This document shows positions 1 through 52,776 of a stretch of 52,776 bases of DNA, one piece after another. Origin of the DNA: Acidimicrobiales bacterium (GTDB lineage: Bacteria; Actinomycetota; Acidimicrobiia; Acidimicrobiales; RAAP-2); NCBI GenBank assembly GCA_025362585.1, contig JANYFR010000060.1:1-52776 (forward strand), in the 5' to 3' direction. Numbering within the stretch: the first letter of the stretch is position 1; each line of letters begins with the position of its first letter. Below the pieces are notes generated by a model. The model worked only from the letters and a program-made list of their open reading frames with translations. It was not told the origin of the DNA and made no database searches. Made by a program: the position numbers and the translations under genes.

Positions 1-900
1 CCTTAACAGCTGTACCTACCGCGCCCGATCCGGAGCCCACGATGGCCGTCAGTCGAATGGGCGTGCCCCTGGATTTCACCCAGATGACGAGTACATCGCC
101 CGCGTGCACGAGGTTGTCACTTGCAGTCGTTAGACCCGTCCCATCGGTGGAGACGAACGAACCCACTGGGACGAGGGACACGGCGACCGGCGTCGACTGG
201 GCGTAGAGGGTGGCGTCGGTGCTGAAGGGGTAGGTGGCGCCGTCGGCGTAGGGGGTGGCCGAGCCATTGCCGACTACCTGGTACGACACACTCTCGTCCC
301 ATGCCAGTTTGAAAGACCCCGCGTTGTAGTTCACCCACGGCGCCCCCGGGCCGGATGCGAGCGAGCTGTTAAGTCCATTGACGAAGAGAAGTGCCACACT
401 GCCGTTCGCCGTCGTCGTGACGACACTGCTAGGCCTCGTGCTCGAACCGGTGACGGGTGAGTTGGCAGTGGCGCTCAATTTGCCGGCAAACTCAGTCGCC
501 TGCGCGTACCACGACGACCCTCCACTCATCGTCACCGTAACAGTCTTGACGGCCCCGTTACGCCGGAACAGACCCACAGCTCTGTGTCCGACTGTCCCGA
601 TTGGAGCCTGCCAATCTTCTTCACAATGGTGCCCATCGGGCTCGTGACCGAAACCACGCTTTGACCGCTCGATCTAGCGCCCAGGATCGCGAGGACTACG
701 GTGTCGCCGACGGTGGCGTTGGAGGTTAAGACCGTGGCCGCCGACCCACTTGGAACGGCACTCGTCCCTACGTCACTGGATTAAATCGACGACGTCACCG
801 CTCCAACAGTGGACGGAGTACTGATGATCATCAGCGTCGGCACCACTGCCAATGAGACGAGTAGACGTGCCAGTCTCGTGGATCCAGCGAAGCTGTTCAT
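1..900 (-). pseudogene. Broken secreted/surface protein gene, 5' part; runs off the left edge
   Basis: Reading the minus strand from an ATG at 900 (preceded by GGAAGG at 910-915, a good ribosome site) gives a signal peptide (about 35 residues: short Arg-containing N-terminus, hydrophobic LLVSLAVVPTLMII core). An in-frame TAA at 783-781 stops it after 39 codons. The same frame then continues as a plausible Ser/Thr/Val-rich extracellular domain (SAATVLTSNATVGDTVVLAI) until about 560. From there coding resumes in the next frame (NGAVKTVTVTMSGGSSWYA) and stays open to base 1. The two halves join sensibly if one base has been lost near 559-563. The style, beta-rich and ending in VTVT strands, resembles repeat-type adhesin or secreted domains of actinobacteria. 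The function is unknown. Two independent lesions favour a true pseudogene, but sequencing error cannot be excluded for either. Confidence 0.6.
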
Positions 901-1529
901 TTCCGCGGACCTTCCACTAATTAGGTGTCAGAAACCTTACAACAACCGACGAAGTTACGGGAGGCGTGGGAATTCCTCACCCCTGATGACCGGACGGGTC
1001 ATTTAATTCAGGTGGAATTACGGTCAATCATTGGGTTTCCGGATTTTTTTGCTCAACCAGAGAGCCCCGATTGTCCTCGACGGACACCCTCCGAGTCACC
1101 AACGTCATGAACTTCCACGGGGTGGCGACTCACCGTAGTGACGATCTGACTGGCATCGCCCTCTCCGCCTGGATTGGGGCTGGTGTCGACCCTGACTTCC
1201 GGGTTCCAAGCCCTCTCATCCACTCGCTCACCACGGGATGCCAACCGTGGTGCGTGCGCCACTCTCGAGTGTCATCATTGTCCCTGCCTGTTCACGTCGT
1301 AATGTCAGTGACAGGTCCTGGAACCACGCTGGGGAAGTGGGGACAGGTTCTCTGGTGGGACCCCGCGGGGGCCGCGAGCTGGAACAAAGAAAGAAGGGTT
1401 GACGTGAAGGTCAGCACAATCGCCACGGACAACAAGTGGTGTAACGGTGATTGAGTGGGTTTCGCACGGCGAAGGGGAGTACTGTTCAGTCCCCAAAACT
1501 CTTAGGCCCTTCGAGGCACGGTCGAAGCC
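901..1529. other. Intergenic region between the broken secreted protein and the PBP gene
   Basis: About 630 bases between divergent genes. Short open frames here have no recognisable domain, codon pattern or ribosome site, so I do not call a gene. A small inverted repeat, ATGACC/GGTCAT, lies near 985-1001. GGGGA and TCCCC arms flank 1478-1499 just before the PBP start. No RNA gene was recognised. The region presumably holds both divergent promoters, but no clean -35/-10 pair is visible. Confidence 0.4.
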
Positions 1530-3677
1530 GTGTTCTACCGTCTCCACGTAAATTCCACCCGACTCGCGCTGACCTGCGTCGTCGGTGCGGTGCTCGTCGC
1601 GGCCTCGTTGGTAGTGCTTCCTCAGACCAACGGCGAGCTGATTGCGGGGGTCGCCTCGCTGGATGTCTACGTGCAAGGACTGGCCCCTTTTGCTGTTCCC
1701 ACCTTGCCCGAGCACTCGGTGCTGCTCGACGCCGCAGGCCAGCCGATCGCCACCTTCTACTACCAGAACCGGATCGATGTGCACCTGAATCAGGTCGCCA
1801 AGATCGTTACCGCGGCCCTGATTAGCTCCGAAGATCGGACGTTCTACACCAACGACGGCTTCGATCCGAAAGGCATTGCGCGGGCTGCCTTCAACAACCT
1901 CATGGGCCAGGCGGTTCAGGGCGGATCGACCATCACCCAGCAGTACGTGAAGAACCTCACTGAGATCGTCACCGGCGTGGCCGCAGCCGAGACCATCTCG
2001 CGCAAGCTCCACGAGATCGCCTACGCCCGCCAGCTCACGGACGAATTCACCAAGGCACAGATCCTCGAGGGCTACCTCAACACTGTCTACTTTGGCGAGG
2101 ACGCCTACGGGATTCAGGCGGCGGCCCTGCGCTACTACTCAATCCCCGCGGCCGCGCTCGACCTCAACCAGGCGGCCATGCTGGTCGCCCTCGTGCGAAA
2201 CCCCGGTGGCTATGACCCGATCCTCGATCCCACGACGGCGCGCCGGGCGCGCAACCAGGTCCTCGTGGCGATGGTCACGAACCACGCCATCACGCGGGCC
2301 CGGGCCACTATCGTCGGGGCGCTGCCCCTCGACCTCAAGGTCTCACCGGTGCCGACCGACGGCTGTGGTGCGTCGCCCGATCCGTACTTTTGCGAGTGGG
2401 CCTGGAACCAGGTGCGGTCTCTCCCTCAGCTCGGGGCCACCGACGCGCAGCGCATCGCCGCCATCGACAACGGTGGCTACATAATCCGTACCACGCTCAA
2501 CTCCACCGACCAGCGCGCCGCGCAGGCGGCCGCATCTTCGAAGGTCGGGCCCGGGGACCGGGTCGGTGCGGCGCTCGTCTCAGTGACTCCGGGCACCGGG
2601 GCCGTCGTCGCGATGACCGAGAACCGGAAGTGGGGCCTCGACGTGAAGATGAACCAGACCGAGGTCAACTACGCCACGTCCGTGTCACCGGTCGGCTCCG
2701 CCTTCAAGGCCTTCACCCTCGCGACCGCCCTGTCCCAAGGACTTACCGCCAGCCTCGTCCTACCGGCCGGCTCCACGTATCGCTCGAGCGTGCTGGCGAA
2801 CCCCGCGCAGGGGTTTTACTCCAACGCGGAGCCGTGGTCGGCCTCGTACATCTCGCTCGCCACCGCGACGGCGGACTCGGTGAACACCGCCTTCGTGCAG
2901 CTCGAGGAGAAGGTCGGGGTGAAGAACATCGCTGTGACGGCGCACCGCATGGGGTTACTCTCGCTGCCGCTCACGGGACCGGGGGCCCCTCGAGCGAACG
3001 AAGGCAGCCTCACCCTCGGCGCTCGCTCCTTCAGCCCCCTCGAGATGGCCAGCGCCTACGCCACCTTGGCCGACAGCGGGCTCTACTGCACCCCGATGGC
3101 GATCACGTCGATCACCGACCGCACCGGAAAGAAGACGACAATCGCACCCGCGTGTCGTCAGGCCATCCCACCGACCGTCGCCAACGGCGTCACCGACCTG
3201 CTCTACAACGTCGTGGCCTACGGCACGGGCAAAGGCGCTGGAGTTCCGGGTCAGCACATCGCCGGCAAGACTGGGACCACGCAAGGATTCGGCGCCGCGT
3301 GGTTCATTGGCTACACCCCCAAGCTCGTCACCGCCTCGTGGATGGGTGATCCGAAGGGCCCGTCCTTCCCGCTCTACAACGTCGATGGCGTACCGGCCGT
3401 CTACGGCGGAACCCTGCCCGCCTCGACGTTCGCCACGGTGATGGATAAGGAGTTGAACGGCACCCCCGTCACCGACCCGGTCCAGTTCCTCAGCAGCTCA
3501 CCAATCACTGTCCCCGAACTGACCGGTCTGTCGGGACCGCTCGCGAGGAGTCGCTTGCAGTCCCTGGGCCTACGCCTCGTAGGGAGTCTCCCTGGGGTCG
3601 TCGACCAGTCGATCCCGGCGGCCGGGACCATCGTCAACCCCGACAGCTCCGTCGCGCTCACCCCGAGGTCCCCGTGA
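1530..3677 (+). CDS. Class A penicillin-binding protein (bifunctional transglycosylase/transpeptidase) with C-terminal PASTA domain
   Basis: Polymerises lipid II glycan chains and cross-links stem peptides on the outer face of the membrane. The 715-residue product has an N-terminal membrane anchor (about 12-32) and a GT51 transglycosylase domain with the catalytic Glu in SSEDRTFY (E101) and the GGSTITQQYVKN motif. A transpeptidase domain follows, with the nucleophile in SAFK (S390, K393), SVN (450-452) and KTG (580-582). A C-terminal PASTA domain spans about 655-715 (VPELTGLSGPLARSRLQSLG). All catalytic motifs are intact. The GTG at 1530 is the only sensible start ahead of the anchor, though its ribosome site is weak. 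The stop overlaps the next gene (GTGA), so the two are probably translated together. PASTA-tailed class A PBPs are typical of actinobacteria (PonA type), but the exact orthologue is not assigned. Confidence 0.95.
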   Translation: MFYRLHVNSTRLALTCVVGAVLVAASLVVLPQTNGELIAGVASLDVYVQGLAPFAVPTLPEHSVLLDAAGQPIATFYYQNRIDVHLNQVAKIVTAALISSEDRTFYTNDGFDPKGIARAAFNNLMGQAVQGGSTITQQYVKNLTEIVTGVAAAETISRKLHEIAYARQLTDEFTKAQILEGYLNTVYFGEDAYGIQAAALRYYSIPAAALDLNQAAMLVALVRNPGGYDPILDPTTARRARNQVLVAMVTNHAITRARATIVGALPLDLKVSPVPTDGCGASPDPYFCEWAWNQVRSLPQLGATDAQRIAAIDNGGYIIRTTLNSTDQRAAQAAASSKVGPGDRVGAALVSVTPGTGAVVAMTENRKWGLDVKMNQTEVNYATSVSPVGSAFKAFTLATALSQGLTASLVLPAGSTYRSSVLANPAQGFYSNAEPWSASYISLATATADSVNTAFVQLEEKVGVKNIAVTAHRMGLLSLPLTGPGAPRANEGSLTLGARSFSPLEMASAYATLADSGLYCTPMAITSITDRTGKKTTIAPACRQAIPPTVANGVTDLLYNVVAYGTGKGAGVPGQHIAGKTGTTQGFGAAWFIGYTPKLVTASWMGDPKGPSFPLYNVDGVPAVYGGTLPASTFATVMDKELNGTPVTDPVQFLSSSPITVPELTGLSGPLARSRLQSLGLRLVGSLPGVVDQSIPAAGTIVNPDSSVALTPRSP

Positions 3678-5032
3678 GAGCGCCCCTGCCGAGAGTCGGC
3701 CGGTTCATTTCCGACCACTGGCGCGGTACCGTCACCTATCTGTCGGTGCTAAGCGTCGTCGTTCTCTTAGTCCTCGCCATCACGGGTCTCTTCCTCCCGC
3801 CACTCAGTGCCACCGCTCCCAAAGTCGTCGTAAACCCTTCGGTCGTCACCGCCACCAGCGACCGGACGCCGGGCGTCGCTCTACTGGGCGAACTGCTCGG
3901 TCAAGCGGCCACGATGCCGAACTTCGCGCAGCGCGCCTGGCCCGCGTCCGCCCCCGACGCCGGCCTGCTCCCGGTCGACCCCGTTGGTCAAACGTGCGCC
4001 TTCACCCGACCACTGACTCCGAGCCTCTCGCCGGTGCTGACGCGGTCGTCACTCTTGAACTTGCTGAGCGCATCCAGTTCACCCGCCACCGCACCTCCCC
4101 GCTCAACGCCGGCCTCACCGGCCACCACGGTCGGGCCGCTCACTGTCGCAGTATCGGCCTCGGTGGTCGGTCCCGGCCTCGGACTACGGGTCTTCGAGGC
4201 GCGACAGTTCCAGGCGTCGTACTGCCCGGGCGTGTACCTGGTCTCCACTTCGACGATACCCGCGCCGCAGTTCATCGCGACACTGAGCAGTTCGAGCGCT
4301 ACTCCAATCGTGGAGTTCGTCGCCGTGAAGAGTGACGTCCTGATCACCGTCGTGGTGTCCGCCCCTTACGGCACGACGACGCGCACCGTCGGCCAGACTG
4401 CACTTTCGTACTTGGTTGACGGACTCGTCACATCGTTGGCGCACGTCTGCGCCGACCCCGCGACTTCCGTCACGCTCGCCACCCGCAATCCGACCCAACC
4501 GGACTACGTCGCGCCGACCCGACTTGCGACGCTGACCCCTCCTTCGACGTTCACCGCGCCGGATCTCACGCTGCTGAAGGCCCAACCTCCTACGGTCCCT
4601 CCACCACCCCTCGGCACCGTCACCACCGCACCCAAGGTGCCGGTGATCCCGACGGTCGCGTCGTCCGTCACCGTTGCGCTGCCCGCCCCCGACCTGACGG
4701 GACCCGGGTGCGGATGGGACTTTACTGGCCAGGTCGCCCCGGCACCGCCCGCCGCGCCAGACCCGTCGGCCACCCAGGTGGCCCAGGCGGCGCTCACGAG
4801 CCTCGAGACCCAGTGGTCGAACTGGCCGGCGACGGTCACCACGTACCTCGCCGCCCTCGCGACCTACAACGCCGACCTGATCTCGTACAACAAATGGCAG
4901 GCCACGACCACGACCACGACTAGCACCACGACCACGACAACCGTGACCAGCACTACGACCACCAGTACGACGACGTCATCGACGACCGTGCCCACGACCG
5001 TGCCCTCTAACACCACGACCTCGCACCCGTAG
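3674..5032 (+). CDS. Membrane-anchored extracellular protein with Pro/Thr-rich tail, unknown function
   Basis: The 452-residue product begins at a GTG that overlaps the PBP stop codon (GTGA), a sign of translational coupling. A short basic N-terminus (MRAPLPRVGRFISDHWRG) is followed by one hydrophobic segment at about 20-43 with no cleavage motif, so it is probably a type II membrane protein with most of the chain outside. The outside part is rich in Ala, Thr, Pro, Ser and Val, with only a few cysteines, and has no domain I recognise. It ends in a low-complexity Thr tail (about residues 411-452), which may span or attach to the wall. Coupling to a PBP suggests a role in wall synthesis or PBP regulation; that is inference from position only. 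Confidence 0.7.
   Translation: MRAPLPRVGRFISDHWRGTVTYLSVLSVVVLLVLAITGLFLPPLSATAPKVVVNPSVVTATSDRTPGVALLGELLGQAATMPNFAQRAWPASAPDAGLLPVDPVGQTCAFTRPLTPSLSPVLTRSSLLNLLSASSSPATAPPRSTPASPATTVGPLTVAVSASVVGPGLGLRVFEARQFQASYCPGVYLVSTSTIPAPQFIATLSSSSATPIVEFVAVKSDVLITVVVSAPYGTTTRTVGQTALSYLVDGLVTSLAHVCADPATSVTLATRNPTQPDYVAPTRLATLTPPSTFTAPDLTLLKAQPPTVPPPPLGTVTTAPKVPVIPTVASSVTVALPAPDLTGPGCGWDFTGQVAPAPPAAPDPSATQVAQAALTSLETQWSNWPATVTTYLAALATYNADLISYNKWQATTTTTTSTTTTTTVTSTTTTSTTTSSTTVPTTVPSNTTTSHP
4904..5017 (+). repeat. Low-complexity ACG/ACC/ACT tract encoding a Thr-rich tail
   Basis: Near-continuous threonine codons with scattered Ser and Val form the C-terminus of the upstream membrane protein. The tract is made of short imperfect ACGACC-type units, so it is prone to slippage and length variation between strains. 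It is coding, and is not a CRISPR or intergenic repeat. Confidence 0.8.
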
Positions 5033-5576
5033 TCGCCCCGCGCTCCCTCTCGAGTGCACGGCCCGCCAATCCGACCAGCTCTCGTGGCACGATCGCTGAG
5101 CCCGTGTCATTGCGAAAGTCGCGTTCGCCGTCATTGATGCATCCGAGTTGCTGGACGCTACCGCGAACAGCGCCGTTGTGGAGGCAACTGGACTGGTGTG
5201 TGCGGTGCCCTTCGAGCAGTTCAACTCGCGGGACCGAGAGGCCGCAGGACCATTACTGACCCTTGGGTGCCCTGCTTTGGACGGCGGCCAACGGGCGGCG
5301 AACGGTTTGATGCGTTCACGGACGTTCGACTTCGCGCAGTGTGAGACACCCACACGAACCGGATGAGAGCCCCACGCGATTGGGCAATTTCGACCGCTTC
5401 GTTTCAACGGACGGGCTCCTGTTGGGGGTGAGGGATGCCAAACTCTGATTTTTTCGGTTCGGTGACGAGCTCGACGCGGTGATATCCGCGCCGGACTGCC
5501 CGCAATGGCGGGACAGCACAGCACGCCTTCCGCGGCACAGCGCGGCTACCATCAAACTGAATCCAGTGACCGCACC
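5033..5576. other. Intergenic region, no confident gene
   Basis: About 540 bases. On the plus strand the frame at about 5097-5366 is open and reads like a small protein (for example AFAVIDASELLDATANSAVV, then RTFDFAQCETPTRTG), but it has no ATG/GTG start with a ribosome site and matches no family I know. The opposite strand is also open here. It could be a degenerate gene fragment. No RNA, terminator or clear promoter was recognised. Confidence 0.35.
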
Positions 5577-6368
5577 ATGAAGAGTTCAATGGCCCTACAG
5601 CGCATTCTCTACCGCTTCTACGAGCACCGGCTGGCGAGTTCTCTGTCCACCGACCGGCTGCCTCGCCACGTGGGGGTCATCCTGGACGGGCACCGGCGCT
5701 TCGCGCGTGCCGCCGGCGACTGCGAGTATCGCACCAGCTACGAAATTGGCATGGCCAAGCTCGAGGACCTCCTGAGGTGGTGCGCCGACTTGGACATCCC
5801 CGCGGTGACCGCCTGGGTCCTCTCGACCGAGAACCTACAGCGGCCTGCGGCCGAACTCGACCCGTACCTCGAAGTGCTCGGGGGTCTCCTCGCGCGCCTA
5901 CCAGCACTCGCCGAGCGCGTCGGTTTCTCACTGTCGATAAGTGGAAGCCTCGACTTGCTGCCGCCGTGGCTGGCTCGCACGGCCAAGGAAGCAGTCGACC
6001 GCGTGGCTGCGCTCGGTGGCCAACGAATGAACGTGAACATCGCCTTGTGCTACGGCGGGCGTCAAGAGGTGGTGGACGCCTGCCGCTCCCTCGTGACCGA
6101 CCTGCAGGCCGACGGCGTCGCGCCCGAGGACCTGGCCGACTCGATCGATGCTGAGGGGCTCGCCCGCAACCTCTACGCGTCCGACCTGCCCGACATCGAC
6201 TTGGTGATCCGCACGAGCGGTGAAGCACGGCTCTCGGGCTTCTTGCTGTGGCAATCGGCGTACGCCGAATTCATCTTCGTCGACCCCTTCTGGCCAGCCT
6301 TTCGGAAAATCGATCTCCTGCGCGCGTTACGCGACTACTCGCGACGTGAGCGTAGATTCGGCGCCTAG
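5577..6368 (+). CDS. Cis-prenyltransferase (isoprenyl diphosphate synthase, UppS family)
   Basis: Condenses isopentenyl diphosphate units in cis onto an allylic diphosphate, giving a polyprenyl carrier precursor or, for actinobacterial short-chain members, Z,E-farnesyl diphosphate. The 263-residue product carries the family signatures: RHVGVILDGHRRFAR (substrate-binding Asp at D37), WVLSTENLQRP, NIALCYGGRQEV, DIDLVIRTSGEARLSGFLLWQSAYAEF and FVDPFWP. The usual DGN triplet reads DGH (H39) and the following Trp is Phe, an uncommon variant. The overall motif set is closer to the short-chain actinobacterial synthases than to classical UppS, so the product chain length is uncertain. ATG 5577 is preferred; an in-frame ATG at 5505 would add a 24-residue tail unlike the family, and ATG 5589 is also possible. 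Confidence 0.9.
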   Translation: MKSSMALQRILYRFYEHRLASSLSTDRLPRHVGVILDGHRRFARAAGDCEYRTSYEIGMAKLEDLLRWCADLDIPAVTAWVLSTENLQRPAAELDPYLEVLGGLLARLPALAERVGFSLSISGSLDLLPPWLARTAKEAVDRVAALGGQRMNVNIALCYGGRQEVVDACRSLVTDLQADGVAPEDLADSIDAEGLARNLYASDLPDIDLVIRTSGEARLSGFLLWQSAYAEFIFVDPFWPAFRKIDLLRALRDYSRRERRFGA

Positions 6369-6414
6369 CTCCAAACTCGACGAAGGGGGGCTGCCACTTG
6401 CGTGAGTCTGAAAG

Positions 6415-6489
6415 TGGTGCCCCCGACAGGAGTCGAACCTGCGCACATGGCTTCGGAGGCCAATGCTCTATCCGCTGAGCTACGGGGGC
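6415..6489 (-). tRNA. tRNA-Arg (anticodon CCG)
   Basis: On the minus strand the acceptor stem GCCCCCG (6489-6483) pairs fully with CGGGGGC (6425-6419), followed by discriminator A and an encoded CCA (6417-6415). The D arm is GCTC...GAGC, the anticodon loop is CTCCGAA (anticodon CCG, reading CGG) and the T loop is TTCGACT. The first base pair of the anticodon stem is a T-T mismatch. It lies beside lysA; in many actinobacteria argS occupies the position upstream of lysA, and argS is absent here. Confidence 0.95.
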
Positions 6490-6562
6490 AAGGTCCTCAT
6501 CCTACCGGACGGCCTTTTGAAGCTCTTCGGGCACCGGGCTCGTCAACTTCTAAAGTTTGAGA

Positions 6563-7834
6563 ATGGGTGCCGCTCCAATCCTTCTCACGCTGCTGGCCGA
6601 CACCGCCGCGTTGAGTGCATCGGAGACGAAGGTCGGCGACGTCTCGTTGGGCGACTTGGCGGCCAACTACGGAACGCCGCTGTTCGTCTACGACGAGGCG
6701 ACGTTGCGTGCACGATGTCGAGAGGCGGCGAGCGTCTTCGACGACGGCGTCGCCTACGCCTCCAAGGCGTTCCTCTGTGGGGCCATGGCGCGCCTCGCGT
6801 ACGAAGAAGGTCTGTGCATCGATGTGGCGACCGGGGGTGAACTCGACATCGTTCTTCGCTCGGGCGTGCCGGCGAGTCGAATTATCATGCACGGTAACAA
6901 CAAGGCGCACAACGAGCTCGAGCGGGCCATCGCGGTCGGGGTCCATCGCGTGGTCGTCGACAACTTCCATGAGATCGAGCGTCTGAGGACACTGGTCACG
7001 GTCGAGCGACCACTCCACTGTCTCGTGCGCGTGACCCCCGGGGTCGAGGCTCACACCCACGAGTTCGTGCGTACCGGCCAGGAGGACACCAAGTTTGGCT
7101 TCTCCGTTGCGTCGGGCGACGCCCGTCGGGCCGTGGCGGCCCTCAACGCGATGCCGGGACTGTCCCTGCACGGAGTCCACGCCCACATCGGCTCGCAGAT
7201 ATTCGACGTCGCCGGATTTCGCGAGTCACTCACGATACTTGCGACCTTCACGCGCGGCGACGATTTCGACGAACTCTGCATCGGCGGAGGGCTTGGCGTT
7301 CCCTACGTCGAAGGCGAATCGGCGCCGTCGATCACCGAGTGGGGAACGGCAATGCGTCGCGCCGCCCGCGACGTCGGTCTCGACGCGTCAATCCGCTTGA
7401 TCGCCGAACCCGGTCGGGCCATCGTCGCTCAGGCCGGACTCACGTTGTACCGCGTCGGGGCGGTGAAGGCCAGCGCCCTGCGCACGTACATGGCGGTCGA
7501 CGGAGGGATGAGCGACAATCCCCGGCCGGTGCTGTACGGCTCGGGCTACGAGGCATTCGATGTCGCGCAGCCAATGGCGACGCGACCACAGTCGGTGCGA
7601 CTCGTGGGCAAGCACTGCGAGAGCGGTGACGTCCTCATCGATGAGGCGTGGCTGCCCGCGACGACCGGCGTCGACAGCATTGTCGCGACACCCGTGACGG
7701 GCGCCTACGGCTACGCCATGGCGTCGAACTACAACCGCGCCACGCGACCGGCCGTGGTGTTCGTCGCCGACGGACGTGCGCGTGAAGTCCTTCGTCGAGA
7801 GACCTTCGACGACCTCGCTCGACTCGAAGTCTAA
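6563..7834 (+). CDS. lysA: Diaminopimelate decarboxylase
   Basis: Catalyses the last step of lysine synthesis, decarboxylating meso-diaminopimelate with PLP; meso-DAP is also a wall precursor. The 423-residue fold-type III enzyme has the PLP lysine in VAYASKAFLC (K68), HAHIGSQI, the glycine-rich phosphate loop CIGGGLGVPY, IAEPGRAIV, the CESGDVL motif that supplies the active-site Cys of the partner subunit, and a C-terminal AYGYAMASNYNRATRPAVV. ATG 6563 is preferred to a TTG two codons upstream. It heads the lysA-hom-thrC run, so lysine and threonine synthesis from aspartate are grouped together. Confidence 0.97.
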   Translation: MGAAPILLTLLADTAALSASETKVGDVSLGDLAANYGTPLFVYDEATLRARCREAASVFDDGVAYASKAFLCGAMARLAYEEGLCIDVATGGELDIVLRSGVPASRIIMHGNNKAHNELERAIAVGVHRVVVDNFHEIERLRTLVTVERPLHCLVRVTPGVEAHTHEFVRTGQEDTKFGFSVASGDARRAVAALNAMPGLSLHGVHAHIGSQIFDVAGFRESLTILATFTRGDDFDELCIGGGLGVPYVEGESAPSITEWGTAMRRAARDVGLDASIRLIAEPGRAIVAQAGLTLYRVGAVKASALRTYMAVDGGMSDNPRPVLYGSGYEAFDVAQPMATRPQSVRLVGKHCESGDVLIDEAWLPATTGVDSIVATPVTGAYGYAMASNYNRATRPAVVFVADGRAREVLRRETFDDLARLEV

Positions 7835-7869
7835 AAAGAGCTCGGAAGCCGGTCGGTTAGCCTTGTTGG

Positions 7870-9168
7870 GTGGAGAAGCCGGTCGTTCGAGTCGGGGTCA
7901 TTGGGGCGGGCAACGTTGGCAGTGCTCTCGTACAACTCCTGAACGACCCCGCGCGACACGAAGCGCTCGTGGACGCTGCGACGGGGCAACTCGAACTGGT
8001 CGGCGTCGCAGTGCGCGACCCCACCAAGGGGCGCCCGGGTCTGCCGAGCGGCCTGTTGACCGACGCCACCGCACTGGTCAATCGGGACGACCTCGACATC
8101 CTCGTCGAGTTGGCGGGGGGCATCGAGCCCACGCGGTCCTTCGTCGAATCGGCGCTAAGGCGCGGAGTCTCGGTCGTGACGGCGAACAAGGCACTGGTTG
8201 CGGAGTCGGGCACTGCGCTCGCGCAACTGGCCCACCAACACGGTGCCGATTTCTTCTACGAGGCGGCGGTTGGCGGCGGCGTACCGATTCTGCGGGCACT
8301 GCGAACCTCGCTCGCCGGCGAGCGTATTAATCGGGTGCTCGGTATCGTCAACGGCACCACCAACTTCATTCTCTCCAAGATGACGAGTGAGGGCAGTGAC
8401 TACGCCGACGTACTGGCCGAGGCTCAGGCGCTCGGGTTCGCCGAGGCCGACCCCTCGGCCGACGTCGAGGGGTTCGACGCCGCCGCCAAGGTTCAGATTC
8501 TTTCGTCGCTCGCCTTCGGCACTGAGCTGAAGGGCGAGCAGATCTCGCGCGAAGGCATCACCGGCGTGCGCGACGTCGACGTCGAGTTTGCCCGACGGGC
8601 CGGCTTCGTCATCAAGTTGCTTGGGGTCGCCGAACGAGTGGGGGAGTCGGGCGTTTCGCGCCGAGTGCATCCGGCGATGATTCCCGACGAGCATCCTCTC
8701 GCCTCGGTGCACGGGGCTATGAATGCAGTCTTTGTCGAGGGGGTGGCAAGTGGTCCATTGATGTGGCTCGGTCAGGGCGCCGGAGGCGAACCTACGGCGA
8801 CGGCGGTACTCGGTGACGTCCTCGACGCGGCGCGTAACCGAGTGAGCGGTCGACACGACGTTCCGTTCACGGTCGATTCGACACTGCGCAGCGTCTCGGC
8901 CGGCGACCTCTCCACGGCCTTCTACATCAGCATCGACGTCCTCGACAGGCCGGGCGTCTTGGCGTCGGTGGCCAGTATCTTTGGCCGCCACGGCGTGTCA
9001 ATCCAGTCCATGGAACAGTCCGGCTTCGCCGACGAGGCCCGTCTGTCGTTCCTTACGCACCTCGCCATGACGAGCGACGTGGAGGCGACGGTCGCCGAAC
9101 TGGGGCGCCTCGAGGCCGTGGACCGGGTGGGCGCCTGTATCCGGGTTCTCGACGGGGGCGCGAAGTGA
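7870..9168 (+). CDS. hom: Homoserine dehydrogenase
   Basis: Reduces aspartate semialdehyde to homoserine, the branch point toward threonine and methionine. The 432-residue product starts with an NAD(P)-binding Rossmann motif ([16 protein letters not shown]), contains [10 protein letters not shown], the catalytic-domain segment [14 protein letters not shown] and [15 protein letters not shown], and ends with an ACT domain (about 350-432, [20 protein letters not shown]) that typically binds threonine for feedback inhibition. GTG 7870 is the start; it lies 35 bases after lysA. The last four bases overlap thrC (GTGA), indicating coupling. Confidence 0.97.
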
Positions 9169-10202
9169 ACGGCTGGACCGGACTGCTGCACGAGTACGGC
9201 GCGTGGTTCGACCTCGACGGCGTCGACGACATCGTCACTTTGCAAGAGGGCCACACGCCGCTGATTCACGCTGATCGTCTCTCGGAGCGCCTCGAGGCCG
9301 ACGTGTGGTTGAAGTACGAGGGACTCAATCCGACGGGATCCTTTAAGGACCGGGGCATGAGCATGGCGATCACGAAGGCGAAGGCCAGCGGGGTGCGGAC
9401 CGTGATCTGCGGCTCCACGGGCAATACTTCGGCCTCCGCGGCCGCGTACGCGGGCAAGGCCGGCATGGACTGTGTGGTGCTCGTGCCTGAGGGCAAGATT
9501 GCGCTCGGCAAGCTGGCCCAGGCCATCGTCTACGGCGCCCACGTCCTGCAGATCCGCGGCAACTTCGATCAGGCGCTCAACCTCGCGCGCGAGATCACCC
9601 AGCACCTGGCGATCACCATCGTGAACTCGATCAACCCCGACCGTATCGATGGACAGAAGACTGGAGCCTTCGAGATCGTCGACGTCCTCGGTAGGGCTCC
9701 CGACATACTCTCGATCCCGGTGGGCAACGCGGGCAACATCACGGCCTACTGGCGAGGTTTTACGCAGTACCACGACGCCGGTCGCACCACGTCGCTGCCC
9801 AAGATGTGGGGCTTCCAGGCCGCCGGTGCGGCCCCCATCGTGCTCGGACATCCGGTCACGAACCCCGAGACGATCGCGACGGCGATTCGCATTGGTAACC
9901 CCGCGAGCTGGGTGCCGGCCCTCGAGGTGATTCACGAATCTCTGGGTGACATCCGGGCGGTGAGCGACGACGAGATCCTCGACGCCTACCGGTACCTCGC
10001 GCGCCACGAGTCGATCTTCTGCGAACCGGCCTCGGCGGCGTCGGTCGCGGGACTCCTGAAGTTCGGCGTGCCCCGGGGCTCGACGGTGGTGTGCGTCTTG
10101 ACGGGCAACGGACTGAAGGATCCCGACACGGCCGTCAACACGAGCGTCATGCCCGAAGTGGTCGACGCGACGTTGAAGGCGTTGCTGTCGAAGCTTTCCT
10201 AA
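9165..10202 (+). CDS. thrC: Threonine synthase
   Basis: Converts O-phosphohomoserine to threonine with PLP. The 345-residue protein has the PLP lysine in [10 protein letters not shown] (K61), the [13 protein letters not shown] loop and the PLP-phosphate loop [14 protein letters not shown]. It is the short bacterial form without the long N-terminal extension. GTG 9165 overlaps the hom stop. Homoserine kinase (thrB), which supplies its substrate and often follows thrC in actinobacteria, is absent here; the next gene is rho. A kinase elsewhere in the genome is therefore expected. Confidence 0.97.
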
Positions 10203-10206
10203 AGGA

Positions 10207-10234
10207 TTGACTTCGCCGCAAAGTCGGCTACACT
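10207..10234 (+). promoter_or_regulatory. Sigma-70-type promoter for rho
   Basis: TTGACT (10207-10212), a 16-base spacer, then TACACT (10229-10234) in the short thrC-rho gap. A start of transcription near 10241 would leave a leader of about 110 bases before the rho ATG at 10354, room for rho autoregulation. This also argues against translation starting at 10240. Confidence 0.55.
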
Positions 10235-10353
10235 GCTAGATGTCGTCCTCGTCCGGTGTCTCCACCGACGTGAGGAACTCTTCCCAGACGGCATTTCTCG
10301 ATTTTCTTCTCCGTTCGGCTGAACCTTTGCGGGCGGCGAGAAAGGACTATTTA

Positions 10354-12030
10354 ATGGCTGCAAAGCCCTCCCCAGACAGGTCGGACCTCGAGTCGAAGAC
10401 TCGTGAAGATCTGCAAACCATCGCCAAGGTGAAGGGGGTCGACGTGTCGGCCCGCGCCTCCAAGGCCTCACTCATCGAAGCCATCATGGGCGACGTCGCC
10501 CCGATCGCCCGGTCAGCGCCCGTCGCTACAGCCTCGCGCGCCGTACGCTCACGTCGCACCGTCGCCACCCCCAACGACGATTTCGACGATCTGCTTGGCG
10601 AATTCGTTGTCGACGCCACCACCGACCGCGTCGAGACGACCAACGGTTCGGGACCGTCCCCCGACCCGGCGACCGACCTGTCCGCCGCGAACGTCGCTAC
10701 CGAGCGCCCGAGCGCGAATCCGCGCCAGTCGAATCAGACCCGCCAGGACCGTCAGCCTCGTGAGGAGCGTCAGCCCCGCGATTTCGGAAACGACGCCGGG
10801 GGCCGCAACCGCCGCAACCGACGCAACCGAAACGGGCGCGAGCGCTTCGCCGGCGACGCGATGCCCAATGCCGATCAGCCCTACGCCGGCGAACTAAACG
10901 AGATCGAGGGGCTCCTCGACCTGCGCGACGACGGCTACGGCTTCTTGCGCACCAAGAGCTACCACCCGTCACCCAACGACGTCTACGTCTCGATCAATCA
11001 GGTGCGGCGCTACCACCTGCGAAAGGGCGACTCGATCGTCGGGGGGTTCCGTCCGGCCGCTTCGAACGAGAAGTACCCGGCGCTGCTGCGCGTCGACACC
11101 GTCGCGGGCATGGACCCCGAGGTCGCGCGCCTGCGCCCGCGCTTCGAGGACCTCACCCCGCTGTTTCCCGATGAGAAGCTGAACCTCGAGACCAATGAGG
11201 GTAGGGGCGACCTGACGCCGCGCATCGTGGACCTGCTGTCGCCGATTGGCAAGGGCCAACGCGGTCTCATTGTCTCACCGCCGAAGGCCGGCAAGACCAC
11301 GGTCATGAAGCAGATTGCCCAGTCGATTGAGGCGAACAACCCCGAGGTGCACCTCATGGTGCTGCTCGTGGACGAACGACCCGAAGAGGTGACCGACATC
11401 CGTCGTACCGTGAAGGGCGAGGTTATCTCCTCCACGTTCGACCGGCCGGCTGAGGAGCACACTCACGTCGCCGAGCTCTGCATTGAGCGCGCCAAACGCC
11501 TCGTCGAGCAGGGCCGTGACGTCGTGATCATCCTCGACGGCATCACCCGACTGGCCCGCGCGTACAACCTTGCCGCACCGGCGACGGGGCGCATCATGTC
11601 CGGTGGCGTCGATTCCGGCGCGCTCTACCCGCCCAAGAAGTTCTTTGGTGCGGCCCGCAACATCGAAGAGGGCGGATCGCTGACCATCCTCGCCTCGGCC
11701 CTCGTCGAGACCGGTTCGAAAATGGACGAGGTCATCTTCGAGGAGTTCAAGGGAACGGGCAACATGGAGTTGCGACTCGATCGTCGACTCGCCGAGCGCC
11801 GCATCTACCCGGCCATCGACGTCAACGCCTCGTCGACACGGCACGAGGAGCTGCTCTTCAGCCGCGACGCCTTGCCCCAGGTGTGGAAGCTGCGCCGCGT
11901 CCTCAACGGCCTGGCCTCCGAGGGTCGCGAGGCCGCCGGTCTGGAGTTGCTGATTGACAAGCTCAAGACCACCCGTTCGAACGACGAGTTCCTGAACGAG
12001 ATCGCCCGGGGCCCCGCCCCGACCAGTTGA
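10354..12030 (+). CDS. rho: Transcription termination factor Rho
   Basis: Hexameric RNA-dependent ATPase that ends transcription at Rho-dependent sites. The 558-residue product has an N-terminal SAP-like Rho-N segment (about 10-45, [18 protein letters not shown]). An actinobacteria-style charged insertion of about 100 residues, rich in Arg, Asn and Asp, follows ([14 protein letters not shown]). Next come the RNA-binding cold-shock-like domain ([18 protein letters not shown]) and the ATPase domain with Walker [13 protein letters not shown] (K314), [15 protein letters not shown], the Q/R-loop region [25 protein letters not shown] (part) and [12 protein letters not shown] 10354 follows GAAAGGA at a good distance; an upstream in-frame ATG at 10240 lies at the predicted transcription start and is rejected. 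Confidence 0.97.
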
Positions 12031-12068
12031 TTTTCCTGTAAACTCTTCATTCGCCACAAGGAGCACCC

Positions 12069-12293
12069 ATGAAGCCAGATATCCACCCTAAGTACGGCGA
12101 AGCGACCGTCCGTTGCTCGTGCGGCAACACCTTCACTACCGAGTCGACGAAGCCCGCGATCACCGTCGAACTGTGCAACGAGTGTCACCCATTCTTCACC
12201 GGCAAGCAGAAGCTCGTCGACACGGGTGGCCGCGTCGAGCGCTTTCAGCGTCGCTACGCGCAGAAGACCAAGGGGCGCGCTCCCAAGGCGTAA
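12069..12293 (+). CDS. rpmE: 50S ribosomal protein L31
   Basis: Large-subunit protein near the central protuberance, helping to bridge the subunits. The 74-residue product is of normal length and is the zinc-binding (C+) form: Cys in VRCSCGNTF (two) and [11 protein letters not shown] (two). A strong AAGGAG lies just before the ATG. It sits in the usual actinobacterial position between rho and prfA. Zinc-free paralogues, if any, are not in this window. Confidence 0.97.
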
Positions 12294-12315
12294 GCCCTAG
12301 AGCGCCCCACCCGTC

Positions 12316-13395
12316 GTGCGCTCCATTGACGAGACGTTGAACGTCCTGCGCGATGAGTTGCGCTCGGTCGAGAGCGCTCTGGTCGAACCCGACGTCGCGA
12401 GCGACCTCACGCGCCTGCGCGACCTTTCGCGTCGACACAAAGAGTTGGCCGAGATCAACAACGCCTGGAACGAATTGAAGGCGGCCCAGTCCGACCTCGA
12501 CACCGCCCGGGAGATGTTCAACGAGACGAGCGGCGACGACCGCGAGCAGTGGCGTGAGGAGATGAACAACGCCGAGGCAACGATCCCTGACCTCGAGGCC
12601 GCCCTCGAGACGCTCCTACTGCCGCGCGATCCCAACGAAGGTCGCAACGTCATCCTCGAAATTCGTGGTGCCGAAGGCGGCGAGGAGGCGAATCTGTTCG
12701 CGGGCGACCTCGCCGAAATGTACCGTCGCTACAGCGCATTGCGCGGTTGGAAGCTCGAGGTGATTGAGGAGCGCGAGTCCGAGCAGGGTGGCCTCGATGA
12801 GGCCATCTACCTGATCAAAGGGGAGGACGCGTGGGCCCGCCTCGAGCACGAGGCTGGCGTGCATCGCGTCCAACGCGTCCCGGTGACCGAGGCGAAGGGT
12901 CGCGTGCACACCTCCTCGGCCACGGTGTCGGTCCTGCCCGAGGCCGAGGAGGTCGACGTCGACATCAACGCGGGCGACCTGAAGATCGACGTCTACCGTT
13001 CGTCGGGCCCCGGGGGCCAGAGCGTCAACACGACCGACTCGGCTGTTCGTATCACCCACCTGCCGACGGGCATCGTCGTCGCGATGCAGGACGAGAAGAG
13101 CCAGATTCAGAATCGGGCGAAGGCGCTCATCGTGCTGCGTTCGCGCCTCTTGAAGGCCGCGCAGGATGCCCAGGCGAGCGAGCAGAGTGACCTCAAGCGT
13201 TCCCAGCTCGGCAGCGGAGGGCGCAGCGAGAAGATCCGCACCTACAACTTCAAGGAGAATCGCGTCACGGACCATCGCATCAACCTGACGACCTACACGC
13301 TCGACCACGTGCTGGTCGGGTACCTCGACCCCTACGTCGACGCCCTCCTCGCCGAAAAGCGCGCGCGTCAGTTGGCCGAGAGTGACGGCCGCTAA
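12316..13395 (+). CDS. prfA: Peptide chain release factor 1
   Basis: Recognises UAA and UAG stop codons and triggers peptide release. The 359-residue product carries the codon-recognition PVT tripeptide (in RVPVTEAKGRVHTS) and the catalytic GGQ (233-235, in SSGPGGQSVNTTDSAVRIT), with the standard GAEGGEEANLFAGDL and SQIQNRAKA segments. GTG 12316 is the start. Its 3' end overlaps prmC by 14 bases; PrmC methylates the GGQ glutamine, so the pair is co-expressed with its modifier. Confidence 0.97.
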   Translation: MRSIDETLNVLRDELRSVESALVEPDVASDLTRLRDLSRRHKELAEINNAWNELKAAQSDLDTAREMFNETSGDDREQWREEMNNAEATIPDLEAALETLLLPRDPNEGRNVILEIRGAEGGEEANLFAGDLAEMYRRYSALRGWKLEVIEERESEQGGLDEAIYLIKGEDAWARLEHEAGVHRVQRVPVTEAKGRVHTSSATVSVLPEAEEVDVDINAGDLKIDVYRSSGPGGQSVNTTDSAVRITHLPTGIVVAMQDEKSQIQNRAKALIVLRSRLLKAAQDAQASEQSDLKRSQLGSGGRSEKIRTYNFKENRVTDHRINLTTYTLDHVLVGYLDPYVDALLAEKRARQLAESDGR

Positions 13396-14209
13396 CCCCT
13401 ACCTCGTTGACGAGCTCATCGCCGCCGGCCTCCCCCGACGCGAGGCCCGTTGGTTGATCGAGGAGTTCATGCCCGGCGGTGACCACGACGCCATTGCGGC
13501 CCTGCGCGCCGCCACGCAACGACGTCTCGACGGGGAGCCGCTGCAGTACGTCATTGGTCACTGGCCATTTCGCTCGCTCGACCTCGACCTCGATCATCGC
13601 GTCTTGATCCCGCGACCCGAGACCGAGGAGCTCGTCGAGGTCGCGATTGACGAACTGGCCACGAGCAGAGTCGTCGCCCCAATGATCCTCGATCTCGGTT
13701 GCGGATCGGGCGCCATCGGACTCTCCATCCTCTTCGAGCTGCGAACTCGGGGGGTCGGTGCGACCCTCGTCGCGCTCGATCGCTCGAGTGACGCGCTCGA
13801 CGTGGCCCGGCGTAACGCCCTCAAGCATCACCTGCACGCCGTCTCCTTCGTCGCGTCGACGTGGTTCGACGATCTGGACGACTCGCTTCGCGGTCGATTC
13901 GACCTGGTCGTCGCCAACCCGCCCTACGTCAGCGCCGACGAGATGGCCTCGGCTGATGCCGTCCTCGACTACGAGCCGCGCGCGGCCCTGGTCGCCAACG
14001 ACGCGTCCGACGTCCCCGGTTTCGCGGACCTCGCGGTCATTATCAGTGCGGCACCCCAGTGGTTGACCCCCGAGGGTGTTCTCGTGGTCGAACACGGCTA
14101 CCTCCAGCGCGACGCGGTGCTCTGCGCGGCCGCCCGGGCCGGCTTCGAGAGTTTCCAGGACCGCGACGATCTCGCGGGCCATCCCCGTGTGCTCGTGGCC
14201 CGCCGCTGA
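13382..14209 (+). CDS. prmC: Release factor glutamine N5-methyltransferase
   Basis: Methylates the glutamine of the GGQ motif in release factors, using S-adenosylmethionine. The 275-residue protein has an N-terminal helical domain (to about 75), the PLQYVIGHWPFRSL substrate-binding segment, VLIPRPETEELVE, the SAM-binding motif ILDLGCGSGAIGLSI and the catalytic NPPY (179-182). It overlaps prfA and its stop codon shares one base with tsaC (TGATG). Confidence 0.97.
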   Translation: MTAANPYLVDELIAAGLPRREARWLIEEFMPGGDHDAIAALRAATQRRLDGEPLQYVIGHWPFRSLDLDLDHRVLIPRPETEELVEVAIDELATSRVVAPMILDLGCGSGAIGLSILFELRTRGVGATLVALDRSSDALDVARRNALKHHLHAVSFVASTWFDDLDDSLRGRFDLVVANPPYVSADEMASADAVLDYEPRAALVANDASDVPGFADLAVIISAAPQWLTPEGVLVVEHGYLQRDAVLCAAARAGFESFQDRDDLAGHPRVLVARR

Positions 14210-14811
14210 TGCGACGACTGCTCGACGTCGACGAGGTGGTGGCGCTGCTCGACGACGGCGTCGTCGTGGCGCTGCCCACCGACACGGTCTACGGCGTCGC
14301 CGCGTCACTGCGTCACCCCGATGCCATCAGCCGGCTGTTCGCGCTGAAGCGCCGGCCGTCGTCGTCACCCCTACCAGTGCTCGTTGACTCGCTCAAGCAG
14401 GTGACGCGACTCGGCGTCGCCTGGCCCGAAGAGGCACGACGACTGAGCGAGGCGTTCTGGCCCGGGGCGCTCACCATCGTGGTCCGCGTTCCAAGGGAGT
14501 TGGCCCGGCGAGTCGGCAGTACTAGCGACAGTGCCGGTTTTCGCGTACCCGACGACGTGGTGCTACGACGGGTCCTCGAGCGCAGTGGACCCCTCGCGGT
14601 GTCGAGCGCCAACGAACACGGCGAGCCGCCATGTGTGACGGCCGCCCAGGTCCTCGACGCCCTGGGCGACCGCGACGAGCTCGGCGGCCTGCTCGACGAC
14701 GGCGAGCGGGGCAGTCGCGTGTCGAGTGTCGTGGACCTCTCCGAGGGCCACTGGCGACTCCTGCGCGAGGGCTCCCTGAGCCGGGCCGTGTTGCGGGGCG
14801 TTCTCGGCTAG
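14209..14811 (+). CDS. tsaC: Threonylcarbamoyl-AMP synthase (TsaC/Sua5/YwlC family)
   Basis: Makes threonylcarbamoyl-AMP from threonine, bicarbonate and ATP for the t6A modification of tRNAs that read ANN codons. The 200-residue product is the short TsaC-like form without the extra Sua5 domain. Motifs seen: ALPTDTVYGVAASL, FALKRRPSSSPLPVLV, FWPGALTIVVRV, GFRVPDD and PLAVSSANEHGEPP. ATG 14209 overlaps the prmC stop. In related genomes this run continues into wecA and the ATP synthase operon; here a reversed five-gene block follows. Confidence 0.93.
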   Translation: MRRLLDVDEVVALLDDGVVVALPTDTVYGVAASLRHPDAISRLFALKRRPSSSPLPVLVDSLKQVTRLGVAWPEEARRLSEAFWPGALTIVVRVPRELARRVGSTSDSAGFRVPDDVVLRRVLERSGPLAVSSANEHGEPPCVTAAQVLDALGDRDELGGLLDDGERGSRVSSVVDLSEGHWRLLREGSLSRAVLRGVLG

Positions 14812-14892
14812 GTGCGGCGGGGCGACGTCACGGGTGGCCTTCGCCGAGGACGACTGGTGCCTCGCCGGCCAGGCTCGTGCGCCGTGTCGCGC

Positions 14893-15678
14893 CTAGGGCA
14901 AGTCGTCGTCGTCAACGCGTTGCACCCAAGAGGCGGGACGCTTCTCCAAGAAGGCGGTCATTCCCTCCTTCGCCTGGTCGCTCGCGAAGAGGCGTGCCGA
15001 GAGCGCGGTCGTCCAGGCGAACGCCTCGTCGACCGACAGGCTGGGGACCCGGGTCGTCAGACTCTTGGCGGCCGCGATGGCCGCGGGCTCGCCGGCGAGC
15101 AGGTCGTTCACAATCAACGCCACCTCGCGATCTAGATCGTCGGGGGGAACCACGTCGTTGATGAGTCCCATGCGAGCGGCCTCGGTGGCGCTGAAGCGAT
15201 TACCCCGAAGGAAGGTGGACCGCGCGTCGGCGAGACTCATTTTGGGCAGACAGACCACCGAGATCATCGCTGGAGCCACGCCGACGCGCACCTCAGTGAA
15301 TCCGAACATCGCCGACTCGATCGCGACCGAGATGTCCATGACGGCGGCGAGGCCCACCCCCCCGGCCACGCAGTGCCCCGCGATGCGTCCGACGAACGGC
15401 TTGGGGGAGTTGAGAATCCGTTGAAAGACGTCAGCGATCTCGACCGCGCGACCTTCGCTCGACGTCGCGGACGTCCGTTCAGTGAGATTCGCTCCCGCGC
15501 TGAAGACGTGCCCTCGATTCGTCACGATGGCGACGCGGACACTCGGGTCGCCGTCGACCTCGTCGATGGCGACCATGAGTTCGGAGAGGAGTTGACGGCT
15601 CAGCGTGTTGCGACGCTCCTCATCAACCAGGGTGATCGTCATGACGCCCCCGGTGCGCGTGGTCTCAACGAGGTTCAT
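14893..15678 (-). CDS. Enoyl-CoA hydratase/isomerase, LiuC/AtuE-like
   Basis: Crotonase-fold enzyme of 261 residues, likely hydrating an alpha,beta-unsaturated acyl-CoA. It has the oxyanion-hole segments VFSAGANL and HCVAGGVGLAAVMD. The first of the two classical catalytic Glu positions is replaced (GGVGL rather than GGxEL), while the second region reads MFGFTEVRVGVAPAMIS. This EV-x-x-G-x-x-PA-x-IS form is typical of 3-methylglutaconyl-CoA and isohexenylglutaconyl-CoA hydratases (LiuC/AtuE). That fits a cluster containing a biotin-dependent acyl-CoA carboxylase. The start ATG 15678 follows AAGGAG and overlaps the upstream gene by 14 bases. It is the last gene of a five-gene minus-strand operon. 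The exact substrate is unknown. Confidence 0.88.
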   Translation of the reverse strand: MNLVETTRTGGVMTITLVDEERRNTLSRQLLSELMVAIDEVDGDPSVRVAIVTNRGHVFSAGANLTERTSATSSEGRAVEIADVFQRILNSPKPFVGRIAGHCVAGGVGLAAVMDISVAIESAMFGFTEVRVGVAPAMISVVCLPKMSLADARSTFLRGNRFSATEAARMGLINDVVPPDDLDREVALIVNDLLAGEPAAIAAAKSLTTRVPSLSVDEAFAWTTALSARLFASDQAKEGMTAFLEKRPASWVQRVDDDDLP

Positions 15679-16468
15679 CGAAGCTCCTTGGTCGCGGTCC
15701 CTCGGTCGGTCCGCCGGCGAAGGCCTGGGCCCGCAGCAGCCAATGACGCCCGAGGTCGCCCGTGACCAGTGACGTGTCGTCGAGGTGGCGTCGCTGGGTT
15801 GCCACGAGGCAGAAGTCCTGCGCGAGGCCCCGGACCGTGTCGTTGGCGTCGTTGGGTCCCCACGTCCATTGGTCGCCGGACGGGCCGGTGAGTTCAAGTC
15901 GTACGGCGCCCGCCGCGGGCTCCTCGCCGCGCACGCGGTACGACCACGCGCGCGTGAGATAGCCGAGTTGGGCGATGTGGCGCAGGCGCTCGGTTGGCGC
16001 GAGCGTCATCTCGAGAGCGTCGGCGACGTCGGTGCCGTGGGCCCACGTCTCCATGAGACGCGCGGTGAGAAACGACGTGGCCCCCATGGACGGTCCGTAC
16101 CACTCGACACGCGAGTCCTCGCGCAGCCTCTGGGCGACCTCGAACAGCGAGCGACGACCCCGTCGCCACTCGTCCATCAGTTCGTCGGGCGTCCGGGCGC
16201 GCGCGTCGCCCAGCGTGTACTGGTCGTAACCCGAGAGACGCGCCCCCCGCACGAGCTGGTCCACGCTGCTTCGGAAGGCCTCGGGATCGTTGATCGCGAC
16301 GCTTGCCGCTCGGTCGAAGTAGGCGAGGTGGCCGATCTGATCGGCCACGTCCCAACCGGCACTTGGCGTTGGCGTGTGCCAGCGGCCGTGGTCGGTGGCA
16401 CTGAGGAGTTTGTCGAGAGAGTCCTGTTCGGCGACGAGGTCGCCGCGCACCACGTCGAGCTCGCTCAC
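15665..16468 (-). CDS. TIGR03084-like DinB/maleylpyruvate-isomerase-fold protein, unknown function
   Basis: The 267-residue product has the actinobacterial DinB-like helical-bundle pattern: an N-terminal WHTPTPSAGWDVADQIGHLAYFD-type segment whose histidine would bind metal, then RLMETWAHGTDVADAL with a second conserved His, and a C-terminal sterol-carrier-like half containing RLELTGPSG. Relatives include mycothiol-dependent isomerases, so a thiol-dependent or metal-dependent step on the cluster substrate is possible but unproven. GTG 16468 overlaps the stop of the AtuA-like gene (GTGA), and its own 3' end overlaps the hydratase gene, so it belongs firmly to the operon. Confidence 0.8.
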   Translation of the reverse strand: MSELDVVRGDLVAEQDSLDKLLSATDHGRWHTPTPSAGWDVADQIGHLAYFDRAASVAINDPEAFRSSVDQLVRGARLSGYDQYTLGDARARTPDELMDEWRRGRRSLFEVAQRLREDSRVEWYGPSMGATSFLTARLMETWAHGTDVADALEMTLAPTERLRHIAQLGYLTRAWSYRVRGEEPAAGAVRLELTGPSGDQWTWGPNDANDTVRGLAQDFCLVATQRRHLDDTSLVTGDLGRHWLLRAQAFAGGPTEGPRPRSFDEPR

Positions 16469-18231
16469 TGGTCGCCCCGCAGCGCCACCGGCAGTTCGAC
16501 GACGCGACTCCGCAGCCATTCGCCGAGCCCTTTCGCCTGCGCGTCTTGTCGCGTGGAGGCGGCGACCCCCTCGTCAAGGAGGTCGTACACCACGAAATTG
16601 AGCGAGCGCAGGGCCGGGAGGCGGAACCGGTCGATCCGCAGCCCGGACGTCTCGGGTAAGAGTCGCCGGAACTCGTCGACGCTCAAGTAGTGATCGAGCC
16701 AGGCCCACGCGTCGTCGTCGCGGGCAAAGACCCCGAGGTTGGCGTTGCCGCCCTTGTCGCCCGAGCGAGTCCCGTACAGCTCGCCGAAGGGCATCGACGT
16801 GAGGGGACCGGTGGGGACCGTGACCCGAGGTCCTTGATCGCCCTCGATCGACACTGTTCCCGTGGGCGCTACCGAGGTGACCACGGTGCGGGCGCCACCG
16901 AGCACCGTGACGTACTGGGGCACGAGGTCGGCCGGTACCAGGGCGGGGCGGTAGACCCCGAAGGCCGAGCCGGCCGACGGGCCGGCGCCGAGGATGAAGA
17001 ATCCGGGCACCGTCGAGAGCGCGAGCTCGACCACCGCGTCGGCGACGGCGCGACCGACCTTGTGCTCATCGCGGTCCTTCAGCGTAAGCCGCCAGAGAGC
17101 GACGGCCTCTTCGTTGGTCCCCGGGTCCGGCTTGTCCGTGCGGATGAGGTGCATGGCGACACTGTCGAAGTCAACGGGATCGAACGGGCAGGCGACCCAG
17201 AAGGCCTTCTCGACGAGGCGGGCCTTGCTCTCGATGTCGAGACCGGTCAACGCGACGTTGAGGTCCTTTCGATAGCCCCCTATTTCGTTCATCGCCACCT
17301 TGAGGGTCCGCGGCGGCGGCTCACCCCTGGTGCCGCTGATGCGCACACGGTCCTTCGCAACCTGCTCCAGGTGAATCGTGTCGAATCGCGCGGTGACGTC
17401 CGGACCGAGGTACGACGGTGCACTGATCTCGTACAGCAGCTGGGAGGTGACGGTGCCGATGGAGACCTCGCCGCCACTGCCGTCGTGCTTACCAACGGTC
17501 GACGATCCGTCCTCGGCGACCTCCACCCACGGGAAGCCGACACGCTCCATGCCTTCGACCTCGGTGAAGAACGAGTAGTTGCCGCCAGTCGCCTGCGCGC
17601 CACACTCGATGACGTGGCCCGCGACGACGGCGCCGGCGAGGGCGTCCCAGTCGTCGCGGCGCCAGTGGTGGTGCCAGGCGGCCGGTCCGCAGACCACCGC
17701 CGCGTCGGTCACGCGTCCAGTGACGACGATGTCGGCCCCGCCGGACAACGCCTCGACAATCCCGAAGCACCCGAGGTAGGCGTTGGCGGTGACGAACCGC
17801 GACGTGTCACCGATCGGCTCGCCCGACTCGAAGTGGGCGAAGTCGACACCGGTGGCGCGGAGCTCTTCCAAACGTGGCAGGAGGTCGTCGCCATTCACCC
17901 AGGCGATGCGCGGCGACAGTCCGAGTTTCGCCGCCACCTGCGCGACGGCCTCGGCACAGTGTTCCGGGTCGAGCCCACCGGCGTTCGACACCACTTTGAT
18001 ACCCCGGTCGAGACAGGTGCCCATCACCTGGTCCATCTGGGCGACGAAGCTGCGGGCGTAGCCCGTCCCCGGACTCTTCATCCGCGTCCTCGCCAGGATG
18101 AGCATCGTGAGTTCGGCGAGCCAGTCGCCGGTCAAAACGTCGATCGGGCCACCTTCGACCATCTCGCGCGCGGCCGACAGCCGATCGCCGTAGAAACCGG
18201 AGCAGTTGGCGATGCGGATCGGGGCCCCCAT
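16465..18231 (-). CDS. AtuA-like (DUF1446) acyclic terpene utilisation family protein
   Basis: The 588-residue product begins with the family pattern IRIANCSGFYGDRLSAAREM, continues with VLTGDWLAELTMLILART, VSNAGGLDPEHCAEAVAQV, ADIVVTGRVTDAAVV and GGNYSFFTEVEGMERVGFPW. It ends with the small AtuA C-terminal domain (LYGTRSGDKGGNANLGVFAR). AtuA is needed for growth on citronellol/geraniol in pseudomonads but has no settled biochemical role. Here it sits between the biotin carboxylase and the TIGR03084-like gene. ATG 18231 shares a base with the upstream stop (TGATG); a GTG one codon earlier (18234) is also possible. The family name should not be read as proof of a terpene substrate. Confidence 0.9.
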   Translation of the reverse strand: MGAPIRIANCSGFYGDRLSAAREMVEGGPIDVLTGDWLAELTMLILARTRMKSPGTGYARSFVAQMDQVMGTCLDRGIKVVSNAGGLDPEHCAEAVAQVAAKLGLSPRIAWVNGDDLLPRLEELRATGVDFAHFESGEPIGDTSRFVTANAYLGCFGIVEALSGGADIVVTGRVTDAAVVCGPAAWHHHWRRDDWDALAGAVVAGHVIECGAQATGGNYSFFTEVEGMERVGFPWVEVAEDGSSTVGKHDGSGGEVSIGTVTSQLLYEISAPSYLGPDVTARFDTIHLEQVAKDRVRISGTRGEPPPRTLKVAMNEIGGYRKDLNVALTGLDIESKARLVEKAFWVACPFDPVDFDSVAMHLIRTDKPDPGTNEEAVALWRLTLKDRDEHKVGRAVADAVVELALSTVPGFFILGAGPSAGSAFGVYRPALVPADLVPQYVTVLGGARTVVTSVAPTGTVSIEGDQGPRVTVPTGPLTSMPFGELYGTRSGDKGGNANLGVFARDDDAWAWLDHYLSVDEFRRLLPETSGLRIDRFRLPALRSLNFVVYDLLDEGVAASTRQDAQAKGLGEWLRSRVVELPVALRGDQ

Positions 18232-20171
18232 CACGGTCCTTCAGTGACGACGTCGTCTTCGAGCGCCAGCAGCACGGTCCCGCTATCCACCTGTTGTCCC
18301 GTCACCACGAACAGTTCAGTCACCGTGCCCGAACGCGGAGCGCTGATCACGTGCTCCATCTTCATTGCCTCCATCACGACGAGGCTCTGGCCGATCTCGA
18401 CGGTATCGCCAACGCGCACCCCCACGTCGACGATGACCCCGGGCATCGGCGCGACGAGACCCCCGTGAACGGCGTCGACGCCGGGTACCACGAAGCGCGG
18501 AACAATCTCGAAGGTCGCCGTGCCGCGCGCGACCTGCACGTACAGCACGTCGCCGGCGCGCGTGACGCGCGATCGTGCGCGCCGTCCGTCGATTTCGACG
18601 TCGATGTCGAGGTCGCTCCAATCGTGCACGCGCGCGGTACCGTTGCCCACGTCGAAGAGACCATCGCGTCGCGCCCGGTAACGGACCTCGACCTCACGAT
18701 GGGCGAAGCGCAGCGTGACGCTCTGGCGAGGGAGCCGCGCGTTGCGCCAACCGCTCGGGACTGTTGACCAGACTCGGGCCGCCGCGCGATTGGCCCCCTG
18801 GAGCCAGAGAGCGGCCGCGGTGCTCGCCCAGCGGAGTTCGTCGTCGCTCAGTTCCAACGTTCGCGACGGCGCCGCGCGTTCAATGAAGTCGGTCGTGGTG
18901 TCGCCCGCGAGGAAGCGCTCGTGGCGAAGCGTCGCGACCAGGAAGTCACGGTTGGTGACGACGCCGCCCAGGTGCAGCCGTTCGAGGGCGAGGGCCAACT
19001 TGGTCGCCGCCTCGAGGCGCGTCGGGGCGACCGCGATCACTTTGGCGAGGAGTGGATCGAAGGCGACCGTGATGGTCGAGCCCCGCTCGATGCCCGACTC
19101 CCAGCGGACGTACGGTTCATCGGGCGGCTCGAAGGCGGCGACGGTCCCCGTCGCGGGCAAGAAGCCGTTGGCCGGGTCCTCCGCGCAAAGACGGACCTCG
19201 ATCGCCGCACCTTCAAACTCGACGTCGGTCTGGTCGTAGCCGAGGGGCTCGCCCGCGGCGATGCGCAACTGCTCGAGGACGAGGTCCACCCCGGTGACCT
19301 CCTCGGTGACGGGATGCTCGACCTGTAAGCGGGTGTTGACTTCGAGGAAGTAGAAGTGACGAGTCTCGTCGTCGACGAGGAACTCGACGGTGCCGGCCGA
19401 CTGGTAGCCAATGGCCCTGGCCAGTCCGAGGGCCGCCTCCCCGAGGGCGGCGCGCGTCGCCGCGTCGACGATCGGCGACGGCGACTCCTCGACCAGCTTC
19501 TGGTGGCGGCGCTGGATCGAGCATTCGCGCTCACCGAGGTGGACGAGGTTGCCGTAGTGGTCGCCGAGGATCTGCACCTCGACGTGGCGACTTCGCGCGA
19601 CGTAGCGCTCGAAGAAGACGCGGTCGTCTCCGAAGCTGGCGAGCGCCTCGCGACGTGCCGCGGCGACCGATTCGTCGAGTTGGCTTTCGTCGTGGACGAT
19701 CCGCATCCCCTTGCCGCCACCACCGGCGGCGGCCTTTACGAGGAGTGGGTAACCGAGCGCGATTGCGGCGGTGGCGTCTTCAAAAGAGGCGAGGACGGCG
19801 AGCCCGGCCTCGGTCGCGACACGCTTCGCGGCCACTTTGTCGCCCATCGCTTCCATGACGTCGGGAGACGGCCCGACCCAAGTCAGGCCCGCCGCCTGTA
19901 CCCGACGGGCGAATCCCGCGTTCTCCGAGAGGTAGCCGTAACCGGGATGAACGGCCTGCGCGCCACTACGCGCGGCGGCGTCGAGGAGGTCGTCCTGGTC
20001 GAGGTAGCCGCCGGTCAGTCGAACGGCCTCGTCGGCGTCGGCGACGAAGGGGGCCAGCGCGTCGCCGTCAACGTAGACGGCGACGCAGCGTAGACCCACC
20101 GACCGCGCGGCGCGGATGATCCGCCGGGCGATCTCGCCCCGATTGGCGATCAGCAGGGACGTGAAGGTCAC
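18231..20171 (-). CDS. Acyl-CoA carboxylase alpha subunit (biotin carboxylase plus biotin carrier)
   Basis: Carboxylates biotin with ATP and bicarbonate and carries it to the beta subunit. The 646-residue product has the biotin carboxylase half (SLLIANRGEIARRIIRAARS, VHPGYGYLSENAGFARRV, the ATP-grasp glycine loop KAAAGGGGKGMRIV, HLGERECSIQRRHQKLVEE, FLEVNTRLQVEHPVTE). A linker/BT region follows, then a C-terminal biotinyl domain with the target lysine in VVMEAMKMEH (K604). This BC-BT-BCCP order is that of methylcrotonyl-, geranyl- and propionyl-CoA carboxylase alpha chains. It overlaps the beta gene by four bases (GTGA) and the AtuA-like gene by one. The acyl substrate is set by the beta subunit. 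Confidence 0.95.
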   Translation of the reverse strand: MTFTSLLIANRGEIARRIIRAARSVGLRCVAVYVDGDALAPFVADADEAVRLTGGYLDQDDLLDAAARSGAQAVHPGYGYLSENAGFARRVQAAGLTWVGPSPDVMEAMGDKVAAKRVATEAGLAVLASFEDATAAIALGYPLLVKAAAGGGGKGMRIVHDESQLDESVAAARREALASFGDDRVFFERYVARSRHVEVQILGDHYGNLVHLGERECSIQRRHQKLVEESPSPIVDAATRAALGEAALGLARAIGYQSAGTVEFLVDDETRHFYFLEVNTRLQVEHPVTEEVTGVDLVLEQLRIAAGEPLGYDQTDVEFEGAAIEVRLCAEDPANGFLPATGTVAAFEPPDEPYVRWESGIERGSTITVAFDPLLAKVIAVAPTRLEAATKLALALERLHLGGVVTNRDFLVATLRHERFLAGDTTTDFIERAAPSRTLELSDDELRWASTAAALWLQGANRAAARVWSTVPSGWRNARLPRQSVTLRFAHREVEVRYRARRDGLFDVGNGTARVHDWSDLDIDVEIDGRRARSRVTRAGDVLYVQVARGTATFEIVPRFVVPGVDAVHGGLVAPMPGVIVDVGVRVGDTVEIGQSLVVMEAMKMEHVISAPRSGTVTELFVVTGQQVDSGTVLLALEDDVVTEGP

Positions 20172-21811
20172 AGCCGAAAGACCCCGTAACTGGTCGCTCC
20201 CTCGATGGGACGGCTGCGCACGACCGAGAGGCAGAGGCCGAGAACGGTACGGGTGTCGCGTGGGTCGATGATGCCGTCGTCACTGACGGCGCCGGTCGCG
20301 GCGAGGGCGAGTGAGCTCTTCTCCTGGGACGCTTCGACTGCGGCAACGATGGCGCGGTCCTCCTCTTCGTCAAAGGCCAGGCCCTTGCGTTCGGCCTGGC
20401 CCCGGCGCACTTGGCTCATCACCCCCGCGATCTGCTTGGGCCCCATAACGGCGATCTTCGCGGTCGGCCACAGGAAAGTGAACCGGTTGCCGAAGGCGCG
20501 GCCCGACATTCCGTAGGTGCCGGCGCCGTAGGAGGATCCGACAATGAGCGTCAGGTGGGGCACCGTCGAGTTGGTGACGGCGTTCAGCATCTGTGATCCC
20601 TTCTTGATGATGCCCTCGGCCTCGGCGTCCTTACCGACCATGTAGCCGGTGATGTTCTGAATGAAGACGAGCGGTACGTCGATCTGGTTGCAGAGCTGGA
20701 TGAACTGGCCGGCCTTCTCCGCGGCCCGCGGGTGGATGACGCCATTGTTGCCCAGTATCCCGATCGGGTAGCCGTGGACGCTGGCCCAGCCACAGACGAT
20801 GGTGCTGCCGTAGCGGGCCTTGAACTCTTCGAAGCGCGAACCGTCGACGACCCGGGCAATGATGTCGCGCACGTCAACGCTCTGGCGCAGGTCGTGACTC
20901 ACGATTCCTAGTAGGTCCTCGGCGTCGTACGCCGGCTCCTCGACCTCACTGGACGGCGCCGGGCCGTGCTTGCGCCAGTTGAGGTGCGAGACAACCTCGC
21001 GGCACAGACGGATGGCGTCCATCTCGTCCTCGGCAAAATAGTCGCCGAGTCCGGAGACCTCCGCGTGCAGCCGGGCGCCGCCGAGCGTTTCATCGTCGGA
21101 CTCCTCGCCGGTCGCCATCTTTACGAGGGGGGGACCGGCGAGGAAGATCTTCGACTGGTCCTTGACGACAATGTTGTAGTCCGAAAGTCCCGGTTGGTAG
21201 GCGCCGCCAGCAGTGGAGGAGCCAAAGACCACGCAGACGGTGGGGACGCGCATCTTGGACAGTTCGATGAGGTCGTAGAAGAAGCGCCCGCTTTCGGCGA
21301 AGTGGCCCGTGTGCATGCGCCCACCGCCGCTGCCACCAGCGCCGACGCGCAGGTCCGCTCCGGCCGACTCGACGAAACTGACGTAGGGGATCTGATTGTC
21401 GCGGGCGATTTCGAGTGCGCGAGCCCACTTCTTGGCCGAGTAGGCGGTGAGCGCGCCGCCCAGCACCGTGGGATCGTTGCCCATAATGACGCATTCGGTG
21501 CCGGCGATGACGCCAATCCCGACGACCATGCCGCCCCCCATGGCGTAGTCCGAGTCGTAGCCGGCGAGCGCCGAAATCTCCAGGAACGCGCAGTCCGGGT
21601 CGAGGGCCATCGCGATGCGCTCGCGAATCGGCATCTTGCCCCTCGAACGCAGTCGCTCGGTGGCCGTGGCACCCCCGCCGGCGTTCGCTTCGTCGAGCAG
21701 TCCGTCGATCACGCTCAGCTGCTCAATCATGTCCGCCCGGTTCAGCGCGAATGTCTCGGAGCTCGTGTCGAGGGTCGAGGAGAGGGGTGGTGCCAGCAAT
21801 CCTTGCTTCAT
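20168..21811 (-). CDS. Acyl-CoA carboxylase beta subunit (carboxyltransferase), MCC/GCC-like
   Basis: Transfers the carboxyl group from biotin to an acyl-CoA. The 547-residue carboxyltransferase has both halves: N-terminal RGKMPIRERIAMALDPD, FVESAGADLRVGAGGSGGGR, VCVVFGSSTAGGAYQPGLSD and IFLAGPPLVKMATGEE; C-terminal GNNGVIHPRAAEKAGQFIQL, FIQNITGYMVGKDAE and SYGAGTYGMSGRAFGNRF. The motif set matches methylcrotonyl/geranyl-CoA carboxylase beta chains better than acetyl- or propionyl-CoA types. It leads the operon. The neighbouring hydratase and AtuA-like genes point to a gamma-carboxylation of a 3-methyl-2-enoyl-CoA; this is inferred. Confidence 0.93.
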   Translation of the reverse strand: MKQGLLAPPLSSTLDTSSETFALNRADMIEQLSVIDGLLDEANAGGGATATERLRSRGKMPIRERIAMALDPDCAFLEISALAGYDSDYAMGGGMVVGIGVIAGTECVIMGNDPTVLGGALTAYSAKKWARALEIARDNQIPYVSFVESAGADLRVGAGGSGGGRMHTGHFAESGRFFYDLIELSKMRVPTVCVVFGSSTAGGAYQPGLSDYNIVVKDQSKIFLAGPPLVKMATGEESDDETLGGARLHAEVSGLGDYFAEDEMDAIRLCREVVSHLNWRKHGPAPSSEVEEPAYDAEDLLGIVSHDLRQSVDVRDIIARVVDGSRFEEFKARYGSTIVCGWASVHGYPIGILGNNGVIHPRAAEKAGQFIQLCNQIDVPLVFIQNITGYMVGKDAEAEGIIKKGSQMLNAVTNSTVPHLTLIVGSSYGAGTYGMSGRAFGNRFTFLWPTAKIAVMGPKQIAGVMSQVRRGQAERKGLAFDEEEDRAIVAAVEASQEKSSLALAATGAVSDDGIIDPRDTRTVLGLCLSVVRSRPIEGATSYGVFRL

Positions 21812-22113
21812 GGCCTGATACTAGTTACGGCGCTGAACTGGGAATTTAACCTGGGCGGTCGGGCCAGTTCGAGCTGTCGCACCGCGGGGGCCGCTCGATG
21901 GGACGACGCTGGTGAGCGGCGGGAGGTTACGATTGGCCCGCCCTTCGGCGCGAACGCGGCGTCGTCGACTTTCACGATCGTGATCGCTCGAATGAAGAGG
22001 TTCTCGATCGTGCAGTAGTCCGGGGCACGCCCACGAAGATACTTTCCGTTGGCGCCGCGTGCACTGGTCCCAGTGGACGGCGCACCGTTGGCCGTGGTGA
22101 CCGGCACCGTTAA

Positions 22114-22151
22114 CCACGTGACCGACGCCTTTGGTGGCGTCGGTCACGTGG
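22114..22151. repeat. Perfect 16-bp inverted repeat with 6-base loop
   Basis: Arms CCACGTGACCGACGCC (22114-22129) and its exact complement (22136-22151) flank the loop TTTGGT. No U-run follows on either strand. It could be a bidirectional terminator-like hairpin, an operator, or a relic of a former gene end. It lies about 100 bases before rpiB and 300 before the carboxylase operon, an odd place for a terminator. Confidence 0.75.
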
Positions 22152-22200
22152 AGCGTGCACGAACGAGATGGTGACGTCGTGCGCGGTGACACGTCGGGGG

Positions 22201-22226
22201 AAGCCTCGGTTCAGCCACCAAGGCTT
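22201..22226. repeat. Imperfect 10-bp inverted repeat upstream of rpiB
   Basis: AAGCCTCGGT (22201-22210) and ACCAAGGCTT (22217-22226) pair with one mismatch around a 6-base loop. It lies 30 bases before the rpiB start, so in the mRNA or promoter region it could act as an operator or leader hairpin. Confidence 0.5.
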
Positions 22227-22255
22227 CTTGATAGTGGACGGGTAGGGTTGTGACG

Positions 22256-22717
22256 ATGCGCGTCGCCCTGGGATCTGATCACGCCGGGTATGAGTTGAAG
22301 GCCCTTCTGGCGTACCAGCTCCGTGAGTGGGGCCACGAGGTCGTTGATCTCGGCGCCGCGAGTGCCGAGCAGTCGGTTGACTATCCCGACTTCGGTGCCG
22401 CCGTAGGACGTTGCGTGAGCGCCGGTGAAGCCGACCTCGGCGTCGCGGTCTGTGGAACCGGCATCGGCATCGCGATCGCCGCCAACAAGGTGCCCGGCAT
22501 TCGTGCCGCGGCCGCGCACGACGTGACGTCCGCCCACCTGTCGCGCGAGCACAATCACGCCAACGTCCTCTGCCTCGGAGCGCGGGTGATCGGGCCCTCC
22601 GTTGCTGTCGACGCCCTCGAGGCCTGGCTCTTGGCGACGCCGGCCGTCGGACGCCACGCCGGGCGCGTCGCCAAGATTGACGCGCTCGAAATGCTCGTTG
22701 CCACTGAGGAAAGGTAG
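22256..22717 (+). CDS. rpiB: Ribose-5-phosphate isomerase B
   Basis: Interconverts ribose 5-phosphate and ribulose 5-phosphate in the pentose phosphate pathway. The 153-residue RpiB/LacAB fold shows LGSDHAGYELKALL, VDYPDFG, the phosphate/active loop CGTGIGIAIAANKVPGIRAA with the catalytic Cys, and SREHNHANVLCLGARV. ATG 22256 is preferred; a GTG two codons earlier lacks advantage. It is followed closely by glyA, probably in the same transcript. Confidence 0.95.
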   Translation: MRVALGSDHAGYELKALLAYQLREWGHEVVDLGAASAEQSVDYPDFGAAVGRCVSAGEADLGVAVCGTGIGIAIAANKVPGIRAAAAHDVTSAHLSREHNHANVLCLGARVIGPSVAVDALEAWLLATPAVGRHAGRVAKIDALEMLVATEER

Positions 22718-22722
22718 CTCCC

Positions 22723-24012
22723 ATGGGTACGTCCCCGTTCGACTCTTGGATCACCAACGACGATGAAGTCACGTCGCTCCTGCGCCAAGAGTGGGACCGC
22801 CAGACGACCACGTTGCAGCTGATCGCCAGTGAGAACTTTGCGTCACCGGCCGTGCTGGCGGCGACCGGATCGATCCTGACGAACAAGTACGCCGAGGGCT
22901 ACCCGGGTCGGCGCTACTACGGCGGCAATCAGATCGTTGACGAAGTCGAAGACCTCGCCCGTCGACGCCTGACGGCGCTCTTTGGGGCCGACCACGCCAA
23001 CGTGCAGCCCCACAGTGGCGCCAACGCCAACGTCGCGGTCTATCAGGCGCTACTCGAACCTGGAGACGTGATCCTCGCCATGCGTCTCGACCAGGGTGGC
23101 CACCTCACCCACGGTTCGCCGGCCTCAATCACTTCGAAGTGGTGGCACTTCGTCTCCTACGGCGTCACCCCGAGGTGCGACGACCCGCAGGCCCCCGGGG
23201 AGATGATCGACTTCGACAACGTTCGTGACCTGGCCCTGGCGCACCGTCCCAAGATGATCCTCGCGGGGGCGACCGCCTATTCACGACGAATTGATCCGGC
23301 GCCGTTTCGAGAGATTGCCGACGAGGTCGGGGCCCTCTTGATGTTCGACTCGGCGCACGTCGCCGGACTCATCGCCGGCGGCTCGCACCCTAATCCCATT
23401 CCCTACTCGGACGTCGTCACGTTCACCACCCACAAGACGCTTCGCGGTCCCCGCGGTGGTGCGATTCTCTGTCGCGAGGAGCACGCCAAGAAGATCGACT
23501 CGGCAGTCTTCCCCGGTCAACAGGGCGGTCCGATGGAGCACTCCATCGCCGCGAAGGCCGTCGCCTTCAAGGAGGCGTCGCTCCCGGGCTTCGCGCTCTA
23601 CACCGAACAGATCGTGTCGAATGCCCGAGCCTTTGGGGCGGCGCTCGCGGGCGAGGGGTTTCGCAACGTCTCGGGCGGAACCGAAAATCACATGGTCCTG
23701 TTGGACCTGCGCGAGTTCGACGAGGAACTGACCGGCAAGGTGGCCCAGGAGGTCCTCGACCGTGCCGGTATCACCACCAATCGCAACACCATCCCCGACG
23801 ACCAGCGCAGCCCCTTCATCACCTCGGGCCTGCGCGTCGGGACCGCCGCCCAGACGACCGCCGGAATGAAGGAGGGCGAGTTCGCCACCGTCGCGTCATT
23901 GATGGCCGAGGCGCTGCGTCACCGGGACGACGACACGGTGATTGCTCGGGTGCGCCACGACGTCGCCACGCTGTGCGGCGATTTCAATCCCTACGGCACG
24001 TTCACGAAGTAG
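22723..24012 (+). CDS. glyA: Serine hydroxymethyltransferase
   Basis: PLP enzyme converting serine and tetrahydrofolate to glycine and 5,10-methylene-THF. The 429-residue product shows QLIASENFASPAVL, TNKYAEGYPGRRYYGG, VQPHSGANANVAVY, MFDSAHVAGLIAGG, the PLP lysine in FTTHKTLRGPRGG (K238) and GITTNRNTIP. A strong GAGGAAAGG lies before the ATG, overlapping the end of rpiB. Confidence 0.97.
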   Translation: MGTSPFDSWITNDDEVTSLLRQEWDRQTTTLQLIASENFASPAVLAATGSILTNKYAEGYPGRRYYGGNQIVDEVEDLARRRLTALFGADHANVQPHSGANANVAVYQALLEPGDVILAMRLDQGGHLTHGSPASITSKWWHFVSYGVTPRCDDPQAPGEMIDFDNVRDLALAHRPKMILAGATAYSRRIDPAPFREIADEVGALLMFDSAHVAGLIAGGSHPNPIPYSDVVTFTTHKTLRGPRGGAILCREEHAKKIDSAVFPGQQGGPMEHSIAAKAVAFKEASLPGFALYTEQIVSNARAFGAALAGEGFRNVSGGTENHMVLLDLREFDEELTGKVAQEVLDRAGITTNRNTIPDDQRSPFITSGLRVGTAAQTTAGMKEGEFATVASLMAEALRHRDDDTVIARVRHDVATLCGDFNPYGTFTK

Positions 24013-24015
24013 TCC

Positions 24016-25158
24016 GTGCACAACATCGTTGACTACGTCGCGGTCCTCGTGGTGGCGGTGATCGTGACGTTGGTGGCGAACATTCCGGCTCGGCGAATCT
24101 CGATGCGTATTGGCTACGCCGCCCAGCCCGACGAACGAAAAGTCCACCAGGTGGTGACGCCCTACGGCGGGGGTGCCGCGATGCTGGTCGGGTTCTGCAT
24201 CGCGCTGATCGTCGCCTTCGCCATTCCGACGCTCCGCGGGGTCATCACGTCGAGCCACGAAATGCTCGGCGTGCTGCTCGCGGCCGGCGTCATCTTCGTC
24301 GTCGGCGTGCTCGACGACTTTCGCGAGATGAGCGCCCCGGCGAAGGTCGCCGGTCAGTTCCTCGCGGCATCGATCCTCTACTTCAGCGGCGCCACGATGT
24401 ATCAGTTGAAGCTGCCGTTCGCGGGCTTCGTGGTGCTGGGCCCCTCGATCCTGCCGATCATCACCGCCGTGTGGGTCTTCGCGTTATCGAACGCGGTCAA
24501 TTTAATTGATGGTCTCGACGGGCTCGCCGGCGGCATCGTCGCGATCGCCTCGGGCACGCTCTGTCTCTACGGCCTTCGACTCGAGGATCTCGGTCTCCTG
24601 CCAGTCACCAACGTCGGACCGTTGATCGCTGCGTTGACCTGCGGCATCTGTCTCGGCTTCCTGCGGGACAATTTTCACCCCGCCAAGCTATTCATGGGCG
24701 ACGCCGGCGCGCTGATGCTGGGCCTCTTGATGAGCGCCTCGACCATGGTGATTGGCGGAAGGACGCCGCCCGCGAGCGGCGTGACGTTCTTCTTCTTCGC
24801 TCCTCTGCTGATCCCGGTCTTTATCCTCGGCGTACCCCTCATCGACGCGGTCTGGGCGTTCGTGCGACGTACGGCGTCGGGCCAGGGTTTCCACACCCCC
24901 GATAAGAACCACATCCACCACCGGCTGATGCGCCTCGGCCACGGGCACCGCCGCACGGTGATCATCCTGTGGCTCTGGACGGCGCTGCTCTGCGGGTTCG
25001 TCCTCGTCCCCCTCTTCGACACCCAAGCGAACGTGTTCATACCGCTCGGCGTCGGCCTTCTGCTCGTCGGTCTCTTCACCTGGTTCAATCCTCTCGTCAT
25101 CCGTCGCATCGCCCATCGCGACGTCGATGAACCGGACGAGGAGCGGCTGGTCCGGTGA
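24016..25158 (+). CDS. wecA: Undecaprenyl-phosphate sugar-1-phosphate transferase (WecA/TagO family)
   Basis: Polytopic membrane enzyme moving a GlcNAc-1-phosphate (or similar) onto undecaprenyl phosphate, starting synthesis of wall-linked glycans. The 380-residue product has about ten hydrophobic segments. It carries the DD motif in VVGVLDDFREM (D100-D101), NAVNLIDGLDGLAGG (DGLDG at 165-169), FMGDAGALMLG and the WecA-type HIHHR (299-303). The sugar is not certain from sequence. GTG 24016 lies three bases after glyA; the 3' end overlaps the next gene (GTGA). Its position before the ATP synthase genes is the usual actinobacterial one. Confidence 0.93.
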   Translation: MHNIVDYVAVLVVAVIVTLVANIPARRISMRIGYAAQPDERKVHQVVTPYGGGAAMLVGFCIALIVAFAIPTLRGVITSSHEMLGVLLAAGVIFVVGVLDDFREMSAPAKVAGQFLAASILYFSGATMYQLKLPFAGFVVLGPSILPIITAVWVFALSNAVNLIDGLDGLAGGIVAIASGTLCLYGLRLEDLGLLPVTNVGPLIAALTCGICLGFLRDNFHPAKLFMGDAGALMLGLLMSASTMVIGGRTPPASGVTFFFFAPLLIPVFILGVPLIDAVWAFVRRTASGQGFHTPDKNHIHHRLMRLGHGHRRTVIILWLWTALLCGFVLVPLFDTQANVFIPLGVGLLLVGLFTWFNPLVIRRIAHRDVDEPDEERLVR

Positions 25159-25412
25159 GTGACGACGACGACGACGTCGTCACGCCCCTTACGCCTGAAC
25201 AGGGAAAACTGCCAGTCAAGGAGCTGCCCGGCGCCGTGGCATTTACGTCGATGGGCCTCACGGCGGCCATCCTCATTGGACTCGGCCTCGTTGGGGGGTT
25301 GGGTGCTGACCGCGAGTGGCACAGCGCGCCGTGGGGTTTGCTAATCGGGATAGCATTGGGAACGGTCGCCGCCGTGGTGAGCGTAGTGCAGCAAGTCCGG
25401 CGTTTCCTTTAG
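25155..25412 (+). CDS. Small membrane protein at the head of the ATP synthase operon (AtpZ/AtpI-type)
   Basis: The 85-residue product has an acidic N-terminus and two predicted membrane helices (about 29-50 and 60-80) separated by a short loop (GADREWHSAPWG), the size and shape of AtpZ-like proteins thought to assist Fo assembly or Mg2+ supply. GTG 25155 overlaps the wecA stop. It is separate from the larger AtpI-like gene that follows. Function is inferred from position and topology. Confidence 0.75.
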   Translation: MSDDDDDVVTPLTPEQGKLPVKELPGAVAFTSMGLTAAILIGLGLVGGLGADREWHSAPWGLLIGIALGTVAAVVSVVQQVRRFL

Positions 25413-25425
25413 AAACCCACTGCTC

Positions 25426-25833
25426 GTGCTAGATAACCTCCCCACCGACACCCTCCCACGCCTACTTCGTCGCACCACTCTTTCGGCAGTGGCTGCGGGC
25501 ATCGTCGGCTTCATCGTCGCGCTCCTCGTCGCGCCGCCACTGGCCGCACTCGGACTCGTGCTCGGTGTCGGCCTGGCGGTGGTGAATTTGCGATTCCTCG
25601 ATAGTCAGGCGGCCAAGGTGGAACTCCGGGGCGAGCAGAGCACGAAGGCGGTCCGGCGTCAGCTGGGAAGTAGAACGACGGTGCGCCTGGCGGCCATGAC
25701 GGCGGTCGTCCTCGTCGCCGTGTTTCTGAACGCTCCACTGGGAATCGGTATTGTGTCAGGGCTTGTTGTTTATCAAATTGTGTTCGTCATCAACGTTCTG
25801 CGTGCGGTGGCTGGATCCGGAGGAGCTGAGTGA
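25426..25833 (+). CDS. atpI: ATP synthase subunit I-like membrane protein
   Basis: The 135-residue product has four hydrophobic segments (about 18-36, 40-57, 85-102, 106-127) with a charged cytoplasmic loop, like AtpI-family proteins encoded ahead of atpB and implicated in c-ring assembly. GTG 25426; no strong ribosome site. Its stop overlaps the atpB GTG (GTGA), so it is coupled to the Fo genes. Confidence 0.8.
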   Translation: MLDNLPTDTLPRLLRRTTLSAVAAGIVGFIVALLVAPPLAALGLVLGVGLAVVNLRFLDSQAAKVELRGEQSTKAVRRQLGSRTTVRLAAMTAVVLVAVFLNAPLGIGIVSGLVVYQIVFVINVLRAVAGSGGAE

Positions 25834-26612
25834 AGACGTTGGTGGCGGTGAAGACCATTGAGGTTGGCGTCCACCCGCAACTGCACGTTCTTGGCCTGAC
25901 GCTCGATTACGACGTCGTACTGTCGACACTCTTGGCCATGGCGATCTTCATCTTTCTCGGCTTCCGGATGCGCGCGAAAGTCACCGACGGCGTCCCGGGC
26001 AAGTTGCAACTGTTCTGGGAGATATTGGTCGAGCAGGTGACCGAGTTGGCCCAGTCCGCGATCGGTCCGAGGGGACGGCGGTTCGTGCCCATCGGAGTTA
26101 CCGTCTTCCTCTTCATTTTGATCAGTAACTGGATTGGCTTTATCCCGTCGGCGATGCACCCCGGGGTCTCCGGCGAGATTCTGCCGGCGCCGACCAGCGA
26201 CGTCAATCTCCCTCTCGCGATGGCGCTCCTCGTGATCATCTGGGCGCACGTGGAAGCCTTCCGGGCCCGAGGTTTCGTCGGCTACTTCAAGCACTACACC
26301 AAGCCGTACGCCGCGTTGACACCCATCAACCTCGTCGAAGAGATCACCAAGCCGATCACGTTGACGTTTCGACTCTTCGGCAACCTGTTCTCGGGCGGAC
26401 TCATGATCGTGGTCGTGGCCGCGCTGGCGCCAATCGCCCTGGGACCGTTCGAGATCATCTGGAAGCCCTTCGACCTGTTCATTGGTCTGATCCAGGCATT
26501 CATCTTCATGCTGCTGACCATCATGTACTTCGGTATGGCGATGAGTCACGACGAGGAGCACGAAATCGAGCACGAAGAACTCCAACTCGCAACATTTGAA
26601 GCCGCACACTAA
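25830..26612 (+). CDS. atpB: ATP synthase subunit a
   Basis: Fo proton-channel subunit facing the c-ring. The 260-residue product has five to six membrane helices, the [15 protein letters not shown] segment, and the essential arginine in [15 protein letters not shown], with the final helix pair containing [19 protein letters not shown]. The C-terminus is unusually His/Glu-rich ([14 protein letters not shown]). GTG 25830 overlaps the preceding stop. Confidence 0.96.
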
Positions 26613-26635
26613 AACCAACCAGGAGGAATAGAACC

Positions 26636-26899
26636 ATGGCAGCACAAACCATTGCAGGCGCAATCAGCATTGCCGGTGCACTCGTCGGCGGCGGTCTCGC
26701 CCTGGGCGGTGGCGCGATCGGTGCGGCGATTGGTGACGGACTGGCCGGTAGTCAGACGATCGCGGCCATTGCTCGCCAGCCCGAGATTGAGAACAAGGCC
26801 CGTCAGTACTTCTTCTTGACGGTGGGCTTAGTGGAGGCGATGTACTTCATCAACCTCTTGTTCATGGTCGTCTTCGTCTACGTCTTCAAGAAGCAATAG
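26636..26899 (+). CDS. atpE: ATP synthase subunit c
   Basis: The c-ring hairpin of 87 residues. Helix 1 carries the glycine-rich packing motif ([18 protein letters not shown]), the loop contains ARQPE, and helix 2 has the proton-carrying Glu in VGLVEAMYF (E67). No Na+-type ligand pattern is evident around the Glu, so proton coupling is likely. A strong AGGAGG precedes the ATG. Confidence 0.96.
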
Positions 26900-26964
26900 C
26901 CCCGACGCCGTTGGCCCACGGGCCCGACGGCGTGCATCGTCCTACAGAGAGAAGGTCCAACGAG

Positions 26965-27486
26965 ATGATTGGCACGTCAGTCTTCCTCCTTCCCAACGGC
27001 ACGTTCGTCGTCGAACTGGTCGCGGTGGTGGTGATTCTCTTCCTGGTGACCAAGTACATCCTGCCGCCCCTCAACAAGGCCATGGAGTCTCGTCAAGAGA
27101 AGATCCGCGCCTCCCTCGAGGCCGCCGACCAGGCCCGCGTCGAGGCCGCCGCGGCCGGTGACGAACGGGTGCAAGTGCTGACCCAGGCCCGCGACCAGGC
27201 CCGCGAGATTGTCGAAGGCGCGCAGGCCACCTCGGACCAGGTGAAGTCCGGGGCCGCCGGCCGGGGCCAGGCCGAGTACGAGCGCATCGTCGCCACCGCG
27301 AACCTCGAGGTCGCCACCGCCCGTCAACGGGCCATCGACGAAGCGTCGGCGCGGATTGGTGAGGTCGTCTTCGAACTCGTCACCAAGATTGTCGGTCGCG
27401 AGGTCGACCAGAGCGCGCACCAGGACTTGATTCGTGAGGCCGTCGTGGCGCTCAACGCCGAAGCGGCCAAGGGTCCGAGCCGCTAG
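26965..27486 (+). CDS. atpF: ATP synthase subunit b
   Basis: Peripheral stalk subunit of 173 residues: one N-terminal membrane helix (about 12-32, FVVELVAVVVILFLVTKYIL), then a long charged coiled coil (ESRQEKIRASLEAADQARVE) and a C-terminal delta-binding end. It is a single b subunit, not the b-delta fusion of mycobacteria. ATG 26965 is chosen because GAGAAGG precedes it; an upstream in-frame start at 26911 would add a hydrophilic tail in front of the anchor. Confidence 0.94.
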   Translation: MIGTSVFLLPNGTFVVELVAVVVILFLVTKYILPPLNKAMESRQEKIRASLEAADQARVEAAAAGDERVQVLTQARDQAREIVEGAQATSDQVKSGAAGRGQAEYERIVATANLEVATARQRAIDEASARIGEVVFELVTKIVGREVDQSAHQDLIREAVVALNAEAAKGPSR

Positions 27487-27488
27487 TC

Positions 27489-28400
27489 ATGCTGCCCAAG
27501 CTCGAAGGATTCGCCGCCGCCCGTTTGGGTTCGCTCGACCGTGCCGCACTCGCCGCGGTCGCCGACGACCTGACGTCCTTTGAGCAGACGGTCCTTTCGC
27601 GCGCCGACCTTCGAGGAGTCCTCACCGACACGTCAATCACCGGCGTGGCGCGCGGCCTCGTCCTTCGAGAGCTCCTGACGGGCAAGGTGCAGGAGGCCAC
27701 GTTGGAGATCGCGGTCTACGCCGCGGTCGCGGTGCCCGCCCAGGAGGTTCCTCACGGCTTCGCCGAACTCGCCTTCGTCACGAATGAACTGCTCGAAACG
27801 GGACAGTTCGAACTGAAGAGTCTCGGTCTGCTCGCCGCTCGTCGACGCGTCGGTGGTTACGCCGACGCTCTGCTCGACACCGTGGATCCTTCCAAGTTCG
27901 CCACTATCGAAGAGGAACTTTTCCGCTGGGCCCGCACCATTGACGCCAACCTCGGCCTGCGTCGCCTGCTGCTGGACCGTGACGCGCCCCTCGAGTCGCG
28001 CCTCGCGACCCTTGAGGAGTTGCTCGCCAACAAGGTCGATCCGATCACGCTGTCGCTGGCCCGCTTTGCGGTCGAGGGAGGCCGCCCGCGCGACGTCGTT
28101 GGGACGCTGGACTTTCTCGTCGACTACGTGGCGCGCGCCCGCGACTGGCGAGTCGCTCGGGTCCACACCGCACGGGCCCTGGACGACGAGAGCCAGAACG
28201 CGCTGGTCCGTTCGCTCATGACGCTGACGGGTAAGAGCGTCGAACTGCAGATTGCGGAGGACCCTTCGCTGCTCGGGGGCGTACTCGTGGAGGTCGGGGA
28301 CCTGCGCCTCGACGCCACGACGCGCGGCCGCCTCCGGTCCCTGCACGACGCGGTCGCTTCGGGGCGTGCGTACGAACCTTCTTTGAATCGAAATGACTAA
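27489..28400 (+). CDS. atpH: ATP synthase subunit delta with duplicated N-terminal domain
   Basis: Connects the peripheral stalk to the top of F1. At 303 residues it is far longer than the usual 175-180. Residues about 18-105 and 118-215 are two diverged copies of the delta helical domain: LRGVLTDTSI...ELLTGKVQEATLEIA aligns with LRRLLLDRDA...ELLANKVDPITLSLA. The C-terminal segment (216-303, ARALDDESQNALVRSLMTLTGK and DPSLLGGVLVEVGD) is the normal delta C-domain. Longer delta chains are known in other actinobacteria (in mycobacteria as a b-delta fusion). The start ATG lies two bases after atpF. Confidence 0.92.
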   Translation: MLPKLEGFAAARLGSLDRAALAAVADDLTSFEQTVLSRADLRGVLTDTSITGVARGLVLRELLTGKVQEATLEIAVYAAVAVPAQEVPHGFAELAFVTNELLETGQFELKSLGLLAARRRVGGYADALLDTVDPSKFATIEEELFRWARTIDANLGLRRLLLDRDAPLESRLATLEELLANKVDPITLSLARFAVEGGRPRDVVGTLDFLVDYVARARDWRVARVHTARALDDESQNALVRSLMTLTGKSVELQIAEDPSLLGGVLVEVGDLRLDATTRGRLRSLHDAVASGRAYEPSLNRND

Positions 28401-28415
28401 GTAAAGGAATCTGTG

Positions 28416-29933
28416 ATGACAGAACTGACCATTAGCGCCACCGAGATCACCGAGGCCCTGCGCAAGCACGTGACCGAGTTCAACCCGGCCATCGGGGCCG
28501 AGCAGGTCGGACGGGTCGTCGAAGTCGGCGACGGCATTGCGCGCGTCTCGGGCCTGCCCTCGGCGAAGGTCAACGAGCTGCTCGAGTTCGAGGACGGCAC
28601 CCTCGGTCTGGCGATGAACCTGGACGAAGAGACCATCGGCGCCGTCGTGCTCGGATCGGTCGACACAATCGAGGAGGAACAGGTCGTTCGCGCCACCGGC
28701 CGGATTCTCTCGATGCCCGTCGGTGACGCATTGCTCGGACGCGTCGTGAACGCGCTCGGCGAGCCGATTGACGGCAAGGGGCCACTGGTGAACCCCCAGC
28801 AGCGTCGAATGGAGATTCAGGCGCCCGGCATCACCGGCCGCCAGCCCGTCGGTGAGCCCCTCCAGACCGGCATCAAGGCCATTGACGCGATGACCCCGAT
28901 CGGACGAGGACAACGCGAGCTCATCATCGGCGACCGCAAGACCGGAAAGACGACGGTCGCGGTTGACACGATCCTCAATCAGAAGGGCCAGGGCGTGAAG
29001 TGCATCTACGTCGCCATTGGTCAGAAGAACTCCTCGGTCGCCCAGACCGTGAAGACCCTGGACGACTTTGGTGCCCTCGCGTACACCGTGGTCGTGGTCG
29101 CCTCGGCCGGGGACCCCGCGCCGTTCAAGTTCCTCGCCCCCTACGCCGGGTGCGCGATCGGCCAGGAGTGGATGGACTCGGGCGAGCACGCCCTCGTCGT
29201 CTACGACGACCTCTCGAAGCAGGCCGAGGCGTACCGACAGATCTCGCTCCTGCTGCGACGTCCGCCGGGCCGCGAGGCCTACCCCGGCGACGTCTTCTAC
29301 CTGCACAGTCGCCTGCTCGAGCGCGCCGCGAAGCTGAGCGACGAGAAGGGTGGCGGATCGCTGACGGCCCTGCCGATCATCGAGACCAAGGCCGGCGACA
29401 TTTCGGCCTACATCCCGACCAACGTGATCTCGATCACGGACGGCCAGATCTTCCTCGAGGCCGACCTCTTCTACTCGGGTGTGCGCCCCGCGATCAACGT
29501 CGGCAACTCGGTGTCGCGGGTCGGCGGCGCGGCGCAGATCAAGGCCATGCGGTCGGTTGCCGGAACGTTGAAGATCGACCTCGCCCAGTTTCGCGACCTC
29601 GAGTCGTTCGCGACGTTCGGCTCGGAACTCGACAAGTCGTCCCAGCAACAGCTCGACCGGGGCTATCGCCTGACCGAACTGCTGAAACAGGGCCTCAACT
29701 CCCCGATGGCTGTCGAAGAGCAGTGTGTGGTGATCTATGCCGGCACCAAGGGCTGGCTCGACACCGTCCCGGTCGGCGACGTGCGTCGCTTCGAAGGCGA
29801 ACTCCTGACGACGTTTCGGGCCCGCCACGCCGACCTGCTCGAGCAGATTCGCTCTGCGGGCACGCTGCCCGACACTGACCGACTCGACGCGGCGATGAAG
29901 TCGTTCGTCGACGGCTTCGCGCCGAGCGTTTAG
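28416..29933 (+). CDS. atpA: ATP synthase subunit alpha
   Basis: Non-catalytic nucleotide-binding F1 subunit of 505 residues. Seen: [17 protein letters not shown], Walker [14 protein letters not shown], the [13 protein letters not shown] segment, [28 protein letters not shown] and the arginine finger region [24 protein letters not shown] precedes the ATG; a GTG immediately upstream (28413) is possible but adds one residue only. Confidence 0.97.
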
Positions 29934-29966
29934 TCACCGAGTAGCGACCGAGCGAGAGGAGGAGTC

Positions 29967-32301
<2,335 letters not shown>

Positions 32302-32303
32302 TC

Positions 32304-32735
32304 GTGGCTACCTTGAAAGTTGAGATCGTGTCACCCGAGGCGGCGTTGTGGGTGGGCGAGGCGGCGGCACTCACCGCTCGTTCCTCCGACGGCGACTTCA
32401 CGATCCTCCCCCAGCACACTGAGACGGTGGGCGATATCGTGCCCGGCGTGGTTCGCGTGGCGACGTCGGCTGGCGAGGTCGCCTTCGCGGTTCACGGCGG
32501 CTACTTCCAGGTGGGACCCGACGGTGTGGAGGGCCAGACCATCGCCACGGTGCTCGCCGGCGTGGCCGAGAGGGTCAACGAAATTGACGTCGCGCGCGCC
32601 CAAATCGCCAAGGACGAGGCTGAGGCGCAGATCGCGGCCGCGTCGAAGGTCGAGCAACACGACACGTCCGCCCACCTACTCGCCTACGCGGCACTTCAGC
32701 GAGCCGAACTGCGCCTGCGCGCCGCAGCGAAGTAA
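32304..32735 (+). CDS. atpC: ATP synthase subunit epsilon
   Basis: Rotor subunit joining gamma to the c-ring and tuning ATPase activity. The 143-residue product has the N-terminal beta-sandwich (LKVEIVSPEAALWVGEAAAL, FTILPQHTETVGDIVPG) and a C-terminal helical pair of normal length. GTG 32304 follows the atpD stop by two bases. It ends the operon, three bases from the converging CBS gene. Confidence 0.95.
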   Translation: MATLKVEIVSPEAALWVGEAAALTARSSDGDFTILPQHTETVGDIVPGVVRVATSAGEVAFAVHGGYFQVGPDGVEGQTIATVLAGVAERVNEIDVARAQIAKDEAEAQIAAASKVEQHDTSAHLLAYAALQRAELRLRAAAK

Positions 32736-32738
32736 CCC

Positions 32739-33170
32739 CTACCAGGACGAGACGTAGTCGAGGAGGTCCTTCTTCTCGTGTTCGAGTTCGTCGAAGCGGG
32801 CCTTCACCACGTCGCCAATGGAGATCATGCCGACGAGCTGGCCCGAGTGCACGACCGGCACGTGGCGGATACGGTGCTCGGTCATCAGGCCCATCAACTC
32901 CACCGCGGTCGTCGACTCGTCGCAGGTCGTGACGTCGCTCGACATGATGTCGGCGACCTTTTGATCGAGCGCACTCGCGCCGCGCTCGGCGAGGGCCCGC
33001 ACGACATCGCGCTCCGAGACGATTCCGGCGAGCGGCGGGTTCGGCCCCGTGACGATGAGCGCACCGATGCGCCGCTCCTTGAGGACCTGCACGGCGTCCG
33101 CGACCGTCCGTTCCTGGGAGATGGTCGCCACGTCGCGGCCCTTGGTGGCCAGAAGATTGGAGACTCTCAT
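32739..33170 (-). CDS. CBS-domain pair protein
   Basis: The 143-residue product consists of little more than two CBS motifs (about 8-65: VADAVQVLKERRIGALIV and GIVSERDVVRALAERG; about 73-128: VELMGLMTEHRIRHVPVV and GMISIGDVVKARFDEL). Such stand-alone pairs usually bind adenine nucleotides and act as energy sensors. A strong AAGGAGGAGGT precedes the ATG. It converges on atpC with a three-base gap. The partner protein is unknown. Confidence 0.9.
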   Translation of the reverse strand: MRVSNLLATKGRDVATISQERTVADAVQVLKERRIGALIVTGPNPPLAGIVSERDVVRALAERGASALDQKVADIMSSDVTTCDESTTAVELMGLMTEHRIRHVPVVHSGQLVGMISIGDVVKARFDELEHEKKDLLDYVSSW

Positions 33171-33319
33171 TCGACCTCCTCCTTACCTAACGCCGAGGCG
33201 TCCGATCCCGTCGTGGGCTCTACTTCGGACCTTAGGCGTGAGTGGTGCAGCACGCAAGAACGATTTGCACCGCATCGGAGAACGACCGCATCACAGAGTC
33301 GTGAACATACTCACGAGTG

Positions 33320-34309
33320 TTAGAAACCGGCGGAGGTGAACTCCTCGAGTTTGTTGTGGCGATGGAACGTTTCGATGGTGCGCACCGTGCCCGAGCGTGA
33401 TCGCACGACCATCGACTGAGTCGTCGCGCCGAAGTCGTGGAAGCGCACCCCGCGCAGGAAGTCGCCGTCAGTGATGGCGGTCGCCGAGAAGAAGCAGTTG
33501 TCGCTCGCGACGAGGTCGTCAGTGGACAGAACGCGCGAGAAGTCGTAGCCGAGGGCCTCGGCACTGCGGCGAGTCTCTTCGTCCTGGGCGTGCAGCATGC
33601 CCTGAATCTCACCGCCGAGTCCCTTCAACGCGGCCGCGGCGATGACGCCTTCGGGCGTGCCCCCGATGCCGAAGAGCACGTCGACGCCAGAGTTTGGCCA
33701 GCCGGTCGCGATGGCGCCGGCCACGTCGCCGTCGGTGATGGACATCACTCGAGCGCCCGATTCGCGCACCTCGGCGATCAAGTCAACGTGGCGTGGACGG
33801 TCGAGCACAACGACGCCGAGCTCCTGGACCGGCTTCTTCAGACGTTTCGAGAGTTCGACGAGATTGTCCGTGGCCGAGGCATTGATGTCCACTGATCCGC
33901 GACCACGCGGCCCGACGGCCACCTTTTTCATGTAGAAGCAGGGACCGGGGTTGAACATGGTGCCGCGCTCGGACAACGCGATGACCGAGATGGCGCCATT
34001 GCGGCCCATGGCGGTCAGTGCGGTGCCGTCGATGGGGTCCACGGCGATGTCGACCTGCGGCGGCCGTCCGTCACCGATGTGTTCGCCGTTGTAGAGCATT
34101 GGGGCTTCGTCCTTCTCGCCCTCGCCAATGACCACGATGCCGTCCATGGCAATGGCGCCGAGTACGAAGCGCATGGCGTCGACCGCCGCACCATCGGCGG
34201 CGATTTTGTCGCCACGTCCGGACCATCGGGCCGCGGCGATCGCCGCCGCCTCGGTCACGCGAATCATTTCGAGGGCGATGTTGCGATCGGGCCGAGTGGG
34301 GGGCTGCAC
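33320..34309 (-). CDS. glpX: Fructose-1,6-bisphosphatase class II
   Basis: Hydrolyses fructose 1,6-bisphosphate in gluconeogenesis; this is the usual actinobacterial form. The 329-residue product starts MQPPTRPDRNIALEMIRVTE and has VVIGEGEKDEAPML, the metal/Li-sensitive signature DIAVDPIDGTAL, DRPRHVDLIAEVRESG, DGDVAGAI and FGIGGTPEGVIAAAALK. GTG 34309 matches the family N-terminus; the frame remains open further upstream into the murA promoter and coding region, but that extension is not family-like. It is divergent from murA across 81 bases. Confidence 0.95.
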   Translation of the reverse strand: MQPPTRPDRNIALEMIRVTEAAAIAAARWSGRGDKIAADGAAVDAMRFVLGAIAMDGIVVIGEGEKDEAPMLYNGEHIGDGRPPQVDIAVDPIDGTALTAMGRNGAISVIALSERGTMFNPGPCFYMKKVAVGPRGRGSVDINASATDNLVELSKRLKKPVQELGVVVLDRPRHVDLIAEVRESGARVMSITDGDVAGAIATGWPNSGVDVLFGIGGTPEGVIAAAALKGLGGEIQGMLHAQDEETRRSAEALGYDFSRVLSTDDLVASDNCFFSATAITDGDFLRGVRFHDFGATTQSMVVRSRSGTVRTIETFHRHNKLEEFTSAGF

Positions 34310-34390
34310 GAGGATAAGAGTAGTCCGGCGTTCACCAATCGTCCCGGGCCCGTGCCGAGCCCGATTCTCGATACCGGCAATACTTGTGGG

Positions 34391-35656
34391 GTGAGTTCTC
34401 TCGTGGTGAAGCCGGCTGGCGCTCTCGTCGGCGAGGTGCGGGCGCTCGGGGCGAAGAACGCGGTGCTCAAGCAGATGGCGGCCTGCCTGCTCGCCACCGG
34501 CGACCACCACTTGAAGAACGTCCCCGACATCACCGACGTCGCGGTGATGGGCGAACTGCTCGAGGCCCTCGGCTGTGTCGTGCAACGCCCTCGCGACGAC
34601 GAACTCCTCATCGCGGTGCCCGACTGCGACCAGATCAACCCGGTGGCGCCGGCCCACCTCTTCGAGGCCATGCGATCGTCAATTGTCGTGCTCGGACCGT
34701 TGCTGGCACGCTGCGGCCGAGTGAACATGGCGCTGCCCGGGGGCGACGACTTTGGCCAACGCCCGATCAATTTCCACACCGACGGCCTTTCGTCCATGGG
34801 CGCCACCTTCCATAACGAGCGCCACTCGATCCACGCCACCACCGGTCGGTCACGACTTCGCGCGGCGCGCATCACCCTCGAGTACCCGAGTCACACCGCC
34901 ACGGACAACCTGCTAATGGCCTGCGTGCTGGCCGACGGACGTTCGGTGATCGACAACGCCGCGCGCGAGCCCGAGGTCGAGGATCTCGGACGCCAGCTCG
35001 TGGCCATGGGAGCCCGGATCGAAGGTCTCGGGACGTCGCGGCTCACGATCGACGGCGTGGAACGACTCGAACCGGCGGTGCACGAAGTCGTCACTGACCG
35101 CGTCGTCGCCGCCACGTACCTGGCGTCGGCGCTGATCACCGGCGGACGAGTGCGGGTCGTCGACGCCAACCCTGAGCACATGGAGATGCTGCTACGAAAG
35201 GTGGAGGCCATGGGCGGTGTGGTGGACGTGACCGGCCCCGGCATCGCCGTCGAGGGGCCGACGCGATTGCGCGCCTGCGACGTGGCGACGTTGCCGTACC
35301 CGGGTGTCGCGACCGACTACAAACCCCTGATCACGACGATGTTGAGCGTCGCTGACGGCGTCTCGGTGGTGACGGAGAATCTCTTCGTCGGACGCTTCCG
35401 TTACGTCGACGAGCTCGTACGCCTCGGCGCGAGCATTACCACCGAGGGCCACCACGCGATGGTGCGCGGCGTCGAGAGGCTAGTCGGCACCACGGTGCGC
35501 GCGACCGACATCCGCGCGGCGGCGGCACTGATTCTCGCCGGACTCGTCGCCGAGGGCGAGACGACCGTTTCGGGCCTCGAGCACGTCGACCGGGGCTACG
35601 ACGACTTCGTCGGACACCTCGCGCGACTGGGCGCGAACATCGAAAGATTGCAGTGA
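34391..35656 (+). CDS. murA: UDP-N-acetylglucosamine 1-carboxyvinyltransferase, Asp-type
   Basis: Adds enolpyruvate from PEP to UDP-GlcNAc, the first committed step of peptidoglycan synthesis. The 421-residue product has GAKNAVLKQMAA, RSSIVVLGPLLARCGRV, LPGGDDFGQRPINFH and the later ATDIRAAAALILAGLVAEG. The catalytic loop carries Asp (D119) at the place of the usual Cys, as in mycobacterial MurA; this Asp is known to make the enzyme insensitive to fosfomycin. GTG 34391 fits the family start. Location after the ATP synthase operon is the actinobacterial norm. The stop overlaps meaB (GTGA). Confidence 0.95.
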   Translation: MSSLVVKPAGALVGEVRALGAKNAVLKQMAACLLATGDHHLKNVPDITDVAVMGELLEALGCVVQRPRDDELLIAVPDCDQINPVAPAHLFEAMRSSIVVLGPLLARCGRVNMALPGGDDFGQRPINFHTDGLSSMGATFHNERHSIHATTGRSRLRAARITLEYPSHTATDNLLMACVLADGRSVIDNAAREPEVEDLGRQLVAMGARIEGLGTSRLTIDGVERLEPAVHEVVTDRVVAATYLASALITGGRVRVVDANPEHMEMLLRKVEAMGGVVDVTGPGIAVEGPTRLRACDVATLPYPGVATDYKPLITTMLSVADGVSVVTENLFVGRFRYVDELVRLGASITTEGHHAMVRGVERLVGTTVRATDIRAAAALILAGLVAEGETTVSGLEHVDRGYDDFVGHLARLGANIERLQ

Positions 35657-36615
35657 TACCTCGCGACCCCGCGCAACTCGTCGAACTGGCCCGAAACGGT
35701 TCGCGCACCGCACTGGCGCGACTGCTCACCTACGTTGAGTCCGGCGGCCCGGTCCAACTCGCCACTGCCGCGCTGGTCTATCGGACGCCCGCGCCGTACG
35801 TGATCGGACTGACGGGACCACCGGGCTCGGGCAAATCCACCCTGACCGACCGGCTGATCACGACGATCCTCACGCGGGGATCGTTCAATGGGATCGACGC
35901 GTTTGATGAAATCGGCGTGCTCTGCGTTGATCCGAGCTCGCCCTTCACCGGCGGGGCCATCCTCGGCGACCGCATTCGCATGCAGGATCACGCCACCAAC
36001 GAGCACGTGTTCATTCGGTCCATGGCGACGCGCGGTCACCTCGGGGGGCTGTCACTGGCGGTCCCCGACGCGTTGCGCGTGCTCGGGGCGGCCACGTTTC
36101 GCCTGGCCCTCGTCGAGACTGTCGGGGTCGGCCAGATGGAGGTCGAAATCACCTCCGCTGCCGACACCACGATCGTGGTGACGAACCCGGGGTGGGGTGA
36201 CTCGATGCAGGCCAACAAGGCCGGCCTCCTCGAGGTCGCGGACATATTCGTCATCAACAAGGCCGATCGGGCGGGCGTGCGCGAGACCCGTCGCGACCTC
36301 GAGCAGATGCTCGACCTCGGCGGGGCCAAAGAGTGGCGCCCGACAATCCTCGAAACCGTCGCCACCACCGACGCGGGGACCGATGAGCTGTGGGAGGCCA
36401 TCGTAGAACATCGGGCGTTCGTTGAGTCCGGACGGCACGACCTGCGTCGACGCGCGCGTATGCGCCACGAACTCGACAAGGTGCTCACCGCCGTCGTACG
36501 CTCGCGCATCGGCGACCTCGCGCACGGCGCCGCCTACGAGGAACAGATCGACGCGCTGTTGCGCGGCGACACCGACCCCTACCGCGCGGCCGCGACGCTG
36601 CTCGCCGAGCCGTGA
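35653..36615 (+). CDS. meaB: MeaB/ArgK family P-loop GTPase
   Basis: GTPase chaperone that loads and protects B12-dependent acyl-CoA mutases such as methylmalonyl-CoA mutase. The 320-residue G3E protein has Walker A LTGPPGSGKSTLTD (K61), VLCVDPSSPFTGGAILGDRIRM, RGHLGGLSLA, LVETVGVGQMEVEI and the specificity motif INKAD. GTG 35653 overlaps murA, and its stop overlaps the next gene. No mutase gene is nearby, so its client is encoded elsewhere. Confidence 0.92.
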   Translation: MIPRDPAQLVELARNGSRTALARLLTYVESGGPVQLATAALVYRTPAPYVIGLTGPPGSGKSTLTDRLITTILTRGSFNGIDAFDEIGVLCVDPSSPFTGGAILGDRIRMQDHATNEHVFIRSMATRGHLGGLSLAVPDALRVLGAATFRLALVETVGVGQMEVEITSAADTTIVVTNPGWGDSMQANKAGLLEVADIFVINKADRAGVRETRRDLEQMLDLGGAKEWRPTILETVATTDAGTDELWEAIVEHRAFVESGRHDLRRRARMRHELDKVLTAVVRSRIGDLAHGAAYEEQIDALLRGDTDPYRAAATLLAEP

Positions 36616-37064
36616 TCGCGACGTCGGTCGCCTACGACCTCGTCTTTCTCATCCACATCATTGCCGCGATCACCACGCTCATCGTGCTCCTCGCCATGCG
36701 CTCGTCCGCGCTCGGCGTCGCCCGCGGCGCCGACGCCTCGGTGCAGCGCGGGCGCTTTCCCGAACGGACCAATTGGGCTGTGCGGGTGATTCACGTCCTG
36801 CCGATTACCGGATTCGTGATGTCGGTCAGCGGCGACAGCTCGGTCGCACTGGCGAGGCCGTGGATCGGCGTCGGTCTCTTCTGCTACCTCGCCGGGGCCG
36901 GGCACCTCGAGGCGCGCACGCTGCCCCTCGAGCGGGTAGTCAGCGACGTGGTCGCTCACCACGGCGTTGCCTCGAGCGAGCGTGGTCGCCAACTGGTTCG
37001 GTCCCTCGACGTGGTGTTGGCGCTCATCGCGGTCGCACTGCTCTCGATGGTGGTGCAGTTCTAG
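36612..37064 (+). CDS. Small polytopic membrane protein, unknown function
   Basis: The 150-residue product has four predicted membrane segments (about 6-30, 58-76, 84-99 and 128-149) with scattered histidines (H20, H61, H97) that could hold haem in a CopD/DUF2269-like fold; this is speculative. GTG 36612 overlaps meaB, so it shares the murA-meaB transcript. Its TAG stop overlaps, on the opposite strand, the TAG of cysN (CTAG), an end-to-end convergent arrangement. Confidence 0.7.
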   Translation: MIATSVAYDLVFLIHIIAAITTLIVLLAMRSSALGVARGADASVQRGRFPERTNWAVRVIHVLPITGFVMSVSGDSSVALARPWIGVGLFCYLAGAGHLEARTLPLERVVSDVVAHHGVASSERGRQLVRSLDVVLALIAVALLSMVVQF

Positions 37065-38320
37065 AGGAACGAGGCGTGGCCCACCATGCCGGCGGCGACG
37101 GTGGCATTGGTCGCTTCGTCGATCAGCACAAAGCTCCCGGTGACCCGGTTAGTCCGGTAGTCGTCGACCACCATGAGGTCGGCCGTCTGGAGGGTCGCCA
37201 GTCCGATGTCGTTGGTGCTCAGCGAGTGCGAGTCGTCGATATCGAGCTTCTCAATGTCGATCACGCCATTGATGTTCTTCACGCGCACGGGCGTCACCTT
37301 AGTGGTGTGTTTCATGCGCAGTCGCTGGCCGACGACGAGGGGTCGCTCGCCGAACCAGCAGATTGTCGTCGCGAGCTCGTTGACCACCTTCGGCAGTGGA
37401 GCGGTTGCGATCATGTCGCCCCGACCGGCGTTGGTCTCGGCCGCCAAGTCCACGTCGGCGGCGAGCCCCACGGTCGCCTCGTCGATCGCTTCGCCACCGA
37501 AGTTGATGGCCGCAATCGTCGTCTGGATATTCGCCGGCAACAGGGTCACGGCGTCGCCGACGCGCAACGTATCCCCGCACACCATGCCGGCGTAGGTTCG
37601 ACCACCTCCGGGTTGGCGCAGGACCCACTGGATGGGCAGGCGAGCCCCGCGGGTGGTCGCGTGCTCCCACGCGCCGGCCTCGGACGCCTCGAGCGACTCG
37701 AGCACCGACGGTCCGTCGTACCAAGGAATATTGGTGGAGGATCCGACGACATTGTCACCGAGCAACGCCGAGACGGGGATGATGTCGACCGACGTGAAGC
37801 CGAGTTCGCGCGACAGTGTCTCGATCTCGTCGACGACGCGCTGGAAAGCCAGTTGAGACCAGTCGACCGCGTCCATCTTGTTCACGGCGACGACGATGGA
37901 TCGAACACCGAGCAGGGCCGCAATGCAGAGGTGCCGTCGCGTCTGCTCCTTCAGTCCGGAGGCGACGTCGAGTACGACGAGGGCCAGGTCGGCGGTCGAC
38001 GCGCCCGTGGCCATGTTGCTCGTGTACTGCACGTGACCGGGGCAGTCGGCAATGATGAACTTTCGAGTCGGCGTAGTGGCGTAGCGGTAGGCCACGTCGA
38101 TGGTGATGCCCTGTTCGCGTTCAGCGCGCAGTCCGTCAGTCACAAAGCTGAGGTCGAGGTCGCCAACGCCTCGCTTCTCGGAAGCGGCGACGACGGCATC
38201 CAACTGATCGTCGAAGAGTTGTCGCGTGTCGACGAGCAGGCGACCGATGAGCGTGGACTTTCCGTCGTCGACCGAACCAATCGTGGCGAGGCGCAGGAGG
38301 TCCTTCGTGGCAACGTGCAT
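37061..38320 (-). CDS. cysN: Sulfate adenylyltransferase subunit 1 (GTPase)
   Basis: GTP hydrolysis by CysN drives APS formation by CysD. The 419-residue EF-Tu-like protein has IGSVDDGKSTLIGRLL, DCPGHVQYTSNMATGAS and NKMDAVDW, then beta-barrel domains. There is no C-terminal APS kinase (CysC) fusion as found in mycobacteria, and no cysC nearby, consistent with reduction of APS rather than PAPS. Its ATG directly abuts the cysD stop. Confidence 0.96.
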   Translation of the reverse strand: MHVATKDLLRLATIGSVDDGKSTLIGRLLVDTRQLFDDQLDAVVAASEKRGVGDLDLSFVTDGLRAEREQGITIDVAYRYATTPTRKFIIADCPGHVQYTSNMATGASTADLALVVLDVASGLKEQTRRHLCIAALLGVRSIVVAVNKMDAVDWSQLAFQRVVDEIETLSRELGFTSVDIIPVSALLGDNVVGSSTNIPWYDGPSVLESLEASEAGAWEHATTRGARLPIQWVLRQPGGGRTYAGMVCGDTLRVGDAVTLLPANIQTTIAAINFGGEAIDEATVGLAADVDLAAETNAGRGDMIATAPLPKVVNELATTICWFGERPLVVGQRLRMKHTTKVTPVRVKNINGVIDIEKLDIDDSHSLSTNDIGLATLQTADLMVVDDYRTNRVTGSFVLIDEATNATVAAGMVGHASFL

Positions 38321-39244
38321 CTAGAAGTACCCCTCGCGCTTCCGGTCTTCCATTGCGGTCTCGGAGAACTTGTCGTCGGCCCTCGTGGCGCCGCGCTCGG
38401 AAACGTTGGCCAGCGTGACCTCGTCGATAATGGCGCGCAGGGTACTGGCGGAGGAGAGCACCGCGCCGGTGCAGTTGGCGTCTCCGACGGTGCGAAAGCG
38501 CACCGATCGGTGTTCGACCTGCTCGTCGACGCGCGGCTCGACAAAGGGTCCGACGCCGAGCCACATGCCGTCGCGCATCACGACGTCACGTTCGTGGGCG
38601 AAGTAAATCGTGGGCAGCGCCATCTGTTCGCGTTCGATGTACTGCCAGATGTCGAGCTCGGTCCAATCCGACAGCGGAAAGGCCCGAACGTGTTCGCCCG
38701 GATTGACCTTCCCCTGGTACAACTGCCACAATTCGGGACGCTGCTGGCGCGGATCCCACTGACCGAAGGTGTCGCGGAACGAGAGGATTCGCTCCTTCGC
38801 GCGCGCCTTGTCTTCGTCGCGACGCGCACCCCCGAACGCGGCGTCGAAGCCATTGTCGTTGATTGCGTCGAGGAGCGTCACCGTCTGCAGGCGATTTCGT
38901 GACCCGAGCAGACCGGGGTCCACGACCTTGCCTTGGTCGATGGTGTCTTGGACTTTGGCGACGACCAGACGCGCGTTGGTCGCGGCCACGGTGGCGTCGC
39001 GGAACGCGAGTACTTCGGGAAAGTTTTGACCGGTGTCAATGTGCATGACCGGGAACGGGAGTTGCTGAGGTGCGAACGCCTTGGTGGCGAGATGGAGCAG
39101 GACTGCCGAGTCTTTGCCACCCGAGAAGAGTAGGACCGGTCGCTCGCACTCGGCGGCGACCTCGCGCAGGATAAAGATGGCGTGGGACTCCAGCAGGTCG
39201 AGGTGGTCGGTGAACTTCGGGGGGCGCAAGGGTGTCGTGGTCAT
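38321..39244 (-). CDS. cysD: Sulfate adenylyltransferase subunit 2
   Basis: Forms adenylyl sulfate from ATP and sulfate. The 307-residue product has the PP-loop LLFSGGKDSAVLLHLA, VMHIDTGQNFPEVLAFRD, AAFGGARRDEDKARAKERI, FPLSDWTELDIWQYI and the C-terminal RFRTVGDANCTGAV. ATG 39244 is chosen because it fits the family N-terminus; the frame is open further upstream, across the control region and into the divergent cysH. It is the first gene of cysDN. Confidence 0.96.
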   Translation of the reverse strand: MTTTPLRPPKFTDHLDLLESHAIFILREVAAECERPVLLFSGGKDSAVLLHLATKAFAPQQLPFPVMHIDTGQNFPEVLAFRDATVAATNARLVVAKVQDTIDQGKVVDPGLLGSRNRLQTVTLLDAINDNGFDAAFGGARRDEDKARAKERILSFRDTFGQWDPRQQRPELWQLYQGKVNPGEHVRAFPLSDWTELDIWQYIEREQMALPTIYFAHERDVVMRDGMWLGVGPFVEPRVDEQVEHRSVRFRTVGDANCTGAVLSSASTLRAIIDEVTLANVSERGATRADDKFSETAMEDRKREGYF

Positions 39245-39290
39245 ATTCTGCAGGGTCCGGGTATATTCTAGTGAACCAATGGTTATTCTC
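39242..39290. promoter_or_regulatory. Divergent cysDN/cysH control region with three TATTCT elements at 20-bp spacing
   Basis: The 60-base gap between cysD and cysH contains TATTCT at 39244, 39264 and 39284, each exactly 20 bases apart, so all lie on roughly the same helix face. The first overlaps the cysD start codon on the other strand. An AACC-AAT-GGTT palindrome sits between copies two and three (39274-39284). The elements could be binding sites of a sulfur regulator or overlapping -10 boxes; which is not resolved. Confidence 0.45.
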
Positions 39291-39304
39291 ATGCTTCGAG
39301 CCGA

Positions 39305-39982
39305 ATGTCCGTGATTAGCCCCACGCTGGCTGAACTCGAAGAGCTCGACGTGGCCAACCTGCGCTTTGAGCGCTCGACACCTCTCGAAATCCTCACCTGG
39401 ACCTTCAATCGCTTCGGCCCCCAGGTCGTGATGGCGTGCTCGTTCGAGGACGTGGCCCTCTTGCACATGGTGCACACGTTGGCGCCGTCAACCGAGATCA
39501 TCTTCCTCGAGACGGGCGGTCACTTTCCCGAGACCCTCGAGTTCGCCGCGCGAGTCGAAGCCGAGTGGTCGCTCAACCTCACGCGCACGTCGCCCGGTCC
39601 TGCGGCGAAGGAGTGGCCGTGTGGCACCGACCGATGCTGCGAGCTGCGAAAGGTCGAACCGCTCGGGCGTGCGTTGGGGGGACACCCGGCGTGGATTACG
39701 TCGGTGAAGCGTGTTGACGCGCCCACCCGGGCCACCATGAAAACCCTGATGTGGGATGAGAAATTTGGTCTCGCGAAGGTCAACCCGCTAGCGAAGTGGA
39801 CCGACGACGACGTCGCGTACTACCTGAAGGCGAACGAACTGCCTGAGCATCCGCTGTGGGCGCAGGGCTACGCGTCGATCGGATGTGCCGCGATGACCGA
39901 GAGACCCCTCGTCCCGGGTGACCGTCGATCGGGGCGTTGGGTTGGTGTTGACAAAGAGGAGTGCGGTCTCCACGAGGCGTGA
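39305..39982 (+). CDS. cysH: APS/PAPS reductase (CysH family) with an altered cluster-binding motif
   Basis: Reduces activated sulfate to sulfite. The 225-residue product has the substrate-binding VVMACSFEDVALLHM, FLETGGHFPETLEFA, the Cys pair TDRCCELRKVEPL (C111-C112), VKRVDAPTRA, KVNPLAKWTDDDV and the catalytic Cys in KEECGLH (C220). APS reductases bind a [4Fe-4S] cluster with CC plus CxxC; here the second pair reads GCAAMTERP, so C194 is kept but the fourth ligand is Met197. Everything else resembles the APS-specific actinobacterial enzyme, and no APS kinase gene is present. Either the cluster is bound unusually or the enzyme has changed. Confidence 0.88.
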   Translation: MSVISPTLAELEELDVANLRFERSTPLEILTWTFNRFGPQVVMACSFEDVALLHMVHTLAPSTEIIFLETGGHFPETLEFAARVEAEWSLNLTRTSPGPAAKEWPCGTDRCCELRKVEPLGRALGGHPAWITSVKRVDAPTRATMKTLMWDEKFGLAKVNPLAKWTDDDVAYYLKANELPEHPLWAQGYASIGCAAMTERPLVPGDRRSGRWVGVDKEECGLHEA

Positions 39983-40056
39983 TATCCACCACTTAACACG
40001 ACGTCGCTTGTAACTTTGTCAGCAATGTCAACGTGTCGTGCTCCGGGGTCTGGCGG

Positions 40057-40824
40057 ATGCTCCTAATAGTTCTCGCCCTTTTTTGGGTGGCCCTTCTCGC
40101 CCCCACGGTGGTGCGACGATTTCGAGACCACGGGACGGAGCGGTCGATCGAGTCATTTCACGCGGAACACGAGGTTCTGAGCCGCCAGGAGTACGCCGTC
40201 GCGCCGGCCCACCGTCTGGACGCTGACGGCCGCGAAACCACGATTGACACGGGTGCACCGCGCAAGCCTCGGCTCACGGTCGTACACGCGGACGATACCT
40301 ATCGAACACTCGAGTCACGCAGTTCCTGGGACGAGTGGAGCCAGGACTACGACTATGACGAGGGTTCAGGAACGCCGCGCGAGGCGTCGCACAATCGCTA
40401 CGCCGCCGCCTACGCCGCCGTACCGCGAGAAACGACGGTACAGGCTCCGTACCAGCCCGGGCACCGACGTCGTTCGATGAGAGCACAACGCAAGATGATG
40501 TTCGGGCGACTTCTCGTAGGTTCCGTGGTCGTGACCATCGTCGCATTCGTCTCGGGCTACTCGCTGGTCCTCGACGTCGCGTTCGCGGCGTGGCTGGCCG
40601 TCGTCGGCTTCGCCGCCGCCGCCCTGTTCGCCGTCAGCCAGGGCTACCTCCACGAATCGTCACTTCCGTTGCGCCTACCCCAGCGTCGAAAGCTCGCGAC
40701 GATTCAGCCGCTCTATCGTGAGTACCCAGATCAACGTGGCGATGAGTACCAGTCGGACTTCTACGATCCTGACGACAACGTTCGTTGGCAACGTGAATCG
40801 CCGTCACGTCGGGCTCTCGGCTAA
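40057..40824 (+). CDS. Actinobacterial membrane protein, unknown function
   Basis: The 255-residue product has an N-terminal membrane helix (LLIVLALFWVALLAPTVVRRF), a hydrophilic Tyr/Arg/Asp-rich stretch of about 125 residues, two closely spaced hydrophobic segments (about 152-173 and 176-197), and a charged tail ending in SPSRRALG. This anchor-linker-double-helix layout recurs in actinobacterial proteins of poorly known role, some linked to cell division; that link is only a guess here. ATG 40057 is preferred over GTG 40033, which adds eight residues before the helix. It stands alone between cysH and tRNA-Ala. Confidence 0.7.
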   Translation: MLLIVLALFWVALLAPTVVRRFRDHGTERSIESFHAEHEVLSRQEYAVAPAHRLDADGRETTIDTGAPRKPRLTVVHADDTYRTLESRSSWDEWSQDYDYDEGSGTPREASHNRYAAAYAAVPRETTVQAPYQPGHRRRSMRAQRKMMFGRLLVGSVVVTIVAFVSGYSLVLDVAFAAWLAVVGFAAAALFAVSQGYLHESSLPLRLPQRRKLATIQPLYREYPDQRGDEYQSDFYDPDDNVRWQRESPSRRALG

Positions 40825-40839
40825 AGTAAGTACCTCTTC

Positions 40840-40915
40840 GGGGGTGTAGCTCAATTGGTAGAGCGCTACGTTCGCAATGTAGAGGCAGTGGGTTCGAATC
40901 CCATCACCTCCACCA
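40840..40915 (+). tRNA. tRNA-Ala (anticodon CGC)
   Basis: Acceptor GGGGGTG (40840-40846) pairs with CACCTCC (40905-40911), including the G3-U70 wobble that marks alanine tRNAs. The D arm is GCTC...GAGC, the anticodon loop TTCGCAA (CGC, reading GCG), the T arm GTGGG-TTCGAAT-CCCAT, then A and an encoded CCA. It is 76 bases long with all stems formed. Confidence 0.96.
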
Positions 40916-41004
40916 CGAGGGGTCGTTCCTAGTTCGAGTCACTGTGAGCCGAACCGGGCTCATAGAGTGGTGGGTCACCGAGGTGCAATGAGGTAGGGGC
41001 CCCA

Positions 41005-41655
41005 ATGACACAGTCAGTTCGCGTGCAAAATTTCTTGGTGTCGAGCGATGGCTTCGGTACCGGGGTAGGACAAAGCCTTGAACACCCGTTTGGCCACGCC
41101 AACCCGGCCGAACTGTTCTCATGGGCGGGCGCTACGGCGCACTGGCCCAATCGGACTGCTCCCGGCGGGACGTACGGTCTCGATGACTACTGCACCCGTG
41201 ACTTCGGTAACAACATCGGTGCCGAGATCATGGGGCGCAACAAGTTTGGTCCCCAGCGCGGACCGTGGGAGAACTATGACTGGCAAGGCTGGTGGGGCGA
41301 TGACACACCCTTCCACACGCCGGTGTTCGTTCTCACTCATCACGTTCGACCATCGATCACACTGGGCGACACGACGTTTCGTTTCCTCAATGCGTCGCCA
41401 GAGGCGGCGCTGGCGCAGGCTCTCGACGCTGCTGGCGGCAAGGACGTGCGGGTCGGCGGTGGTGTCGCCACGGTCCGTGCGTTCCTTGACGCCAATCTCA
41501 TTGACCAGATGCATATCGTCGTTTCCCCCACGGCACTGGTGCGCGGTGAACGATTCTGGGAAAGCCCCGACGAACTCGCTGACCGTTTTTATCTGGAGAA
41601 GATTCCCAGTCCGAGCGGGGTGGTGCATCACTTCTTCTGGCGCCGCGACCAATGA
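41005..41655 (+). CDS. RibD C-terminal/dihydrofolate-reductase-like protein
   Basis: The 216-residue product has the RibD_C/DHFR-like fold pattern seen in YwjB/YyaP-type proteins: N-terminal VQNFLVSSDGFGTG, EIMGRNKFGPQRGPW, PVFVLTHHVRP, the NADPH-site VRVGGGVATVRAFLDANLID, and VVSPTALVRGERFW. The family probably reduces a pterin- or flavin-like substrate with NADPH, but members are mostly uncharacterised. It is a stand-alone gene after tRNA-Ala. About 280 bases without a gene follow it; they include a GCGCC-GAAA-GGCGC hairpin (41772-41785) of unknown meaning. Confidence 0.85.
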   Translation: MTQSVRVQNFLVSSDGFGTGVGQSLEHPFGHANPAELFSWAGATAHWPNRTAPGGTYGLDDYCTRDFGNNIGAEIMGRNKFGPQRGPWENYDWQGWWGDDTPFHTPVFVLTHHVRPSITLGDTTFRFLNASPEAALAQALDAAGGKDVRVGGGVATVRAFLDANLIDQMHIVVSPTALVRGERFWESPDELADRFYLEKIPSPSGVVHHFFWRRDQ

Positions 41656-41934
41656 CGCTCCCTTTGGCCAACGCGCGGACTGGGACCGGAGTGTCCGGGC
41701 CTGGACCCTTACCTTGTATCCCCCTAGATTCGCTTGGCCGCGTTTTTGGCAATGGCTCGTGCGCCATCGTCGCGCCGAAAGGCGCAACAGCCCGGCGCAG
41801 ACGACTCTAATGAGTGAGGAAATTTCTCTGTGCTTGGGCGACGGAGTCCCATCACGTCCAAGCAGACCTTGCACTAACCGGTCACTCGTAACGGTCGCGG
41901 GGTGGTGGCTAGGGACCATAGTAACGTCACCCGC

Positions 41935-43884
41935 GTGAGAACCACCGCGCCCTATGGTTCCTGGCGTTCGCCGGTAACTACTCAACTACTGGTGGCCAAC
42001 GCTGTTCGCGTCGACAATCCTTCGATCGACGGCACCGACACCTACTGGGTAGAAGAACGTCCGCAGGAGGCGGGGAGAAGCGTCATCGTGCGGCGCAGCA
42101 ATGACGCCACGACCGTCGACGCGATGTCGAGTGAATTCGACGTTCGCACCCTCGCCCATGAGTACGGAGGTCTCTGTTACGTCGCGCACCACGGGGTCGT
42201 CATCTTCTCCAACTTCGCCGACCAGCGCCTCTATCGAATCGATCCCGGTTCGCCACCGCGCGCGATCACCGAGGAGCCGTCGAGCCCTCGGGCGTGGCGC
42301 TACGCCGACCCGATTGTTACGCGTGATGGTGCGTTCGTGATCTGTGTTCGCGAGCGTCACGAGGAGACGGACGTCGTCAATGAGTTGGTTATCCTCGCGA
42401 GTGACGGCTCGGCGTCGCCGCGGATCCTCGCATCGGGTCACGACTTCTTCGCGGCACCGGTTCTGAGCGACGATGATCGCCAACTGGCGTGGATCACGTG
42501 GGACCACCCGTGCATGCCCTGGGACGGGACCCGACTGCACGAGGCGGTGCTGGACGAGACCTATAGCGTGGCGAGCGAGCGCATCGTCTGTGGGGGAGAT
42601 CACGAGTCGGTCGTGCAGCCGCGCTACGGCCCCGGCGCGACGTTGCACTACATCTCTGACCGCTCTGGATGGTGGAACCTCTACCTTGACGGGCCTTCGG
42701 GAGCGAAGGCTCTTTCGTCCCTCGACGCGGAGTTCGCGTGGCCGGCGTGGGTCTTTGGCGAACACTCCTACGTGGTGGGCGAGGACGGGTCCATCGTGGC
42801 GACTTGGAGCAAAGACGGTATATCGCACCTCGGGATCATTGCAGCGGGCGGCGGACCGATTGTGGAGGTGGCGACCTCGTGGACGCATTTTGAATCACTC
42901 AGTGAGCGAGACGGCGCCGTGATCGCCGTGGCCGGTTCACCACTGACGCCGCTCTCGATCGTGGAAGTCGAACTCTCGACCGGCCAGACCTCGGTCTTGA
43001 AAGCCAGTCGAGACGACGCAATCAATCCGGCTTATCTCTCCGAGGCCGAGCCCATCGAATTCTCGACCGAAGGCCACGTGACCGCGCACGCCCTCTACTA
43101 CGCACCGACCAACCCGGACTTTATGGGACCCGAGAGTGCACGTCCCCCGCTCATCGTCCAAAGCCACGGGGGCCCGACGTCCCAGGCGGTGTCGGTCCTC
43201 AACTACGAGATTCAGTACTGGACGAGTCGTGGATTCGCCGTCGTCGACGTCAACTACGGTGGCTCCACCGGCTACGGACGCGCCTACCGCGAAAGGTTGA
43301 AGGGCAACTGGGGCGTCGGCGACCTCGACGACTGCGTCAACGCGGCCAAGTTCCTCGCCTCGAGCGGGCGCGCCGATGAGAAGGCCTTGCTGATCCACGG
43401 CGGAAGTGCTGGGGGCTACACGACGCTATGCGCGTTGACGTTTCGTAGCGACTTCGCGGCCGGAGCGAGCCACTTCGGTGTGGGCGACCTCGGCGCCCTG
43501 GCTCGCGACACGCATAAATTCGAGTCGAGGTACCTCGACGGACTCGTGGGCCCCTATCCCGAGCGCGACGATCTGTTTCGTGCGCGTTCGCCCATCTTCC
43601 ACACCGAGTTGATGCGCACGCCAGTAATCCTCTTCCAAGGTCTCGAAGACGAGGTTGTGCCGCCGGCGCAGGCGGAGGCGATGGCCGAAGCCCTGCGTCT
43701 GCGGGGTGTTCCGTTCGCGTACGTTTCCTTCGAGGGGGAGCAGCACGGCTTTCGCCAGGCGAAGAACATCATGCGTGCCGCCGAGGCTGAGCTCTACTTC
43801 TACTCTCAGGTCCTGCGCTTTGAACCGGCCGACGGGCTTGAGCCGGTCGTGATCGAGAACCAAGAGGCGCTGTCGGCTCACTAG
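41935..43884 (+). CDS. S9 family (prolyl-oligopeptidase-type) serine peptidase
   Basis: The 649-residue product has a beta-propeller-like N-terminal region (to about 390), including ISDRSGWWNLYLDG, and a C-terminal alpha/beta-hydrolase domain. The latter contains PPLIVQSHGGPTSQ, FAVVDVNYGGSTGYGRAYRE, the nucleophile motif HGGSAGGYTTLCAL, the acid in FQGLEDEVVPPAQAE and the catalytic His in GEQHGFRQ. No signal peptide is seen, so it is probably cytoplasmic, cleaving small peptides. GTG 41935 gives the family N-terminus (RTTAPYGSWRSPVT); in-frame GTG 41902 is less likely. It is monocistronic. Confidence 0.92.
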   Translation: MRTTAPYGSWRSPVTTQLLVANAVRVDNPSIDGTDTYWVEERPQEAGRSVIVRRSNDATTVDAMSSEFDVRTLAHEYGGLCYVAHHGVVIFSNFADQRLYRIDPGSPPRAITEEPSSPRAWRYADPIVTRDGAFVICVRERHEETDVVNELVILASDGSASPRILASGHDFFAAPVLSDDDRQLAWITWDHPCMPWDGTRLHEAVLDETYSVASERIVCGGDHESVVQPRYGPGATLHYISDRSGWWNLYLDGPSGAKALSSLDAEFAWPAWVFGEHSYVVGEDGSIVATWSKDGISHLGIIAAGGGPIVEVATSWTHFESLSERDGAVIAVAGSPLTPLSIVEVELSTGQTSVLKASRDDAINPAYLSEAEPIEFSTEGHVTAHALYYAPTNPDFMGPESARPPLIVQSHGGPTSQAVSVLNYEIQYWTSRGFAVVDVNYGGSTGYGRAYRERLKGNWGVGDLDDCVNAAKFLASSGRADEKALLIHGGSAGGYTTLCALTFRSDFAAGASHFGVGDLGALARDTHKFESRYLDGLVGPYPERDDLFRARSPIFHTELMRTPVILFQGLEDEVVPPAQAEAMAEALRLRGVPFAYVSFEGEQHGFRQAKNIMRAAEAELYFYSQVLRFEPADGLEPVVIENQEALSAH

Positions 43885-44092
43885 ACGAATCGGCGACGTC
43901 GAGATTGCCCAGAGCAATTAGGTGGACGCTGGTTCGGTTGTGTTCAGTGTGCGATTTTCCAGTGTCATGGACATCGCCGGACTGGGCCGCCAAATTCGCG
44001 TGAACGAGAGTCGAATCATTTTTTACCATCTGGTGGAAATTCGCCACGAAAAATACTGGCACTTGGGTGAAAGGTGATGTAGAAAGTGCACC
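43885..44092. other. Intergenic region upstream of the NRAMP unit (about 460 bases if the small gene at 44093 is not real)
   Basis: A relatively A+T-rich stretch at 43995-44055, with the repeated hexamer AAATTCGC (43991 and 44036 areas), probably holds the promoter for the transporter. I looked for M-box, yybP-ykoY and NiCo riboswitch landmarks and saw none. No confident gene or RNA lies here. Confidence 0.4.
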
Positions 44093-44347
44093 GTGGGAAA
44101 TGACCTCGGGCGCCGCCGATCAACTCAGTCGGGGAACAGACTCAACAAAATTGATGACCGGTGTTGGAAGCACGAACACCCATCGGCGACGTCGAGCGAC
44201 GAACCGCGTACGCGAGACTACGCTGAGCGCGCGACGACGGAGTTCATCTGGGGACGTGCGATGCCGGTGATTCGGCCAACGCGCAGGCCCGTGCAGCGCA
44301 ACGAGCGCCGAGCAGGGCGCTCCCGCACGATTGACGAGCTGACGTGA
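44093..44347 (+). CDS. Possible small Arg-rich protein coupled to the NRAMP gene
   Basis: An 84-residue frame from GTG 44093 (weak GAAAG upstream) that ends in a GTGA overlap with the transporter start, the same coupling used by many genes in this window. The product is hydrophilic and Arg-rich (MPVIRPTRRPVQRNERRAG near the end), with no known domain and no membrane segment. The overlap is the only support; it could be a chance frame or leader peptide. Confidence 0.35.
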   Translation: MGNDLGRRRSTQSGNRLNKIDDRCWKHEHPSATSSDEPRTRDYAERATTEFIWGRAMPVIRPTRRPVQRNERRAGRSRTIDELT

Positions 44348-45642
44348 CGAGCGAGCGCCCGAAGTGGCGAAGCTATATACGGGCTCTGGGACCAGGTTTG
44401 GTCACCGGTGCGTCCGATGACGACCCATCGGGCATTGCCACCTACGCCCAAGCCGGCGCCCGTTTCGGTTTTGGGATGTTGTGGGTCGCCCTCATCACCT
44501 TTCCCTTGATGGCCGCGGTCCAAGAGATCTGTGACCGCACCGCTCTCGCCACTGGCAAGGGGCTGGGGGAACTCATCTACATCCGCTTCGGAAAGGTCTG
44601 GCGCATCGCCATTGGTTTTCTCGTGGCCATGCTGATTGTCGCCAATGCGCTTAACATCGCCGCCGACCTTGTCGCAATTGGCGCGGGCATGCATCTTCTC
44701 AACGCCGGCCCCGAAGTGCTCTGGGCCTTGATCGCCGGTGGCGCGCTCATCGTGATGCTGATCAGCGGCTCGTTCCAAATTGTCTCTCAAGTCCTCAAGG
44801 TCCTCTGCGCCGCACTGCTGGCCTACGTGGTGGTCCTGTTCTTCGTGACGATCCCGTGGGGTACCGTCCTGATCAACACCATCGTGCCCCACGTGCAACT
44901 TTCCAAGGCCTACATTGCCCTCCTGATCGGTGTGCTCGGCACCACGATCTCGCCGTACCTCTTCTTCTGGCAGAACCTTCAGCGACTCGAAGAGATGCGC
45001 GAAGAGCCGGCCGGCGGGAAGCGGCCCCTCGTGCTTCGACGACGTTCGCCGGCGGCCGCGAGCGCCAAACAGTGGATGAGTCGATTCGACGTCTTCGTCG
45101 GCATGGGATTCTCGAATGTCGTGATGTTCGCGATCATCGTCGTGACGGCGCTCACCATTGGCAAGCACGGACACCACGTCACCATCAACTCTCCGGCCGA
45201 GGCGGCCCAGTCACTCAAACCGGTCGCCGGTCGCTTGGCGGTCTACATTTTCGCCCTGGGCTTCATTGGATCGGGCATGTTGGCGATTCCCGTGCTGGCC
45301 GGCGCCGGCTCGGCGGGCATGGCGGGACTGCTCGATCATCCGACGGGCTTCTCCAGTTCGCCGCGCAAGGCTCCCGTCTTCTACGGACTGGTGGTGGTGG
45401 GAATGCTCGGCGGTATGACGCTCAGTCTGCTCTCGGTCAACCCGATCAAACTGCTCATCCTCGTGGCGGTCGTGAACGGCATCGCCGCCGCGCCGTTTCT
45501 CGCCGTCACGATGCTCGTCTCCTCGGATCGCAGCATCATGGGTGAGCACGTCAACGGCAAAGTTGCGCTGTTTCTAGGTTGGCTCACCGCGTTACTCATG
45601 GCCATCGCGGCGGTCGCCCTCTTCACCGTCGGGGGAGTCTGA
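44344..45642 (+). CDS. NRAMP/SLC11-family transporter with a non-canonical metal site
   Basis: The 432-residue product has about eleven membrane helices and the family core. Helix 1 reads LVTGASDDDPSGIATY; the canonical metal motif is DPGN, so the Asp is kept (D27) but the Asn is Gly (G30). Helix 6 reads GTTISPYLFFWQ (200-211 region) in place of the usual A-x-x-M-PH, so the metal-selecting Met is Ser203. Loss of Asn and Met is a known trait of NRAMP-related Mg2+ transporters and other divergent members. So Mn/Fe transport (MntH) should not be assumed. GTG 44344; possibly coupled to a small upstream gene. Confidence 0.88.
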   Translation: MTSERPKWRSYIRALGPGLVTGASDDDPSGIATYAQAGARFGFGMLWVALITFPLMAAVQEICDRTALATGKGLGELIYIRFGKVWRIAIGFLVAMLIVANALNIAADLVAIGAGMHLLNAGPEVLWALIAGGALIVMLISGSFQIVSQVLKVLCAALLAYVVVLFFVTIPWGTVLINTIVPHVQLSKAYIALLIGVLGTTISPYLFFWQNLQRLEEMREEPAGGKRPLVLRRRSPAAASAKQWMSRFDVFVGMGFSNVVMFAIIVVTALTIGKHGHHVTINSPAEAAQSLKPVAGRLAVYIFALGFIGSGMLAIPVLAGAGSAGMAGLLDHPTGFSSSPRKAPVFYGLVVVGMLGGMTLSLLSVNPIKLLILVAVVNGIAAAPFLAVTMLVSSDRSIMGEHVNGKVALFLGWLTALLMAIAAVALFTVGGV

Positions 45643-45719
45643 GTCGCCCCGCATCGAGACCGGTCAATCTGGTCGGACCTTCGTACAGATTCTCGGTGCG
45701 CCCGGAGCGGACCTCTCGA

Positions 45720-46964
45720 CTATTGGTGCTCCGTCGGCCGGTGCATCCGAAAGCCCGGTTGGTGCTTTAGAATTTCACGCCTCGCGATCGTCATCTTGTG
45801 TACCTCGTCGGGTCCGTCGGCGATACGCAGGGTTCGCATGTGTGCGTACATGTTCGCCAAGGGGTAGAACTGCGTCACGCCCGCCGCGCCGTGCACCTGA
45901 ATTGCCCGGTCAATGATCTTGATCGCCATATTCGGCACCGCGACCTTGATACCCGAGATTTCGGTGGCGGCGGCCTTATTGCCAACCGAGTCCATGAGGT
46001 GGGCGGTCTTCAGCACGTACTCACGGGCCATGTCGATCTCGATTCGCGACTCGGCGATCCAGTCCTGGATAAGTCCCTTGTGGGCGAGGCTCGTGCCAAA
46101 CGTCGAGCGCTCGAGCGACCGGATCACCATGAGCTCGAGGGCCCTTTCGGCGACGCCGATTGTCCGCATGCAGTGGTGGATCCGTCCCGGTCCGAGACGG
46201 GCCTGGGAGATCGCGAAGCCCCCTCCCTCGTCGCCGAGCAGGTAGTCGACGGGGACCCGAACGTTTTGGTAGATCACCTCGGGGTGACCGCCTCGTTCGT
46301 CGTAGCCAAAGACGTGCGGGTCGAGACCGAGCGAGACACCGGGCGTTTCCATGGGCACCACGATCATTGACTGCTGAAGGTGGCGTGACGCGTGGGGATT
46401 GGTCTTACCCATGACGATGAGCACCTTGCAGCGCTCGGCCCGCGCGCCCGAGCTGAACCACTTTCGACCGTTCAATACGTACTCGTCACCGTCGCGCTCT
46501 ATCGAGAGACCAATATTGGTGGCGTCCGAGGAGGCGACGTCGGGTTCGGTCATGGAGAAGGCGCTGCGAATCTCGCCGGCCAACAGCGGCGCGAGCCACT
46601 CACCCTTCACGCGGTCCGATCCGAAGTGAAAGAGAATCTCCATGTTTCCGGTATCGGGCGCGTTGCAGTTGAGGACCTCCGAGGCGAAACCGACCCGGCC
46701 CAGCGTTTCCGAGATCGGTGCGTAATCGAGGTTCGAAAGGCGCGTGCCCGGGTGCTCGGCGTTCAGGTGGGGAAGGAAGAGGTTCCAGAGGCCCCGTTCG
46801 AGGGCGCTCGCCTTCAACTTGTCGAGCACGGGCGGATAGCCGCTAGGGCCAACTTCATCGAGCTGGGAGTAGTAGGTCTCCTCGTGGGGCACGATCACGC
46901 TGTCCATGAAATTCTTCACCGACTCCTGGGTAGCGAGTCCCTCTTTCGAGAATTCGTACGGCAT
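45720..46964 (-). CDS. Acyl-CoA dehydrogenase family protein
   Basis: FAD enzyme oxidising an acyl-CoA to the 2-enoyl-CoA. The 414-residue product has the N-terminal helical domain, the FAD/substrate segment AFSMTEPDVASSDATNI, VLNGRKWFSSGA, LGPGRIHHCMRTIGVAERALELM, STFGTSLAHKGLIQDWIAESR and the C-terminal QVHGAAGVTQFYPLANMYAHMRTLRIADGPDEVH segment (part), where the Asp is the expected catalytic base. The pattern resembles the ACAD10/11-like group more than short-chain forms. AAGGAG precedes the ATG. It stands alone, 77 bases from the converging transporter gene; a link with the 15-22 kb carboxylase cluster cannot be shown. Confidence 0.93.
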   Translation of the reverse strand: MPYEFSKEGLATQESVKNFMDSVIVPHEETYYSQLDEVGPSGYPPVLDKLKASALERGLWNLFLPHLNAEHPGTRLSNLDYAPISETLGRVGFASEVLNCNAPDTGNMEILFHFGSDRVKGEWLAPLLAGEIRSAFSMTEPDVASSDATNIGLSIERDGDEYVLNGRKWFSSGARAERCKVLIVMGKTNPHASRHLQQSMIVVPMETPGVSLGLDPHVFGYDERGGHPEVIYQNVRVPVDYLLGDEGGGFAISQARLGPGRIHHCMRTIGVAERALELMVIRSLERSTFGTSLAHKGLIQDWIAESRIEIDMAREYVLKTAHLMDSVGNKAAATEISGIKVAVPNMAIKIIDRAIQVHGAAGVTQFYPLANMYAHMRTLRIADGPDEVHKMTIARREILKHQPGFRMHRPTEHQ

Positions 46965-47292
46965 GGCTCTTCTCCTTCAATCGGGAATCACGGCGAGTCG
47001 CGTCACGGCTCCACCAGAACGAGGATACGCAGTTGTGAGGAGCCGCCCTCGTGGGCGCCAGTGGGGACCAGACATCGCGTAGGGCAACTGAGCTGCAACC
47101 GACCGTCACCGTCGCAATCGACGCCCGTCGCACCGCCACGGGCGAACGAGCAATAGCGAGCGGACGTCGCCACAGCGTTGAGCCGAAACTCAGCCGCATT
47201 GATGGCGCAGTGACCTCGTGGTGACGAACGACCGGTGCTATTTCGGCTTCTCGATTAACGTTGGTGCGTCGAATCACGTCGAAAGGTAAAGG
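46965..47292. other. Divergent intergenic region, promoters only
   Basis: About 330 bases between the acyl-CoA dehydrogenase and the lipoprotein gene, transcribed away from each other. I see ribosome sites at both ends (AAGGAG for the dehydrogenase, GAAAGG for the lipoprotein) and no gene, RNA or strong repeat. Promoter boxes are not clear. Confidence 0.4.
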
Positions 47293-48195
47293 GTGCGCAA
47301 ACTCCTGCTCGTCTTCAGCGTCGTCGCGGCGTCGCTCGGTCTCGCCGCCTGCAACAGCATCACGGCGGCGACCCTCGACCAGACCGTGGCGTCTCTCGGG
47401 TCATCGGCCAACCTTCAAGTTCGACTCACGGCCAGCGCGTCGGGACCGGGAACGGTGCAAGTACGAAAGCTGCTCGAGGGTGTGTCCCTCGAGGTGAACT
47501 TTTCGAATCCCTCGGGCGCCGCGCTCTCCCAGTCGGCTGGTGCCGTGAACAGTGAACTGGTCGTCAACCTCAGTGACACGAAGCTGCTCGACGTACGAGT
47601 GATAGACGCCAACCTGTACCTGCAGTTCGACCTCTCATCGCTCACGAGTATTCCGGGCGTCGCGCTGACGCCCACGCAGCTGGCGACGGCGCAGCTCGTC
47701 ATCGGGGGACGATGGTTCGAACTCTCGAAGAGCCTGCTGACGTCCCAGATGCCGTCGACGGCGTCGACGGCGAAGGCCTCGGACCTCGAGGCCGTGGCGC
47801 GCACGATTCTTAACGCCCTCGCGAAGGTCATCGACACGTCACCGGCGACGGCAATCGCGAGTGGCGGCTACAGCGAGGCCGGCACTCTCCAGTCGATTGT
47901 CGACGCGTTCGCGCCGATGTTACAGAAATTGGTCCCGTCAAGCATCGCACCGGACACCGTGAAGGGCAGTTACCGACTGACCCTCGCAACATCGAACGAG
48001 GGGGCGACCGGTGGCGCACTGTCGATCACGGCGCCCAACGGGACGTCGGGTGACGTGACCCTCAATCTCTCCGCCACGGTGGGCCACGCCAGTATCGCCG
48101 TTGACACTCCCCAGGGCGCCACGCTGATCACGCCGACCTTGATCAATCAGTTAAAGAACTTGGGGCAAAGTGGATCGCCCTTCGCCGCTGGTTAG
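47293..48195 (+). CDS. Secreted lipoprotein, LppX/LprG-like in outline
   Basis: The 300-residue product begins with a lipoprotein signal peptide (MRKLLLVFSVVAASLGLAAC), with the lipobox LAAC making Cys20 the lipid-bearing residue. The mature part is Ser/Thr/Ala/Leu-rich with alternating hydrophobic strands (DANLYLQFDLSSL, GRWFELSKSLL) and a helical middle, the layout of mycobacterial LppX/LprA/LprG lipid-binding lipoproteins; similarity is weak and function is not assigned. GAAAGG lies six bases before GTG 47293. It converges on the phosphotriesterase-like gene with a six-base gap. Confidence 0.75.
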   Translation: MRKLLLVFSVVAASLGLAACNSITAATLDQTVASLGSSANLQVRLTASASGPGTVQVRKLLEGVSLEVNFSNPSGAALSQSAGAVNSELVVNLSDTKLLDVRVIDANLYLQFDLSSLTSIPGVALTPTQLATAQLVIGGRWFELSKSLLTSQMPSTASTAKASDLEAVARTILNALAKVIDTSPATAIASGGYSEAGTLQSIVDAFAPMLQKLVPSSIAPDTVKGSYRLTLATSNEGATGGALSITAPNGTSGDVTLNLSATVGHASIAVDTPQGATLITPTLINQLKNLGQSGSPFAAG

Positions 48196-48201
48196 ATCGA
48201 G

Positions 48202-49182
48202 TCAGGTTCCCTCGAAGTAGCGCCGCGGGTTGTGCTCGAGCATCGTGGTGATCTGTTCTTCACTTACCCCGTGATCGCGCAGGTACGGCAAGACGTCGTT
48301 GGCGAGGTGCAGGTAGTGCCAGTCGGGCATCAAGGCGAAAACGTGAGGGTCGATCCAGTCGAGGTAGCAGGCCGCGTCGTGTGAGAGCATCATTCGTTCG
48401 GCGTAACCGCGACGGCACATTTCGACGACGATGTCGCAGCGAGCCTCGAACGGGAAGTCAAAATTGAGCCCGAATCGGTCCATGCCCAACCAGAATCCGG
48501 CGTCGGCGAGCGAGGACAGGTGGTCCGCGTCGCTCGTGTCACCGCTGTGGGCGAGCACAATCCGTTCGGGCGCGACCCCCTCGTCGGCCATCAGCGACTG
48601 GACCGCGAGTCCCTGACGGGTTCCCGGGTGCGTGTGCACGGTGATCGGTGCACCGGTCGCCAGGTGGGCCCGGGCAACCGCGCGCATGACCTGCACGACA
48701 CCCGAGGTGAGACCGGGTTCGGCAATAGCGCACTTCAGGATCGCCGCGCGCACGCCGGTACCGGCAATACCGCGTTCGATATCGCCGACGAAGAAGTCGA
48801 CCATTGGATCGGGCACCTCCATGCCCAGCGCCTCGTTGAGCGCCGGCCCGCGATGGTGGAAGAAGAACGGCGTGTCCCGGTAGGTGTAACAGCCGGTGGC
48901 CACAAGGATGTTTAGCGTGGGCACTCGCGCGGCGACGCGCTGGATGCGAGGGATGTAGCGGCCGAGACCGACGACGGTCGGGTCAACGATGGTGCGAACG
49001 CCCGACGCCGCGAGTGCCGTGAGTTTGGTGACGGCGTCGTCGACGCGGTCATCCTCGTCGCCCCATTCGTCGGGGTAGTTCTGCTGCACGTCGGTCGTGA
49101 GTACAAAGACGTGCTCGTGGACGTAGGTCCGTCCGAGTTGTGACGAGTCGATCGGTCCGTTGACGGCCTGGATCGTGGTCAT
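48202..49182 (-). CDS. Phosphotriesterase-family metal-dependent hydrolase
   Basis: Amidohydrolase-superfamily TIM barrel of 326 residues with all metal ligands: HEH (in TYVHEHVFV), the lysine to be carbamylated in RAAILKCAIAE, ITVHTHPGTRQG, LAHSGDTSD and the final Asp in MLSHDAACY. Most relatives are lactonases (PLL) or act on small esters; true phosphotriesterase activity is rare. It lies 55 bases after an SDR gene on the same strand, suggesting a shared catabolic role. The substrate is unknown. Confidence 0.92.
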   Translation of the reverse strand: MTTIQAVNGPIDSSQLGRTYVHEHVFVLTTDVQQNYPDEWGDEDDRVDDAVTKLTALAASGVRTIVDPTVVGLGRYIPRIQRVAARVPTLNILVATGCYTYRDTPFFFHHRGPALNEALGMEVPDPMVDFFVGDIERGIAGTGVRAAILKCAIAEPGLTSGVVQVMRAVARAHLATGAPITVHTHPGTRQGLAVQSLMADEGVAPERIVLAHSGDTSDADHLSSLADAGFWLGMDRFGLNFDFPFEARCDIVVEMCRRGYAERMMLSHDAACYLDWIDPHVFALMPDWHYLHLANDVLPYLRDHGVSEEQITTMLEHNPRRYFEGT

Positions 49183-49237
49183 GGTCCCTCCCAGAATGCC
49201 AGCGGCTCTCGATCGAGGCTAACGCAGCGATGCGTGG

Positions 49238-50005
49238 TCAGATGACCGGTGACATCCCGCCGTCGACGCTGAGCCCGACGCCCGTGACGTAGGAGGCGCG
49301 CGGCGACAAAAGAAAGGCGGCGACGTCGGCAAACTCCTCGGCGCGTCCGAAGCGACCGAGGGGAATACCGGCCTGCCTGGTCATGGTGGCGTAGAGGTCG
49401 GCGACCGGCGTAGCGGCGTCCGTTGCGCGACGCTCCCACTGACCAGATTCGATAAGTCCAATCAGTATTGCGTTCACGCGTACCCCGCGCGGCCCGACTT
49501 CGCCGGCGATGGCCTTCGTGAGGGCGAGTCCCGCGGCGCGCGACGCCGAGCTCGGCGTCGAGCCCGCCCCAGGCGAGCGCGCGGGGATGGCCAGGACGTT
49601 GAGGATGGCGCCACCCGTGGACTCGAGCGATGGCAGTACTCGACGGACCACGTGCAGCGCGGCCAGGACCTTGAGTTCGTAGTCGTCGCGCCATTCGACG
49701 TCGCTCGAATCCTCGACTCGGGTGCCCGCATGGCGTCCGGCATTGTTCACCGCACCGTCGAGTCGTCCGAAGGTCGAGAGCGTCGCGTCGACGAACGCGT
49801 CGAGCTGGGTGGCGTCGGTGACGTCGGCCTCGAGACAGAGCGCGTCAGCACCTAGCAGTCGCCGAGCATTATCCAGTCGATCTCGATCGCGCCCGCACAC
49901 CGAGACCCGGGCACCTTCTTCGACGAGTTTGCGGGCGAGCGCCAGTCCGAGTCCGTCGGTGCCCCCAGTGATGAGGAAGGAGCGATCCTTTAGTTCCAAG
50001 TCCAT
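49238..50005 (-). CDS. Short-chain dehydrogenase/reductase-like protein lacking the catalytic Tyr/Lys
   Basis: The 255-residue Rossmann protein has TGGTDGLGLALARKL, CGRDRDRLDNA, ADVTD, NNAGRHAG and the C-terminal LLSPRASYVTGVGLSVDGG, all typical of SDRs. At the active site the usual Y-x-x-x-K is S152-x-x-x-R156 (PSSASRAAGLALTK). So the proton relay is missing; the protein may bind NAD(P) without the normal chemistry or use another residue. It precedes the phosphotriesterase-like gene in a likely two-gene operon. Confidence 0.88.
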   Translation of the reverse strand: MDLELKDRSFLITGGTDGLGLALARKLVEEGARVSVCGRDRDRLDNARRLLGADALCLEADVTDATQLDAFVDATLSTFGRLDGAVNNAGRHAGTRVEDSSDVEWRDDYELKVLAALHVVRRVLPSLESTGGAILNVLAIPARSPGAGSTPSSASRAAGLALTKAIAGEVGPRGVRVNAILIGLIESGQWERRATDAATPVADLYATMTRQAGIPLGRFGRAEEFADVAAFLLSPRASYVTGVGLSVDGGMSPVI

Positions 50006-50073
50006 GGGACGATCCTACGAACGAACGCGGGGCGTCGACGACCCCCTCGTGGTGTCGGCGCATGGTTTGGTTA

Positions 50074-50318
50074 CTAGCGGTCACGCTCCGCAGTCCCTAC
50101 GCAACGCTGACGCCACAATCGTTCGACGACGTACCAGGCCCGGTACGCGCCGCCACCGAGGACCGGGAGACCGACAACCTCACCCATGTTCCCGACTCCG
50201 ACCAGGGCATGCGTGACGCGATCGAGCGACGCCTCGTCGAGTCCGAGAATCGCGGTGGCGTCCCCTGCGCGACTCCGGGACCCGACGACTGGGCTGATCG
50301 TCGTCGCCGGGGCCGGAC
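50074..50318 (-). pseudogene. Probable 3' remnant of an unidentified gene
   Basis: Between the SDR and the DMT transporter (a 313-base gap) the minus strand reads as plausible protein: ILGLDEASLDRVTHALVGVG then PVLGGGAYRAWYVVERLWRQ, ending at a TAG (50076-50074). The codons are GC-rich at position three. There is no start codon near its 5' side; the frame runs, out of phase, into the 3' end of the transporter gene. The opposite strand is open too but gives a charged, shadow-like product. I read it as a truncated gene tail; its family is not recognised. Confidence 0.35.
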
Positions 50319-51182
50319 CTAGAGTCGGTGGACGTCTGCGCTCATCGATGGCGGGGCGGTCCGCGTGAGCGCCACGACACCAATGGACATCACGACGAAG
50401 GCGACGGCCCCCACGCCGAGATGAACAACGCCGGAGCGTAGGTGCTCGTGGTAGAGCCAGATGCCAAAGAGCACGCTGACAATCGGATCGACGATGACGA
50501 TGATGGGCTGAGAGACGCTGAGCGGGCCGACGTGCAGCGCCGACTGTTCACAGAACAGACCGATCGCGCCTCCGAGGCACAGCGCGTAGATTGGCCAGTG
50601 CTCGAGCGCACCGACCCATCCGAACCTACCGATCGTGTCGGTCGTCGCCTTGATGAACGTCGCCTCCAATGCCCACATGATCGCCGTCGCCGCGGCGAAG
50701 AGGCCGGCGCGTCGGTTCGGAGTTCCTCGTTGGGCCAGAGCGACGAGAACGACGACGGTCGCCACACTCACGACGATCGGTACGGTCCACCTCGAGGTCG
50801 ATACCGTGAACGCGCCGCCGCTCGGTGACGTCGCCACGAGAAACGCCACGAGACCAACTGCGGTGAGGGTGGCCGACACCCAAGTCACCCCACGAAGCGA
50901 CTGGCGCAGCCACAGTCGGCGAAGGGCGAGGGCCATGATGAGCTCGGTGACGAGCAGGGGCTGCACAACTGAGAGTGGACCAAAGTGCAGGGCCACGGCC
51001 TGGAAGACGAGGGAGCCACCCATCCCGATCCAACCGAGCAACCACAGGGGATGACGGACGAGGTGCCTGACGAGTTGCCATAGCGACGACCCCTCGGTCT
51101 CACTGGTCGAGGCAATGTGTTGGACCGCGACGGCGAAGGCGTTGGACAGCGCCGTCAAGAGACCGAAGAGAACCGCGATCAC
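50319..51182 (-). CDS. DMT-superfamily (EamA-like) membrane transporter
   Basis: The 287-residue product has about nine to ten membrane helices in two similar halves, each with a glycine/proline-rich repeat: HFGPLSVVQPLLVTELIMAL in the first half and HVGPLSVSQPIIVIVDPIVS in the second, a signature of this actinobacterial DMT group. GTG 51182 gives a normal N-terminus (IAVLFGLLTALSNAFAVAVQ); a TTG at 51275 would add 31 charged residues. The substrate is unknown. Confidence 0.85.
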   Translation of the reverse strand: MIAVLFGLLTALSNAFAVAVQHIASTSETEGSSLWQLVRHLVRHPLWLLGWIGMGGSLVFQAVALHFGPLSVVQPLLVTELIMALALRRLWLRQSLRGVTWVSATLTAVGLVAFLVATSPSGGAFTVSTSRWTVPIVVSVATVVVLVALAQRGTPNRRAGLFAAATAIMWALEATFIKATTDTIGRFGWVGALEHWPIYALCLGGAIGLFCEQSALHVGPLSVSQPIIVIVDPIVSVLFGIWLYHEHLRSGVVHLGVGAVAFVVMSIGVVALTRTAPPSMSADVHRL

Positions 51183-51275
51183 GCGTCGCCGGCTCTCGTC
51201 AATCCATCGGAGTCCACCGTCAATTTCGCCACGCCGACGTTGCGCCGACGAACCTGCGACTGGGGCGTTGACCAA

Positions 51276-51841
51276 GAGTCCCTGATGACCGCGCTCACGA
51301 GTGGCACGTTAGGCGAGGCGGAGCCGGTCGCGACCTACCGCGACGTTGCTCGCGCGCGCACTACGACCGTCGCACTCCAGATCAGGCGGCAGATCTTTTG
51401 TAGAAATGTCCGCGCACCACCCCAACGTGCTGTGCAAAACATGCCACTAAGTAGTTGGTATCTCGCACCAGAGAGAAGAAATCGGTGGAAAAGGTAGTCG
51501 AGAACTGGGCAAAAGTTCCTGATTTCATCATTTCACCAGCGAGTGGCCCCAAACCTCTGGCACAGTATCACTCGTAGTTCACGTAGCACCTGTCGACGAG
51601 AAGGAGACCCGCAAGGGGATTCGAATCGGGAGGGGAAAGGGACCTCGCAAGAGGGACAGATTCCCGCCAACGGGCAGCGGAGTTCGGTCCGCGGTTCGGT
51701 ACGACGAATGACGTGAAGTGCCAGCCGTCAATCGGTTGCCTGTCCGACACGGGTGATCGGGAGATGTGCCTTCGGGAACCCCGAGGGGCGGGTGGGTTTC
51801 GACTCACTGGTCACTCGGGGTTTTCGGCCGTCTGGGCGGAA
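51276..51841. other. Non-coding or degraded region upstream of the SRAP gene
   Basis: About 570 bases with no intact gene. Plus-strand 51283-51497 may hold a transposase-like scrap (listed separately). From 51500 to 51841 the sequence is open on the minus strand but reads as a low-value frame without start context. A GATTCGAATC palindrome at 51618-51627 resembles a tRNA T loop, but no tRNA folds around it. Nothing else is recognised. Confidence 0.35.
51283..51497 (+). pseudogene. Possible degraded ISL3-type transposase fragment
   Basis: The plus frame ending at the TAG 51495-51497 contains YRDVARARTTTVALQIRRQI followed by FCRNVRAPPQRAVQNMP. The order (Tyr-Arg, basic strand, FC-x-N, then basic/RA) recalls the N-terminal zinc-ribbon part of ISL3 transposases, but the second Cys pair is missing and the frame stops soon after. 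No terminal repeats were seen. The resemblance is weak. Confidence 0.2.
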
Positions 51842-52552
51842 TTAGAAGAGTGAGCCCGACTCGAGCGGCTCGATTAACTCCGGTCCGTCGTTGCGTACGG
51901 CCCCGACCCTCGCGTCGACCCTGTAGTGCGAGAGCGTTCCGTCGGGCGCGGGCCGCAGCAGTAGCGCGCGCTCGTCCGGTCCGTGCTCGACGACGTTGAG
52001 CCAGGTCTCGACGTCGCTTATCGCGAGTACCACCGGCATGCGGTCGTGGATCTCGTCCATGTCGACGTTCGGCGTCGTCGTGATGATCGTGCACGTCGAG
52101 AACGGTGCCGAGTCCTTGGGCGCGTCGGGGGCGTACCAGTGCTCGTAGAGAGCCGCGAAGAGGATCGGCTGTCCGTCGCTGCGCGTGAAGTAGTGGGGCT
52201 GTCTCACGTGGCCCGCGCGATGGTCCCACTCGTAGAAGCCGTCGACGGGGACCACGCAGGGTCGCTTGGCGAAGGCGCTACGAAACGACGGCTTCTCCGC
52301 GACGGTCTCGCCACGCGCGTTAAAGAGCCGGTTGCCGATCTTGGGATCCTTCGACCAACTCGGCACGAGTCCCCACCGATAGCGATCGAGCACCCTTGCG
52401 TCGTCACGCTCGGAGAGCGCGAAGAGTCGTCGCAGGGGTCCGATGTTCCAACTGGGGTCGAAGTCATCGGGCTCGATGCCGGCGGCGAGCGCGGCGTCGA
52501 GCAGGCGCGCCAACCGAGCGGGTGGGGTGAAGAGAGCGACGCGTCCGCACAT
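51842..52552 (-). CDS. yedK: SOS-response-associated protein (SRAP, YedK/HMCES family)
   Basis: Traps abasic sites in single-stranded DNA by forming a covalent link through Cys2. The 236-residue product starts MCGRVALF, so Cys2 is available after Met removal. It has WNIGPL, RYRWGLVPSWSKDPKIGNRL, FNARGETVAEKPSF (active-site Asn), PCVVPVDGFYEWD (catalytic Glu) and IHDRMPVVL (His), all the conserved residues. A consensus SOS box lies 62 bases upstream of the ATG, shared with the divergent ImuA-like gene, so damage induction is likely. Confidence 0.96.
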   Translation of the reverse strand: MCGRVALFTPPARLARLLDAALAAGIEPDDFDPSWNIGPLRRLFALSERDDARVLDRYRWGLVPSWSKDPKIGNRLFNARGETVAEKPSFRSAFAKRPCVVPVDGFYEWDHRAGHVRQPHYFTRSDGQPILFAALYEHWYAPDAPKDSAPFSTCTIITTTPNVDMDEIHDRMPVVLAISDVETWLNVVEHGPDERALLLRPAPDGTLSHYRVDARVGAVRNDGPELIEPLESGSLF

Positions 52553-52614
52553 AGATTCCTATTCTGCCGTGGAATCAGGGCTTTGGCGTACGTCATTGCG
52601 AGTGGCTACTCTTA

Positions 52615-52628
52615 CGAACGTATGTTCG
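52615..52628. promoter_or_regulatory. LexA-type SOS box
   Basis: CGAACGTATGTTCG matches the Gram-positive/actinobacterial LexA consensus CGAAC-RNRY-GTTCG at every position, with CGAAC/GTTCG as perfect arms. It sits between the SRAP gene and the divergent ImuA-like frame; both families are classic SOS members, which supports it independently. Confidence 0.85.
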
Positions 52629-52776
52629 CTTTTTCACCCAAACGGCCCACACTGTCCACTGACCTGGCGGCGACGCTACGCCCCGTGACCCTCGCGAAGA
52701 GCCGGATGCTGCCCCTCGGGGACCCCTGGGGCGCCCTCGTGCCCGGGGCCGGACTGCGTCGCGGCTCGACCGTCGT
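52622..52776 (+). CDS. ImuA-like SOS mutagenesis protein, 5' end only
   Basis: An open frame running off the right edge. It reads RPVTLAKSRMLPLGDPWGAL then VPGAGLRRGSTVV, close to the N-terminus of actinobacterial ImuA-type RecA-like proteins (LLPGGGLRRGSTV pattern), which work with ImuB and DnaE2 in damage-induced mutagenesis. The first ATG (52622) lies inside the SOS box; GTG 52685 or ATG 52706, both in frame, would leave the box upstream and are more natural starts. Only 51 codons are visible, so the assignment is provisional. Confidence 0.6.
   Translation, partial: MFAFSPKRPTLSTDLAATLRPVTLAKSRMLPLGDPWGALVPGAGLRRGSTV

Follow-up and report, generated by a model that had tools for sequence, protein, structure and literature searches.

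What pathway is encoded by the five genes that lie end to end on the minus strand at positions 14893-21811 of the stretch of Acidimicrobiales bacterium DNA analysed here (52,776 nucleotides in all, hereafter the window), and what does the AtuA-like protein among them do? The original prediction had described overlapping carboxylase, AtuA-like, DinB-like and hydratase genes that might serve a branched acyl-CoA pathway. Open reading frames and family matches confirm this layout, with overlaps of 4 bp between AccD and AccA, 4 bp between AccA and AtuA, 55 bp between AtuA and the TIGR03084 protein, and 14 bp between the latter and the hydratase, ECH.

20168..21811, minus strand: AccD, beta subunit of a GCC-type carboxyltransferase (547 aa) with a small gatekeeper, Ser174; without the MCC-type three-residue insertion, and with an extra Gly-rich loop just before it
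18231..20171, minus strand: AccA, alpha subunit with biotin carboxylase, BT domain and biotin carrier, 646 aa; AMKM biotin site
16465..18234, minus strand: AtuA, PF07287 domain (predicted citramalate-lyase-A fold) with fused C-terminal PF23544; proposed C-C lyase
15665..16519, minus strand: TIGR03084 protein, predicted DinB/mycothiol-maleylpyruvate-isomerase fold; invariant His64/Glu157/His161; proposed accessory thiol-dependent step
14893..15678, minus strand: ECH, crotonase-family hydratase, 261 aa; Glu129 kept in 22 of the 23 aligned rows (23 of the 32 available sequences were aligned)
21812..22249, no strand: intergenic stretch between the divergent AccD and rpiB; presumed operon promoter region

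The gene block and its recurrence

The immediate neighbours of the block are tsaC and rpiB; farther out we named rho, prfA, prmC and glyA by eye, and by eye tsaC was also seen beside the block in a second genome (G055). A promoter scan of 21812..22249 returned no sigma-70-like match. The listed ORF of ECH extends to a TTG at 15897, and the ATG at 15678 is the start in aligned relatives.

We met the same gene set again at 19 named loci, to the extent that each contig covers it, and in 12 of the 13 close-type regions fetched from class relatives; we therefore regard the block as more than a chance arrangement. All five genes occur together in Acidimicrobiia and in two Myxococcota records, and plasmids of Rhodococcus, Mycolicibacterium and Tsukamurella bear related sets. 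Among 12 sampled genomes of the window's own genus, the block is present in five, at the same site in four, and its genes occur either all together or not at all. These counts bear out the expectation that the five genes are conserved together. The suggestion that the set is unusual did not survive, since AtuA adjoining a GCC-type carboxylase, often with a TIGR03084 protein, is common in Acidimicrobiia and found in other Actinomycetota. Achromobacter has AtuA beside a GCC-type carboxylase without TIGR03084, which is absent from 12 of the 39 fetched regions holding AtuA; our tally of this family comprises at least 82 rows over the cut-off and at least 68 under it. Acyl-CoA-dehydrogenase-like matches are found in 21 of the 40 fetched regions around the cluster, as counted by eye (all counts over the 40 were so made). 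As 39 of these 40 were picked for adjacent AccD and AtuA, they are uninformative on how frequent that adjacency is.

The carboxylase pocket and the hydratase

AccD matches the Carboxyl_trans family with 419 bits, and AccA contains biotin carboxylase domains, BT_MCC_alpha and Biotin_lipoyl, with the AMKM motif at residue 602. The use of geranyl substrates is decided by Phe191 in MCC and Gly162 in GCC. In our alignment Ser174 of AccD sits where GCC has this glycine and MCC the bulky phenylalanine; the gatekeeper is Ser or Thr in all 29 AccD rows of the close type, which include one identical pair, and Gly or Ala in all 14 rows of the other type. A three-residue insertion beside the pocket of MCC is absent from all 43 Acidimicrobiia and Myxococcota rows, the window included. 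It is found in four MCC-side references. Two of these bear PDB names of propionyl- or acetyl-/propionyl-CoA carboxylase: 9tps, named a propionyl-CoA carboxylase (471 bits), and 4q0g, which is Mycobacterium AccD1 (431 bits); both were counted with MCC. At the pocket, as aligned, AccD is thus GCC-like and not MCC-like, and given the serine gatekeeper and the missing insertion, its substrate is likely to be larger than methylcrotonyl-CoA.

The tree places the cassette AccD with PaGCC (support 97/81), the single and long-branched GCC reference, whereas the nearest solved relative by bit score is MCC (498.6, versus 458.5 for GCC). Assignment of AccD as an MCC on this top score among solved structures is contradicted by the pocket and the missing insertion. 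We also rejected a usual propionyl-CoA carboxylase, for which the best score is 230 bits versus 499 for MCC; scores and tree alike keep AccD apart from the usual acetyl/propionyl type. The description of the beta subunit as MCC/GCC-like therefore holds for its side of the family and fails for an MCC-like pocket.

The hydratase matches ECH_1 with 169 bits and reaches the cut-off of none of the 25 listed NCBIfam models, among them the AtuE/LiuC-type equivalog PRK05674 (145 bits, cut-off 426); its best score among these models is 224 bits, for PRK07827 (cut-off 283). By these scores we place it in the crotonase superfamily only.

AtuA and the TIGR03084 protein

AtuA was named for a pathway in which it has no agreed reaction. 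A paper on Thauera gives it the lyase step. For the corresponding step in Pseudomonas, a review names LiuE instead, an HMG-CoA lyase that is reported to act on the isohexenyl compound. Both AtuA domains exceed their curated cut-offs (PF07287, 526.6 bits, cut-off 22.8; PF23544, 61 bits, cut-off 27). The predicted model (pLDDT 92.3, pTM 0.91) matches 9evf, titled 'Citramalate lyase - ADP - pyruvate complex' in the PDB, with a Foldseek E of 7e-21 and a VIA Z of 32.3 over 406 aligned residues (rmsd 3.5); the next row among the matches listed has a Z of 7.9. Both 9evf and 9erq are citramalate lyase subunit A, and a sequence profile of AtuA recovers 9erq at E 6.7e-5. Plain phmmer of AtuA against the PDB found nothing below E 0.1, so that profile and model were required for the match. 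Identity between the two proteins is 17%; over two aligned stretches, 9erq is identical at 24 of 48 AtuA-conserved columns versus 23 of 118 other columns (p 1e-4). The AtuA alignment contains 62 of the 63 rows, the window included, that remained after thinning. In the genome counts given below, AtuA rows scoring less than 489 bits were treated separately, as fragments or short forms (35 entered, weaker rows dropped).

From the predicted model we conclude that most of the main domain of AtuA shares the fold of the citramalate lyase subunit A superfamily. The architecture of the second domain varies: a CmlA-like relative (E 1e-75 to 9erq) has a small DUF4387 gene next downstream, and behind each of three short AtuA genes the second domain, fused in the window's AtuA, sits in a frame of its own. 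In family searches PF23544 and DUF4387 each matched their own family alone, which does not establish a relationship between the two.

The substrate of citramalate lyase is a tertiary hydroxy acid, which the enzyme cleaves to give acetate and a keto acid. Because this is the chemistry that the cassette needs after hydration, the fold suggests that AtuA is the C-C-splitting enzyme of the cassette, its apparently 'missing' lyase. We stress that proteins with 17% identity can share a fold without sharing a reaction, and that citramalate lyase takes its substrate as the free acid, whereas the cassette substrate would be a CoA ester.

The TIGR03084 protein scores 295.2 bits against an NCBIfam cut-off of 247.95. 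Its model matches mycothiol-dependent maleylpyruvate isomerase (2nsf/2nsg) with a Foldseek E of 2e-7 and a VIA Z of 17.5 over 221 residues, the next other protein among the matches listed having a Z of 14.8. H64, E157 and H161 are invariant in the alignment of all 40 TIGR03084 rows; we take them to be zinc ligands, as in maleylpyruvate isomerase. The host genome has an MshC-like gene of 413 bits, below the 485 cut-off. The protein probably has a helper role that depends on a metal and a thiol. Since its kin include a cis-trans isomerase and geranyl-CoA carboxylase is reported to take the cis substrate, we suggest by analogy that its step may be an E/Z isomerisation of the enoyl-CoA.

Within the open-access PubMed Central literature we found nothing on PF07287, on TIGR03084 or on a crystal structure of ATP-dependent citramalate lyase, no publication on 9erq or 9evf (for these structures, as for the cassette, literature may exist elsewhere), and, among work on citramalate lyase since 2020, no title on an AtuA-type enzyme.

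A carboxylate-hydrate-cleave route and its alternatives

We propose, with a probability of roughly 0.55, that the cassette is an Atu-like carboxylate-hydrate-cleave module, a variant of a known pathway type, which removes the methyl branch from a 3-methyl-2-enoyl-CoA larger than 3-methylcrotonyl-CoA. The branched route of Liu or Atu type that had been predicted is thus supported. The substrate would be a terpenoid or isoprenoid-derived acid, as its 3-methyl-2-enoyl-CoA. AccD and AccA would carboxylate the branch methyl, like geranyl-CoA carboxylase; the crotonase would hydrate the 3-alkylglutaconyl-CoA to a tertiary 3-hydroxy-3-alkylglutaryl-CoA; and AtuA, perhaps requiring ATP, would release the carboxymethyl arm in the form of acetate (or acetyl-CoA) and yield a straight-chain 3-oxoacyl-CoA that can enter beta-oxidation. 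If AtuA performs the cleavage, HMG-CoA lyase would not be needed. A more specific form, which we put forward tentatively, has AtuA as a nucleotide-using 3-hydroxy-3-(carboxymethyl)acyl-CoA lyase that keeps CoA on the long chain, so that the block would be a complete methyl-branch-excision cassette without HMG-CoA lyase, and has the TIGR03084 protein making the cis enoyl-CoA for the carboxylase by maleylpyruvate-isomerase-like thiol chemistry.

Under classical Atu/Liu logic, the cassette would instead carboxylate and hydrate, an outside enzyme of HMG-CoA lyase type would cleave, and AtuA would have another role, such as CoA-ester handling or a chaperone-like one; we consider this unlikely. It agrees with the review that names LiuE, and with the presence of HMG-CoA lyase (a PRK05692 match of at least 150 bits) in 27 of 44 genomes in which AccD adjoins AtuA, more often than in the other genomes (74 of 203, p 0.004). 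This positive association also led us to reject a simple genome-by-genome replacement of HMG-CoA lyase by AtuA. The window genome itself has two HMGL-like matches: a strong one, C53, that scores nothing as HMG-CoA lyase, and C16, a divergent HMG-CoA-lyase-like gene (163 bits, cut-off 246) beside a family III CoA-transferase. Against an outside lyase, 17 of the 44 genomes, each with a listed completeness of at least 95%, have no match at that threshold, and in all 27 that do, the match is on a different contig or at a distance of 130 kb or more. No HMG-CoA lyase was found in the window, no match to one in the 40 regions around the cluster (tblastn, one divergent query), and none so annotated in seven plasmid regions, where gene tables are incomplete; AtuA, moreover, stays with the carboxylase and has the fold of a lyase. 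The absence of a lyase noted earlier accordingly stands for HMG-CoA lyase and not overall, as AtuA itself has a lyase fold, which speaks against a pared-down route lacking this step.

The cassette might alternatively be the host's leucine/isovalerate route, with AccD/AccA as MCC, ECH as methylglutaconyl-CoA hydratase and AtuA serving as HMG-CoA lyase. The reaction series is identical, MCC is the best-scoring solved relative of AccD, and the genome has three carboxyltransferase ORFs among which profile scores and tree found no MCC/GCC-like one besides the cassette AccD (C25 lies far outside the MCC/GCC rows; C59 scores 48 and 28 bits); nor did these ORFs and the HMGL-like matches reveal an intact Liu cluster elsewhere in the genome. 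The small gatekeeper, the missing insertion and the position of AccD off the MCC branch nevertheless make this reading improbable, as does the behaviour of characterised enzymes: MCC with the F191G change has essentially no activity on methylcrotonyl-CoA, and wild-type GCC has very little. Improbable too is another kind of pathway, biosynthetic or for degradation of a cyclic or sterol-like acid, whose carboxylated product would be an end in itself. Our substrate is deduced, and annotations in the vicinity of the plasmid relatives include SCP2, ketosteroid-isomerase-related, P450 and MaoC proteins, but the acyl-CoA dehydrogenases, acyl-CoA ligases and TetR regulators that repeatedly accompany cassette relatives look catabolic.

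The fold match gives AtuA a specific, testable reaction. An AtuA lyase could explain genomes with carboxylase and AtuA but no detectable HMG-CoA lyase, and isoprenoid-acid degradation would become recognisable in many cassette-bearing Acidimicrobiia and Rhodococcus-type genomes.

Of the known systems, the acyclic terpene utilisation (Atu) pathway of Pseudomonas, atuABCDEFGH, likewise combines AtuA with a crotonase-family hydratase and with both subunits, beta and alpha, of a GCC-type carboxylase. The cassette differs in that its five genes include no atuB, atuD, atuG or atuH counterparts, TIGR03084 is added, its crotonase scores under the AtuE-type equivalog cut-off, and its host belongs to the Actinomycetota. 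With the leucine/isovalerate Liu pathway (liuRABCDE) it shares a carboxylase followed by a hydratase acting on a 3-methyl-2-enoyl-CoA, whereas the cassette pocket is not MCC-like, the cluster has no HMG-CoA lyase or dehydrogenase, and AtuA and TIGR03084 are present. AtuA resembles CmlA (9erq, 9evf) in the predicted fold of its main domain, in some of the conserved residues and in a two-part design that pairs A with a second, small domain or protein; the low identity, the fused PF23544 in place of a neighbouring DUF4387 gene and the expected substrate set it apart. The TIGR03084 protein, finally, shares its predicted fold and the conserved His/Glu/His with maleylpyruvate isomerase, to which it is 13-17% identical.

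Cassette genes and their carboxylase

The five predicted minus-strand genes are present as described, overlapping end to end by 4, 4, 55 and 14 bp:

20168-21811, minus strand, AccD, carboxyltransferase (beta subunit)
18231-20171, minus strand, AccA, biotin carboxylase carrying an MCC-type BT domain and a biotin domain
16465-18234, minus strand, AtuA with a C-terminal AtuA_ferredoxin domain (PF23544)
15665-16519, minus strand, TIGR03084 protein, above its NCBIfam family cut-off
14893-15678, minus strand, ECH, a crotonase

Pfam and NCBIfam support the family assignments of all five. The hydratase had been called LiuC/AtuE-type; it is a crotonase resembling that type, but it falls short of the cut-off of every one of the 25 NCBIfam models listed out of the 71 that matched, and so the name denotes likeness rather than assignment.

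Jurado et al. (PMC4673880) describe the pocket of 3-methylcrotonyl-CoA carboxylase (MCC) as closed by Phe191 and a three-residue insertion and that of geranyl-CoA carboxylase (GCC) as opened by Gly162, and report that exchanging this residue largely exchanges substrate preference. Aligning the beta active site with both enzymes, as the original prediction proposed, we observed a small pocket residue: the gatekeeper is Ser or Thr, without insertion, in all 29 AccD sequences of the window's type (close-type, window included), and Gly or Ala in all 14 other-type Acidimicrobiia sequences. The 29 share the GCC motif GSSTAGGAYQPG, which is missing from the other-type sequences and MCC, and a Gly-rich loop that lies immediately ahead of the gatekeeper and varies in length is peculiar to them. 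From these pocket residues we infer that the AccD substrate would be bulkier. The best-scoring solved structure for AccD is MCC (499 bits; GCC, 459 bits), and in the tree cassette AccD tentatively groups with GCC and separately from MCC (support 97/81), the only GCC reference being one long-branched sequence.

Conservation, gain and loss

An AtuA scan of one genome per species, made with peptide patterns and reaching close relatives only, gave 19 loci. Of these, 17 are in actinobacterial records, most of them named as Acidimicrobiia or a lower rank, and the other two in Deltaproteobacteria/Myxococcales records, where the hydratase and TIGR03084 genes are inverted and acyl-CoA dehydrogenases lie nearby. 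All five genes are present in the 19 loci as far as each contig reaches, and in 12 of 13 fetched regions with close-type AccD, the other (L108) being without AtuA and TIGR03084; the expected joint conservation is thus borne out. In two Myxococcota records (L005, L006), AccD is nested inside the Acidimicrobiia-type clade of the tree, which suggests that the cassette may have been transferred horizontally.

Among 247 genomes sampled from the class, 116 have AtuA and 80 have TIGR03084 above cut-off. In the tabulated rows, a long AtuA lies within 6 kb of 44 of 102 AccD copies (conversely, 44 of 76 long AtuA), and for 30 of these 44 pairs a TIGR03084 gene is no more than 10 kb away. A long AtuA or AccD is found within 10 kb of 38/82 above-cut-off TIGR03084 copies; more than half of the copies lie elsewhere. 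Per genome, long AtuA and TIGR03084 are associated (both 54, AtuA alone 19, TIGR03084 alone 26, neither 148; kinship ignored).

Several side observations concern these regions. AtuA is split into two overlapping pieces at L017 7816-9560, a frameshift or sequencing error of the record. A nitronate-monooxygenase-like gene occurs in 7 of 40 fetched cassette regions (e.g. L101 15065-16189, L122 6191-7321), and a weak TetR-like protein, below the Pfam cut-off, near AtuA in 10 of 40 (L015 9826-10524 and homologues); the latter has no match in the window. Many below-cut-off TIGR03084 relatives in the class survey, from genomes of different families, have one in-frame stop (TGA/TAG) within the match, which may be an alignment end effect.

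In the window's genus (12 genomes sampled), close-type AccD, TIGR03084 and cassette-type AtuA occur in the same five genomes (G000, G063, G067, G141, G208); G099 has another AtuA (53% identical) but neither close-type AccD nor TIGR03084, and G130 an other-type AccD (44% identical). The block occupies the prmC-rpiB site in the window, G141, G208 and G067. Eight genomes are without it there (G055, G102, G126, G130, G165, G235, G099, G063); G235 has a contig end inside prmC, and G063 carries the block at a different place. At the cassette site of a cassette-less genus-mate (L166 3802-5295), one gene looks by eye like a divergent thiolase, with Pfam TLP1_add_C just below cut-off; five other genus genomes have a similar-sized gap there.

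AtuA as a candidate lyase

The AtuA model, built from a 62-row alignment (pLDDT 92.3, pTM 0.91), gave a single Foldseek match at E ≤0.001, 9evf (E 7e-21), titled 'Citramalate lyase - ADP - pyruvate complex'; by VIA the two gave Z 32.3 and rmsd 3.5 over 406 residues at 17% identity, the next row reaching Z 7.9. Searching PDB sequences with a profile recovered the same protein as 9erq (E 6.7e-5; runner-up E 0.62), named 'Acyclic terpene utilization AtuA family protein / Citramalate lyase, subunit A' (CmlA). Over two aligned stretches, identity with 9erq is found at 24 of 48 AtuA-conserved columns (≥95%) and at 23 of 118 others; the conserved positions that match include Ala84-Gly85-Gly86, Pro89, Asp115, Arg173, Asp176, Leu266-Tyr267-Glu268, Lys311, Gly319 and Arg321.

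The window's AtuA (588-589 residues) looks like a fusion of an AtuA and second-domain pair: in region L151 a PF23544 gene of its own comes after a short AtuA, and L153 and L155 likewise have a first frame that ends and second-domain likeness that goes on in another. The alignment has an invariant RSGDKG stretch in the fused domain. Within the class, a nearer 9erq relative (L152, E 1e-75) has a small DUF4387 gene behind it; this could be a genuine citramalate-type lyase locus of Acidimicrobiia, and PF23544 and DUF4387 may be subunits of one kind. TRAP-type transporter-like genes, recognized by eye, adjoin this pair (L152 5405-8970).

Citramalate lyase converts citramalate, a tertiary hydroxy acid, to acetate and pyruvate (PMC4682846). 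In the proposed route, carboxylation and hydration would yield a tertiary 3-hydroxy acid bearing a free carboxymethyl arm, from which acetate release would leave a 3-oxoacyl-CoA. This cleavage is reaction EC 4.1.3.26, credited to LiuE in a review (PMC4097962) and to AtuA in a Thauera paper (PMC4847356); the CmlA fold of the model favours AtuA. With ADP in its title, 9evf hints that the lyase may use ATP in the manner of ATP-citrate lyase, but the ADP might also stand in for part of CoA; our literature search found no paper on the 9evf/9erq structure.

The usual lyase had been thought absent, and the window indeed has no HMG-CoA-lyase-like match, but the CmlA fold of AtuA tells against a cassette lacking a lyase. 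The 40 fetched regions gave no such match (tblastn, one divergent query), and none is annotated in seven plasmid regions with incomplete gene tables. AccD and AtuA are neighbours in 44 genomes. Of these, 17, all listed as at least 95% complete, have no HMG-CoA lyase match of at least 150 bits; in the other 27 the lyase is either at least 130 kb distant or on a separate contig. A positive association speaks against AtuA as a simple replacement for HMG-CoA lyase, the enzyme being commoner with the AccD-AtuA arrangement (27/44) than without (74/203; p 0.004). The window's genome has a divergent HMG-CoA-lyase-like gene (163 bits, cut-off 246), as do G067 (166 bits) and G208 (161 bits). In the window's genome this gene stands beside a family III CoA-transferase and, judged by eye, an IclR-like regulator (L026, contig C16, 165-3486), perhaps a separate hydroxy-dicarboxylate route.

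TIGR03084 and comparison with known systems

The TIGR03084 model (pLDDT 91.2) best matches mycothiol-dependent maleylpyruvate isomerase (Foldseek E 2e-7; Z 17.5 over 221 residues); the next other protein reaches Z 14.8, and helical bundles easily reach high Z. His64, Glu157 and His161 are invariant in 40/40 sequences. Our guess from this modelled fold is a cis-trans isomerase, which would fit because GCC reportedly takes the cis isomer (PMC4673880, PMC4097962). A candidate mycothiol gene in the window's genome scores under cut-off, and two Myxococcota records also have a TIGR03084 gene close to the cassette.

Enoyl-CoA could be supplied by acyl-CoA dehydrogenases of the window's genome, which has 14 matches to their domains (13 above cut-off), one of which lies in the window near 46 kb. 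By annotation, plasmids of Mycolicibacterium, Rhodococcus and Tsukamurella carry the same genes with acyl-CoA dehydrogenases, TetR regulators and mostly acyl-CoA ligases; in a Dietzia plasmid TIGR03084 is not in the stretch covered, and Achromobacter pA82 has carboxylase, dehydrogenase, hydratase and AtuA without it. The module is therefore general, and its substrate may vary with the host. The cassette is a real, common Atu-like module, little described in the literature searched, and its value lies in a testable lyase assignment for AtuA.
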